DNA of 64,000 nucleotides, from positions 124,001 through 188,000 of the forward strand of contig JAACJM010000085.1 in assembly GCA_013368315.1 (NCBI GenBank), in the 5' to 3' direction. The DNA comes from Tetrapyrgos nigripes. Taxonomy: Eukaryota; Basidiomycota; Agaricomycetes; Agaricales; Campanellaceae. The notes beneath the pieces are model-generated. The model worked only from the letters and a program-made list of their open reading frames with translations, was not told the DNA's origin and did not search any database. Position numbers and translations under genes: made by a program. Positions 1-64,000 of the stretch are shown in pieces (the stretch's first letter is position 1; each line of letters opens with the position of its first letter).

Positions 1-958
1 GCATCAGTTCGGTGTCCATAATCGCGAATAGTGGATCCGAGCTGCGCTGGCAAACAACACCATTTACGTCTCGAAGAATTTCAAATGTGATAGCTTCAAA
101 TGCTGCCAGACACCTCCGACGGAGTGAAGCATCTTTCTGGTGTTTGAAGACGCAATCTTGGCAAGGAAGTCGGCCTTCAAGAAAGTTAACGAGAAAGGTA
201 GACAGAAACCTAGACGCATGTTCGCGTCCTTTCAAAAGGTTAAACAAGTCATCTTGGGAAAGTTGATGAACATGTTCGGTCTCCGGACAAAAATATCCAG
301 CCATTGTTTGGCTCGGCGAGTTACGAGATAGATCATAGAAAGCGGAAGGCAATAGCTCAGGCGCATTTATGGAACGAGCAAGGTTGATCATCAGGCTGAT
401 AAGGAAATGCATATAAGGACAACGTCAGAGAAGATTTGGCAGAAACGTACATGGGATGCGGAATTGTCTGTCTAGGTTCATACACCCCGAAAGAATTGGT
501 TGCGTTTGCTTCACGGATATCCCATTGAGCGAGACTTGGAGGCCATATAGTTGAGAGACCACGAATAATTTCTTTGCGCAAATGATGTACTTCAAATTTG
601 GTGAAGAGACGTAACAAGCTGGATATGACATTGAAGGTCTGAACGTCGTAGACTAAATGGGATCTGCAGAATGTATTCGAATCAGCTGCACATTTGGTGT
701 ATTCGAGACTTACATTCCGTCGTATAACGCGGACAGAAAATAGTAAACCTCTTCCGGGGATTCTTGAAGTTCCAGCACTGGCCGACCTTGGAGAAGACGA
801 GGTGAATCTTGCAAAGCCTTGAGGGCAGCATCGAGACTTGAAGAATGGCGACCGAGAACACCTTGATGAGCAATAAAATACTGGTTCTGAGCGAGAAGGA
901 CAAGATTGCCATCGTTGAAGGAAAGGTTTGGATAGGGAGCTGGCGTGGGCGGCGTCAT
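1..958 (-). CDS. BTB/POZ domain protein, agaricomycete type (3' end cut by window edge)
   Basis: The encoded protein begins with a BTB/POZ fold. The first exon (958-714) reads through a segment rich in QGVLGRHSSSL and PVLELQESPEEVYYFLSALYDG, the usual core of the large mushroom BTB family. Exon 2 (663-451) carries SLLRLFTKFEVHHLRKE and exon 3 (395 to the window edge) begins ILMINLARSINAPELLPSAF. The joins use GTAAGT...CAG at 713-664 and GTACG...CAG at 450-396, and both keep the frame. The start at 958-956 lies 121 bp from the divergent Caprin-like gene, so the two share a promoter region. BTB domains mediate protein-protein contacts, often in transcription or ubiquitin ligase complexes; the specific role of this family is unknown. 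The C-terminus lies outside the window. Confidence 0.85.
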
Positions 959-1079
959 GGAGGTAGAGAGGACGAACCGTGAGAAGAATTGGAAGAAGAG
1001 ACGCGTTCGCTGCCAGAATCTGAAAAAATTTCCATCTCACTCCTTCTACTTTCTTTCTCAAGAACCAACCGTACAGACA

Positions 1080-2995
1080 TGGCTGAACAACCTACCACAC
1101 AACGCATCATTCCTGGCGCTCCTCCTCCATCTGCTCTTTCAAAGTCCCAGCTCAAAAAGAAACGCAAAACAAAGGCAAAGGCAGACGACTCTGAAGCGCC
1201 AGTGTCGATTCCAGATACAACCTCTGCTGCTCTCGTAGAAAAGGCTCCAGAGCCCGAAGAAGTCAAAAAGGGTGCCGTGGCACCTGAACTCGTTGCTCAG
1301 CCTGAGCCTCCCGTGCGCAAAGAGGCCAAGTCTAGTCCGATCGTTGAACTCGTTAACAAACGCATAAAGGCTACCAACAAAAAACTGGTGCGTTGCCCTA
1401 TGCTTTATGATGCTTATTGTGTTTACAGTGCTTTCAGATGCGCATAACTGGTTATGCTACTGCTGACCCCGCAACCCTCAACGAGGACCAAAAACGGACC
1501 CTGGCCACCGTTCCGGCGTTGGAAGCCGTCACCAAAGAATTGGTGGAAGTCAAAGGCGCCGTTGAGGTTAGTGCATATCGTGTCCTGCTCTTTTTCATTT
1601 ATACTGAAGTCTTCATGACTAGGCACACGAGTCGGAATTGGCGCACGAATTGGCTGTAAAGGAACGTGAGGCTGCAAGCGCCCAGGAGAAGAGGATAGCT
1701 GAAGCTGTGTCTGCTGCTGCAGTACGTATGCACCCATTCCTAGAAGATCGCACATCTGAAAGCAATGTAGCGTGATTATACCAGCACGATCTGCGAACTA
1801 TTGTCTTTCTTGCGTTTACGGTCAATCATTGCCAGTGGCGAAGCAGATCCTTCCAGCTTTGGTATAAATCAAAACGAGGTCGAGGCTGTCTTCAGTATCA
1901 CCGATATCTTGGCGGGCACAGACGACGAGAATAAAGAGAATCTGGTCAACGGTTTCCTGTCTGGAGAAGGTGTATATGAAAGTGTCCCTTGTGAGTATTT
2001 TTCAAGTGTTGTGTTGGAAATCTTCTGAAAGGTGGACCCACTCAGACTCTCGGCTTGTTGAGATCATACACAACATTTCGACTCCTGTTGCACCAGAAGC
2101 ACCTCCTGCAATGGAACCTGAAGTTCGGGAGCAATCGCAGGAAGAACCACCCGCCCAAGTCGTGCAGTCGGAGGTTGTTATTGGTACTGTACCCATGTCA
2201 TCATCCGGAGGAAGTTTCCACTTCATGCAAGCAAGTGAGCTAGAAAGTCCAAACTTTGACCACGCGGAATGGGTCGATTCTTCGGAAGTAGCGGTTGTTC
2301 CAGTCGATCAGGTCCCTCCTGTTAATGGGCACGTCGATCCGATCTCAGTTCCTGAGGTATGTCATGCTGCGTATAGCGATGACTTTTTCTTGCTAATTGA
2401 AGCCACGCGCCTTTTCCTAGTCTGCCGCTGCTGAAGTAGCACCAATTGATTGGGCAGCGGAAGGTGAAGACGAGTTACCATCCATTGATGGTCTCCATGC
2501 TACGTTTGGAAAATCCGGTTCCGTAACTCCCGTTGTTCCCAATGATGTAGCTCAAGTTCCGCATGTTAACGGCGATGTTGCTGCTGCGGACAATACGACT
2601 ATTTCTGCCGCTGATGACGACGGATTCACTCAAGCTCGTGGTGGCAGAGGTAGAGGGCGTGGCTCCAGGGGAGGCGAACGAGGGTTCCGTGGTTCTGGCT
2701 TCCGTGGCGGTGAAAGGGGTCGTGGCAGGGGCGGTGATCGCAGTCGTAAGTCCATGATCTTTAATTTATATTCCTATCCTCATGTGTACGCTCCTATAGA
2801 TGGTCATAGAGGACGAGGGGATTGGAGAGGCGGTGATGGTGAACACCGAGGAAGAGGTGGTCGTCGTGGAGGAAGAGGTGGTGCTGACCGGAATGGTTCG
2901 TGAATTAAATCTCTCTTGTCAAATTTTGAGTCAGTGTTATTTTGTTCTTCATGCGTACAGGGCCATCCGCAAATCACCACGAACACACCCATTAG
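1080..2995 (+). CDS. Caprin-like RGG-rich RNA-binding protein
   Basis: The spliced product starts at 1080, with introns after 1386 and at several later points. After a Lys-rich N-terminus comes a helical region (about 1340-1720) with NKRIKATNKKL, LNEDQKRTLATVPALEAV and VKEREAASAQEKR, which resembles the HR1/coiled-coil dimerisation region of animal Caprins. It is followed by a second helical block ending RLVEIIHNIS. Near 2213-2250 lies SFHFMQASELESPNF, close to the motif with which Caprin-1 binds G3BP. The C-terminus is an RGG/RG-rich tail (about 2630-2900) split by two introns, ending at TAG 2993-2995. By family, such proteins bind mRNA and act in stress-granule or translational control in the cytoplasm; here that is inferred. 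Acceptor choice for the intron near 1990 (CACTCAG at about 2040) was made to keep the frame. Confidence 0.75.
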
Positions 2996-3478
2996 ATCAG
3001 TCCAGGATCTATCTGACATCTGTCGTGTTGCTTTCTTGTGCGTTCGTTTATTTACTTCTGTGTGTACTCCGTCGGACTTGAGATCTTGAGAGTACATGAT
3101 TCTTGATATTTTACACACTGTTGCTAGTTGCTAGTATATGTACTCACCGCTGCTGTCGCTCGTTTTTCATGCTGTATGGTAATGGCTATCTTAAAAACAC
3201 ACCTTCATTGACTTTCGCTTGCTAACTAACGCCTTGTTCCCTGCCGGCTGGCAGTGAGGCGAGACGGACTCGAAACGCAAACAGTACGCAGCAGCGGAAG
3301 CAGATGTATGTAGTCTTACACGTCGGATGTTGCATAAGTTGGGTTGATAGCATCTAGGAAGCAGTTCGTGGAGGAAAGCAAGTATACAACCATGTAGTTC
3401 CCAACAGGTGAATAGTCCATAGTAATACGAGTAGTCGTGAGGAAGGAAGGTGTAGGATTCCGTCGTCAAGTCCATTGG
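2996..3478. other. Intergenic, convergent gene ends
   Basis: This 483-bp stretch lies between the stop of the Caprin-like gene and the stop of the M50B gene on the other strand. It should hold both 3' UTRs and polyadenylation regions. No reading frame here resembles a known protein. Confidence 0.6.
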
Positions 3479-5120
3479 CTAGAGCAGACTGAAAGCCGTG
3501 CCTGAGAGTACAAAGAACATTAAAGTTGTGGTCATAGATAGGCTGGGTGTAGAGGACAGTGCATTAGATGATCCTGGAACCGGGAGGAAGTGGGACGCAT
3601 CCTCTTTCTGCTCTGCTGCGGTATCCTGAAACGGAACTCCATGAGCAGTGAGAAACAAGTGAAGAAATATTAACCAACCTTGAATGCGACTAGACCGACA
3701 ATGACACCTAATGCGAAGAACACGAAGGCTACAATCAACCAGAGGACGCCCCACACTAGACACGGTTTCTGTCAGGCTGTGCGAAATGCATACGATGTTT
3801 CACTGACCTTGCGAAGGGCAGCAACCGCAGACTTTAGCGAAGGCGCCTATTCAAAAGCAAATGTGATAGTTACAAAGGATCAATGGTCGCAAACATCAAT
3901 ACAAACGCACTTGCATCAGAAGAGTTTACTTTGCGTGCAATTGTGTCATCTGTTGCGCAGTTAGCCTGGAAGATAAGCTTTCACAAGGAAATCTGGCCCA
4001 CCTATCACATCCCTGTGCGTTACGACGATGAATGGGAATTCTAAAATCAAAACCAAAAATAGGTAGAACTCACCACAAGACATACAGACAGGACATGACA
4101 CCGACGAATAGGATCTGAGTTGATTGAGTTGGTAGGCTGAATAGTTCTGATATGTAGTACGTACGAAATATCTCAGTGCGACGCCCCCGGCAACAAACCA
4201 AAAGAGTAGAATAAGACCAGTCATTCCGGCAATCAACACCCATGTTCTGTGTCGCGATAAGAATCTCAGACGACATCGAGCTAAAAGTTCTACTCACAAC
4301 CAATCACGACGAGCCCACCAGAGTGTAAAGAGGAAGAACACGGCCAAAACAAGGGAAGCAACCTTGCTTGCATTTGTGTCAAATCCACAAGCAATGAGAC
4401 AGGCACCTGAAATGTTGCCGTCGATACCGTCTTAAAGCATAGACGACTACAATAAACTCACCAATGAGTGAGCTACCCAAATAACCAGCCGGAAGAGTCA
4501 GCCACTGGATGCCTCCGCTCATACTTGTAGCTCCACCCTCGTTCGCTGATAATCAAATCAGCCGTTTGCAGACGAATAACTTCGGGATAATTTACGATCT
4601 AATTCAATTGAGTGGATGGTCGCACAAGTCAAAACACCCATAAATGCATGGCTCATCTGTCGAAAATGAGAATGGTCCTTCCAATCTGGACATGGAAACT
4701 CACTTCGTGGAAACCGACAGTTAAAAGCCTAGCAGTTTTGTCAAAAATGGTTGAGGTAGTAGAAAGGGGCAGTTCACACTCACTTGAAAGGATAAACTAG
4801 GCGGAATATGATAAGATAAGAAAAATTGCAGTCCTCCACACTCACTAATCCAGCTCAAGAATGGTATATGCCTTGCCCTGGTTTGAGTACAGCTGCAAAA
4901 TGACTGCTTGAGATGCTCACCATAATATGGCAATCACTATAGAATCGATCAGTGCATCCTGAACCAGTATTTTCACTATTCACGGACCTAATATATACAC
5001 TGCTGCGACAATGAGGGTAGTTCTCTGAGTACCGTTTGGAGTGACACGGCTCTGGAAATCACGAGAAGCGAGGAACGCGCCAAAGGTAGCATTGATAGGC
5101 ACTTCATGGATAGAGGGCAT
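3479..5120 (-). CDS. Peptidase M50B-like integral membrane protein
   Basis: The gene has many short introns; the start (5120-5118) gives MPSIHEVPINATFGAF and the stop is at 3481-3479. The spliced protein is almost entirely hydrophobic, with several membrane segments (for example VLAVFFLFTLWWARRDW, WVLIAGMTGLILLFWFVAGG and WLIVAFVFFALGVIVGLVAF). Between early segments it has LLTVGFHEMSHAFMGVLT, an HExxH zinc motif of the M50B-like family (PF13398). An intron splits the motif between HE and MSH (GAA|gtgag...acag|ATG). Family members are intramembrane zinc proteases or inactive relatives; the fungal substrate is unknown. The C-terminal tail is Ser/Thr-rich and ends in a hydrophobic stretch. The start lies 69 bp from the divergent PIG-O start. 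Confidence 0.75.
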
Positions 5121-5189
5121 CGTTCAAAGCAGGTGGAGGTAGAGAGGAAAGAAGGGTGGCACAGCTTCTCTCGTCTTGCTGCGCCCGTC

Positions 5190-8100
5190 ATGTCGCGCGG
5201 GCTGTCCCTTCTTCTCCTTTGGATTTTCTTCGTTCACTTGGCCGGAATATACATCTTCAAAAATGGCTTTCTTTTGACCCGTCTGGCCCTCACAGAATTT
5301 ACAACATGTCTGGACGACTCGTGTATCACCTCGCCGACACACCGTCGCGCAGTCTTTCTCATCATTGATGCCCTACGCTTCGACTTTCTTTCACCTCATC
5401 CTCCCAGTCCACCATCGCCATATCATCATAATGTCTTGACGTTACCAGCAAAACTCACCGCTGCTCACCCCCGAAAGTCATTCATTTTCAATGCATACGC
5501 CGATCCTCCTACAACAACTCTTCAACGTATCAAAGGTCTTACCACTGGTTCGTTGCCGACCTTTGTTGATCTAGGCAACAATTTCGGTGGCTCTTCTATC
5601 GCGGAAGATTCCATCGTGAAACAGCTCACATTACACGGAAAGCAGGTGCGTTCTTGTCGCATCACGATCCAACCATGTCATTGAAATATCGCACAGGCTG
5701 CTTTCATGGGAGACGACACATGGATGTCTGTATTTCCTGACTCCTTTCATCCCAACATGACCCACCCCTACGACTCCTTCAATGTCGAAGACTTACATAC
5801 CGTCGATGAAGGTGTCATTACCCATCTTTTCCCCCTCCTGGAAGACAAAAGCAAGCCTTTTGACTTTCTAATCGGCCACTTTCTTGGAGTCGACCATGTC
5901 GGCCACAGAGTCGGCCCCGACCATCCCAGTATGAAAGCAAAGCTGCAGCAAATGAACGATGTTCTGACTCAAGTCGTTGCTTTGCTGGATGAGGAAACGC
6001 TACTTGTTGTTCTGGGTGACCATGGTATGGATCGCTCTGGCGACCATGGCGGTGACGAGATCTTCGAGACGTCGTCTGCAATGTGGATATATAGCAAAGG
6101 TCCCGACCTCACTCATACTGAACCCTCCGTACCTTCGGAATTGCTACAATATACTACATTTCCGGGATCAGACCGTCCGCATAGGTCTATCCAGCAAATA
6201 GACGTCCTTCCTACCATATCCCTCCTCCTGGGACTGCCAATTCCCTTCAACAACCTTGGGACGGTTATTCCCGAGTTATTTTGGCGAGACGCTACAGGGA
6301 ATGAACTTCTTCATGCCCTCGAGCTCAACGCGGCACAAATACATGAATATCTTCAGGCCTATCGCTCCAGCTCATCTGGTGGAGAATTAGATGAAGCGTG
6401 GCAAGACTTGGAGTCCGCATGGGCTGCGACTCGCTTAACGGATCTGAAATTCGAGCAAAAGTTGACCTCGGTTTATGATTTTACCAGAGGTGCACTTTCG
6501 GCCTGTCGATCAATTTGGGCGCAGTTTAACCCCCTGTTGATGATATTGGGTCTGATTTTGCTAGGGGTCGGCTTGCTGGCTACTTGGGCCTTATACAGCA
6601 ACATGTCCACACTGGACTACCGCTGGAACGATTGGCTTGAAAACAAATTGCAGGGGTGTCTCCGTGGCATTGCTGTTGGAGCAACGACAGGAGTTCTGCT
6701 GTTTTTAGGTCTAGGACCTTATCTGCAAGGCATGGACGCTTTAGACTGCATCATCTTTGCTGCTCCGTTTGCATCATGCATTGCCGTTTTGATATCGGCT
6801 CCTCCGAAAGTATCACTTTCTGGTGTACCCCTCATTTTGCTCCTCCACGCTCTTTCATTTCTGTCCAACTCCTTCACCTTCTGGGAAGACCGTATCATGA
6901 CGTTCCTCACGGTCTCTTCTGTTCTACCTTTTGCCCTCACGGGTTTCACCGCTCCTACCGTGCGTTTACGAAGGCGAATCCTAGGCTTCTCTCTGCTGTT
7001 TGCCGTATGTATCCGCTTAATGGCGATCAGCACCATATGCAGGGAGGAGCAGCAACCTTATTGTCACGTTACCTTCTACTCTTCCTCTTCCATACCAGTC
7101 GCCCCCAGCATTATACTCCTCATCGTTCTTCCTGCTACCATTGCAATTCCGGTATTCCTCAGAAGCTTCCTCTCAATATCTCGATCTCATGTCGGTCTCG
7201 CCAGCTTCTTCCTCCCATTGATCCTAGCACCTACTCTTCTGTCAGGTGCCACGTTTTGGATGCTGGAATGGATGGATACCACAGAGTATCTGGGAAACGA
7301 GTGGACGCCAGTTCTCCGAACAAGCAGAACATGGCTTGCTCGTTTCTGCTTCTTCACGGCGACCGTGTTGGGTGGAGTTCTCTGGTACATGGTTCCCCTG
7401 TGTATCTTCGTCGACAAGAGCGGAACAGGGGGCTCTGATCAGAAGGGGAAACGTCAAATAAAGGTGATTGGCTTTGCCAATGCCTTTGGCTCACCTTATT
7501 TGCTCTTCTGGAGTATTTCCTTCGCCTTGGTGTACGTCACCACCCAAATGACAGGCCAGGTCGTCCTTGCGCTCTTCGCCTTAGCGTTGGTGTCCTACCT
7601 GGAGGTCGTAGATAGCACCAGAGACGTCAAGATGCTCGAGACAACATTTGCTTCCCAGCCCTCAAGTCTCATGGATCTAAACGCAGAGACCAATTCACCG
7701 CCAATACGCTTCAATGAAATCGTTCCGCTTGCACTTTTGGGGTTACATACCTTTTATACCACCGGCCATCAATCCACAATATCATCCATCCAGTGGAAAT
7801 CTGGATTCGTGCTCACACCGACCGTGACCTATCCCTTTTCACCATTAACGGTTCTGCTAAACTCCTTTGGTCCATTGTTTGTCGTCGGATTGGCTACTCC
7901 TCTCCTCGCGTTATGGAACCGCTCACCCAAATCCACTCCTGCCGCTAATCCTAGAACCTCATCAGAATGGACTGAACAAGTTGTTCTTGGTGCGAAAGAA
8001 AAAGGAGAGAGTGGACTAGCTGCAATGGGTGTGATGTCGTATTATGCTACGTTGATGTTTGGGTCGGCAGTGAGTGCCGCGATATTGAGAAGGCATTTGA

Positions 8101-8270
8101 TGGTTTGGAAAGTTTTTGCTCCGAGATTTATGGCGGGAGTGCTTGGCGTTTTGGTAGTTGACGTTGCGGCGATCATTGGCGTTAGTATCGGTGTAGAAAG
8201 AATCACAGCGAAAGTGAACCAGGCTTTTAATGGTGCTTTCAAGAGTCATGGAGCACCTGTAGACAAGTAA
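5190..8270 (+). CDS. GPI13: GPI ethanolamine phosphate transferase 3 (PIG-O/Gpi13)
   Basis: This ER membrane enzyme adds ethanolamine phosphate to the third mannose of the GPI anchor precursor. Two exons (5190-5645 and 5697-8270) join into a 1009-residue protein, the normal length for PIG-O. A signal-anchor helix (LLLLWIFFVHLAGIYIF) is followed by the alkaline-phosphatase-like catalytic domain. Its metal-site motifs are visible: IDALRFDF, a TTTLQRIKGLTTGSLPTF block, GDDTW, HFLGVDHVGH and LGDHGMDRSGDHGGDE. The last two thirds is polytopic, with about a dozen hydrophobic segments. A further in-frame start at 5106 would overlap the divergent M50B gene and put charged residues before the signal anchor, so 5190 is preferred. 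Confidence 0.95.
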
Positions 8271-8567
8271 AATTTACTAGAGCGTCTCAACTAATCTTAG
8301 ACAATGCTGCTTGTAATGTTGAGCACGTCGGAGACGCTGTTTCAGACTTCATCAAGTAAGTGCCACTCAAACGCCCACACTCAAACGCAGACACTCAAAC
8401 TCGAAGCAGTGGCAATCACACAAGAGAATGGTATAAGGAATTCTTGTTTACTATTCCTACTGTTTGTTACGCGTACATAGTATCAATATCAGAACCGACT
8501 AAGTATTACAAGATGCCTAATAAACTTTGGGAGACCCTCCTTTAAAAACTGAGCATAAACTAAACAT

Positions 8568-10729
8568 TTACAGGCATTGGCTGTAGTAGGGGTTGACCAC
8601 GGTGCAAGTAGAGCCAGAGCAAGTCGTAGGTCCGGTCCAGCCGACACCACCGCTATTTTGAATGAAAATGTGAGCACCTGAAACCATAAAGGTACATTCT
8701 ACTCACCATTGGCCGAATTTGGTTTGGGCACCAGTGCTTCCGCCAGTGCTACCGCCAGTGGAGCCACCGGTAGAGCCACCAGTAGAGCCACCAGAGCCAG
8801 TGGTCGGGGAGCCGTTAGAGTTGAAAGTGGAGCCGATGGTACCTTTACAGACGAAGAGGTCAGAGGTGAATCAAGTAAGAACAACCATCTTCCTTACCGA
8901 AACGGATGTTGGAGAAGACGACTTGAGCGTTGGCGCTTTGCGATTCGACTTCCTCGGGTTCACCGGAAGTAGTGGCGCAGGTTCCACGTGGAACACCTGG
9001 ACTGGAGGCATCCTTGTCGAGAGGGTAATTGGAATCGAGCCAGAGCATCTCTGAAAAAAAAAAGACATTCGCGAGTTAAAACGCGTCGGAAGTTGGAGGG
9101 AGGATAGAACTCACTAGCGAAATGGTCGTCTGTCGCCAATCACATTTTCAGCGCGGGATGCAAGTAGAGATATCATTTGAACTTACCCCAGATAGACATG
9201 ACCAACACCATTCCTCTGCCCATAGCCTTGCCCATTCCTATGTGGTAAGTTCGTCAGGAATCGAAGTTACACAGCAGCGTGAGAAAAGTAAACTTGCCGC
9301 TCATTCCACCCTTCTGCGAGAAGGTGTTGTCGTCTCCGAATGCGGTCTTCTGGGCAGCACAGAAGGAGTCGCTGATCTCGTTACCAGTGACACCGGAGAT
9401 GGCACTCTGGCTCTGTTGGATGACTTTTCCGTTCTGGACATAGAGACGACGAATTGCAGACAAAGTGCCAGAAGTTGAGTTGTTGTTGGTGATGAACTGA
9501 GTGACGACAGTCATTTTCTTTGTGCTGTCGACCGCGAAGTTGGCCCCGGGTCCGTAGGCATCTTTGACACCCATTCTGAAGGGGTTAAAGTCACATCCAG
9601 GCTGGTCACAGACTCCGCCGGTCGAACCAGGGGCAGAACAGGAAGAGCCGGTGCAGGATTGCTGGCCAGTAACTGTGCAAGCATGGGGGGTGCTGCGAGG
9701 GAGAAAATTGATAATTTTGGTTGTAAAGTGCAGGGTAGGTCGTTAGAATTCGTTATGTTACAATGCTGGATAGTACTTACAGCGCCTGGGAGATCGAGTT
9801 GGCTTCCCAGATATCCATCTCATTACAGCAGGTTCCCATGTTTCCAGTACCCGAGTTGGGGTCGTTGTCGGAGGGAGCCCAGCCTGCAACATTAGCCGTA
9901 CCGTCGATCCATTTGAGGTCGCGAGGACATTGGGCGTCACAGTAACCAGTTCCGTATTTTGCACCAGCCTTGTTGGTTGGGAACTTGGCCTGGAAAGATG
10001 TAAGGACGAGGAAAGTGAGCAAAGTGTGCAGACCGGCTCACCATACCACCATCGGCATCCATCTCTACGAAATAGAGGGCTCCATTTAGCCCGCAGGGTA
10101 ACGTGCTCAGGTCAACGTCAAAAGTGAATTCTTGGTTGAGAAGGTTGAATTTCTGGTAAGTGGTCTGATGTCAAAGTCAAGAGTCAAATCGGGTTCAATA
10201 ATCGTCGATTCGAATCCACATACCTGTGAGCCTGGGGCCATGAGATAGACACGACTCCCGATGTTCTTCTGTTGACCGTTTGTGACGAATTTGATGGTGA
10301 GCTGATCACCAGAGGAAGTGATACCATAGGTGCCTTGATAGTCTGTCACAAAAGAGTCAGTAATAAAGTTCAAGCGAGTTCGAAAGTGACTGACCGGCTC
10401 CATCTAATGCGCAGGCGGAAGCGCAAGTCTTGCCATCGGGGCAAAGGCTGGTGTCCCATGTGTTTCCAGTGTAACAGTTGGTAAATCCTGAGGTGGTGTG
10501 GGTCCAGCGCCAGTTTGCACTGTGTCGACGCGTCAGAAAACACGGCAAGGTAAAAATGATGGCAAATTTACTCAATGACGACAGAAGAAGACTGAGAGGT
10601 GCAGCTTCCAGTGCCGGTACACTTTTGCCAAGTCAGAGGCGGGTGGGTTTCTGCCGTGTTGGTTCCAACCTGTTGCCCGTAGGCGACGGCGAGGAAAGTG
10701 AAGAGGACGAGAGATGCTGAGCGGAACAT
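8568..10729 (-). CDS. GH7 cellobiohydrolase with C-terminal CBM1 (Cel7-type)
   Basis: This secreted enzyme releases cellobiose from the reducing ends of cellulose. The first exon (from ATG 10729-10727) encodes a signal peptide ([18 protein letters not shown]) followed by mature [16 protein letters not shown]7 signatures follow: [52 protein letters not shown] and the catalytic segment [12 protein letters not shown], which contains the nucleophile and acid/base glutamates. After a linker of GGST repeats (about 8750-8810) the C-terminus is a CBM1 cellulose-binding module ([17 protein letters not shown] ... NPYYSQCL). At least seven short introns interrupt the gene. The upstream region has a TATA box and a CreA-like site, which would fit carbon-regulated expression. 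Confidence 0.95.
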
Positions 10730-11568
10730 AGTGCTGAAGACCGAAAACCGAAGGAGTTTGGACCGATGTCGAAGTGAGTGTCTGTGAGCTCTTATATACC
10801 TGCCCCCCAGGAAGCACTAGTTAAGATAGTAATTGGAACGGAAATTTCCCGGGCAGTGAGCCAACCGAGTGATTTCCTCGAAGAAAACAAGGATGCATTT
10901 TCCGGTAGAGAGACACAATGACACAATGTTCATTATGAACTGATGGACGACTTGCAAGATACTAACTCCGAGACGGAAAAACATCGCACGTAAGGGAGAG
11001 GCTTGAAAACTTGCTGAATGGAATGAGCTTATGATTTTCCAGTTTGAAAGTTGGCTTCAGGCGTCTGACCTTATGATTGTTTGAAAATTTGAAGCTCGTC
11101 TTTGTCTCGTCAATCGTCAAAATTCCTGGAAAGGAGGAGGGGATGAATTTATGTTCGCAGGACGAGCTTTTGCTTTGACTTTTAATTTACAGAAGATGTT
11201 CCAAGATGTGGGATGTGTACGCATTGATTCGGACATGTTCTGAGGCACAGAACACGGGTCATATGTAACAGCGCCTTTTACAAGTATTTTATATCCGAGA
11301 AAACGGCGAGTGAGCAGTGAAGCTTTGAAGGAGGCCGGAGAAGCCGGAGAAGCCAAACAAGCCACAAAGAGAGTAGTTAGGCAGCGTCGAAAGTGATAGT
11401 TGCGAGCAAAAAAAAAGAAGAAAAGGCCAATGTTTCTATCTGGAGCTGCGAAGGCTCCAGAAAACGGAATAACCTCGCCTGAAAAAGTTTTTCCTTGAGA
11501 CTCAGAGTACACTACATGGTGATGCCAAGTTTGCCAAGCCTTAATGTCAGTACTAATGTGGCTGTGTC
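10730..11568. other. Intergenic region upstream of GH7
   Basis: This stretch of 839 bp holds the GH7 promoter at its left end and the 3' side of the next minus-strand gene at its right end. An open frame at 11117-11512 (minus) encodes a low-complexity product with no family resemblance and is not taken as a gene. Confidence 0.5.
10791..10798 (-). promoter_or_regulatory. TATA box of the GH7 gene
   Basis: The minus strand reads TATATAAG here, 62 nt before the GH7 start codon. A few bases further upstream (10805-10810) the minus strand reads CTGGGG, which fits the CreA/Cre1 consensus SYGGRG; one short site is weak evidence. Confidence 0.65.
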
Positions 11569-12904
11569 CTATACATTCCGCATGTTAGTCGTTCTTATTA
11601 TGTCCGTAGCTCCGGTTGCCTTCTCCTTTCTCTTTTCGTGCTCTCGAAAACATCTGTAGGCATGCTGAGCATCCCTGATTAGGTCTGCAACCAGTCCCTG
11701 CTCCTCAGTTGCGCTGTTATCCAATACTGTGAATGAAAGTTCGTCATCATCTGTGCCCAGTTGACCAACAACTTGTTTTTTGAACTCATGCCAGATTTTG
11801 GTCTCGTTCGGAATGAGATGATTCATCATACCTAGTGGGTCACTAGGCTTCAAGATGAATAGCACAAATATCGCCATAGTTGTCCTGGTTCCAAGCTTGT
11901 ACCGCACAAGTTCGTCCTTGTCGATATCCAGCACAGATTGTTCAACTAGGGTCTCCATCTGTATATCGTCTTTGTCGATTGTCGAGATATATGCATTGTA
12001 CATCCAGGACACTGCAAACGAAGACAGGAACATGATTTGGCCAAACAGGTTCGCCTGGGGAATCAGGAGGAGTTGCAGCAAGAGCTGTGTCGTCAACAGG
12101 AAGCAGCAAAGTCCTATGTCGTTATAGTCCGGTGCACTCTGCCCAAAAGAAAGCAAAAAACGATCCTCTCGTCACTTGGGCGATTGCAGATTCCGGTCCA
12201 CGCACAATCACCACCTCATTCTTCGACGTTAGCACGCCGTCCCCTCTACCTGCGTTATCTGCAGGTTTGATGCGGTTCACCATCAAGACTCCAGATCCAA
12301 TTCTGCAGCATGCGATGCCGTTCGCCATCATTCCTAGCAGGATCATAGATAACGCGTACCAGTCTCTGCCGACACCACAGGCAATGCATGCGGCAAGACT
12401 GGCACCGATAGGAATCACGCTCGCGAACAAGACGGACTTGTCATACATAGCTGCGGGAAGAGGCTGCGTAGAGTCGAGACCTTTTGGGCTCCTCAGTGTC
12501 ACTACCGTCACCCCGACAGGCGTTGTTTGCCTTCCTCCCTTGCATCCTTTTTCTTCCTTCAACCCGCGACAGTACTTCATCAACAAGAACCCTAAATGAC
12601 CGGTCTCTCCAAGGAATGTCCCAGAGTGTGCTGCTATGAACCCAGGATTTTTCTTCCCTCCCAACCCAAAGAGTTCGACTGGTTCCACTCTGACCCCGGG
12701 ATACATTCCCCGTAAAATTCTGGTCCGTGCCAGTTTTCCGTAGTATTTCGCTACAGAGTAACCGCCCGAGGAGTTGTACCATCCTAGCCATCTCCTTCCT
12801 TGGTATAAGTGGACAGTAAGCATCGCTGCGATAGCTTCATCACCGCCGAAGAATCCTGCAACACCGGAAGAGTCGAGGTTGAAATTGTTGAGGAGGGGAA
12901 TCAT
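11569..12904 (-). CDS. Multi-pass membrane protein of unknown function, with apparent frameshift
   Basis: Two overlapping minus-strand frames together make one protein. The first (12904 to about 12160) starts MIPLLNNFNLDSSG, contains GWYNSSGGYSVAKYYGKLAR, two hydrophobic segments and NEVVIVRGPESAIAQVTRGS. The second (about 12156 to 11569) continues SFGQSAPDYNDIGLCC, then LLTTQLLLQLLLIP, FLSSFAVSWMYNAY and a hydrophilic tail. The layout looks like a conserved agaricomycete membrane protein family of unknown function. The frame changes at a run of six T (12160-12155 on the minus strand): with five T the reading would be continuous. A 37-nt GTGACG...GGGCAG intron would also restore the frame, but it is unusually short and would delete RGSF. 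Confidence 0.65.
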
Positions 12905-13561
12905 GGTGGACAGGAGGAGCGACGTTTTGTTAGAGCAATAAGGCTGGGGCGAGGTCTATCTATACCCTTTACCTCTACAGCATTAGGTCTGTAATGGTCA
13001 TGAACATCCCCAGTACTGCATCCCGGGTTCATTTCATTAGCTTTTCTAGATAACCGAAAGCGCTTCTACACCTTTCGCCCAAGCTGTTGCCTCCTCGAAC
13101 AGACGCGCAGTGGCATGTCATTACTTTGAAACAGCACGTACCTCATATGGGGAGTTCTTTGTATGGCCTTTTTGGACTTTTGACAAGGATGCAGTGAGCT
13201 GACGGTGGCGCTGAGATCGTCAAGGAAATGTTGAATTGTTCCTGCCTTTTTCATTTGTTGCTTTGCACCAGAGTACAGGCGACCAGGGACATCGCAATGA
13301 TTTACATTTTGATGCAATTCGGTGTATCGTACTTGTACCGTACGCGGACGCAAGCGCCGCTATCATATGGTGGGTATGGAGTGGTACCGTAAAGAAGTGA
13401 GTCCATAGCACTACAAATTAAGTCTCCACTAGCTACTACTACTACAACATATTCATACAACACGGAGGACATGGCGTTCGCTTCGCGATCGTCAAACTCT
13501 GTTAAAATCTGTTAAAATGTAACGTGAAACAACAAAGAACCGAATACAAGTCCACCAGGGT
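12905..13561. other. Intergenic region
   Basis: This gap of 657 bp separates two minus-strand membrane protein genes. It should contain the promoter of the 12904 gene and the 3' UTR region of the next. No supported coding frame is seen. Confidence 0.5.
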
Positions 13562-14982
13562 CTAGACTACAGATTCCAGGTTCTCTTTTTGGATGAGTAT
13601 GCCACTGGCAGATGATGGGCTGCTTTGCGCAGTGAAACGTTTTAGAGGGATCTCGACGCGAGTCTCTGCAGTACTCGTGGTGGTGGCAGTAGTAGTACCC
13701 GGACCACTTGACCTGAAGTAGTTGTTTGAATATGATGGACCAACCGAAGTTCCTAAGGCTCGTCCACCAATGACCCTGGTGAGAATCAGGAGAGGAGCAA
13801 TGGCCTGTCAGACACGTCAGTTTACAGAGAGAATGCACGGATTGAATATTTGGCAAACGAACCTGAATCTGTCCGAGTGGGGGAAGTAGGATGTTCTGAG
13901 CAGCTGAGCCTCGAGCATAAGTGATCAGAAAGACCAAAGCCCAGATTGAATACAATGCAGCGGACTCGATAAGCATGCTGATGATCGAGATGTAATTCTG
14001 ACCATAGCGAGGACCGATGGTATTTCTGACGCGATAGCGGCTGAGTAGAAGACGGACGACGATTAACACAGTTAGGATAATGTTGAGGCCCATAGAAATG
14101 GACCAGAATGCGGTGCCGATATTGACACTTTGTTCGGAGAAGAAGGAGTTGTCGGAATGAGTGACTGAAACGAGGAGGAGAATGCCCGAAGCTAATGAAA
14201 TCAAACTTGAGGGCAATGTTCACTATGATTGTGTGGATGGAAAACATACCTACACCACCAAGCCATACTATGGCAGGTATCACGAGTGCAACCCGATTGT
14301 GGTTGTAGATCACGAAGAAGCGGTACAGCTAAAATGCATATCAGTGATCATCTTCGAGTCAAACAAGAGTTAAATTTACCACAAGTCCATCAGCTATCCA
14401 AGCCATGATTGTATAGCTAGTGAAAAGGGTGAGGAGGTAGTCGATAGAGAGTTGACGTGACGCCTACATGGAAAATGCTGCGACATTGACTGGAGTAGCA
14501 TAGAAATCTATGTTGAACACGTAGGGTCCACCAGGATAGTCCCGAAAATCTTGACAAAGAAGACGTAGATTAGGCAAAGCAAACTCGTTTCAAAATATTA
14601 TTCCATACCAATGAAGCACCATTGGTTGAAGAGATTTTGCATTCCAATGGCCACGGTCGCCAGGACGGTCATGCCAGAAATATATATGGCCACCCACCAC
14701 TTGACGGTGCCTGTTCTGCGGTAAACATCGACTAGACCCCAGATGCATTGGACGGCGATGGAAAACAGGATCCCTAGCATTGTTTTCATTGAAGGACACA
14801 CGACTCGAGGGTTGAAGGACTTACCATAGGCAACATCAGCAAGGACAATACCTACATCACACGTAGAGTGTCAAGATGTATTGTTAGTCTGGATACTCGA
14901 GAGACTGACCATTGAGAAGGGATCTCTCCAGCCACAGGTCGACGTTTGGAGGTGCAAATGAATGGTCAAGAGCAGGAGGCAT
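13562..14982 (-). CDS. Seven-TM integral membrane protein, agaricomycete type
   Basis: The start (14982-14980) gives MPPALDHSFAPPNVDLW, followed after introns by GIVLADVAYG, ILFSIAVQCIWGLVDVYRR, WVAIYISGMTVLATVAIGM, FSIYTIMAWIADGLVLYRFFVIY and VALVIPAIVWLGGVG. Later exons encode ASGILLLVSVTHSDNSFF, a helix NIGTAFWSISMGLNIILT with RLLLSRYRV, and SMLIESAALYSIWALVF. The C-terminus after the last intron is cytosolic and Ser/Thr-rich, ending ENLESVV before TAG at 13564-13562. The pattern of seven helices with a conserved D(G)LVLYRFFVIYN loop is very common in mushroom genomes, usually as large families with no assigned role. A receptor-like function is possible but unproven. Confidence 0.75.
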
Positions 14983-15592
14983 GTCTCTTGGGAGAAGGGG
15001 AGTTGTGCTTTCAAACCGATTTTCATTAGAGCAGTTTCTTTATGCACCGCAGTTTTGGCTTCAGCGCAATACAAATTCTGTCACGGTCTTTCGTCAACAC
15101 TTGGTCAGAAAATTTGTCGAGTCTGTGCCTGTTACTCAATATGTTTCCACGACCACCATGGCTTAGTTTCGTTCTTCTCGTTCACAGGCATTGGTTCCAG
15201 CGTTCTTTAGAAGCCTCTTTGGTCCTTCGAAGTATCTTAAGCAAGGTATATTGTGATGGAAGAGCATAACAGGACCCGCGTTTTTCCAAATGGTACGAAC
15301 ACGAAAAAACAGCTGATAAGCTCGTGGGAGGTTACTTCGCGTCTGGCTCTTTTTGGGCCACTGAAAATCCCTCCATCTGTTTCCATCATCTCCCCAATTC
15401 TTTTCTTTCCGGATAGTAACACAAGATGTCGTAGTCAGATGACATGTCTTCTCCCCCCTCTGCCCATTAGAGTTTAATGAGGTTTCAAAAATTGTACTTC
15501 AGACGGTCTGGGCTTCTTAGAAGCTCAAGCAAAATAGTACCTTCACAGGCAGCTGGTTTTCATCCTCCAAGTATTACTGCACTCAGACACTC
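14983..15592. other. Intergenic region between divergent membrane protein genes
   Basis: This gap of 610 bp lies between the starts of the 7-TM gene (minus) and the permease (plus), so it holds both promoters. No coding frame with family resemblance and no clear TATA box were seen. Confidence 0.5.
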
Positions 15593-17762
15593 ATGGATTC
15601 CGACCAGTCCGTCCTCGCAGACTTGGGGTACAAACAAGAATTCCAGAGGAATTTTTCGAAAATCGAGCTCTTTGGACTTTCGTTCAACATCGTGGGGGTG
15701 GTACAAAGTATAGCGTAAGGTCTCGCTTCTCGTCTTCGATGCTATCCTCACCGTCTCAACAGCTCAATTCTGGTTTACTCGATTCCCTATGGTGGCCCTG
15801 TATCTATGGTTTGGGGGGTGGGTCTCGATCTGACCAAACCTTCTTATTCTAATCTTTCTTCTTAGTGGTTGACTGGATCAATCTTCATTATTTGCATCGG
15901 CCTCACAATTGCAGAACTCGGTTCTTCTGCGCCTACTTCTGGCGGGCTCTATTTTTGGACTCATCGATATGCGTCCCAAGATATCGCAACTATCTTTCGT
16001 GGCTCGTTGGGTGTAACTACTATCCTCTGTTGGACTCTCTTTCTGGTACTTACCCAGCTACCTTTCAAGATGTCAACACTGCCGGGTATACTTCAGGCGT
16101 CGCTGGGGTCGATTACAGCTGCGCTCTCGCGATATTGACCGGTGCCAGCATTGGCTCAAACGGTACATATATTCCTACCAATGGACACATATAGTAAGCC
16201 ATAGCACTCTCCCAGCCTGTCATTGAAGTTTATTCCTCTATTCTAAGCGGCGTCTTTTGTGCATTGTTGTTGTCGCATGCGTTGATGGCAAGTTTGCCAA
16301 CCAAGGCACTTGCCCGGGCCCAAGTGATCTCTGTCACTCTGAATATTGGGTAAATTCTTGATCCGTTTCACCTTCCAAATTTGCGACTCATGACAACCTT
16401 TCATTAGCGTGTTTGTAGCGCTGGTCATTGCGGTTCCTGCTGCAACGCCTCAACCTCTGAAGAATGACGCAAAATACGTCTTTGGGCATTTCGAAAATAG
16501 TACGTTTCTTGTTCAGACGTGAATGGTTCCCTCTGATGTTCGTTGCAGTCTCTGGATACAGTGATGGATTCGCCTTCTTCATGAGTTTCCTTGCTCCATT
16601 GTGGACTGTCGGTGAGTACCTCTCTTCGTGTTGCGTCGTACTCTCATTTGGAAGCTGTTCAGGGGGATTCGATTCTTCTGTCCATATCTCGGAGGAGGCG
16701 AAAAATGCACGTACCGCTGTCCCGTTCGCAATAATGAGTGCTACAATACTCGGATGTGTTCTTGGTTTTTGTACGTGGACTTTTCAGCTTTTCAAGCAAG
16801 GAACACTCATCTGCTGAACTGTAGCGACCATCCTTGCTCTGACTTTCAACATGGGAAATGACTTGGTGTCGATCATCGAAAATCCCTTTGGTCAACCGAT
16901 GGCAGTTATCTTATTGAACAGTCTGGGTACGAAGGGTCTACTAGCGTTCTGGGCTTTCATTGTGATCACATTGTGAGTGCATCAAACTGGGTTCGGTGTT
17001 TGAAATGGCTAATTATCCACTTATCAGGTATATGTCTGGACTGAATCTCGTACGTGGACAAAAGGTTTCATAGCCTGAGCTCGTAATGCTCACGTTTTCC
17101 CCTTTCTAGCTCATCGCTGCTTCTCGACAAATTTTCGCTTTTTCAAGAGACGGAGCGCTCCCGCTGTCCGGAATTTGGTATCGAATGAACTCAACGACAG
17201 GCACCCCCACAAACGCCGTCTGCATAGCTACACTAATAGCGGCCCTTTGGGGACTTCTGAGCTTTGCTGGTCCAGCAGCAGCCGCAGCGGTCTTTACCTC
17301 AGGCATTGTCTGTCAGTATCTGTGTTATTGCACACCCGTCATCTCCCGTTTTATCGGTGGACAAAGATTTGTGCCAGGCCCGTTTTACCTCGGGAAGTTG
17401 GTGAGTTTTTTAAGTCTGAGTATCGAGCACAACCCTTGACAAGTCTTCAGAGTGGACCGATCGCGACCATAGCCACCTGCTTTATGTTATTCATGACAGT
17501 GGTTCTCCAATTTCCAACGGCCCCGCATCCTGTTGCACAGACCATGAACTACACCGTAGTCGTCGTCGGAGGTACAATCATGCTTGCCACCGCGTACTAT
17601 CTCCTCAGTGGTCGTCACTGGTTTGTAGGACCCGTTGTCACACTACCAGGGGAGAGGGAGGTTAAGCGGGACAACTTGAGTGACCACAGTATGCGTTCTA
17701 ATGTCAAGGGTGACCATGTGATTTCCTTGAACGTCCTACAGAAACAATGGTCTTCGAAGTAG
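15593..17762 (+). CDS. Amino acid/GABA permease (APC family), with apparent frameshift
   Basis: This plasma-membrane transporter resembles fungal GABA/choline-type permeases. The first exon starts MDSDQSVLADLGYKQEFQR and FGLSFNIVGVVQS; next come YSIPYGGPVSMVWGW, LGSSAPTSGGLYFWTHRYAS, YTSGVAGVDY, the motif GGFDSSVHISEEAKNARTAV, NLLIAASRQIFAFSRDGALP and TPTNAVCIATLIAALWGLL. The C-terminus is hydrophilic and ends at TAG 17760-17762. Between WTHRYAS and the expected PRYRNYLSWLVG the frame shifts: the sequence has three C (15975-15977) where four would be needed. Downstream, a GTAACT...CAAG intron restores LVGYVNTAGYTSG. Either a base is missing in the assembly or the allele is broken. Its 3' end lies 215 bp from the peptide precursor, so it could flank or belong to that cluster. 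Confidence 0.8.
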
Positions 17763-17977
17763 GAATGAGAATTGGTAGAGTACTCCTGCCTGCCGATGGG
17801 CTGCAGGCGGCAATGTAGCGTAACTCTCATGTATTAAGGAGTACGCTAAGAATTTCTACAAGGGTACAATCAATTATCATTCAATTTACTTATACCAAAT
17901 TTGATAGAAAGAAGTTACGACTTCATATAGGCTACTTCATTACGCGGCTTCTTATACTTTGTCAACACTAACTGTGA

Positions 17978-18771
17978 CTAGAAGGCTGCTACGGGTGCAG
18001 CACCGGTGTCCTCAACTAGGGCATCCGGGAGGTCAATGTCACCTAGACAGATCTAAAAGTTAGTAGCTGATTTCTGTGAAGACAGTACACGGCATTACGT
18101 TTGAAAGCTTTGGCGGGAGCCGCAGCAGCATCGCGTTGCATGAACTCAGGGAGGTCAATGTTACCTATATTGAGGTCGAAAAGGTGAGATATATAGGGTA
18201 TTAAATAAGGATGAATGTCGCCTACGTTTGAAGGCTTTGGCAGGAGCGGCAGCAGCGTCGCGTTGCAAAAATTCGGGGGTGTCGATGTCACCTAGATTGA
18301 GGTCAATGACACAGTCCTATCAATGGAAGGAATATCCTGCATACGTTTGAAAGCTTCGGCAGGAGCTGCAGATGCATCGCGTTGCAAAAATTCGGGGGTG
18401 TCGATATCACCTAGATTGAGGTCAATGATACGAATCTCTCAGCGGAGAGATCTCGCGTACGTTTAAAAGCTTTGGCAGGAGCTGCAGCTGCATCGCGTTG
18501 CAAAAATTCGGGGGTGTCGATGTTACCTAAACTGAGGTCAGTGATACGGACATCTCGATAGAGAGATTATCCTGCATACGCTTGAAAGCTTTGGCAGGGG
18601 CAGCAGCAGCATCACGTTGCAGAAATTCCGGGAGGTCGATTTCGCCTGGTGAAGGACAGGGCTTCACAATGAGGGTGTGGTGTCAAACGAACAAGCAAAC
18701 TTACCTGGCAGAGGAGCAGCAGATGTTGCGGTGAAAAGCACGAGAATAAAGGCGAGGCCAGAGAGCTTCAT
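17978..18771 (-). CDS. Secreted kexin-repeat peptide precursor (candidate dikaritin-like RiPP precursor)
   Basis: Seven exons (18771-18705, 18645-18580, 18526-18461, 18410-18345, 18291-18226, 18164-18099, 18042-17978) join to a 153-residue protein. Exon 1 encodes a signal peptide (start MKLSGLAFILVLF, ending SAAPLPG). Exons 2-6 each encode one 22-residue unit of the form [END]-ID-[TL]-PEF-[LM]-QRD-A[AS]AAPA[KE]AF-KR. Exon 7 encodes a divergent unit without a dibasic site, ending GAAPVAAF. All six introns (50-61 nt) are phase 1. Five of them cut the codon of the Arg in Lys-Arg (C|GT); the first cuts the Gly codon after the signal peptide. Kexin would release five free peptides. Adjacent UstYa-family oxidases suggest post-translational cyclisation, as in dikaritins. 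That is inference: the units contain Phe but no Tyr. Unmodified secreted kexin-processed peptides are the alternative. Confidence 0.85.
18099..18645 (-). repeat. Five tandem exon-intron repeats in the peptide precursor gene
   Basis: Five 66-nt exons (18580-18645, 18461-18526, 18345-18410, 18226-18291, 18099-18164) are near-identical, each encoding one precursor unit. The introns share ends too: the introns before repeats 2-5 finish on the minus strand with variants of GACCTCAATCTAG (CTCAGTTTAG, CTCAATATAG). Repeat period is about 115-127 bp. The pattern shows duplication of a whole exon plus intron, not of exon alone. Confidence 0.9.
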
Positions 18772-19498
18772 GTTGTTGAAGGTTTGGTGAGATTGGTTGA
18801 GCACTGTTAGTGAGGTCGAATGGCGGGCCTCCTCTTTTATATCTCATGTTTTGAATTCTAGGGTCTGAAGACAAAGACTAGCGATAGTCTTAGAGAGCAC
18901 TAAAGCCTGTCTAGGTGGAGCCCCATCTGGGAAGACATAGTTTGATTCTTCTAAAATCGAGTAGAATCAAACTCCTAAATTATTTAATTTCTGGCGTTAA
19001 TTGCTGGAGAAAAAATAATGCTGTGATTGACGGTCGAGACTCCGTCGCTCGCTGTAAAGTGCGACGGAGATATGCATTCTAAACATATTTTTCAGTGAGT
19101 CATCAATGGAGACATCGGCGGTTTGAGAATCGTAATACTTACAAATTTGTGGCACTAAGAGGAGAAACTTTCACAGCTCTCAAATCCAAACAAGGGTCAT
19201 TTCCCGAATCGTCCGAGGACTCTCAAAAGAATATTTCCAATATCTTCCGCAGCGTGTATGTCCGAGATTAAATGAATCTGTCTTTGGGAAGAAGAAACGC
19301 CACAGCGCGAGGGCTTGGGAATGTATAGGAATGAACGGAAAGGCCCCCTTTCATTCTCCTTCATCATCGCATTGGCAACTATGTTATGATAGATGATAAC
19401 TCGATTGGCCTAACGAAAACTTGTGTAAGTTGAGGGTACCTACATACAGACATCTCCAAAACGTACTAACTGGATATCTCCGGCGAGTACACGCTAAT
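18772..19498. promoter_or_regulatory. Upstream region of the precursor gene with three perfect inverted repeats
   Basis: This 727-bp gap holds the precursor promoter and the 3' region of the first UstYa-like gene. Three perfect dyads lie in it: AAGACTA-gcga-TAGTCTT at 18874-18891; 11-bp arms AGTTTGATTCT (18939-18949) and AGAATCAAACT (18963-18973) with a 13-nt spacer; and 9-bp arms CTCCGTCGC (19040-19048) and GCGACGGAG (19061-19069) with a 12-nt spacer. Such dyads could be sites for dimeric transcription factors. No coding frame is supported here. Confidence 0.55.
18834..18841 (-). promoter_or_regulatory. TATA box of the peptide precursor gene
   Basis: The minus strand reads TATAAAAG, 62 nt before the precursor start codon. 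This is the usual TATA spacing for strongly expressed fungal genes; the alcohol dehydrogenase at 23504-24682 has the same octamer 54 nt from its start. Confidence 0.65.
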
Positions 19499-20267
19499 TT
19501 AACCCATTTCTTCAGACAATTCACTCAGCTTGTCGTATACAACAGTCCAATCTTGGCAGGTCTGGGCCCTGCGGAAAGAAACTGCATGAATATTAGGGTC
19601 ACCGGGACCCATTGCTTGCACGCTCTCGAGATTGAGGTCTGAACGACATAGCAACATCTCTCTGAGGTAATTCAGACCTAAAACATCGCTAGTCAATTTA
19701 CCCTCCTGCACAGAGTATTGTTACTTACAGTGTCGGGCGAGAGGATCTTCGACTACTCCCGGAACATCGGGCGCGTCAGAGTGGTCGTGATAGTGCTCAT
19801 CACGGGCTTTCCATGACGCGGATTCGTCGTGAAAGGTTAAGTTTTCCTCCTGAGCAACATATGCCAAACGAATGATGTCGAGGCACCGAAGTTGGTGGAA
19901 CATTGAAGGGAGGAAGGGTTTCGAATCTGACCCAAGACGAACGATGCCCTCATGCGGATAGAGTGCCGCCCACTGCGCATTTGTGGATGGCGTTGAGTTT
20001 ACCTGGTAATTGACGGTATTTTCGAGATCCATGATAACTGTAGGGAGCTGACCGATGTCCCATACTGCGACACCTTCTGAGAGCATTTTCCCTGCATGAA
20101 TTGAATCAGTATCGTCCAGAGTAAATGGTCAACCTATTACACGTACAAGCAATTCTACTGTCTGCCTTCTGCGCTGTCTTCGACACGTTAACTCTCGCGT
20201 AGAACACAAGGAACAATGATAGCGACAACACGCCGGCAATGGCTATTTGACGAAGAGAGACTGCCAT
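19499..20267 (-). CDS. UstYa-like (DUF3328) oxidase with altered HxxHC motifs
   Basis: Three exons (20267-20147, 20091-19729, 19677-19499) join to 220 residues. A short cytosolic start is followed by a single membrane anchor (IAIAGVLSLSLFLVFYA), then the lumenal domain: NAQWAALYPHEGIVRL, the first UstYa motif SMFHQLRCLDIIR, a His/Asp-rich stretch (DEHYHDHSD), and the second motif ARHCLNYLREMLLCRSDLNLE. The C-terminus has QTCQDWTVVY. The usual HxxHC motifs read HQLRC and LARHC here, so one His is replaced in each. UstYa-family proteins carry out oxidative cyclisation or related oxidations of ribosomal peptides in ustiloxin-type pathways, often in pairs. Altered motifs suggest a non-catalytic partner or a changed mechanism. 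The last intron splits the Cys codon of the second motif (CACT|GT). Confidence 0.88.
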
Positions 20268-20469
20268 GGTATGGTAGACTGAGTGAAAGATGCTTGGTCG
20301 AATGGGGTAGCCGTCGACAAAATCCAAGACTAATTCTAGGCTCAAAGAGGTAATAACTAGAGGGCGGTACATGTCGAGCTCCCGGCAACCCCTTAATTCT
20401 TCGCGTAATTGGAATGCAATCTAGCAAGGAATAGCCGATATCTGACGCTAAGGATAAGTAAAGTGATCC
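20268..20469. promoter_or_regulatory. Shared bidirectional promoter of the two UstYa-like genes
   Basis: The two oxidase genes start back to back with 202 bp between start codons, which suggests joint control. The plus strand holds GGTCGAATGG at 20296-20305; the same 10-mer occurs upstream of the precursor at 18814-18823. In both cases it lies within about 30-55 nt of the start codon of the minus-strand gene. Confidence 0.55.
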
Positions 20470-21178
20470 ATGAACGTAGTTGGCTTCAAAACAACGATGC
20501 CCCACTCACAAGTTTCGCTAGCTGTCATCCTAAGTCTCCTGATCCTAGTGATTTCTCTCGCAAATCCCATCTTCCTGTCGCACTTCCATCCTAGAACTGA
20601 GCCCGGCAGTGTTCCCAAACGAAAATACAGTAAGGACGTCCTCTTCGACCCCACATCTTCTCACATCTTTCCAGCATACGTCGACGATGATTGGCCAGAG
20701 TTTCTCCCACTCGATCTTCCTGATGTGCTGATGACGATGGAAGAGAGTAGGCATTACCCCATCACTGGTCCGGACGTGTTGGAAGAATGGGCGTCGACCG
20801 CTGCTCGAGGTTTCGGTTACCTTCAGCTGGGGGAGCAGAAACGTCTGTTTGCTTTGTCAATGTTCCACCAGTTCCACTGCCTGAGGTTGATGCGGTATGC
20901 TCTCGAAGGGCGCCATGATGCAGGAAGTCGAGGGCATATGCAGCACTGTAACGCGATTCCTATTCCATACGTGCAGGCGCTCATCTAACACATCTCAAGG
21001 TTTGACGTATCTGCGTCAAATGATCCTGTGTCATCCCGACTTGACCCTCGAACCAGCCGATATCCTGAACCGAGACTATGAGCTGAAGAGAATGGGTTCA
21101 ACACATGTATGCAAAGATTGGTCCAAGGTGTATGAGGCGATGGAGGAGAATTTCACGCAAAGAAAACCAGTACCTTAG
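20470..21178 (+). CDS. UstYa-like (DUF3328) oxidase with intact HxxHC motifs
   Basis: Two exons (20470-20947 and 21000-21178) join to 218 residues; a second start at 20497 would give 209. The protein has one N-terminal membrane anchor (VSLAVILSLLILVISLA), then a lumenal domain with DDWPEFLPLDLPDV and the UstYa motifs SMFHQFHCLRLMRYALEG (HQFHC) and GHMQHCLTYLRQMILCHPD (HMQHC), and a C-terminal VCKDWSKVYEAM. Both HxxHC motifs are complete, so this is the likely catalytic oxidase for the neighbouring precursor; that role is inferred from the ustiloxin, phomopsin and asperipin pathways. The intron sits at the same place as the last intron of the divergent gene (CACT|GT), and both final exons are 179 nt, so the two arose by duplication. 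The stop lies 78 bp before THI6. Confidence 0.9.
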
Positions 21179-21256
21179 TAAAAACACCAAATCTGTAGAG
21201 GCGGCTACTTACGAGAATATGTAAAGAGAAACTACGTCACTTTTCTTCCGACGGTC

Positions 21257-23412
21257 ATGACGCGCACCATCGACTACTCGCTGTATCTGGTGACTGGACG
21301 AGAATTGCTACCTCAAGGCAAGGTTCGGATGCACAACTGGAGACATGCACAAAGCTCATTTTCTATAGGATTATTTCGAGTCGCTTGAAGAGGTGAAGTC
21401 TTTGCAAAAGATATCTGATTTCTCCTGACAATAATGACCAGTCGCTGCAAGGAGGTGTCACTGTTGTTCAAATACGAGAAAAGAAAGCAGAAACTGCTGA
21501 GGTCAGTCTTTATTCTAAATGTCTCTTGGTCGCACTGAGAACAATTGCAACAGTTTCTGGACATTGCACTCAAGTCCAAAGCCATCTGCGACCGTTACAA
21601 TGTTCCTCTAATCATCAATGACCGAATCGACATTGCTCTAGCAATCGATGCTGATGGTATTCACGTCGGTCAAACAGACATGCCTGTCTCCATGGCACGA
21701 AAGTTACTTCCGCAAAAATGTATCATTGGAGTGTCCTGCAACAATAAAGAAGAGCTGCAGAAAGCATTAGAAAATGGAGCCGACTATGTGGGTATTGGTG
21801 CCATATATGCTACCCAAACCAAAGATCTGACCAAACCTTTGGTTGGTGTGCGAGGCATCGGTCCGCTCTTACAAATGCTAGATGGTACCAGTGTGAAAGC
21901 TGTAGCAATTGGTACGAGATCTCGCTCTAAGGTGATTTCATGCCAATCCTAATCAAGGAACATAGGTGGTATCAATTCGAAGAATGTTCTGAGAGTTCTG
22001 CACGGCTCTGTATCCGGAACTGGGCATTCACTGGATGGCATTGCCGTTGTGTCTGCCATCGTCGCATTAAATCAACCTCGTCAGGCTGCTTCTGAACTAT
22101 CTGAGATACTCAGCGAGTTCAAAAAAGGCCCATCTATTTTTCACGGAATGAGTTCAGCTGCAAATGGACATACTACCGATTCAATCACCAGCGGCGTAGT
22201 TTCACTCATGAATCAAATCAGAACACTCAATCCTCTGGTTCATCAAGTGAGTATGTCTGGGCGACTCTTGAATTGTATCCACTAAAACATATCCTTTTCA
22301 GATCACCAATAGTGTTGTAACAGCTCAGTCTGCCAATATCACCATTTCTATTGGTGCTAGTCCCATTATGGCTACGGCTGTAGACGAAATGTCCGACTTG
22401 GCCACCATTTGCGGAGCTCTTCTCGTGAATATTGGTACCTTGACGCCTCCTGCCTGTGCTGGAATGTTAGCAGCTGGTTAGTGTCTTTAGAAAATGCGAT
22501 TTTTGTGTGCTGAGCCCCTCGCCGCCCTGTAGGGTGCCATGTGAATACTTGGAAGAAACCGATTGTCTTCGATCCTGTAGGAGTAGGTGCTTCGGAATTC
22601 AGAAAGCGTGTTGTGAATGGCGAGTTGCTATGACGGTCTCTGCTACACGTTCTCCTCATCTCTTTCTAGATCTGCTCAACAAATGGCAGCCTAGCGTAAT
22701 TAAAGGCAACGCTGGCGAACTAGCAGCTTTGGCGGGATCAATAGAAGTGAATCTTGCCTCTCTCCCTGCAGTTAGCTTCTGACGCATTTCTTTAGGTAAC
22801 ATCTAAGGGTGTCGATACTGTAGGAAATGGCTTTGAGGATCCCGTAGGTTTCGTCACCGCACTAGCCCGACGAGAAAGTAAGCTAAAACACATCATTTGA
22901 TTCTGCTAATCTCATCTTGTAATGATTTTAGGATGCATCGTTGTGCTCACTGGAAAAACGGATTATGTTTCTGATGGCCATACCTGTGCGGTCCTCGACA
23001 ATGGTCATGAGTTTTTGGGCAAAATGACAGGGTCCGGGTGCGCTACTGGATCTTGTATAGCTTCATTTTGCGCCGTGGCGTCAGCGTCAGCTCAAACCGA
23101 AGGACAATCTCTTCGCGGCGTCTTGGCGAAAGGCGATATGTTTCTTGCATCCATTGCTGGGTGAGTGTTATCCTTTCTTGCACGTTCACGTCATCTCAGA
23201 CTTTTCATTCCGCAGTATACTCGTTTTCAACGTAGCAGCTGAGCTGGCGGCTGCTAGGGACGACGTTAAGGGTCCTGGAACGTTCTTCCCAGCGTTGATT
23301 GACGAGTTGGTACGTTTTTTTCTTGTGTGATTTTTATATACTTACCTCTTTTGTTCAGACCTCCTTGACTCCAGAAGTAGTGCAAGAACATATCAAGATC
23401 AAGATTGTCTGA
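21257..23412 (+). CDS. THI6: Bifunctional thiamine-phosphate synthase / hydroxyethylthiazole kinase (THI6)
   Basis: The two thiamine-salvage activities are fused, as is normal in fungi. The N-terminal half is ThiE-like: DYSLYLVTGRELLPQG, SLQGGVTVVQIREKKAET, YNVPLIINDRIDIALAI, DGIHVGQTDMP, ENGADYVGIGAIYATQTK and VKAVAIGGINSKN. The C-terminal half is ThiM-like: NPLVHQITNSVVTAQSAN, MATAVDEM, LLVNIGTLT, IVFDPVGVGASEFR, VIKGNAGELAALAG, CIVVLTGKTDYVSDG and KMTGSGCATGSCIASF. It condenses HMP-diphosphate with thiazole phosphate to thiamine monophosphate and phosphorylates hydroxyethylthiazole. The start at 21257 gives MTRTIDYSLYLVTGRE, matching the family start. About ten short introns were inferred. 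It sits next to the peptide cluster but has a housekeeping role. Confidence 0.93.
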
Positions 23413-23503
23413 AAGTGACCCAGAAAATTCATGTGCTACTGTATAATTGTCCGATTTGAATTATGATGTGGTTGCAAACTACCCAAATGTTCCTTTCCTC
23501 AGT

Positions 23504-24682
23504 CTAGTATTCCCAACTCAAAACACCTCTATATCGCATCTTGCCTGATTGAAGACGGTGGACGGCAGCGTTGACTCCTTCCACAGTCATTGGGAACTTT
23601 TCTACCATGGCATGAATCTGGTTGCGTCCAGCAAACTCTAGCATTTTGTATCTGGGAGTATATATTAGCTCAAGATGAGCGTGGATAGTGATTTTATGAC
23701 ACTCACTGCATGTGACGAGTTGCGAGTTTGCTGCCGATAATTTTGTGGCCCTGGATGAGGGTTGGCATGTATGGGGCAGTCAATTCCCCATCCGAAACAG
23801 TGAGAGGAAGAATCGTCGCCATTGTGCTCAAGATCGGGTAAAAGACGGATAAATTGAGCTTGGCTGAGGTCGTTATCAAGAGTCTGTCGATGGACTTCAT
23901 CCCAAATGTGGTATAATCGTCGACTCTTTTTGTTGCGTAGAACTCCTTGGCACCTAATTTCATAGCCTCTTCCCGCTTGTCCTCGGAACCAGAGAAAACG
24001 ACGACCTCTGCGCCAATTTTAGATGCGAATTGGATGGCGAGATGACCAAGACCACCGATGCCAACCACCCCTACTCGGTCATAGGGCTTGACAAAGTCCA
24101 TTGTCGGTGTGAATACAGTGGCGCCTCCACCTGAGGAAAGGTCAGCATGGGCTGGAATACAAAGGAATATGACGATACATACACATGAGAGGAGCCGCGT
24201 CCTCAGAAGACATCTCATCGGGAATTTTAAACAACCACTGTTCCTTCCTGACGACGAGGCTACTCAGAGAACCCATTTCGTAGTCGGCTATACCAAAGTA
24301 CTGAGCATTGGGGCAATATACATCTTGCCCTTGCAGGCAGACTGAGCAGAGCCCGCATGTGAAATTAGGATAACCCCAGCCGACTCTGTCACCAATTTTG
24401 AGGTTGGTACACGCCGAGCCGACTTCCTGCACAATGCCAACGCCTGAAAAAGATTAATCAACAAATAATTATATACAAAGAACGTTCATCATGACCAAAG
24501 TAATACGTACCTTCATGGCCTAGTACCATATCTGTTTTGCGATAGTGTACGTCGGTGCCGCATAGGCCCGAGTGTGTTACACGCACAACAACTTCGTCAC
24601 TTTTTGGAGGTTGGTGAGTGGAAATTTTTTTGACAATCTCTCCAGACAAGGAACCGCGAAACTGGATGGCTTCGTAAGTCAT
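23504..24682 (-). CDS. Zinc-dependent alcohol dehydrogenase (MDR, CAD/ADH6-like)
   Basis: The protein is a medium-chain zinc alcohol dehydrogenase. The start at 24682-24680 gives [17 protein letters not shown]. Catalytic-zinc residues lie in [11 protein letters not shown] and VLGHEG; the structural zinc loop is [15 protein letters not shown]. The dinucleotide fold shows [19 protein letters not shown], followed by [16 protein letters not shown], whose Ser suggests NADP(H). The C-terminus is [16 protein letters not shown] ... YRGVLSWEY. Close relatives reduce aromatic and aliphatic aldehydes, including cinnamaldehydes, which would fit a lignocellulose degrader; the substrate is not known. A TATAAAAG box (24737-24744) lies 54 nt upstream of the start. 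Confidence 0.9.
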
Positions 24683-25352
24683 GGTAGAAGAGGGAACGAC
24701 AGATAAGTAAGTAGCCCATGCCAGAAAATCGTCTGGCTTTTATATCTGGCAGAACATGGGTCGGAATAACTTTAGGTGCTCGTTGGAAAGCATCACAAAT
24801 ATTAGCAATCAACAAGGATTCGGTCATAGCAAGCCAGGTTGCGTCACTGAGCGGAAGTGAGGCTCAGGTAGTGGGTCCACATATATGATATGTAACTTGC
24901 ATTTGCCCATTGCTTGCCATCGAACGATCCACTCGCGATGAATTTACAAGACGTGTAGCGGAAAGTGGCTATATGTGTGTCAGTAGTTAGAGGGCTGGAA
25001 GCCCTTGAGGAAAAAATATCGAGAAGGATCCAACGTCAATACCGATTCTTGAAAGTTGATCCTCATTCCTACTGTAGAAACAATGCGATGAGTAGAAAAA
25101 AATGAATTAGACTGAGTGGGAACTCAAGTCGCCGGACATTCACACGTGGCGTCGCCGAACCAACGCCGAACCGAAGTTTTCTCTATTGACCACTCCGTAG
25201 TTATCGGCAGGCAGTACCTCATTGCTGCCAGTTGGAGTGCTACACTTCAAACTACTATTGGGACCAGCACGCCGTAGTCGTCGGCAGCAGCATTTACATC
25301 GCTATCCGTTACATGAGCTCTTGACACCGCCTTTACCACCTTTCGTTCTACC
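24683..25352. other. Intergenic, divergent promoters
   Basis: These 670 bp separate the starts of the dehydrogenase (minus) and the mitochondrial carrier (plus). Beyond the TATA box no coding or structural feature was recognised. Confidence 0.5.
24737..24744 (-). promoter_or_regulatory. TATA box of the alcohol dehydrogenase gene
   Basis: The minus strand reads TATAAAAG 54 nt before the start codon of the dehydrogenase, in a good position for a TATA box. Confidence 0.6.
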
Positions 25353-26998
25353 ATGGCCTCGTCTTCCGAGTCCTCTAAGAATCCTTTATTCTCCATAATT
25401 TCACCCCAAGTTGCGTCCTACTTCGTTGGTATGTTCTCCGACTCATCCCAGATCCTTGTGACTGACATCATCAAGCTGGTGGATGTGCAGGGGCGGCGAG
25501 TCGTACGGTGAGTATTTCATCCAAGTTATTATCCAAGTTGTTAGTGTTTCTCATTCTGGATTACCAGGTCGTTAGCCCTCTGGAACGGCTCAAGATCATT
25601 CAGTGAGTTTTTTTCCTCCTGTTTGGAATTCTAATCTCATTTTAGGTAGGCAAGTCCAACCACGATCTTCCGACGCACAATATAAAGGGGTTTGGCGTAG
25701 TCTTGTTAGAATGTGGAAGGAAGAAGGTTTCAGAGGCTACATGAGGGGAAATGGAATTAACTGTTTGCGCATTGTACCGTACAGGTGAGCATCCTTCGCC
25801 TCTGCAGTATCTCGGACTTCTCAAATCCATCCCCAAGTGCGGTACAGTTCGCAACGTACGAGCAAGTGAAAAAAGTCCGTGGAGTTTTATGGATTTTTCT
25901 GCCTCTTGTACTAACGACGTCACTTTCAGTGGTTTACAATGCGAGGAGAACTTGACACACCAAAACGCTTGGCAAGCGGTGCCTTGGCTGGGATCACTTC
26001 CGTCTGTAAGCCGTCTCTACGTATCCAGTAGCAATCGCGTGTTGACTGATTTCGACTAGGCGCGACCTATCCCTTGGATCTGGTTCGGGCACGACTGGTA
26101 GGTTTTTTTTTCAAGTCTCAAATATGAAGGCTGGTTTTAAAACTCCAGTCTAGTCAATAGCAACAGCATCTATACCTATCACAAAAACACAAACACCATC
26201 CACATCTTCTGCTTCCTCGACGAAACCTAATCTTGCAAATGGCATACACACTGCCGCAGCTCGACACTCCTCCTACACACCGGCTGAACTGACGATATGG
26301 GGCATGACGAAGAAGATTATGCGGGAGGAAGGAGGTGCTTATTTGTTTTCTTCTTGAGGCGGCGCGTATGCTTACACTCTTGTAGGTGTCAGGGGATTGT
26401 ACCGAGGTTTAGTGACCACAGCGGTAAGTCACTCAATAGATTTACGTGCGGCTAAATCTGAAGATCCGCGGTAGTTCGGAGTGGCACCCTATGTCGGTAT
26501 CAATTTTGCCTCGTACGAGCTGTTCCGGGGAATCATCTACGAAGAGGGCAAAACTTCCGTAGCACGAAAGCTCCTATGTGGTGCATTAGCTGGTATGTCA
26601 ACGCTGTCCTTTACAAATTGCACGTTCATAACTCAATTTGTCTAGGATCACTGTCACAAACCTTGACCTATCCTTTTGATGTCCTGAGGCGGAAAATGCA
26701 AGTCACAGGCATGAAGTCGAGTGCCCTGGAGATTAAGTATACGGGTGCAATTGACGCTCTGATGGGTATTCTACGAACAGAAGGAGTTCAAGGGCTATAT
26801 CGAGGTTTATGGCCAAATCTTCGTAAGGAACCTTTTCATCTCTCTATGCAATGGCTTATCTTCGTCACAGTCAAAGTCTCCCCGAGCATTGCGATGTCCT
26901 TCTTCACGTATGAGCTGGTAAGAGTACTTGTGCAGTCTGGGCTTTCTCTCTTGGCTCACAGGTGATTCATATAGGTCAAGGACTTTCTCATCGCATGA
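25353..26998 (+). CDS. Mitochondrial carrier, YPR011C-like (adenylyl-sulfate type)
   Basis: Three mitochondrial-carrier repeats are present, each with the PxDxxRxR-type signature: SPLERLKI after AGGCAGAASRTVV, YPLDLVRARL after SGALAGITSVCAT, and YPFDVLRRKMQV after CGALAGSLSQTLT. Repeat ends read GFRGYMRGNGINCLRIVPY, GVRGLYRGLVTTAFGVAPYVGINFA and GVQGLYRGLWPNLLKVSPS. The overall sequence resembles yeast Ypr011c, an inner-membrane carrier for adenosine 5'-phosphosulfate and PAPS; SLC25A24/42-type carriers are the next candidates. A hydrophilic Ser/Thr-rich insert follows the second signature (exon near 26155-26290), as in Ypr011c. The start at 25353 gives MASSSESSKNPLF; the stop is at 26996-26998 after a last small exon encoding VKDFLIA. 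Confidence 0.88.
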
Positions 26999-27132
26999 AC
27001 TCTCTCTGCTTCTTTTGATTTTATCGCTTATGAGCTGGATGTGCGTATATTACCATTCATCATGTAGACTAGTACACTGTACTGTACAGGGATCATACAA
27101 ATGTTGCGATAGAGTATCTTAGAATACTATCA

Positions 27133-27345
27133 TTATTTAACACAGCGGTCGTGGCAAGCCGAGATGTATTTGTTCCGGTACCAAACTGTGTAACCGACCA
27201 TCACCATCAACTGGACAATGTTCATCCCCTCCTGAGGCTGCCAGCGCTGACCGGTGTGCATGAGTACAGACTGTGAGTGCTTTGGTTGTCTACCAGTCTT
27301 GTACCAGTCCAACGGCGTGTAAAGCATGCCGTTTCCATCTATCAC
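27133..27345 (-). CDS. Possible small protein, unknown
   Basis: An uninterrupted 70-codon frame encodes a compact, non-repetitive product with PLDWYKTGRQPKHSQS and GMNIVQLMVMVGYTVWYRNKYI. A hydrophobic helix flanked by Trp/Tyr and basic residues would suit a small mitochondrial or ER membrane protein. It fills the gap between two plus-strand genes and has no conflict with them. No family was recognised, and a first exon further upstream is possible. Confidence 0.35.
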   Translation of the reverse strand: MIDGNGMLYTPLDWYKTGRQPKHSQSVLMHTGQRWQPQEGMNIVQLMVMVGYTVWYRNKYISACHDRCVK

Positions 27346-27471
27346 TTTACGTGAAACTGATCATTTCTTATACTCTTCACTCTTCTTTTCCGCAGAATAC
27401 AGCCAAATCTACCTCAAACCCAGTGAGAGTCTCTGGAGAGTGAGACCGAGTCTTTTTTGACTACGGCATTG

Positions 27472-30400
27472 ATGTCCAGCACAAAATCTCGGCCTTCAGG
27501 CTGGCCTGACAGCTCCCACTCTCCATCATCATCATCATCCACCTCTGCGTCCCTATCATCCTCGTTTTCTTCAGGCTCCGCGACTTCTGAAATGCACGAA
27601 AGTCTCTCAGATTTCACCCAGTCGGATCATTCCGCCAGCCCACCCTTGCCAACTCCTATTCCGAGGCCTGGCCGTGTGCACGACCTCGCACTCGCAGCAC
27701 CTCGCCCTCGTTCCTCTTCTCTCGCTGCTGCAATGGGCCAATCTTACAGCAAACCTTCCCCGCCCCCGTCTGCGCCGGCCAACTTGGCGCAGAAGGGTAT
27801 TGCTCTGACTGCAGGCGTCGCAAACACTGGTCTCAAGCTTAAGCGCGCCTTTGCCAATCGTAGGAAAAAGTCAGAAGATGCGACAAAATTGTTCGCAGGA
27901 AGGGCTCATGCAGAGGAGAAGGAATGGACGACGGTTGTTGCTCCTCCACCACAAGCTACGTCGTCAACATCAGTTGCGGCACCGGTAGAGGTAAATGCAC
28001 CGCCATCCCGCAATCCCAAAGGTGGAAAGCTGACGCTTCAACTCGCCGCCCATGCTTTACGCGGTAACAAGGAACAACAAAAGGATCCTTTGCCATCTCC
28101 TCTTCCACCGCCACCCCCTCCAAAGCCTGCTTCTATGCAGCCAAGTAAGGCGCCAGGATCCCCACCTTCTTCTTCGATTCATTCCACCACTCTTGCAAAG
28201 CCAGATATTCGGGGGTCAATAATACCTATCAGTCCAGGAATCTCTTCAGCTGTCAACTTCATGATCAGTAACGAGGGTCAGGAGAGGGTTCCCCAAGTCA
28301 GGGCCCAGGAGGTTGCCGAGCCGTCAGATGACGAGGAGAAGGATATTTGGAGAAAGAGTGATTCTACGATGAGCCATCACACAATAAGACCAGGTGCAGG
28401 TGCGAGTAATCGGTCTTCTCGTCCCGTGTCAATGGCCGAGTCCATGAGCTCAAATCACACCGTCGTGCCCTCCAACAAGCGTCTCAGTCAACTTGTCATG
28501 GATTCTGAGCTGGATACACCGGAAGAAGATGATTCGTCCTTCAAATCTGCTTCAGAAGAACTTCCTCCTATCCCAGCACCCTCGGACACCGTGAAAAACC
28601 GGCGGTCGATGTCTCTCAATCTTGGATCAATTACTCCTAAATTCAATCTTCCAAATCCTCCAGCTTCGAGTGCAGGCACTTTAGTTGAGGGGAAAAGTAT
28701 TTCCAAGTCACAGCCCGAAAATCATTCTATACTTGCACCCTCGACTTCTGCTAATGAAACACCGACCCTGACGCGTGCCGCTGCCAGTGGTATCATGTCG
28801 CAATCCCAAAACGGTACACCCTCCGCTGGGGTTAACATACGTGGACGTTTAGCGGCTTTGACATCTGGAACGACTCGTCCAGAACGGAATCGCACCCCGC
28901 CATCCGCTTATAGCCGAAACACTCCTTCACCTCAACCCCAACCCCAGCTGCAGCATTCAAGAGCTGCAGCGATAAGTATAAGTGGCTTTGGACCTGCGGC
29001 TGGCCTCGCCAAACGTGCGGTGGAGAAGATGGGTCGTGCATGGGGAGGATTCTCTTCCAGCTCCAGTGGTTCAGTCTATTCCTCATCATCGTCAAGTACT
29101 GGCCACTCGTCAGATCATGCTCTGGCTCGGACAAACTCGAACACATCGAGCAGCGCAATGGCTTCCGGAAAGGGCAAGAATCGGCGGACGCCAGAGGCTC
29201 CTTCTGGGGTGTGGAGCCTAGCGTCATCGGGCGGTGCATCCTCAGAGTCAGATGTGTTTATGCCCGCCCCGTCGGGACCATCATTGGGCCACTGTATCAG
29301 GAGACCTAAGAGAGTTGGGATGAGCGGAGAAGTAGCCAGTGGGGTCGTCTTTGGTCGAGAGTTGAGGACTGTTGTTAGGGAGACAGCAGTGGATGCTGGG
29401 GTTAATGAACATGATGCCCAAGGCAAACCTCACGATGGCGAAGGCGACATCGATCCAGCTATTTTGAAGGCTTTGGAAGCACGGGCGCTTCCGGCACTGA
29501 TAGTACGATGTGCTCAGCATATCTTGCTATGGGGTGTGCATGAAGAAGGACTTTTCCGGTGCGTCAACTATCCCATCTCCTCTGCTTTGTTTATTGACGC
29601 TGGTTCCATCCTGTAGTGTGAGTGGGAGACCTTCTCATGTTACAAAATTGCGGAACGAGTTTGATTCTGGTGAGTCTTTTTTCAAGGCCTAGTCTTCAAC
29701 GGGTTTAAAGCGTCTTCATTCCAGGTGCCGACTATGACATGAGAAGCTGTTCACCCGGCGACCTTGACCCTCACGCCGTGTCATCCGTTTTCAAAGCTTT
29801 CCTCCGTGAATGTAAGTGTTCTAGCTATAGAAAGAGGCTAGATTTTGACGTGATATCTCCTAATAGTACCTGAGCCGATTCTGACACTTTCACTTATCCC
29901 TTATTTCGAGGCTGCTCTTGCTCAAGAGAAGGAGACTATCTCTCGGGAACCGCCGACGCAGCCTAGGGCCGCACGGGGACCTACGCTACCCTCCAACCCC
30001 AAATCCGGTGTTCAGGGGTTACGCAAACCTCCTTCGCTATCTACCCTCGCGATGCCAAACTTTAGTGGGATGAGACCTCCTTCCAGATCGCTTTGTAATG
30101 CCTTCAAGTCTCTGATAGCGCAATTACCGCAAGAGAACAAGGATCTCATACGGACTGTGACGGACTTGATCAAAGCCACTGCAAAAGAAAGCAGGCAGAC
30201 GAAAATGCCTTTGAGTAATTTGCTGCTGGTGTTCTGTCCCAGTCTCAACATGAATCCTCCGCTATTACGAGTGCTTTGCGAAGCCGAAGACATCTGGGAA
30301 GGACCACCCATCGAATCGCCTGTACTGGACATTAAGCGAGAGAGTGTCGTCCTTGACATTAGCCCGTCTGCGATGGATTCCAGTGTTGATGACCATGATA

Positions 30401-31692
30401 AGGAAGGAGAACAAGCGGACAAGCCGGCTGATATTCAGGAACAGGACTTAGAGACTTCAAGTCCTCCCAGCATTGCGAGCGGCCCACCCTCACAAGAGCA
30501 TCCTTCTACTGCTGACAAAAAGGGACCAAGGGCTCGTCCGCTGGGACCACGACGTGCGCATGTCCCGCCCATCAGTGTGGAAAATGATGCTCTGAGCGGA
30601 ACAAGCGATTCTAGTGTCGAGTCCAAGGAGTCAAGTTCGGTGATCAGAAGCTCTTTCGAGTCTGCAATAGCACAAGACGATGTCATTTCCTATACATCTA
30701 CGTCTGAAAGTTTGACTTCTCCTTCATCTGGAGGCTTTATGGCATCATCCCCACCCTTCACTTCTTCCGTGGAATCTCTGGACACCCCTTTATCCTCTTC
30801 AGCTTCTCCATCCTTACAGGATCTGCACGCTGTTTCACAGCAATGTAAAGCGGTTGAAGGGCCTGGTCCAGCGGTAGAGATTGCCGATGAGGAAGATATC
30901 CTTACCCCTCGCAGAACCATCACGAATGGCTCTGTTCAGTTCCCAACCACTGGCAGTGTGCCGTCTACTCCAATGTCGCCGCGAACATTTATTCCCAGTC
31001 TATCCCTTCCTGGTTTGTCCTCACAGAAATCACCGATCTCACCCACGAACTCTGCGCCTGCTTCCCCCAGGAATCGCCGGTCAAAGAAACCTTCATTACA
31101 TCTCCTATTCTCGAAGCGCTCTGCTTCACAACTGTCGACTAGCTCTGGTGGCATTCCATACATATCTTCGCCTTACCTACAAGCACCACGGGCAGCCTCT
31201 GATTCCTCGGTTTCCACCCCATCATCCACAATGACTGCACCTCAGTCTAGTACTTTCACTCTTCCTCCAGTGCTTGACACGCCCATTGAATCTTCACCCC
31301 TTCATTTTGGTTTAGGATTTGACCCCAAGTCTCCCCCGATTTCTCCTCCTCATACCGACACAAACCTTCCCCACAAAGACAGTCAGCCTGTAATCTCAAC
31401 TCCTCCGGAACCCACACCTGCACCTGGAGAGACCCCCATCGCCAGTCAGTATTGTGGGTCCTCCAGTACTACCCCATCTCGATCAGTATCACCCGAAATT
31501 TCTGTTTCTCATCTCCGACCTCAGCCTACACTTCGGTCAAGGCAAGCGTCCAAGACATCACTAGCATCTACGTCATCTAACCATCTTGGTCTGCTTGGCA
31601 GTGAGGAGGAGGACAACGAAGACTGGACTCAAAGTGTACTCCTGGCTGCAGGTGCAGAGGGCAGTTGGGATTTTGCTAGCCATAGCCGTTAG
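27472..31692 (+). CDS. RhoGAP-domain protein
   Basis: The large exon 1 (27472 to about 29558) encodes a Ser/Pro-rich, largely disordered region with SYSKPSPPPSAPANLAQKG, a basic patch LKLKRAFANRRKK and polyproline stretches. The RhoGAP domain begins at FGRELRTVVRETAVD, runs through LPALIVRCAQHILLWG and EEGLFRVSG, whose Arg is the catalytic finger, then FLRELPEPILTLSLI, and continues to LIAQLPQENKDLIRTV and MPLSNLLLVFCPSLNM. Introns lie at about 29559, 29669 and 29812. A second long disordered Ser/Pro-rich region follows to the stop at 31690-31692. The protein should stimulate GTP hydrolysis by a Rho/Cdc42-class GTPase and so affect polarity. The first ATG in frame (27472) is used. The GTPase partner cannot be read from the sequence. 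Confidence 0.88.
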
Positions 31693-32434
31693 GGCTATTG
31701 TGTTTACAGGATTGTATATCTCATATTCCCTGGTATACATGGGTTGGGACGTCACTTGGTTTATACCCTGCTTTTTAATGCATATCGCTTTCTCATCTGA
31801 CATACTTCATGGGCCGCTCTCGCATGTATATCTATCCTGTCTCTATTATGATTGTCATACTTATATCTCTACCATCTCTCATATCATATTTTATTTCTCG
31901 GATCATAGACTAGTTAGTAGTACGGGCATGATCTCTTGCATACTCACTTTGTTTTGTTCTGCACACATTTTTACCTACGTACATACATTCCCTGGAAGCT
32001 TCATGTCGATACAATGACGAGGAAGGCAATGAATCCAATGCATCATTTGACACTAAGTCTATGTATAGCTATGCTGATGACGACGATGACGATGACCAGG
32101 CAACTCTGCCAGGTCATTTGGTAAATCTCGTTTTCCGAGCAGTACTTTGACGTTGACATGACCAGACCTGACCTCATCAAGGTCCATGGTGCCTGGGTTT
32201 TGGATGGAGGAGGTTTTGCAAAAGCAGATTTTATGATAGGCGCAGGATGGAATTGTTTGGAGAATTGAGAGGGAAAAGACGCGACCAGTTCGGCTACGTC
32301 ATTGATAGCTATGTCCCAAGTGTATAAAGCGTGCACCGCGTCTACTGGTTGCTTTCTTCGTTCTGTCACGCCAGGAGCGTGTCCCATCCTTTGCAGTATC
32401 GCTCTCATCGTACCCAGCCTCATCATCCTACACG
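31693..32434. other. Intergenic region
   Basis: These 742 bp hold the 3' region of the RhoGAP gene and the promoter of the GH63-type gene. A minus-strand frame at 32043-32426 lacks any family resemblance and is not called. Confidence 0.5.
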
Positions 32435-35400
32435 ATGGCTTCAGATGCTGTCAAGAAAGTCCAGGAAAAGTTGTTCAGAGGGGGTCCTACCAGCAACATC
32501 GAAGGACTCCCATCTCAGCCGGATCGCTCAGAGCCCGCTCTTACCATATCGATTCCTAAACCTCCCGCTACTCCTGCACCTCCTCCCAAGACCTCCAAAC
32601 AGCCTGATTCGCCTTCCAATGGCGTCGAAGCTGACGCGACTCGCGCCAATGGGGACCAGCGGCCATACCGCGAACGGCTCATGTCCACGCTGGGCAATGC
32701 TTACAAGGGCGTCGAACGCTACCGCCTAGAGCAAGATGACAATAAGGAACGCCATTGGAAACGTTGGGGCCCTTATCTCAGCGATAGGCAGTGGGTAAGC
32801 ATATCTGCATCTCCTATCGTGTAAGGGCTGCTCACCGACTTGCGTGTCACTGTCAGGCCACTGTTCGTGAAGACTACTCCGGTAATGGCGATGCTTGGAG
32901 CCACTTCCCCCATGAACACGCGCGTTCACGCGCGTATAGGTGGGGTGAAGACGGTATAGCTGGGATTTCCGACAATCATCAGCGTCTGTGCTTTGCCTTA
33001 TCCCTTTGGAACGGAGAGGACCCAATCCTAAAGGAGCGCCTTTTCGGTGTCACTGGTCATCAAGGCAATCATGGCGAGGACGTGAAAGAGCTCTATTACT
33101 ACCTCGATTCCACTCCGACCCACTCTTACATGAAGTTTTTATACAAATACCCCCAACGCCGATATCCATACGAACAACTCGTCTCTGAAAATCAAAACCG
33201 GAGCCGTGACGTCGCTGAGTTCGAGATCCTCGATACTGATGTCTTTGATGAGGACCGATACTGGGATGTCTTCGTCGAAGTGAGCACTCCAATATATGCT
33301 GGTTTCTCGAACTGACCGTTTTCCTTCCTAGTATGCGAAAGATGAGGATGATCCCGACAACGTCTACGTACGGATTACCGCGTACAATCGAGGCCCTGAC
33401 GCGGCTACGCTTCATGTCATTCCCCAACTTTGGTTCCCCAACACTTGGTCTTGGCACACCGAGAAGCCTCAGATGCCTTCTTTATCTGCACACAGTCGCG
33501 GCGGCGTCAATTGTGTCTCTGTAAAACATCCATCCCTTGGGAAAACTCATCTATACTGCCTCCCTTCACCTCCTCCAGTCGGTCCAGATGGTAATTTTGA
33601 AGTCGACTGTGAGAACGACACGGTCGAACCCGATTTACTGTTTACCGAGAACAACACCAACTTCAGCAGATTGTATGGCGGTACGAATGAGACGGAGTAC
33701 GTGAAGGATGCATTCCACGATCATATCATTCCATCCCATCGACCACCTACCGACGAGTCAGAGGAACAATTTTTCTCGCAACGTACCCGTCCCCGCACCT
33801 CTTCAACCTTTGGTGGATCTGTAGTATCTGATGAACCCGAAGAAGGACCTTGCACACCCTTCCCCAGGGGTCCCAGTTTTGTCAATCCAGACAAACAGGG
33901 TACGAAGTCTGCAGCACACTACATATTCCGAAATGTCCCTGGTCAAGGCGGATGTGCCGTTGTGCGCATGAAGTTGACACCTCTCACTCCAAAGAGAGAC
34001 GCCAGTCTTGACGACGAAGGTGTTTTCGATGACGCAATCGAGGCTCGCCGTCAAGAAGCAGACGAATTCTACAACTCTCTGGTGTTTGGGCCTATGAGTG
34101 ATGATCTCAGGCAGATCATGCGACAAGCTCTCGGTGGCATGCTCTGGACGAAACAGTTCTACCAGTTCATTCAGAAAGACTGGTTGGCAGGTGACCCGGC
34201 GCAACCTCCTCCTCCACCCGAGCGCCAGCATGTCAGAAACAAAGTGCGTTGTCCTGAATATTTGCGGTGGAAGCATACCTAATACTTCGTTGAAATATAG
34301 GAATGGCGTCATATGCATGTCGCGGACATCTTGTCTATGCCAGACAAGTGAGTCGTTCTGCTCGATATCTTACTCTATCTGTTCCTGATATTTCTTGTAG
34401 ATGGGAGTATCCCTTCTTTGCTGCATGGGACACAGCGTTCCATTGCATCCCGTTAGCTGTCGTAGACCCCGCTTTCGCTAAGAAACAGTTGGATTTGCTG
34501 ACCAGAGAATGGTACATGAAACCAGACGGCCAACTGCCGGCCTACGAGTGGAATTTCAGCGATGTCAATCCCCCTGTGCATGCGTGGTAAGTCTCATGCG
34601 GATCTTCAGACTGTATTTGTCTGACATTGTTCAACGTGTAGGGCCACTTTCAGAATCTTCAAGACTGAGCGCAAACTGTACGGTAAAGAGGATCTCGAGT
34701 TCTTGGAGCGAGTCTTCCAAAAGTTACTACTCAACTTTACTTGGTGAGATATTCGATGAATCATTTCGGTCTATGCTGACCAGCTGGTCTTACAGGTGGG
34801 TTAACCGTAAAGACCATGATGGCAGTGGTGTCTTCGAGGGGGGTTTCCTTGGTCTGGATAACATCGGTGTCTTCAATCGTTCAGAGCCATTGCCTACCGG
34901 GGGTTCTCTGCGACAGGCAGATGGCACTGCGTGGATGGCTTTCTACTGTCTCAACATGTAAGTTCTGTTTGATCGACCGTGTGTCTCTGCATCTCATCGT
35001 TGTTGCAGGTTGAGTATTGCTCTGGAGCTTGCGAAACATAATCATGTATATGAAGATATCGCGTCCAAATTCTTCGAGGTACGTTTATTAATCTCCTGTC
35101 CAATGTCTACTCGTTCTCAACCCTCGTCAGCATTTCCTTTTCATCGCAGATGCAATGACTTACAAAGAAGGTGACAATGAGCTAAGCTTGTGGAATGAAG
35201 AGGACGGCATGTACTTCGATGCTATTCAGTTTGCTCCCGGAAGCTCTATGCAGTTGCCCGTTCGCAGTCTAGTCGGGCTGATACCGCTTTATGCTACCCT
35301 TGTTCTCGAGCCGAATGTACTCAAGAAGTTCCCTGGGTTCAAGAAACGTATGGAATGGTTCATCGACAATCGTCCCGAGGTTTCAAACCGGAACATGGCT

Positions 35401-36581
35401 AATATGAAAGGTATGTTGTTGACTTGAAGCTCTTCGTGGTTGTTGCTGACGATGTTTCACAGCTGGTGGAAAGGATCAACGTAGGTTGCTGGCTTTAGCA
35501 AGCAAGGAGAGGTTGGTCAAGATACTCGAGAAGATGCTTGACGAGGACGAATTCCTTAGCGAATATGGCATTAGATCGTGAGCTCTCTTTCTCTTCCTTG
35601 CCATCCGTTCTGCTAATTCCGTCATCGCAGACTGTCGAAGAAGCACAAAGAACAACCTTGGGGAATAGATGTGCACGGGCAGCGATACGAGGTCAACTAT
35701 TGGCCCGGTGATTCCCATTCTGGCATGTTCGGAGGAAATTCCAACTGGAGAGGACCTATCTGTGAGTAATCTACACGGTATATACTGCATAGGCTGACAG
35801 TTCATGCGTGTAGGGCTTGCGGTTAACTTCCTGCTCATTGAGAGTCTGCAACGCTTCCACCAATACTATGGTGATGATCTGCAGGTGAATTTATCTTACT
35901 TCCTTCAATGAGCTATTCTGACATGTCTCAAGGTCGAATGTCCAACTGGAAGCGGAGACTACATGAACCTTGTCTCCGTCGCTGAGGAGATTCAACATCG
36001 GATAATTCATATTTTTGGGCGTGATGTGCAAGGTCGTCGTGCTACAAATGGCGGTAATCCCAAGCTCGACCATGATCCTCACTTCCGGGACTACGTCTGG
36101 TTCTATGAAGTAGGTAGTTCGACTTTGTTCAATTACTCATTACTCATTCCTCCTTCCAGTTCTTCCACGCCGACAACGGACGTGGTCTTGGTGCCTCTCA
36201 CCAGACTGGATGGTGAGGCAGTATTTTCCCTGAAGATTCTTTCTCTGAAGAGCTTCAATAGGTCTGGTCTCGTGGCGTACCACATTTTGCAGAGTGGTGT
36301 AACTTGCAGACTTCCCAAAACTCCGAGAAGTAAGACCTGTCTCGTACATATCATTACAATGAACCGGCTGACTGTTTGTTTGCAGCTCCACGAAGTCTTG
36401 CGAACCATTACTTTGATGTGCGCACCGTCTCTTCTACGCGCCGTTTTGTATACTGATACGATTCTTTCAGGATAACATCGAGACACGTTCCGAATTCGGT
36501 GACGAAACGCGTTCAGCGTTCAGTACCATGAGTGGTTATGACCTGAACACATTGGGAGATATTTCCCCTGATGCTTTGTAG
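32435..36581 (+). CDS. GH63-type six-hairpin glycosidase
   Basis: The protein starts [17 protein letters not shown], with no signal peptide, and has a disordered N-terminus. Family blocks follow: [150 protein letters not shown] and [23 protein letters not shown]. These place it in the GH63-like clan of (alpha/alpha)6 glycosidases, the bacterial-like cytosolic branch and not the ER glucosidase I that trims N-glycans. The substrate is unknown. At least ten short introns were inferred. The stop is at 36579-36581. Confidence 0.85.
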
Positions 36582-37125
36582 CCTCAAGGACAACCTTTTT
36601 GAAACGTATGTTGTATTAGATGTGATAGGGCTGTGACTTTTTTCATCTTGTAGACGGATTCTGTTTCTGCACATGTGTATTATAGTGATAGAGAATGTAG
36701 ATTTTATTATGTAGAATTTCGCGAGTCAGAGTGCACGCGGTTCTTGATCGAGGCTCCAAGATATGATATATCATATATCTCACGCGTACGCTCTCTTTCT
36801 TCGTATAAACTACGGCATAATTCTTTCTCAACTCTCTGGAGGTCTCTAGGAGTCACGATTGTCAGCTTCCTTCCATATGCATTCTTCTTCGACGAAATGC
36901 AAGCAAATAGGCATTTTGGGTAGCGATAGAGGCAGATCAAAGGTAGACTTACCTGGCCTTGCTCATATGGATGTCGGTCCAATGTAAAACCGAAAAAATA
37001 CCGTCCAAATATGTCCATGCGAATTCTTGTTCATCTCGTTGCCCTAGTGTCAGTGTATGACCTTAACCGGTCCGTTGGCCTTGCTTAAAAGGTGCGCAGT
37101 TGACTGCTCGAAACTTTGTGCAAAA
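36582..37125. other. Intergenic region
   Basis: This gap of 544 bp lies between two plus-strand genes. It should contain the GH63 3' end and the GH28 promoter; a TATA-like CTTAAAAGG lies about 40 nt before the GH28 start. Nothing else was recognised. Confidence 0.5.
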
Positions 37126-39157
37126 ATGTATCCCATTGTAGGCGCTTCTCTCTTGGCTTTGGCTGGACTACCAGTTCTCCTCGCTGCTCCTGCGTCATCG
37201 GACTGCACAGGGACTATCTCGTCATTGAATGGTGAGTGGTCTATCGTCTGTGTATCTTATTGCGCATTAATCCATACCGCCAGACGTCGCCGCTGCTGTT
37301 GCTTGTACGACGGTGAACATCAACAGTGTCACTGTCCCTGCCGGCCAGACATTCACTCTCAACTTACTTGATGGTACGACAGTGAACCTGAGTAAGTCGT
37401 ATCTGTTTCCTCCAGAAGACCTGTGCTTTGTTCAACGTGATGCCAGATGGTGACATAAAATTCGGGGTTCAAAACTGGGCTGGTCCGTTGTTCATGGTGT
37501 CGTACGTTGTCATCTATCTTTCCTTGAGCTTGAACTCGTTCTGAACATTGAACAGAGGCCGCAACATCCACTGTACGTAGTTCCGAAATTAATTCTTGTC
37601 AATACTTCGTTTACAAGCTGGAATGCAGTCAACGGCAATGGACATACATTTGACGGTGCTGGCCCCTCTTACTGGGTAAGATGCATCCCTGTGGAAGTGG
37701 AATGCTACTAAGTTTTACTGATCGCTTTTGTTGTCCATAGGATGGTCAAGGTGGAAACGGAGGCGTAACCAAGCCCGCTCCTATGATGAAGTAGGCCTCG
37801 GCAGTTTTCCGTGCACGCGATTCTACTCACCAGTGAGGACTTTGCAGGATATCGATCTCGGGAGTTTACAAAGTAAGTGCTGTTCTGGTGAGTGACGAGG
37901 TATGTGTATACTGAGATCCATTTTCTTTCCACAGGATGTCAAAGTTCTTAACTCTCCTGCTCGGACTTATTCAGTCTCAAATCCTGCTCCGCTCACGATG
38001 ACCAATCTTATCATTGATAATTGTTCGTCCTCAACCACTTTTTTCTGCGCCAACCTTGCTGACTAAATTCAAAAGCCTTAGGTGATCAACCAAATTCTGC
38101 ATCATCGGGGGCCGCTGCAGGTAGATCTATTACCTGTAGAGCTGGATCATAGAGGGACAGGCTGACACTGACTCAAGGACACAACACTGATGGCTTCGAC
38201 TGTAGTACTCATGATTTGGTTATCTCGAACAGGTAATTTGACTGTTATCCAGCGCTTACACGTCTGCTCAATTCTTGTAAAGCAGCATCCATAACCAGGA
38301 CGATTGTCTCGCCATCAACAGAGGTACTAACATCACTTTCACCGGGAACACCTGCACTGGAGGACATGGAATTTCTGTCGTACGCCTCGTCATCGTTATT
38401 GAATGTGATCATACCACTGAATGGTGTTATGCGAATAGGGCTCGATTTCTTCTGACGCAGTCGTGCAAAACATTTTCATTACCAACAACGTCATTACCAA
38501 CAAGTTTCGTCTTCTTTTCTTCATTCTTGATTTGTCCACACTCATGCGGGTTTCTCGAATGTTCTCAGTGACCAAGCGTTACGGATCAAGACCAAATCAG
38601 ATGCAACATCAGCTTCAGTATCCGACGTGACTTACTCTGGTAACACAGCGACAGGGATGAAGAGATTCGGCGTAATCATTGACCAAGTAATGCTTGCACA
38701 GCTACCTTTAGATCTCCATCAGGGTTATTTATCCTTTCCTGTTTCTTTTCCTGCAGAGTTACCCATGCAAGTACTTCTAATTGTCCATTATGATGGGATC
38801 TAATCATCTTCACAACAGCTACCATTGGAACGCCTGGTAACGGGGTCACGCTCTCGGTAAGTACTCTTTCTGTTGTAGGCACTGATGAATATTGATCACC
38901 AACTCGATAACCTTCTGCTTTTTTATGCAGGGCGTGAATTTTGTTGATGCGCAAACAACTATCTCTGTTAACAGTGGCGCCCAAAGGGTAGCCGTCAACT
39001 GCGGTGTTGGATCCTGCACTGGTTCGTATTCTTTCTCTGGCATATTCTCTTGCTTAAGAAACGCGCAGGTTCTTGGGACTGGTCCAAGCTGAAGGTGACC
39101 GGAGGTTCTGCCGGAAAGATCACCAACTTCAGTGGCATCAAGGGATTCAGTCAATGA
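37126..39157 (+). CDS. GH28 endopolygalacturonase
   Basis: This secreted enzyme cleaves homogalacturonan in pectin. It starts with a signal peptide ([20 protein letters not shown]) followed by [11 protein letters not shown]. The parallel beta-helix signatures are in order: [36 protein letters not shown] with the catalytic Asp, [11 protein letters not shown] with the catalytic Asp pair, [12 protein letters not shown] with the catalytic His, and [11 protein letters not shown] with the substrate-binding RIK. The C-terminus ends FSGIKGFSQ. More than a dozen short introns and some very small exons are needed, which is usual for GH28 genes in mushrooms. Exon borders in the first third are the least certain. 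Confidence 0.9.
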
Positions 39158-40034
39158 TTGAGGCGATCACTTGGTAGCTTCAACATTCCTTTAGCATCTT
39201 TATAACAGCATTCTTTAGGCATCTTCCATACTTTTATTGCCATACGTACTGATATTGGAGATACCCTTTTCCAATCCATTTCTCACTCACGAGTCACAAT
39301 CCCCCTACGTCGGCCCGCTGGTAAGAGAGAACATGTAGAGTGAGAATGCTGAAAGACAAGTAAGTCATCCGTATAAAAAGTATGAGGAAAACAAGGATGT
39401 AGATAAAAAGTTTGCAGTGGAGACCCATTCAATTGTCTCCTTGAGTTCTTTCTTTATTTTCCTGATTCTGCAGATCGGCTGTTGTAAACGGGAAATCGCG
39501 TTAGTAAAAAGAAGGCAAAAGCATAGATACCTTACACTACTCGAAATCGATCTGTTTGTGAGAGTGGAACGAATGGAATCCACCTGCACCGGAAAACAAA
39601 CCGAATTCGTCTTCAAGTTTTACACCGAGTAGCACCGAAACAAATTCGGATGCCAGCGAACGCGCGGGATGAAGTAGAGGGGATGGGGGTTGGAGATGAA
39701 GACAATGTTGACATACCAATGCTAAATGCGACACACACGTATGACGAAAATTTAACAAAAACGCAGCTGTTATGTCATTAGATATATGAGAGGACACCGT
39801 ACTAGTACAAGAGAGATAACACCTAAAATTCGTTAATATTTTGAACACTTATGAAGCCAACTAAATCGTCACGAACTGGACATAAACATTACCAGCAATC
39901 CACTTTTCCGCTCTCTTTTCCTCTCCGTCAGGAACTCATACCTGATGACCTTTCCCTGTGCTTCGCCCGGCACTACAAACACATTCGAATTGCACCGTGT
40001 CCCAACTTAACCCCCTGGCCAACTTTGCCAACTT
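39158..40034. other. Intergenic region, AT-rich
   Basis: These 877 bp lie between the GH28 gene and the broken NTPase gene. The short open frames are AT-rich and resemble no protein. No repeat or RNA gene was recognised. Confidence 0.5.
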
Positions 40035-41604
40035 TTAGTCCATGTTCAACATTATCCCCCTCGCCTTCCCTTGGTCCATGATCTGTTTCAACAGGGGGTA
40101 GTCTCTAGAAGAACCAGGCTGTTTGTTGGTAGCATTGGTGCTTATTTGAAGGACCCAAATGGTAAGTGTTCGATTGGCCTGATATGTGGGATACTCGAAA
40201 AAGAAGGCATCGAAGAGTGAGTTCCTGCTTGTTGAAACATAATAGCGACCGTCGCTCCCGATGATGTGGTCATCAAACTTGATGCTCTTCAAGCTATCCA
40301 GGTAGGTGATGGTCCTCTGCACAAAGGGCTTCGCAACGGACCCCTGCTCTGCATAGGCTCCTTGACGAAGACACGGCCGTCATCGCTTTGCCTCATCATG
40401 AGTCGGCAACAAATGCCCCAACAAGCTGGCAGAGCTGGAGTCTGCCATGCTGGTCTGCCAGATGGTATGACGTTCAAACATCCAATCACGTAGGACAGCG
40501 GCTTCCGGCATGTTGATGAAGAGCCTGTAAAATACCCTGCAATCCGATGCCTGAACACGCTGGTACTTTTCCAACATCTTAATCCCCTTTGTCTTGAAAT
40601 CCAAAGTGTAAGACATGTGGTCCTCGGACGCTTTCATGATGAAAAGTTGGTGGGGTAGTGGAGGGTCGCCTGTGAGTGCCATGGCGGCTCTTTGGTCCAC
40701 GTCGTGGGGTCGATCACCATCTGGTTGACTGCCTGCTTGACCGCCTTGTCGAAATCGAGCGCTGGACGATGATCCCGTGGCATGGTCCACGGTATGAGAG
40801 TTGGTCTTCGTCAAATGGTTTGCCACACAGATCCAGACTAGAGTAGCGATTCGTTAGCAAGGAGAAAGGCGCAAGCGACGCGCCTTTGCTGAAACTCATG
40901 TGGCTGCCACACGTCCATATACCATGTTGGGGGGGAGGGGGGGGGGGGCAGCATGCTTGTACAGTCCTTATACGCATCTTTCTTGGAGACGTCGCGTGTA
41001 CTCGGAAACCGTTCGTATGGTACAGGCTGTTCGACTGTGTGGCGTCATAGAGACACCAGACGGTTTCCTGAGCCTCGCCTACTGGCAGGTGGCCTCCATG
41101 GAGCGATCCTTTCACCCTCCAAACGCTTTGCATATCGAATACATAGGTGTCGTGGTTCATCGCGTGGAATACGGTAGTCTTGCCTTCCATCAAACGTCGT
41201 ATCAATGCATATAAGAGGAAGAATGATTTGCCTGTCAAGCTGAAGTTAAAGCCCAGAGATAATCGAAAAGGACAATGACACATACCTATACCAGGTGAGC
41301 CTGTAACAAGCACTCCTCCAGTGTTCGAAGCCTTAAATTTGTTGCAGAGATAATCATATAGCACTTCGTAGGAATGCCGCACATAAAGTGGCCATGCGTC
41401 CTCCGGGTTAGAATCTGGAAAGGTAAGTTGAGATGCTGCCTTGGCGTTGACGTCGACAGGTATACGACGATTCTCGCGAATGTCGATCAGTTCGCCGGAC
41501 TTCTGCCAGAACCTTTCCCGGAGCTGGAAGAAACTTGTCCCGTTGTCATCACCCTTAATCACAGAATCGTTATGATAAGCCATGAGGGAAGAGAAGAGCT
41601 TCAT
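40035..41604 (-). pseudogene. P-loop NTPase of the RHS/Crinkler-like type, apparently degenerate
   Basis: The N-terminal part is intact from 41604: YVRHSYEVLYDYLCNKF, then the Walker A motif GSPGIGKS formed across an intron, and FFLLYALIRRLMEGKTTV. This matches the RHS/Crinkler-like NTPases that expand in mushroom genomes. Further on the protein-like segments lie in different frames: RVHATSPRKM against DAYKDCTSML, MDVWQPHEFQQRR which soon meets a stop, ALDFDKAVKQAVNQMVIDP in another frame, then DHMSYTLDFKTKGIKMLEKYQ. A C12-T-C7 tract on the coding strand (plus-strand G7-A-G12, 929-948 after 40000) sits in the middle of the damage. The last part (40322-40035) reads TITYLDSLKSIKFDDHIIG. Unrecognised introns could explain some shifts but probably not all. 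Confidence 0.55.
40929..40948. repeat. G7-A-G12 homopolymer tract
   Basis: The plus strand has seven G, one A and twelve G in a row, the longest homopolymer noticed in the window, inside the degenerate NTPase gene. Such a tract is prone to replication slippage and to sequencing error. Confidence 0.9.
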
Positions 41605-42664
41605 TTGAACTTCATGATCAATTTCGGTAGCGTTCTCACATCCTCCTCCAGGTTGAGTGCATACACCGCATGCTCAGATGCTCACATCCTCGATGTGGAT
41701 CGCCACTTGATAAAGTTACGACGCGAACGCTGCTCCTGTATGGGATCCTCGTCGACTCGGATTGCATACGAGTGTCATCATGACTAGTAATTGGATGCGC
41801 ATTTCATTCAAATTCCTGTAATACTCCACTAATACTAGTACTCTGATTGTTGAACTGCATCCGTTTTGGATGACGTAGGTTGTATACTTGTAGTCGACCA
41901 GCTTCGAGCTCCAACCCCATATTCCTGATCAGTGATCCCAACTGTCAGCCCCAAGCCTGTCCTTCCAACAAATTCAGTCATCTCAACTGTTTTGGGAGTC
42001 TTCAGCTTCTTCAATTCCAATATGGCTGTAACCAGAAATGCCTTATAGTATTGCTCTACTAGAAAGTACATGAGTATAATCCTCTATTAAACAGCCTGGC
42101 CGGGGCCTGTTTAATAATCCGCAACGTAATAAAAGAGAATAGACAAAGAAAGAGAGAGATAGAAAAGACGAGAGGAGAGAGTAAAAAAAGTGTGTCAAAA
42201 CAAATAACAGTTAGATAGCAGAGATAAGTGAGAGAGGAGGGAAGAGAGAGAACAGTAGTGGCAAGGAGCGTAGTCAAACATATCCGCGACGCGAATAATG
42301 TGAGTCAGAGTGCCAACAAACAGATTCGGAAACAACGAAAGACTGTCAAGTCAACGAAAGAGAGGTAGAAAAAACGAAACATCGAAAGGAGAGTAATATG
42401 GACGTGGCCAGTGATACAAAGTACGAATGAATGAGTGATGATGTCGACGACAGGGTCCCGTATTAACGATAATAAATGCGAGAGAGATGCAACGAACGTT
42501 AAAAAGTAGACAGAAGAAAGTACTTGTGTAAGAGGATAGGATTGTGTCGGAATACTGCCTGATGCAATGAGAATAAGATAGGCTGTCGAATTGTCGAAGC
42601 AGGATGAGTAGCGAGCGCGAGATGAGAGTAGATGAGGAGAGGAAGAAGGAACACAGAACAAAGA
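41605..42664. other. Intergenic region with purine-rich stretch
   Basis: This gap is 1060 bp. The part from about 42120 to 42664 is strongly purine-rich on the plus strand (many GAGAGA runs), so pyrimidine-rich in the sense of the CDC24 transcript, and is likely its 3' UTR. A minus-strand frame at 41835-42071 is not supported by any family. Confidence 0.5.
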
Positions 42665-45600
42665 TCATGTCACGTAGAGAGTGACTTGTCCACCTGGTCT
42701 ATACTGCTCAAAGGCCATTTGGACATCTTCAGTCGACCCTAGTGATATCATATCCCCATCCTCATCCTTGTATTTAACGCGTAGAGGCCCATCATCTCTC
42801 CTCGGTCCACAAAGACGAATCTTCTTCCCAACTTTCTCAACCAGATCCTCAAACTCCGTCATACGTGGCACCTGAATGACAAAGATATCCTCATGGTAAT
42901 GCACCTTGACCTTGACGGGCGGTGATGTTATCGAGGGCTGCACAGGCTCAAAAGTTTGTGAACGAGATGTCCGAAGACCAACGCCTGCTAGTGAGGATTC
43001 TGATGAACCATAGGGAGTGATAGGTGATGAAGAGTTGGGTGAATAGTCTGAACTATCACCAGTGGATTGACTTGATCCACTACCACGTTTACTACTGGAC
43101 ATCGATGCTGTACTGGACTTCCACTGCATCGATGTAGGCAATGGCGGCGGTGGTACCTGACTACTGCTCTTCGGATTATACGCTTGTGGTTGACTGGCAC
43201 TTCTCGAGCGGTTGATAGGAGGAGCAGGAGTCGGAGGAATACCAGGACGGTCACTGGTTTCATAATTGGATCGCAGTCTCGTCGAGCTAAACTGACTTCG
43301 CAGAGCAGGTCTCGGACGAACACCAGGGCCAAAGCTAGCATCGGATCCCGCGCTCATAGCGCTGATGTTGGAAGTTAGACGAGGGGTTATGGGCCGAAAC
43401 CCATTCTCGGTGTAGGCTCGAGCGCGTTCTTCTCGATAATAGGACTCGCGGTCTGGATTAGTACCATACGGACCTCGATTCCCGTTCACTGGAGTACCGC
43501 GGCCTGAAGGAGCGTATGAACTGCTGGCAGGAGGATAATCTTCATAGTCATCCTCCTCGCCTTCCATGTCAAAGCCGTCATGTGGAGGGTAGCCTTGAGG
43601 TCCAGTCTGTATGGTACTGGGTGTTGACCGTCCATACGATGATTCGTATTCTTCCCGGCGACCGTTGACCGGCAAGGGATAGGCAGACTGTGGACCGTTG
43701 TAGTAGCCTACGCCGGAGAGCTTGGGGTTGGTGCTATTCGAGGTGTAGGCAGTAAGGCGGGCCAGTCCTCCCCTTTCTGACGCTCGCCGTTGCTTAGCCT
43801 CTGCAATCAGACGCACAAGCACAGATTCCCACTTCTGACGTTGCTCCTCGGATCGACATCGCAGGGTAAAGTATTCCACGTCGTCATCACCTTTCCACCA
43901 CACAGCAAGGGGGTATTGCGCTGGCATAGAAGCTATAGTCACGACATCTTTGTCAGTTAGGAGTGATGAGTAAAGGTACAGCAACTTACACGTAGAATTT
44001 CGCGGAGACTGCGGCTCAGCCTTGGTAACATTACCGAGGAATATACGGCCTTTGAGAAGAAGCGGAGTAGTCTTCTTCTGGGTAGGTGCGCCGGGGAACC
44101 CGGCTGACGGCGGTACGGCTTGCTTCTTGAGTATCGAGTTACTCTTGCTGACCTTTTTGCCGTTCGGGGGAGGCGGGAGTGCTTCTTTGCAGCAAAGAAT
44201 GATCTTCTCAAATAGGAAGACATGGTATTCCCGGTCAATATCGGATTTCGTGACAATGAAAACGTCGTCAAGGAGAAGATGGCCAAAGTTTTCGAGATGA
44301 TGACCCTTCCAGTCATCCACTCTCGATGCGAGGTTCTTCACCGTCTGCTCGTTCTCAGCCTGACGCTGAGCTTCGTTAATCTTGTCGGTGATACGCTTGG
44401 CCGCACCTGAGCCGGCTTTGAGCTCTTCGTAATGCGGGTAATCATTAGGATTAGAAGCCTTGATTAGTGACTGGAAAGACAACAGTTATTCACAGACATG
44501 GGAACATTAATGGGAAAAACTCACGTCAAGTAATAGAGGATATTTACAGACACGCTGAATGGGTTTGATAAGAAAGGCAGGTAGTTCGCCTTTGACATTG
44601 ATCAGATGATTGAGAGCCTGCAGAAATTGCGAGATCAGTATCGGGAAATACCGAAAAAACCGTTTCCAGGTCGACAGCATGTGGGTAGAGATGAAGCCGA
44701 CCGGATCGAAATAGAAGACTCACTGCCAAGCTCTGTTCGTGTACAAGCATCAACTCTGAGGCTGAAGTATAATTTGCACAGTAAGGTTCATATACAATGA
44801 AGTCTTCTTCCTGAAATAGCCAAAACGAGTAAGAAGGGCGGTCGAAGAGATAGACGAAGGAATGGACTTACACTTTCCAGGAAGTGTTGACCCCATCGCT
44901 GGTCTATCCATGGGAGCTCAGCGGTGCTTTCAAGTTTGATAAGGAATTTGCGTTGAAAGTTGAGGAGCTTGTTGAGATTGGGGAAGAGGAGATGGATGGT
45001 GTCTTGATCGATAATGTTGCTCTGTGAGAGTGCTGTCGAGTATTTCTAGACAGGAGTGAGATGTCATGTGTCTGGTAAAAGGCTGTAGTCACATACCTGC
45101 ATGATTTCCAGATCTTGCACGTATTTACGCTCAGTCTCGACCATTTCGCGGACAATGTTATTTCTTGCGGCCTCTTGAGCATTGGCCGGAGTGAGAGTAG
45201 GTTGTGAGTCGGTGGCAAGGGATGAGTAGGAGTCATGGGAAGCCAAGTAGGGTGGTGACGGGGGAGCATCTTCGAATGCGCTCGGAGGAAGGTTGTTTAC
45301 GATGGCTTTGACCGTTTTGATGACCTGTATGGAAAAGTGAGCGGGAAAGACAGAGGGAGAGAGCGAGGGTCTGACCTTGACAAGACCATCGGTCGAGCCG
45401 CGACCCCAGAGGTCGGTAACGGTAAAGGGTTCGCACTCTGGTATGTTGCGAGCGACCTTTTCGTCCCTGACCTGCATGGCAAAGAGGGCGATACCGTGCT
45501 TTTTTGCACGGTCGGGATTCGATTCATACTGCTCCTGATTGAACTCTGAATTGTTGATTTTATTGAAGCCTGCTTCCTCAGGAAGCTGGTCAAAGATGTA

Positions 45601-45858
45601 GCAGAGCGGAATGCCATAGGAAAAGAGATCCCAGAGCTGGGTGACGGGGTCAGTTGACTGGCGGGCGTCATTGGACACGAGCTGGAAGTATTTGGAGAAG
45701 CCACGGATGTGCATGAGGCGGGATCTGAGACGGGAACATTCCTGGTAGAGAGAGGTGATGGCGGCCTGGTTAAGGAGGGTGTTGTTTGCGACGGGGGTGT
45801 CGATTTGAAGCCCTGAGGTGGAGACGATGGATTTTTTGCGGCCTGCGACGGAAGCCAT
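42665..45858 (-). CDS. CDC24: CDC24-type guanine nucleotide exchange factor for Cdc42
   Basis: The domain order is that of Cdc24/Scd1. First comes the CDC24 calponin-like N-terminal domain (DPVTQLWDLFSYGIPLCYIF ... FNKINNSEF), then the RhoGEF (DH) domain (NNIVREMVETERKYVQDLEIMQ, LFPNLNKLLNFQRKFL, LPAFLIKPIQRVCKYPLLL), a PH domain (LENFGHLLLDDVFIV ... YHVFLFEKIILCCKE ... EYFTLRCRSEEQRQKWE), a long disordered Ser/Pro-rich linker, and a C-terminal PB1 domain (PVKVKVHYHEDIFVIQ ... VKYKDEDGDMISLGSTEDV). It activates Cdc42 in polarity establishment; the PB1 domain would bind a Bem1-type scaffold. The start MASVAGRKKSIVSTSG at 45858 matches the family better than an in-frame upstream ATG at 45996. 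Confidence 0.95.
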
Positions 45859-46343
45859 GGTCGGCGACGAGAGTAGTGATCCAGGAAACAGCAACCCCCC
45901 CGATCTATTCTTTGTTGTCCCTTGTTTGTTTCCCTCGTGCACCGTTTCTAAACACAAATCAATCACAAACTCCATCCAATTGTAAGTACAGTACAATAGT
46001 TCTTATTGTATCATACAATCCCTAGTCGTAGACCACCCGTGCATCTCACAGCGAGCGAGACCGCCAGACTTGAGAGACCATCCATCACAACTATGCAATC
46101 ACCTGTCCTATTGTTCACTTGGTGCCACCCTGCATCTAGCCCTTTCTGGCCACATACGGCTCTACACAAAGTCCATCGGCCCCGACCGCCAGCTAGATAG
46201 CGGCTGTAACAGCGTGCCTAGTGACTTGGCAGCAGAGCAGCGTAGCAGTCGGTATCGGTTTCATCGGGGGTCAGGCCAAATAAGGAAATGCTTACATACA
46301 TGAGAGCAGGGACTCCGGAACCACACCTCTTTCACGAAGACCC
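45859..46343. other. Intergenic, divergent promoters of CDC24 and the RAP1-like gene
   Basis: This gap of 485 bp lies between two divergent starts, so it should contain both promoters. No clear TATA box or coding frame was found. Confidence 0.5.
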
Positions 46344-49300
46344 ATGGCACCTGCTCGTACTCAACGCGTCCACAGTCACGACCTCCCAGCTGACCATGTC
46401 GCCAACCCCGACCTCTTCATTGACCCCATGCTGGGCTCCCCGCTTGCCATCTACATCGAAAAGGACGTGAACGACAGAGACTCCCTTTGCACCTTGGTCA
46501 CAGTAAGTCCACCAACATACCAGGCGCGTCGCGTCTAAATATCCAATAGAAAAATGGCGGTTCCATCTCCCAGAGCTACTCGGGTGTCCCATACATAATC
46601 GGTACAGTCCAGCGATCTGTACGTCCTCCATTCCACTAACCCAGATCCAGTCGACCCTCTCAAACCGTCTGGCCAAAACCTTTACCGTCAATATGCCACA
46701 AAGAGGGGCAAAATTGTCCTCAGTTATCAGTGGATAAACGAATGCATCGAGGCTGGCCAACTCCACACCTTTCACGCAAACTGGGCAGGCTGTAAAGTCA
46801 CCGGTAATGAAACGTATGTCGTCTACTCTGCTTATTCCCTTCCCTAACTTGACTTTGCGCAAACAGTGCATCTCCAATCCCTGCCGAAATCTTCTCCCAG
46901 CCTCAAACCCAACCATCTCCTTCAACAACCGTACCCGATTCTCATTCACAAGAAACTGTCGACGTTGATCCTACATCCCACCAACCACAACCACAACCTC
47001 ACCAACCCCTTGCACAAATCCCTCCACCGCCACCACCACCCCAACCTATACACCCTCAAGTCCTCCATCCCACTACCGTACAGGAGCTAGTCCAATTTCA
47101 ATACCCAACTATGTACGGACCCACACCGATTGCTGTACCCGGTGTTCCTGTTTCCGTTCCCGTTTCGCCTTCTCGTTCGCATCTGCATACGCATGCGCAT
47201 ACCCATCCACACCCTCCACAAACGTGGCAGGCGAGTAGTATAGCCCCCTCACAGACTCAACATCAGCATATTGCGCCTTCGCAGATTTTACATCGAGCGA
47301 CGACCTATAGAGAGGATGCTTGGGATGGTGGATATGATCATACGCATGCGCATACTCATGAACATCACGCACACACTCACCCTCATACCCATCCTCACAC
47401 GCATACACACGCTCACGAAGACGACCTGAACGCAGCGGCAGGAGCGTACGACTATACGCGATACAGAGAAGAAGAACAAACTTGGGTGGCACAGCCTCAG
47501 TACTACGATCCCACAGCTGTAAGTGGTTTACAACTTGGAGATTCTCATTTTTAATTGTTTTTGCAGTACGACGAGGCGTACAACCAATCTACTGCCTACA
47601 TCGAAGAAAGTTCAGATCCTAGCCCTCAGCCTGCTGCAGCTACTATAACTGTCTCTGCCTCGGGCGCTGGTTCATCTGGTACTGGTACCGCCAGTGGCGC
47701 TGGTGCGGGTGATGGTGCTGCGCCATCCACATCCACATCTATCCATGAAGAACAATCCGAACCTCCAGAGAAACCTAGAGGTCGGAAGCGTGGTCGTGCC
47801 GCGGTAAGCATCATCTATCTAAACTACCAGTTTCTTTTAATCTTGTCTCCAACCTCCTCCTTTAACAGCAAACCCCAGCACCTCCAGCGTCTTCTCTAGT
47901 CGCCAACAGGTACCCACCAGCTAGATCTCCTACACCTCCGACTAGAGTCGTCAAAAGCACGTACGGAGGGAATCTTTTTACTGCGGAAGACGTCGAGTAT
48001 TTGAAGAAGTATATCGTGTATTGTCGGGAGCAGGGGTTGGTTTTGAGGTTTGTTTCCTTTCGTTGTGTCTCTGCCTTGCAGGCATTGACCAATTACATTT
48101 TTACAGTCTACGTGAGATCTGTGAAAGGATAGCAGTCAAGGTGAGCTATTCTACCCAAACATACTTGCTTCGCTTTTTAATGTGGCTAACTTTAAATGTT
48201 TTGTATCGCAAATAGGCACCACACCATACGTATGTTTATTTTGTTCACCTTTTGCAAGTTTTCCAATTTAACCTCCTTCCCTTCCCCGGATTTGCATTTT
48301 CATTCTCTTAATTACAGATTCTACTCCTGGCGGAGATACTGTAATAAGAAACAAATTCGTTTACCAGGTTATGTCATGGCTAGTACAGAACCAAATCGAG
48401 GTCAATCTGATTCCGACGTCGTAGCGTCTCAAGGACACGGACCAGGACAAGACGACACGGATGTGGAAATGGGCGTCGGCGTCAATGAGGTGGATGGGCG
48501 TGGCCATGGCCATGGCCGTGTATCTCGGCATTCTCAGCCACATCCACATCCCAACGGCCCGCACCATCCTCATCCTCATCCACATCTACATCCACCTGTG
48601 GCTCCGCATGATATTGATCTGGATCCACCGCAACCGCAACCGCAGGTTGGGGTTCAAGGGCCTGGACAAGGACAAAGTCAAAGTCAAGCCCAAGCCCAAG
48701 CTGTTCAATCGGGATTAGGTCCGGGACCGGGACCGGGATCGCGGGGGGGACCAAGACAAGGACAAGGTACAATCCAGCCACTCCAGCCACAACATCAACC
48801 CGAAGACTTAGACTCCCATCCACGATCACAATCTCAAATACCATCACAGACACAGGCACAAAATGATAATCAGACCCAAACCCAAACCCAGAGTCAACGA
48901 ACCAATAGCAGGATTATTAGAAATAGAAACAGATCCCCTACACCACCCCGAGCGTTGTACAGGAGTACGACAGGGAAGGGGGTGGCGTTTACTGATCAGG
49001 ATGTGACGTTTTTGAAGAGGTTTATGGAGTATAGGAAGGCTCAAGGTAAATTGGATATGGTTGCATTTTGGAAGGATGTTGCTGCCAAAGTGGGTAGAAC
49101 CAATAATTTATTTCAGGGTCGTTAACAAAGGAACTAACATGATTTTCTCTTCACCTGCCTAACAGGCTCCTCACCACTCACGCGCCTCGTGGATGAAATA
49201 CTGGCGCCGACACAAACACGAGCTCGACCCATCAGACACAGACGATCCACCGCCTCAAGCGCCCGAAAAGAAGATGAGATATAGTCGAGAAGATGATGTT

Positions 49301-49721
49301 TTGTTGGCGCAGTACTTTCGCACTAAACCCGAGGGAACGTCTGATAAGATATTCCAGGCGTTTGGGAGATTGGTAGGTGTTGATCTTTCTTTAATCTTTC
49401 CTTTTTGTTATTCTCTATATTGACGGGTTTCTTTGCATCTTTGTATCTCTGGTTCTCTCATCACACATCACGTATCTACACTGAACCGCCTTTCAACTCG
49501 ACTGTTCGGCGTCTTATTTGGTGACCTCTTCTCACTCGCAATGATGGATGGTATAATCGTCTGCCCCTGTGATCGTCTATCTATCCATCCATGGACGCAA
49601 ATAGCACCCTCATCATCCGTGGAAAGGCTGGCAAGAACATCATCGTATACATAAAGCCAAGATTGATTATTATGTCTCACTCCTGAACAATGGGGAGGCT
49701 ATTGAAATGGAGGAGGATTAG
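46344..49721 (+). CDS. RAP1: RAP1-like telomere/DNA-binding protein (BRCT plus Myb-like domains)
   Basis: The N-terminus carries a BRCT domain (LFIDPMLGSPLAIYIEKDV ... VLSYQWINECIEAGQLH). After a Pro/Gln-rich region and a His-rich tract (alternating H with T, A and P, about 47330-47420) three Myb-like helical modules follow: FTAEDVEYLKKYIVYCREQ ... APHHTFYSWRRYCNKKQI, then FTDQDVTFLKRFMEYRKAQG ... APHHSRASWMKYWRRHKHEL, then YSREDDVLLAQYFRTKPEG ... HPHHPWKGWQEHHRIHK. The linker between the first two is rich in His, Pro, Gly and Gln. BRCT plus Rap1-type Myb is the Rap1 arrangement, so a role at telomeres as part of shelterin is likely. The last intron (49373-49604, 232 nt) is unusually long. 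The final exon ends GEAIEMEED. The assignment rests on domain order and Myb sequence, not on global identity. Confidence 0.82.
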
Positions 49722-49984
49722 AGGACCTTAGACTAGACGATTGGACTGACTGGACTGCATGATTCTTTGGGACTTTGAGTTGTGACCTTCGAGTTACTGG
49801 TAGAAGTATATAGTAGATGTGTATAGACTATTGCCTACGGTACCTAGTTCGATGTAATCTAGAGTAGTTTCCGGATGTAACTAGCTATAGGGAATGATGT
49901 CATTAGTATTACTATTATGCCGCGTCTAGAACTCAACTGACACTGTTATACCTGTCTTATCTTTTCTACCGTTCTCGACGTCCA

Positions 49985-51587
49985 ATGCCAGAATACCTAA
50001 CGCAAGAACAGATTCACCAAGTAAGCGAGCTGTCTTTCATTCATCAACATCACAGGCAACTCAACAAGCTCCTCCATTCCACAGTTCAATCAGAACGGGT
50101 CTGAGCACTTTACCCAACGACTGTATCACTCCATCACTTTAACAGCTTGCATGCACACAGGTACCTCGTTCTCCCCGGCTTTCTCAGTCAAGAAGAAAGA
50201 GAAGGTCTACTAGTCCGCGCGCAGCAATTGATTGAAGCATTTCCGATTGAGAACCATCCTATGGTGATTTGATTAGGACGAGTGCTTCCTCTCATCTCGG
50301 GCGCTCATTGATAGTACCTTTGGCAGACCAAATTCACAACTGGGGATGACAATCATGTTGGGGATGATTACTTTTTGAACTCTGGAGATAAGATGTATGC
50401 TCCGGTCCATCCTTGGACCTTCTGCTGATTGGTTTCCTTCAAACTGACGGACTGCTCTTTCTCTTATGTTATTGATTGGGTTCTGTCCTTTTAGACGCTT
50501 CTTTTTGGAAGAGGATGCGGTAAATGAAGATGGCAGTTTGTTGAAGGCGAAAACTAAAGCTGTGAATAAGATTGGACATGGTGTGCTCGTCCGTTCCTTC
50601 TCTGGATATGTTTTTGTTCTAATCTATTGCTTGCGCGCAGCCTTACACGAACTTGATCCTCTATTCAGGAAAGTGACGTTGGAGAATGAAAAGGTTAAAG
50701 CCGTTGTACGAGACCTGGAGTTTCATGTGGATCCAGTGGGTGGGTCGTTGATCTTTCTTGTCAGCTCTCATCGAACTGACTTGAACGCTGTAGCATTGCA
50801 ATCAATGGTAATTTGCAAACAGCCCGAAATCGGTGGCGAAGGTGATTTTCCTTCTATGGCATCCGAGTACTCAAGCCAAGTTAACTCACTGTGAATCATT
50901 TAGTTGGGGAACACAATGATTCGTATGTCTTCTACATCTTCTACTCTATCTTAGTGGCGCGCGCTGATTGAATGATGCTGATGCTTGTGCGCTCTAGGAC
51001 ATTTTTGGTGGGTTGACAATGGTTCCGACGCGTTTATACAGGCTAACTCAGAGCTTTAACTGTATAGTACACCAATCCACCATCAGCGCTGGGCTTCTGG
51101 TTTGCACTGGAAAAATGTACCCCTAACAATGGGGCGCTTTCTTTTCTCCCGGGATCACACCTGACCGCACCCATCACCAAACGCTTTGTTCGCCTGCCTG
51201 AAGGAGGCACTGGCTTCGAACGTTTGATGTCCGAAGAAGAGGAACAGGAGGCCACAGAACATGCAAAGGGCAAATATATCCTCGAAGCTTGTGGGCCAGG
51301 TGAGAGATCTCTTTCTTCTACATCTTCTGTATACATCTCGCTGAAGCTCGACTGCTTATCCATCTCGACATGAAGGTGACCTGGTGTTGATCCATGGCTC
51401 AGTACTTCATAAATCAGAACGCAACACGAGTCAAAACACACGATTTGCGTATACTTTCCATATGATAGAATCGCCTCCAAGGGCAACATATGACGCAAAG
51501 AACTGGTTGCAACCAACACCTTCAATGCCCTTTCCTCATGTGCTCGACCAGCCCAATCTCAAATTGATAAATCCTGCCTTGGCATGA
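49985..51587 (+). CDS. Phytanoyl-CoA dioxygenase family protein, PHYHD1-like
   Basis: This Fe(II)/2-oxoglutarate-dependent oxygenase starts MPEYLTQEQIHQ, then FNQNGYLVLPGFLSQEERE. The iron ligands are His and Asp of GEHNDSTFLYTNPPSALGFW and the distal His in LVLIHGSVLHKSERNTS, where the Arg would bind 2-oxoglutarate. Other family blocks are LRDLEF-like AVVRDLEFHVDPVALQSM and KCTPNNGALSFLPGSH. Three exons are tiny: 50085-50098 (14 nt), 50904-50922 (19 nt) and 50998-51007 (10 nt). Each is needed to keep the frame and the conserved motifs. Human PHYHD1 is the closest relative by eye; its physiological substrate is poorly known. Confidence 0.9.
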
Positions 51588-51718
51588 CGTTGAACTTTAA
51601 GACGATCAAGATCGTCTTTTAATTAGCCAGCTTGATCACTGTAATCGTGTACATTACTTCCGTGGAATAGGACCTTCAATTTATGGTGTATTGTGTAGCA
51701 CTTAATACCCCGTCTCAG

Positions 51719-54326
51719 TTAATTGTTTTCAATATGTGCTATCTCCCCTTTCTCCGAATCTTGATCCAACGACTTGTGTTCCTGCGTCGGCACCTTCAAG
51801 GCTCGGTCAGGGTCAGGGGGTTTGATTATGGTTCCTTCTTCAATGGCAGTTTTTTCATCTGTGAGAGATCGACGTATGTCTTCGTCAAACGTAAAAAGAG
51901 AGGAGATGCAAGAGCTCACTTGTTAAATCAGCGGAGTGCCTTTCCGGACCAAATAAGGCGCACAGGATGACTAGACCACAGGATGCCGCTGCCACGATTG
52001 CTTGAATTTTTCCCTGGAGATCAGAATGAGTCACTCTCCGTAGGCTTCCAAAATTAAGACTGACATAGTCAGGTTGATCCTGGCCATTAACGGTCAAACG
52101 AATGGATAATCCAGCTGTGGCCTATCATAACATCTGATATAACCTTGTGTTTAACGAAAGAGAGCAATCTCAACAGTACCTCAATTTGAGCAGCAGCGGC
52201 ACTTGCCATGTTTCCGAGTTGATAGACTGTTCCTGGAAACAAACCTCTGAAAGCCGGAGGGGCAAGCTCGTTAAGGTGGACAGCGATAGTCCCTGAATTA
52301 AATGGATCAAGATTGAAACAACATCGTCGAGTTAGAGACATACCCCAAGCAATGTTCACGCCAGCCTGTTACGACCTTAGCGGAGGAAAAGAGGTTTCAC
52401 AGAGAAAAAAAATTTACCTGAAAGAAAAAGGCACCGACTGTGAGTGCACTCCAATCATCGGGGATGATCCATCTATGCAATTTCGTTCAGCAAGCTCTAT
52501 AAAATTGTTCATTAGATATGTCGCACAGGGGTATGAATGCACAACACCAGCTGAAGAATGGAATCAATGCGGAGGCTATATTGTTCATAATTTTGAGTCC
52601 TTACAGACAAGCCACAATAAGGGTGATTCTTCGTCCAAGAAACTGGCTGACAAAGCCTCCGAAGAGCGCGCCGATAACAGCACCTGTTTCTCCAATGATG
52701 TTCGCTTTGGTAGCGAGGTCACTCGAAAATCCCTTGGAGTTCTCCATGAATGTCGTGTACAGATCTTGGGAGCCATGAGCAAGCTGAAGAGCAGTGAGAT
52801 TTACTGGTGGATGCAAGACAACTAATGTACTGACGAAATTCATCCCTGACATTAGAACAACGGCTGAAGTATTCAGATTAGAGTGAATTTCGCGTCTACA
52901 AGGTAAGCTGTCCGTACCGTAGACCCAAAGTTTCCAATGATCCTTCCACATCTGTTTCAGAGAACGCATGAATATACGGGTTTCAGCCGATGGACTCAAT
53001 TCAGCTCCTTGTGCGACTTCAGGCTGCCAATGAGTGGTCTGAGAGAGTAGAGATGTTCATTACTTACCTTTTCTTGAACGAGTAAAGACTTTACTCTCAG
53101 GCAATAGCGCTCGACAAATTGCAGCAAACGCGGTTATTCCGGCACCAACCCAGTAAATGCTTCATGCACATTAGAGTTTTTTCTGGCCAGATAGATTTCA
53201 CCTACGTTCGCCAAGTCTGAGGGACTTTCGGAACCAGGAACAGGTTCACTACAGAAGCTACCAGCTGTTCAGCCAACTGACTTGAGTAAAACGCGTGCAT
53301 TTTGAACAGAAATTGGACTTGCGTATCCGCCTGGACTTTCTTCAGAACCTGCAAGCAACAGAAGCGGATGACACACACCTGGATATCCAGCTAGATGAGC
53401 AGCATAGTTTCATTAGCACCGTGACAGGACATCTGAGTAAAGGTGAACGATGATTACTCTGCATGATACCGGAGTATAAACCGCGAGAAGACACAGGCAT
53501 AGATCTGTCTTGAGAGTCAATTCGAGGTTAAAATGCTGGACCATTGGTAACTTACTCCATAGAGGCAGCACTGGCCAGTCCCTGTAGTTCTGAATCAACA
53601 TAGCTACCCAAAGAGAAACTTGAAGTGCACATGCCCAGACACCACCCATTGCTGAAGATTTCAATAGAGATACGTTGTCAGCTTCGTTCGACGACTCCAA
53701 CCATGAACAGTCACCAATTCCAAACAGTGAACGAACAGCCAAAAATCCGTGAAAGGTGTTGACAAATCCGGTTCCGATTTGCAGAGCTGGTATCCGGAGA
53801 CTCAATCAGGTTAGAGTGTTGAAGGCAAATTGACCATGTTAAGACAGACCCGAGATAATAACAAGGGCTGATACAAGAGGCCATTTTCTGCCATATCTGT
53901 CGCTGAGTACTCCAAAGATGGTAGCACCGACGGGTCTCAATAAAAGAGTCAGAGTAATAGCAGTTGTGAGTGAATGGGTGTCTTGACCGAACTGGTCATT
54001 AAGTCTGTCACTTTGTCAGAATTGATAGACGCAAATTATTTGAATAGAGCGAACCTGAGTACGGTCAGAGAAACGCAGAAGAAGTCGTAAGCTAAGACTC
54101 GAAATGAGCACCAGTTGGTTTTTTCGAATATACAATCCGTACAATCAGAGATCCAAGCCTAATCAATGGTCAAAGCCAGCAGCTATTATTAGACGAGTAG
54201 TGGACTCACGAGCCAGCCCGACCAGAACAAAGCCTGCTGCAAGAGTGTCAAGTTGTGAATGGCATGATAAGGATTAGTGAGGCGAGAATGCCTTCTAGAC
54301 GGAATGCGTGGTAGATTCAGAGTCAT
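51719..54326 (-). CDS. JEN-type monocarboxylate transporter (MFS)
   Basis: This 12-TM major facilitator resembles the Jen1 lactate/pyruvate or dicarboxylate:proton symporters of the plasma membrane. The start at 54326 gives MTLNLPRIPSRRHSRLTNPY. Family blocks are LRPVGATIFGVLSDRYGRKWPL (the MFS signature loop), GGVWACALQVSLW, LPESKVF, MENSKGFSSDLATKANIIGETGAVIGALFGG, FLGRRITLIVACLFG and HLNELAPPAFRGLFPGTVYQLGNMASA. The Jen signature Nxx[ST]HxSQDxxxT reads NFLAHGSQDLYTT here, with Ala at the fourth position. The C-terminus is cytosolic and charged. Many introns were inferred; exon borders between about 53050 and 53600 are the least certain. Confidence 0.88.
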
Positions 54327-54567
54327 GGTCAGTTCCAAGACATTTGCTCGTCCCACAGATGCTATAAAAGCCTATGAGACCGGTATGCTTATTCAAGAAC
54401 CTTTCCAATTGGTGTGAAAAGGGTCAGGCCTGATCAAGTCAGCTGGCTACTGAGAAGTGTCTACTCCAGAACGCCAGGGAGGATGATGTAGCGATATTCA
54501 TAGATATCTACTTATATTTAACGATTGCCTACTCACGAACAGTGTAGATTGCGTTCCTTCGGTCCAA

Positions 54568-55379
54568 TCAATTAGAGGGAAGTAGTCCCTCAGCTTTGAG
54601 TTTCTTCAAAGCAGCTTCCGCGATCCTAAAGCTTTCCATACCAGTCGGGATACCGCACTAGAATGCACAAGGGTTAGTGAGTTCTCAGAGACAAGAGAAG
54701 AGAAGGCGTACATAGACGGCTGCGTGAAGGAGTGTTTCTCTGATCTCAATTTCAGTTGCGCCGTTGTTCACTGCACCACTTGAAGGGCATTAATTATCCT
54801 TACTCTTCAGGCTGAGGAAGCTCATCTTACCGTACATGCGCAGCAAGCTGAAACACCAGTAAGTAACCTGAAAGATTATCATGAGCTCGTACATAAGTAC
54901 TAACCTCGGCTTCTTTAGCTTGCAAAGCCAATAAAGCGATGTTGATGAGACTGCGTTGCTTAAGTTCAAGTCCTGGCCTTGTCCAAATGGTACCCCAAGC
55001 AACCTGAAATGGGGTAAGGTCAAAGGAGAACAGTAACATAGAAGGGAATAGTTACCTCCGTAGTCAACTGAACGCAGGTCAGGAACAGTAGAGTTAACAT
55101 GTCAACGCCGAAACTCACTTGCTGCATTGGCTTCATAAACTCTGAAACTCCCTGGTATATAGTGAGACGACTCAAAAAGCAGAACAACGCTATGGTGACG
55201 ATCAAACCTTCTGAAGTTGATTGTCGACATAGTCATCACCCTTAATCGTCTAGCATTGAGAACAGCCCCATACGCTCCATGTAAGGTGAACATACCATCA
55301 CTTTCCGCCGGTAGACCATGCCAGCATCGTACAACTCTTGGTGAGCCTTTTCATTGGGCCTCTCTGAAGACGACGACAT
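54568..55379 (-). CDS. Carboxymuconolactone decarboxylase-like (AhpD-like) protein
   Basis: The start at 55379 gives MSSSSERPNEKAHQELYDAG and MVYRRKVMGDDYVDNQL. The CMD-fold blocks follow: WGTIWTRPGLELKQRSLINIALLALQAK, LAAHVRGAVNNGATEIEIRE and TLLHAAVYCGIPTGMESFR. The family includes 4-carboxymuconolactone decarboxylase of aromatic (protocatechuate) breakdown and related AhpD-like enzymes. Several short introns break the gene. It is divergent from a cyclase-family gene 229 bp away and lies next to a carboxylate transporter, which suggests a role in catabolism of an aromatic or dicarboxylic compound. The exact reaction is not known. Confidence 0.85.
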
Positions 55380-55608
55380 GGTGGGTGCGAAGTTGAGTGT
55401 CTGAGAGACTACATATGACGATGCGATCCTCGTGCCAAACGGAGTAGCGGTCCCACGAAACAAACCCGGTCCTTCGAGAGAAGCTGGCGCAAAACCCATG
55501 ACAAATTTATAAGTAGAATACGCTGCCGTCATGAGAACCATTATTCTAGATCTTTTCCCAAGTATCTGGGTTGAGAACGGCATTGCAACCTTGGCAGGAC
55601 TCCACGAC

Positions 55609-56974
55609 ATGGCCTCCGAGTCACCATTCGACAATGTTCGCTTTCCAGAGCTGCATGAACTACCGTTCAAAAAAGGAAACCCAGAAGGTCAGCAAACCAC
55701 AATGACACGAAGGAATTACCTCACCGATGGTCGCAGGATCCATCTGGGGATTCTACGAAGAGATTTCAGGTGAAACAAAACCAGACGAACTTGGTTCCCT
55801 GAACCTCTTGACGCCGAGACGCATTTTACGCGCGAAAGAAGAAATCCAGATCGGTAAAGTATGCAGTCTCAACTGGACACTCCAGAAGCCCAAGCCTGCA
55901 GGCTACCAAAGAATGGGCCTGCAGCATAGAGTGTTCAAGTGGCCCCATGGGTACATTTACGACGACGAGATACACATGAACACACAGTGTGGTACCCAAC
56001 TCGACGGTTGGTTATAGAAACACTTGTCTCCCTATTGCACGTCTGTTTACAGGAGACTAGGCTTAAGGCACTGGGCATTTTACAAGACCGGGAAGTATCG
56101 CCGTCATAGAAAATTCTGAGCCTGCATATAAACGTCTCTTTAGGCCAGTTTTACAATGGACTCAGCATAAAAGACCTACAAGATGAAGATGGCAATTTGA
56201 TGCAACCGCCTGAAGACAAACCTATCCCAAACGGAATACACGGTACGTCGTCCTGTTAAGCATATATGCGCACTGATGGAACATTGCCCTGGAAGCTTTC
56301 CAAGGGAAGATCGTTGGTAGAGGAGTGCTCCTGGACTACTACGATTATGCGGAGTCGAAAGGAATTTCTTACAACATCAATGACCAACACTTGATAACTG
56401 CTGAGGACCTGAATGGATGTATAGAAGCACAAGGAGTGGCGTTGGAGCCAGGTGATATACTGATCGTGCGCATGGGATACGTGAAGTGGTACGAGCACGC
56501 GAGTCAAGAGGAACGAATGAACATCTTGAAAGGGCCAACCAAGGCCGTCGGGATTAGGCAAGGGATGGAGGAAGTGAAATGGCTCTGGTGAGTCTTTCTT
56601 TACGGTGAGAAACACTTGCGCAGACAGATGAGAGCTAGGGATCATCATTTCTCGGTCGTAGCTTGTGATGCACCGGCATTTGAAGTCAGGCCTCGTGTTG
56701 CAGATTGGGACTTGCACGATTACCTGTTGGCACTCTGGGGCGTAAGTTAGACCCTGACACTATGTTGTTGATACGAACACTGACCTGAATCTAGACACCT
56801 ATCGGGGAGCTGTTTGACCTAGAGGAGTTGTCACAAATCTGCAAAGAACTTGGAAGATATACGTTTTTCGTGACCTGCAGCCCGTTAAACATTTTTAACG
56901 GTATAGCTAGCCCGCCAAAGTAAGTCTCCAAGAACTTCCAGAGAGTTTCTGTGCTTAGAAATGCAAAATCTTGA
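55609..56974 (+). CDS. Cyclase-family (PF04199) hydrolase
   Basis: The start at 55609 gives MASESPFDNVRFPELHELPF; an intron then joins NPEG to SIWGFYEEISGETKPDELGS. Family blocks are LNLLTPRRILRAKEEIQIG, DDEIHMNTQCGTQLDGLRHWAFYKTG, GQFYNGLSIKDLQDEDG, GRGVLLDYYDYAESKG, ALEPGDILIVRMGYVKWYEHA, VVACDAPAFEVRP and CSPLNIFNGIASPPKNAKS. In bacterial kynurenine formamidases the metal motif is HxGTHxDxPxH; fungal members such as this have Gln and other residues in its place (QCGTQLDGLRH), so metal use may differ. The stop is at 56972-56974. The neighbouring decarboxylase-like gene and transporter suggest a shared catabolic route. Confidence 0.87.
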
Positions 56975-57448
56975 GTATCATGGCTTTGTTCTGAAGTGGA
57001 TAGCGGACTTTGAAAATTTGTCGATACCTTCCTTGTACTACTACCTTTTTTGCACTTGCGCTTCGACTTGTGTTTATGAAGGAAGATACACAGATCGAAT
57101 GTCTATCAAGAAGAATGTTTTATCGAAACGGAACCCTGAATGCAGGACACTGACCGGCATTGACCGTCCGGACCCTTTAGGCTTTTTGACTGAAACGAAC
57201 TTGCATTATTTCTTCAAGTTGCAGATCTCAAGCCTTGGGAAAGACCTGGCCGACTTCCTGGGCTTTCCGAAGTCTTTACCTGAAGTGGAGTCTCAGTGTC
57301 TTACAATGGTAGACCATTGTGTCCGCCCCGACTGGGTCAATGCCACTTTCAGAACAATGGATGTCAAAGCGTCGGCCAGTGAAGACTATTTAAACTCGTC
57401 ACCGTTCTTCAACCACTACCTGGATCCTTCCACTTTGCACTTGCGATC
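56975..57448. other. Intergenic region
   Basis: These 474 bp lie between two plus-strand genes. A frame across 56961-57530 overlaps both flanking genes and shows no family resemblance. The region should hold the cyclase 3' end and the next promoter. Confidence 0.45.
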
Positions 57449-58462
57449 ATGCAGCGCTTCAAACGAGTCTTCACTCCAAAAACGAGGTATTTGTGCCAAT
57501 TTCTTTGCAAATTCAGCTCCAAAATTCTGATCATCTCGATGCAGTAAAAAATCACCAGATGAGGGCCGTCGCCGTTCCAAGTCATTCTCATCAGTGCCCC
57601 TCAGCAGCTCCCGAAACAATACAACTGATTCCAAGTCCTCCAAACATCGGGGTATTCAGCCTTCTGACATTACTGTGGTCAGCGTTTTGGACATCTCAGC
57701 TGAAAATGACCGTTTGTTTGAAGATGATGAAGAATCATTCCGAGCCGATGACCCGAATTCTCACCGCGGACTGCCTTTCGTGATTGACAAGAAATTGCTC
57801 GACTGTTTTCCTCAGCCGCCTCCGATTAACTCAATTCTGCGTATTCCCATCTACTCCACCGACTACGGGCTTCCAGAAGATGAAATTTTGCCTCCGCTTC
57901 TCCCTCAGGTTGAGCGCTATTGGCAGGAACAGCGAGCTATTCAGCGGGAGACCCAGGTCCAAGCTTCACCCAACTCTCGTCAACCTCTTTCTCGTTCTTC
58001 CAACGCATCCTTTAGTCGACCCACCAACTGGGCCTACCCTTCTCTCAGTTCGCAGTCTTCTTATACGCCCACTTCTGCCACCATGTCCCGTGCTTCCAGT
58101 CGGAATGACCATAACTATGCTGCCCGACCAGTTTACAGCACCTCTCACTCCAATCTCTCAACCCGCAGCCTTGGGACTGACTTCCTCCATGGAAGTAGAT
58201 TAGATGCAACCCTCTCAATCACAAGAAGTTGGCGTCTGATCCCGGTGCTAGGACTGGTGCTTCTGAAGCTCAGGCTCAGCCACATGTTCTTCATCATAAT
58301 CAGAACCGTACGAAGGCCCGACACAGACCTGGCCCTCGTCAGCCTATACCAGAGAACGTGAACGAAAACGGTGGCATCGTTTTCTCCTATTCCTCGCGTC
58401 CTGGGCAAGGCCGTCGCTTGCCACCTCAGCCCCACTTCTGTCCTGGCCCGTCCTATTTTTAA
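57449..58462 (+). CDS. Ser/Pro-rich protein of unknown function
   Basis: Exon 1 gives MQRFKRVFTPKT, then after a short intron SKKSPDEGRRRSKSFSSVPL. A folded-looking central part reads ITVVSVLDISAENDRLFED, GLPFVIDKKLLDCFPQPPPIN and LRIPIYSTDYGLPEDEILPPLLPQVERYWQE. The rest is disordered and Ser/Pro/Gln-rich, and the last exon ends PPQPHFCPGPSYF. The junction near 58130-58225 is unclear: the frame changes there. A GTTTAC...ACAAG intron (about 94 nt) would keep it open, but the donor is weak. No family was recognised. Confidence 0.6.
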
Positions 58463-58864
58463 CGGTACAACATAGCAAATGCCTAGTACAACGTCAACCG
58501 CATCTGAAATTTATGTTCTCTGTTGCTCTGCGATTCTCTTTCACTATTTACATTCTTGATCCTTTCCACACTCATTCACACCTTTCTACTCGCAATACCT
58601 TCTGGCGTCTATCTCAGACTACTTATCTGCCAAAAGCCTACATCCTAACTGTTACTAGTATCTCTTCTCTATTACCTCATCTTTCCTGTATTTGAGACCA
58701 AGTCTCCTACACTCATTGACGCCTCTCTCTACTTCTCTAAAGATTAAATAATCACGTTCCTTTCTGTAGCATTATATTTGCCTGTATCGATACTTCCACG
58801 TCTTGAAGACGCCTCAAAATCCATTAATCAATCATCAGTTTTACTAATACAGTACGGTTAGAGA
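58463..58864. other. Intergenic, convergent gene ends
   Basis: These 402 bp lie between two convergent stops and are pyrimidine-rich on the plus strand. No coding or RNA feature was recognised. Confidence 0.5.
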
Positions 58865-60174
58865 CTACGACCATTGAAGCTGCATAATTTTTCTTGTGAC
58901 ACCAGTATCCTTCTCCCACACGGTTTTGACGCTAGCGGTCTTCTGCCGAGCCTCAACGGCCTGGACGAACTCTGTCGTCCCACCCCCGACTCCAAAGTAG
59001 AACACCTTCGCGGCGACAAGACACAAATACGACGCAGACAAAGCAAGTCGTGACGTTGCCTCATCCAAGGACTCGGATGCCTTCGGCGACTCCTCCCTGC
59101 ATGCATTGAACAGTAAGTCAAGCAAGGACGGAAGACTCTCGACACTGTATATCGTTTCAGATGCAAGGACGACATTGTATTCTCCTCCAGTTGTGTTAAA
59201 GTCGAAGGTACTCCAAGAACCAGAGAAAAACCGAAGGTTTATTCGGTAATCGCGAAGGGAAATCTCAAAGGCTGTTTTCAACGCTGGTGTTATGGGTATT
59301 TCGGCTGGGGATGACGGGTCTGCAGGGGGGAAGTTTAAAGCTTCACTGTCTGTGTTGATATTGCTTGACGTGCTTCGGAAAGACTCCGAGGCAGGAGACA
59401 TGTCTAGAGAAAAAATGATTACTGCTAATGTATTACAGCGACAAGGAATCACATACACCATGTCAAAATCATATTGGGAAAGGTGACGAGCTCTAAAGCA
59501 GAGTCATTATAATCTTGCAGGTGAAAAACGGTATCTTTTTCCTGTATCGGTGAGGAAAAAGCCTGGTTCAAAAGGTACATCGAAGGGACTGCAGTTCCAC
59601 AGCCGATCTAAGTATGTGGCTCAGGTCAGGATTTGAGGTCAAGGAAGAAAGGAAGTACTCACCTCTAAGACGCGCTTTCCAAGCACAGAAAATCCATGTT
59701 TTTGCTTCAAACCATCCAAATACTCTGCCAAATCCAAACTACACTCCCAAGTCTTCAGTCCTCCTTCATACACACCTGGTACGAGGTCCGAAGGCGTCTC
59801 AAGAAATGCCAGAGCAGATTTAGGTTCGGAGTTTTGCTTTTCGTCACCTTCAGGTGCTCCCGTCCCATCAGAAATGAGCTGAAAACGCGCATCGAAAAGA
59901 TCGCGTCGGGCGAGATGTATAGTCTTTCCAGGTTCTTGCGACGATATCGTCAGAGGAGAGCAAGATAGCTGTGTCGGAAGCGAATCTATCTATGCTTTTT
60001 CATTGTATGGTTGGTTGCTGGACTAAACGGAACGCGTACAAGATGCTGTAGCGAGAGTTCTTTGAAGGGATTTTGTGCCACTTCAGAAGTAGACGGGATG
60101 GATGTCTCTGTAGATTCGTTGACAAGAGCTGCTTCCTCGTCAATATCCTCGATATCGAAATTGAACTTGAACAT
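58865..60174 (-). CDS. Protein-histidine N-methyltransferase, HPM1/METTL18-like
   Basis: The start at 60174 gives MFKFNFDIEDIDEEAALV, and a GTACGC...CATAG intron joins LQHL to IDSLPTQLSCSPLTISS. The SAM-binding fold appears as GGLKTWECSLDLAEYLDGL and GKRVLEIGCGTAVPSMYLL, then FHLQDYNDSALELVT. Later blocks are LRFFSGSWSTFDF, YNVVLASETIYSVESLPSLLDLL and KVFYFGVGGGTTEFVQAVE. This matches Hpm1/METTL18, which methylates a histidine of ribosomal protein uL3 (Rpl3). The stop is at 58867-58865. The start lies 76 bp from the divergent COQ8 start, so the two genes share a promoter. Confidence 0.88.
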
Positions 60175-60250
60175 CTCGGGAGTGTCAGTGGTTTGGGAGT
60201 AAAAAAGCTCACGTGCAAAATGGGCCTCTACACATCGAAATATTTCATGC

Positions 60251-62505
60251 ATGCCGGGGCCAGCATACAACTGGTACTGCGTGGGCTCAGCTGCTGTTGA
60301 TATCCTTTCTCATGCTGCAAGATACAGAGCTGCACAGTTGTCAAGAAACACTCCTCCTCTAACAACTCTTGGGAAGACTCTTAGGCCAGGAAATGTCGAG
60401 ACTGACGCGGTGGAAGTAAGGGAAGAGGAAACTTCTCTCCCGAGGAAAGATGAGAATCTTGGAAGACACCTGCGCATTCGTTGGAACAAGAGCCCATTGC
60501 TCAGGGTACTACAACCATACGGGTACGTGGTTGTTCAATTTCCAAGCAAGTGCACATTCAGATATTTTTCGTGTTTCAGAATGAACTTCTCGTCACGAAT
60601 AATGTCGTCTTGGAGCCAATTACTTCATCTAGGATCATTGCAGACCCAGAACCTGCCCCTGTTAAACCTTCCAAACCGGAAACTAAGGGCCTGGACACGT
60701 ACCTCCAAGGTTCCGAAGTAGTCTTAGAACCTATCACCCACACGCGTAATCTTCAATCCTCCAAAGTCCCGTCATCAAGAATTGGTCGTTTCTTTCATTA
60801 TGGAGGTCAGCAGCTACTGGGAAGATTTTAAGTACGAGTCTGAAGACCCCTCTTCTCTATTCAGGTCTTGCAGCCTCTCTGGGATACGGTGCAGCTTCAG
60901 AGTTGATTCGCAGAGCAGGTTCAAGCTCAGGAGAAGGCTCGAATTCTGTTATAATGACAGAAGCGAACATCAAGCGTCTGGTGTCCAAATTGTCGCAGAT
61001 GCGCGGTGCTGCATTAAAATTGGGACAATTTTTGAGCATACAGGGTTGGTCACTTTCAGTAATGAAACGCACTCTTACTGACGATTTTTTCATTAAGACA
61101 CTCATCTTCTACCACCGGAAGTGGATAAGATCTTCCGGAGAGTACAAGATAGTGCTCACTACATGCCCGATTGGCAGATGGAGGTATGTACGCCTTTAAA
61201 CGGTTAGAAAGCTGGCACACACTGAAGTACACCTTAGAAAGTCATGCAATCTTCTTTGGGACCAAACTGGCAATCTCACTTTGACTCATTCGATCGCATA
61301 CCCTTCGCTGCTGCATCCATTGGTCAAGTCCACTCCGCTGTACTCACAGCTTCTGCCTCTCCTACCGGGAAACCAGCTCCAGTCGCTGTCAAGATCCAAT
61401 TTCCTAGTATCGCTGATTCAATTGCGAGTGATCTGGGATATATCAATTTGCTCTTGACAGCTGGTCGTCTTCTGCCAAAGGGCCTATTTCTAGATCGTAC
61501 AATGCAGGTGTGTGGTGGCATACGCAAGGATATGCTCATCTGATTCATTTTGTATTTCAGGTCATGAAACAAGAACTGACAGAGGAATGTGATTATACAC
61601 GGGAAGCGTCATTTCTACGACTATTTGGTTCTTCTCAGTATTTGGGCAACGATCCTCGATTTAAGGTACCCTGGGCTTGGGAAGGTAGCACTGATCGTGT
61701 TCTGGTGATGGAACGCATGGATGGTATTAGTGTCGGTGAAGCAGAAATTTCCAACCTCAGCCAGGGGGAACGAAATTATGTGAGTGTTGATTTCACTGTC
61801 GACTTTGCTATCTGACTTACAGCTCCAACAGATCGCCTCCACTATCATCCTGCTATGCCTCAAGGAGCTTTTTGAATTCCGAATGATGCAGACGGACCCC
61901 AACTATACCAACTTCTTGTATAACAAGCAAACTCGAAAGATCGAACTGGTTGATTTCGGGGCGACGAGAGAGTATAATAAAACATTCATGGATGGATGGC
62001 TGAGGCTTTTGAAAGCAGCTGCAGACGATCCAGAAGATAGAGAAGCCTGCATCGAAGAAAGCTTGAAATTAGGTTATTTGATTGGGGGTGAAAATCAGGT
62101 GTGTACCGAGGCCGCTTTGCTCTGCTCTGAAGTACAATCTGGTTAATAGATCGTCCACAGGCTATGTTAGATGCTCATGTCGACTCGATGACCCTCCTTG
62201 CAACACCTTTCAAAGCTTTTACGCCTCAACCCGTTTCATTTGGACCTGGGTCTGAATGGGAAGCCATAACGAAGAGGATCCGGGAGTATATACCTGTTAT
62301 GCTGAATAACAGGCTCACTCCGCCCCCAAAGGAGACTTATAGTTTGAACAGGTGAAAATATCGTCCTCACAAGCTGCTACGTGTCACTGACCGTTTTTTT
62401 AGGAAATTGAGTGGTGCGTTTCTGTTGGCGTCTCGACTTCGGGCAGCTGTAGATACGAAGGCTATTTGGGATTCCGTTACCGAAAAGTATGCTTTCGACG
62501 ACTAA
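60251..62505 (+). CDS. COQ8: COQ8/ADCK3 atypical kinase of coenzyme Q biosynthesis
   Basis: This mitochondrial ABC1/UbiB-family protein supports the CoQ biosynthetic complex. The start MPGPAYNWYCVGSAAVDIL is followed by a poorly conserved N-terminal region, then KVPSSRIGRFFHYGGLAASLGYG. The hallmark KxGQ motif lies in RGAALKLGQFLSIQD, the Ala-rich loop in FAAASIGQVHSAVL, the invariant Lys in PVAVKIQFPS, an ExD motif in LTEECDYTREA, the catalytic-loop equivalent in MMQTDPNYTNFLYN and the DFG in LVDFGATREY. The C-terminus contains GAFLLASRLRAAVDTK and ends KYAFDD. About ten introns were inferred. Confidence 0.95.
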
Positions 62506-62777
62506 TTGTAGTGTACATACAGCTCTATTCACTGCTATATTTTTCGAAAGTTTTGGAGACGTTGGGAGCTCTTCGTTCGCAACACTGCCATATCTGAGTA
62601 TGCGACCACCATTTTGGACATGCCACAACCTTAACCCTTGGCATCATCAGCACTATGCAGTGTCAGATTTATTATAAGGATATTTACAAGGGTATAAGTA
62701 ATTTGTATAAAGCCTGATTCCATAAAACTCCCTAAAGGATAAGACCGAAACTTATAACTTGATTTACAATGACCAGC

Positions 62778-64000
62778 TCAAGCATAGACCTTGACGAACG
62801 AAAAGTCGAAGAATGCGTTACTGAAGGCCCCTGGGTTGTTGTTGACAAAGTCTAAGAGGAAGTCGTGACTCAATTTCCAGTCGGTTGAGATGTGAAGGCA
62901 TTTACTTACCTTCGCATGTTCCAGGACATCCTGAAGTGCCGTAGACTGTGCCTAAATTTGAAAATCAAGTCAGCCCACCTGTTAGCAAGAGAGAAGTAGC
63001 AAGAAACGAGCCTGCCCACTGTCCGCCTGAGAAAGGGGAATGTCAATGCGATTCCCAGCAATACCGCAGAAGATGTTACTCACAGAAAGTCACTGTAATT
63101 CAAGGCAAAGGATTTAACATCATATTAGTTTGTGAAAAGTAATGAAGGTCAAGTTGCTTACAATTAATGATAATGTGGTGTTGGGTGAATTTAGACGCTA
63201 TGTCGCAAGAGGTGTTAGGAAATAGTGCTGTTGGCCTACCCTGTTGAGAGTAATTTCAGTCAGATGTCGGAAGCCTACTAGAAGGAAAGCAAAAGCAAAA
63301 AACTTGCCCAGTTGTCCGTATTGACGCTCTCAGAACCATCCCTCACCCCTGCGGGCACATTGGGATCTGTACGCTCCCAGAACCAGATCTTGATGAATGT
63401 GTTCGTTCTCTCGACAGCGAACCTATATAACCATAATCAGACCCTGCAAAGACCGCATATGCATCCAAAACGCACCATCCTCCGCCATTGGCATTGAATG
63501 CCGGACCAAAGCTCCTCAAAGCATTGGTAAAGCTCACGGTACATCCAGTATTGCCATTGACCGCAGTGTTGCAATCATTCGCCATAGCAGTTCCCGCCAT
63601 ATCTCGGCTCGCAGGCATGGTGCATCCTGATGTAACACGATAACGGTTGCAACAGAAAGATGAGATTGTGCCTCGTAAATGAACATGAATGCGCTTACCC
63701 GGAGTGGTGTGTAAGGCAACCTGGTTGACTGCTTGGTTGTTGACGCCCTCAACGATATCCACTTCACCCTAATAGTACCATGTGGTTATTATGAGCACGG
63801 CGTCGATAAAGCGCTGATAAAGGTCAAGTTTTACGCACTGGTCCTGGCCAAGGTTCGGCATAACTCCATACGGCGGGCCAACTAAAAAACATAGCATGGA
63901 TGGACGGAGAGACTCAAAGCAGATTGAAACGTACGTTCCACATCCTTCAGGCATGTGATTGATATTGTATCTGCGAGGTCAAGATTAGGACATCAGTTGC
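62778..64000 (-). CDS. GH16 endo-beta-1,3(4)-glucanase (5' end outside window)
   Basis: The gene runs off the right edge, so the N-terminus is missing. Visible exons give YNINHMPEGCGT, LVGPPYGVMPNLG, the catalytic GEVDIVEGVNNQ (GH16 ExDxxE), AVNQVALHTTPGCTMPASRD, NTGCTVSFTNALRSFGPAFN, GGGWFAVERTNTFIKIWFWER and the C-terminal INFTFCGQWAGTVYG, CPGTCEDFVNNNPGAFSNAFFDF, KVYA. This is the secreted fungal GH16 type that acts on beta-1,3/1,4- or 1,3/1,6-glucans in fungal or plant walls. The introns are short. The stop is at 62780-62778. Confidence 0.9.

Follow-up and report, generated by a model that had tools for sequence, protein, structure and literature searches.

A candidate three-gene pathway for a secreted, oxidatively modified peptide in Tetrapyrgos nigripes, with an unequal pair of DUF3328 proteins

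Does a 3.2-kb locus in which a repeat precursor lies beside two UstYa/DUF3328 genes encode an oxidatively modified peptide, and do both DUF3328 proteins act as oxidases? An earlier note on this DNA had proposed a dikaritin-like cluster in an agaricomycete. Gene models rebuilt from the DNA of the window, the whole stretch of 64,000 nucleotides, end exactly at the bounds given in that note, 17978 and 21178. The host was correctly recognised, as UstY1 is 100% identical to a public protein of Tetrapyrgos nigripes (Agaricales), model D9758_006800, which has the same splice joins as the rebuilt UstY1 and 35 further residues at the N-terminus. The features of the locus are as follows.

17978..18771, minus strand: precursor gene (KEX2-processed repeat protein, KEP), seven exons, 153 residues (splice model and translation)
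18705..18771, minus strand: exon 1, signal-peptide-like leader MKLSGLAFILVLFTATSAAPLP (splice model and crude hydrophobicity score)
18580..18645, minus strand: exon 2 (66 bp), unit 1, EIDLPEFLQRDAAAAPAKAF-KR, N-terminus from leader cleavage, not KR (splice model)
18461..18526, minus strand: exon 3 (66 bp), unit 2, NIDTPEFLQRDAAAAPAKAF-KR (splice model)
18345..18410, minus strand: exon 4 (66 bp), unit 3, DIDTPEFLQRDASAAPAEAF-KR (splice model)
18226..18291, minus strand: exon 5 (66 bp), unit 4, DIDTPEFLQRDAAAAPAKAF-KR (splice model)
18099..18164, minus strand: exon 6 (66 bp), unit 5, NIDLPEFMQRDAAAAPAKAF-KR (splice model)
17978..18042, minus strand: exon 7 (65 bp), last unit, degenerate, DIDLPDALVEDTGAAPVAAF, with the stop codon (splice model)
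19499..20267, minus strand: UstY1, DUF3328 protein, 220 residues; exons 20147-20267, 19729-20091 and 19499-19677; motifs HQLRC and LARHC (splice model, Pfam)
20268..20496, no strand: gap of 229 bp between the divergent UstY coding regions, a possible shared promoter (coordinates)
20497..21178, plus strand: UstY2, DUF3328 protein, 209 residues; exons 20497-20947 and 21000-21178; intact motifs HQFHC and HMQHC (splice model, Pfam)

The precursor gene and its repeat units

The rebuilt models agree with the proposal of a secreted precursor with five kexin-releasable units. The protein starts with a signal-peptide-like segment (score 2.86, crude score and inspection) and continues with five 22-residue units, each ending in a KR site at which cleavage is predicted, and a degenerate sixth unit that stops at the stop codon. 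In the predicted splicing, one full unit corresponds to one 66-bp exon. All six introns are GT...AG, measure 50-61 bp and lie in phase 1, and each intron that comes after a unit interrupts the codon for Arg in the KR cleavage site. Such a frame-preserving cassette could allow unit number to change through exon duplication or skipping. The exon-per-unit design is one of the two less expected features at this locus, the other being the unequal oxidases. The earlier note was silent on both the one-unit-per-exon structure and the histidine losses of UstY1.

The precursor contains no Trp, Cys or His and has 0 Tyr in its 153 residues. Phe20 is kept in six of six units, including the terminal one, whose end is Phe20; this terminal unit shares 11 of 20 residues with unit 4 and retains the C-terminal Phe, while the internal Phe is gone. 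Judged by codon comparison, the units are under purifying selection. Identity among the unit exons is 79-92% versus 54-75% for the introns. With the first codon of exon 2 entered as Arg, though it is Gly, and with five related exons whose columns are not fully independent, third codon positions make up 15 of the 21 variable exon columns (hypergeometric P 1.4e-5), and dN (0.02-0.13) is below dS (0.14-1.53) in all ten unit pairs.

A search of UstYa neighbourhoods and a few pattern matches revealed four more repeat precursors near UstYa genes in T. nigripes. One of them (C337) is accompanied by two intact UstYa genes; the half-site partner described below therefore does not accompany every such precursor. 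The exon-per-unit layout is common to one further UstYa-linked gene in the genome, and a gapped exon-pair scan of the DNA read, made before one re-reading at C31, gave no additional precursor of this design. When compared with the T. nigripes genome, the precursor matched its own seven exons plus six low-scoring stretches of C19 with 6-9 internal stops. The DNA pattern of the unit gave seven matches, two of them the locus itself, and the five elsewhere compare with two for the reversed pattern, an excess that is weak at most. Four tandem repeats near other UstYa genes or pattern matches initially resembled precursors. Those at C93, C213 and C3/L009 were set aside as non-coding in appearance, with stops in the printed frames, and the one at C253 resembles, by eye, a zinc-finger-type transposon remnant.

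A protein search with the precursor gave no homologue from another species at E<=1 among the 7998 candidates with most shared words, a negative that is weak because alanine-rich words crowd the search. The tie of the precursor to the conserved UstY pair is therefore one genome's evidence. The same weak search found no public protein for the precursor, though its neighbour UstY1 is annotated. An exon-per-unit precursor thus shows how such genes could evade annotation. In the available part of a lichen study, UstY clusters are described that yielded no repeat precursor (PMC12048977).

Intact and degenerate DUF3328 proteins

Both neighbours belong to the family named in the earlier note, with matches to Pfam PF11807 (UstYa) at E 1.4e-13 and 51.6 bits for UstY1 and E 9.2e-18 and 65.3 bits for UstY2 (curated cut-off 25 bits). 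The description of the two as oxidases held in part: the HxxHC(x)nHxxHC pattern of catalytic DUF3328 copper enzymes is intact in UstY2 (HQFHC, HMQHC) but not in UstY1, where two of the four motif histidines, the second of motif 1 and the first of motif 2, are gone. DUF3328 proteins were only recently shown to be dimeric copper enzymes; the accessible portion of that report describes CctR as a copper- and O2-dependent dimer, with its four motif histidines placed so that two Cu can be held where the subunits meet, and with alanine mutants of the conserved motif His/Cys inactive (PMC12435403). As UstY1 lacks two of these histidines and the CctR mutants are inactive, the pair is probably one oxidase and a partner. 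Monomer models are weak for UstY2 (pLDDT 63, pTM 0.38), with a predicted N-terminal helix, and moderate for UstY1 (pLDDT 78, pTM 0.62). Against solved structures, UstY2 gave no significant match by sequence (best E 0.053) and UstY1 none by fold (Foldseek, best E 4.6).

The histidine losses of UstY1 recur in all 120 matches listed from a total of 151, its own public model being among the 120. H106, C110, H161 and C162 are invariant, and R109 nearly so, in an alignment of 50 rows made up of UstY1 itself and 49 of these 120 matches. Arg occupies the place of the lost motif-1 His in 118 of 122 degenerate rows, and a second degenerate group carries Gln in place of this Arg (HQLQC). Of 43 matches to UstY2, 41 keep the four motif histidines; of the other two, one does not cover the aligned region and P0043 has a degenerate motif. 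The motifs are invariant in the 41 rows of its alignment (A1), which left out P0001 (own), P0033 and the degenerate P0043. In a tree of the degenerate form, computed with the motif columns left out and with three very long rows (own_C441, own_C213, own_C93r) dropped from 67, the fewest changes were two, and a single origin was not rejected (AU p 0.114).

In T. nigripes a degenerate gene lies near an intact one at 8/8 loci read, of which C93-36kb and C341 are copies (183/186 residues alike) and C31 has a partner whose intactness was judged on motif 1 alone. Intact-only UstYa loci also exist in the DNA read, e.g. C337 and C172. Elsewhere, among the 27 named public rows for UstY2, 13 share species and contig with a listed UstY1 relative, on 12 contigs of 0.16-5.3 Mb, as judged indirectly from equal contig size in one species; the remaining 14 have no listed UstY1 relative on such a contig. 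By this indirect co-location both UstY types occur on shared contigs in 12 other Agaricales genomes. In Armillaria gallica and Stygiomarasmius the locus tags of the UstY1- and UstY2-type genes are consecutive. No account of intact/degenerate DUF3328 pairs was found in the portions consulted of the literature, mostly open-access papers. Such pairing beside a precursor may be the sign of a type of modified peptide that has so far been overlooked.

Proposed pathway and its alternatives

We lean, with some reserve, towards reading the locus as a minimal pathway, of three genes, to an oxidatively modified peptide that is secreted and released by kexin, with an intact and a half-site oxidase. By analogy with the named families, KEX2 would cleave after KR and KEX1 would remove KR, leaving 20-residue Phe-ended peptides, and the membrane-anchored DUF3328 proteins would work in the lumen of the secretory pathway. 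UstY2, as carrier of the copper site, would oxidise the peptide at a position other than Tyr, either Phe20 at the C-terminus or, within the PEF stretch, Phe7. UstY1 would be its conserved half-site partner, pairing with UstY2, aiding its folding or presenting the substrate. At the level of sequence this resembles a dikaritin-like pathway whose intact/half-site oxidase pair is perhaps a heterodimer.

A plain KEP, releasing linear surface-active, signalling or defence peptides while the UstYa genes serve another substrate, would fit the absence of Tyr, Trp, Cys and His from the precursor and the linear, minimally modified KEP peptides described, in the available text, from four other agaricomycetes (PMC9769878). 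This account appears less likely, as the accessible part of a KEP survey places DUF3328 genes within 15 genes of only 103 of 1680 basidiomycete KEPs (6.1%; PMC7329392), while two are found here in 3.2 kb; the four other precursors near UstYa genes, in the scope given above, and the lack of any recognised gene for another substrate or for biosynthesis among the 18 ORF stretches scanned in the flanks, where 11 had no family match, also argue against it. The partner role itself is contested by the possibility that UstY1 is itself catalytic and performs a different step, its metal site being altered to two His, two Cys and the conserved Arg. The invariance of H106, C110, H161 and C162 and the regularity of the Arg, too great for simple decay, speak for such a site, but the inactive CctR mutants and the group with Gln in place of Arg make it unlikely. 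An altered-site UstY1 would contest the partner role only and is compatible with a modified product. A decaying cluster, with the precursor or UstY1 a pseudogene, could be read from the degenerate terminal unit and the two missing histidines, but is very improbable given the open reading frames, dN below dS throughout, the constancy of the UstY1 form among the matches listed and the same-contig relatives of both UstY genes in other genera.

Extended beyond this locus, the favoured pathway leads to a more tentative proposal, to which we give rather less than even weight. In Agaricomycetes, DUF3328-modified ribosomal peptides would form a branch of their own, made on obligate intact/half-site heterodimers, and the half-site form would have evolved repeatedly through loss of the same two histidines. 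Exon-cassette precursors would have been missed by protein-based surveys, which would partly explain why KEPs with DUF3328 genes looked rare in Basidiomycota.

Relation to known peptide pathways

Dikaritin clusters usually, although not universally, encode peptidases or methyltransferases. In a Pfam scan of 18 flanking ORF stretches (about 5.7-39 kb of the window), where introns break genes, seven matched a family, 11 matched none, and neither enzyme type was recognised. The DNA of the flanking thiamine gene matched itself only and so gave no second copy of the flank. Like ustiloxin, phomopsin and asperipin-2a loci, the T. nigripes locus has a secreted multi-unit KR precursor beside DUF3328 genes; it differs in its basidiomycete host, one unit per exon, one degenerate DUF3328 motif, no recognised nearby peptidase or methyltransferase, and a Tyr-free precursor. 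The dikaritin-like assignment of the earlier note thus fits in precursor architecture and UstYa genes but not in the Tyr expected of a classical core (victorin excepted). In ustiloxin, phomopsin and asperipin it is Tyr that becomes crosslinked (PMC9233826, PMC7329392, as far as available). Among KEPs that have DUF3328 neighbours, 65.6% of the repeat sequences contain Tyr and about a third are without it (PMC7329392). KEPs beside DUF3328 genes in basidiomycetes are already catalogued in that survey, and the kind of set is therefore not new. Compared with other agaricomycete KEPs, the precursor shares the signal peptide, repeats and KR sites and differs in having two adjacent UstYa genes and each repeat in its own exon.

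The victorin pathway carries DUF3328-type proteins and a KEP-like precursor. Its ring is closed at a C-terminal Phe, according to the accessible text (PMC9233826); the T. nigripes unit is likewise Phe-ended before KR, a likeness by description, not sequence comparison, and from a basidiomycete. UstY2 shares the double HxxHC and the predicted N-terminal helix with the copper-dependent enzymes CctR, ApnU and AprY, although CctR is a reported homodimer, in contrast with the unequal pair proposed here, in which UstY1 is short of two of four His. Where a conserved half-site form accompanies an intact one, the split of labour between subunits can be tested directly, and conserved pairs of this type suggest that oxidation may affect many peptides of mushrooms. 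The plant BURP-domain cyclases, which the CctR authors compare with DUF3328 in the available text (PMC12435403), are likewise four-His, two-copper peptide crosslinkers, an analogy from another family and other organisms.

Organisation of the precursor gene and its neighbours

A KEX2-processed repeat protein (KEP) encoded beside UstYa genes is a kind of cluster already known in basidiomycetes. Judged from its gene models, the locus on contig C84 of Tetrapyrgos nigripes is a predicted variant in two respects, an exon-per-unit precursor and an unequal pair of oxidases, UstY1 and UstY2, and no description of either was found in the literature searched. The genome comprises 98.46 Mb in 587 contigs, and the window corresponds to C84:124001-188000. 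The secreted repeat precursor adjoining two UstYa genes that the earlier note had described was confirmed by splice models and Pfam matches, and the proposed DUF3328 profile check placed both UstY1 and UstY2 in the UstYa family in Pfam. UstY1 is 100% identical to T. nigripes protein D9758_006800 (Agaricales, Campanellaceae).

Features of the C84 locus (window positions)
17110-17439: ORF with Pfam match, amino-acid permease
18771 to 17978, minus: precursor gene, splice model with seven exons
Exon 1: signal-peptide-like leader
Exons 2 to 6: 66 bp each, one unit per exon, [E/N/D]ID[T/L]PEF[L/M]QRDA[A/S]AAPA[K/E]AF-KR
Exon 7: degenerate unit, Phe last, then stop
20267, minus: UstY1 start
20497, plus: UstY2 start
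21539-21949 and 22272-22478: Pfam matches to TMP synthase and hydroxyethylthiazole kinase, respectively, thiamine-synthesis gene

The three cluster genes sit between the permease and the thiamine-synthesis gene (Pfam matches in ORFs). The UstY1 and UstY2 starts are separated by 229 bp, and the precursor starts 727 bp past the UstY1 stop. A zinc-type alcohol dehydrogenase (ADH_zinc_N, 23703-24263, minus strand) lies ~2.5 kb from UstY2; it could be a tailoring enzyme, yet is ordinary in appearance.

The six predicted precursor introns (GT...AG, 50-61 bp) are all in phase 1, and each of the five that follow a unit falls within the codon for the Arg of KR. With every unit exon at 66 bp, the loss or gain of one by skipping or duplication leaves the reading frame intact. 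Given the predicted splicing, five of the six introns would, if retained, introduce an in-frame stop, and the remaining one a frameshift.

The unit exons are genuine coding sequence. Third codon positions account for 15 of the 21 variable columns across the five exons (P 1.4e-5), and the 10 exon pairs, which are non-independent and in which exon 2 was entered with Arg as its opening codon although that codon is Gly, differ by 70 synonymous versus 26 nonsynonymous changes (dN 0.02-0.13 versus dS 0.14-1.53). Identity is 54-75% among the introns, as against 79-92% among the unit exons. The entire 20-residue unit is conserved, and selection between units does not by itself locate the core. The terminal unit agrees with unit 4 at 11 of 20 residues, among them AAP and the Phe at the C-terminus; the internal Phe is gone. 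The residues kept point to the C-terminal half as a possible core.

Motifs and pairing of the two oxidases

The DUF3328 hydroxylase CctR is described, in part of its report, as a membrane-associated homodimer that binds two copper ions per subunit through an HxxHC(x)nHxxHC motif located where the subunits meet, alanine mutants being inactive (PMC12435403). UstY2 retains both motifs (HQFHC and HMQHC), and UstY1 carries HQLRC and LARHC. UstY1 and UstY2 were aligned with all 163 proteins from both searches, which for UstY1 means the 120 matches listed of 151, the other 31 standing outside the motif count. Intact motifs occur in 42 rows, namely UstY2 and 41 of its 43 matches. In 122 rows (UstY1, its 120 listed matches including its own public model, and P0043 from the UstY2 search) motif 1 lacks its second His, replaced by Arg in 118, and motif 2 lacks its first; P0033 has no aligned motif. 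The motif residues left in UstY1 (H106, C110, H161 and C162) do not vary across UstY1 and 49 of its listed matches. Organisms named among the listed UstY1 matches range from Agaricales through Russula, Suillus, Trametes, Rickenella and Hysterangium, and all are Agaricomycetes.

UstYa loci of T. nigripes were located by exon search and their motifs then read. Degenerate genes (HQLRC, HQLKC or HQLQC) were found at eight loci (C84, C253, C341, C93 near 36 kb, C93 near 110 kb, C68, C31 and C441), with an intact gene within ~17 kb at all eight and within 3 kb at six, the C31 partners being scored as intact on motif 1 only, since the stretches read there showed no motif 2. The C341 and C93-36 kb loci are copies (183/186 residues), leaving seven independent degenerate loci. 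Such near-identical copies (C93 ~36-40 kb and C341:1-12 kb; also C178 and C441, 177/177) are possibly haplotigs or recent duplications. Intact-only loci in the DNA read include C337 and C172; at C178 and C213-20 kb the reading covered just the intact gene, and motifs were read in part at C421, C1, C71 and C213-104 kb. Of the 27 named UstY2 rows from public genomes, 13 share an equal-sized contig, taken as the same contig, with a listed UstY1 relative of the same species (12 contigs) and 14 do not; these contigs span 0.16-5.3 Mb, and adjacency is shown by two pairs of consecutive locus tags only (Stygiomarasmius scandens VKT23_000607/000608 and Armillaria gallica 1072638/1072639).

In a 67-row tree the HQLRC set groups apart from the four HQLQC genes of T. 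nigripes, with its public rows (30/30) all falling to the same side of a branch that has SH-aLRT 96. The same two histidines may have been lost twice independently, since the degenerate label needs two changes on the tree with motif columns removed and three long rows dropped, yet a single clade of all degenerate rows is not rejected under the same treatment (AU p 0.114).

Proposed pathway and relation to known clusters

From the families named, the precursor would enter the secretory pathway, KEX2 and KEX1 would free 20-residue peptides, and both oxidases would lie in the same membranes; their models have one N-terminal helix each, that of UstY2 being of low confidence overall. A UstY1/UstY2 heterodimer is proposed because co-location is conserved and the motifs are unequal, and we infer a division of labour in which UstY2 would provide the copper site and oxidise a side chain, UstY1 pairing with it. 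That the peptides stay unmodified is a live alternative, because the agaricomycete KEP peptides detected in one study were linear and minimally modified (PMC9769878).

Sections of Umemura 2020 count 103 of the 1680 KEPs of basidiomycetes (6.1%) as having DUF3328 genes nearby, versus a stated 30.1% in Ascomycota, and suggest that the basidiomycete motif may differ or that cyclisation hardly occurs there (PMC7329392). The C84 locus offers two concrete possibilities here: precursors split across exons, which surveys of proteins could overlook, and a second form of DUF3328. By term counts, "intron" and "exon" are absent from the main text of both Le Marquer 2019 (PMC6339444) and Umemura 2020. Pleurotus ostreatus is credited, in part of another report, with 16 UstYa-like genes, six of them developmentally expressed (PMC8893723).

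Other precursors in the genome

The precursor survey of T. nigripes covered UstYa neighbourhoods and a few pattern matches.

Further candidate precursors
C337:38597-39078, plus: signal exon and three unit exons of 60, 66 and 41 bp, [V/L]EPL[E/A]PFLEFG...
C68:84670-83923, minus: thirteen VPHEYGPD units, no introns between units
C31:574872-574593, minus: two units, VPHTYK and VPHTYT, leader resembling that of C68
C421:22678-22322, minus: three units, ADYE[L/V]DP in each

The C337 precursor also has one unit per exon in phase 1 with third-position-biased differences; it lacks Tyr, has a KR site after one unit only and adjoins two intact UstYa genes. The C68 units are mostly followed by KR, with intact and degenerate (HQLQC) UstYa genes nearby, the C31 precursor sits among five UstYa genes, and the C421 contig has at least two. 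Predicted precursors with Tyr thus occur in the same genome as the Tyr-less form built of exon cassettes. Where the terminal unit of C84 points to the C-terminal half, the units at C68, C31 and C337 have their aromatic residues closer to the front or the middle. A half-site UstYa, having lost two of the four motif histidines, accompanies the C84, C68 and C31 precursors and not that of C337 (C421 was read in part). At C93:37007 (plus strand), a small secreted protein with no clear KR repeats lies between degenerate and intact UstYa genes and is possibly a single-core precursor.
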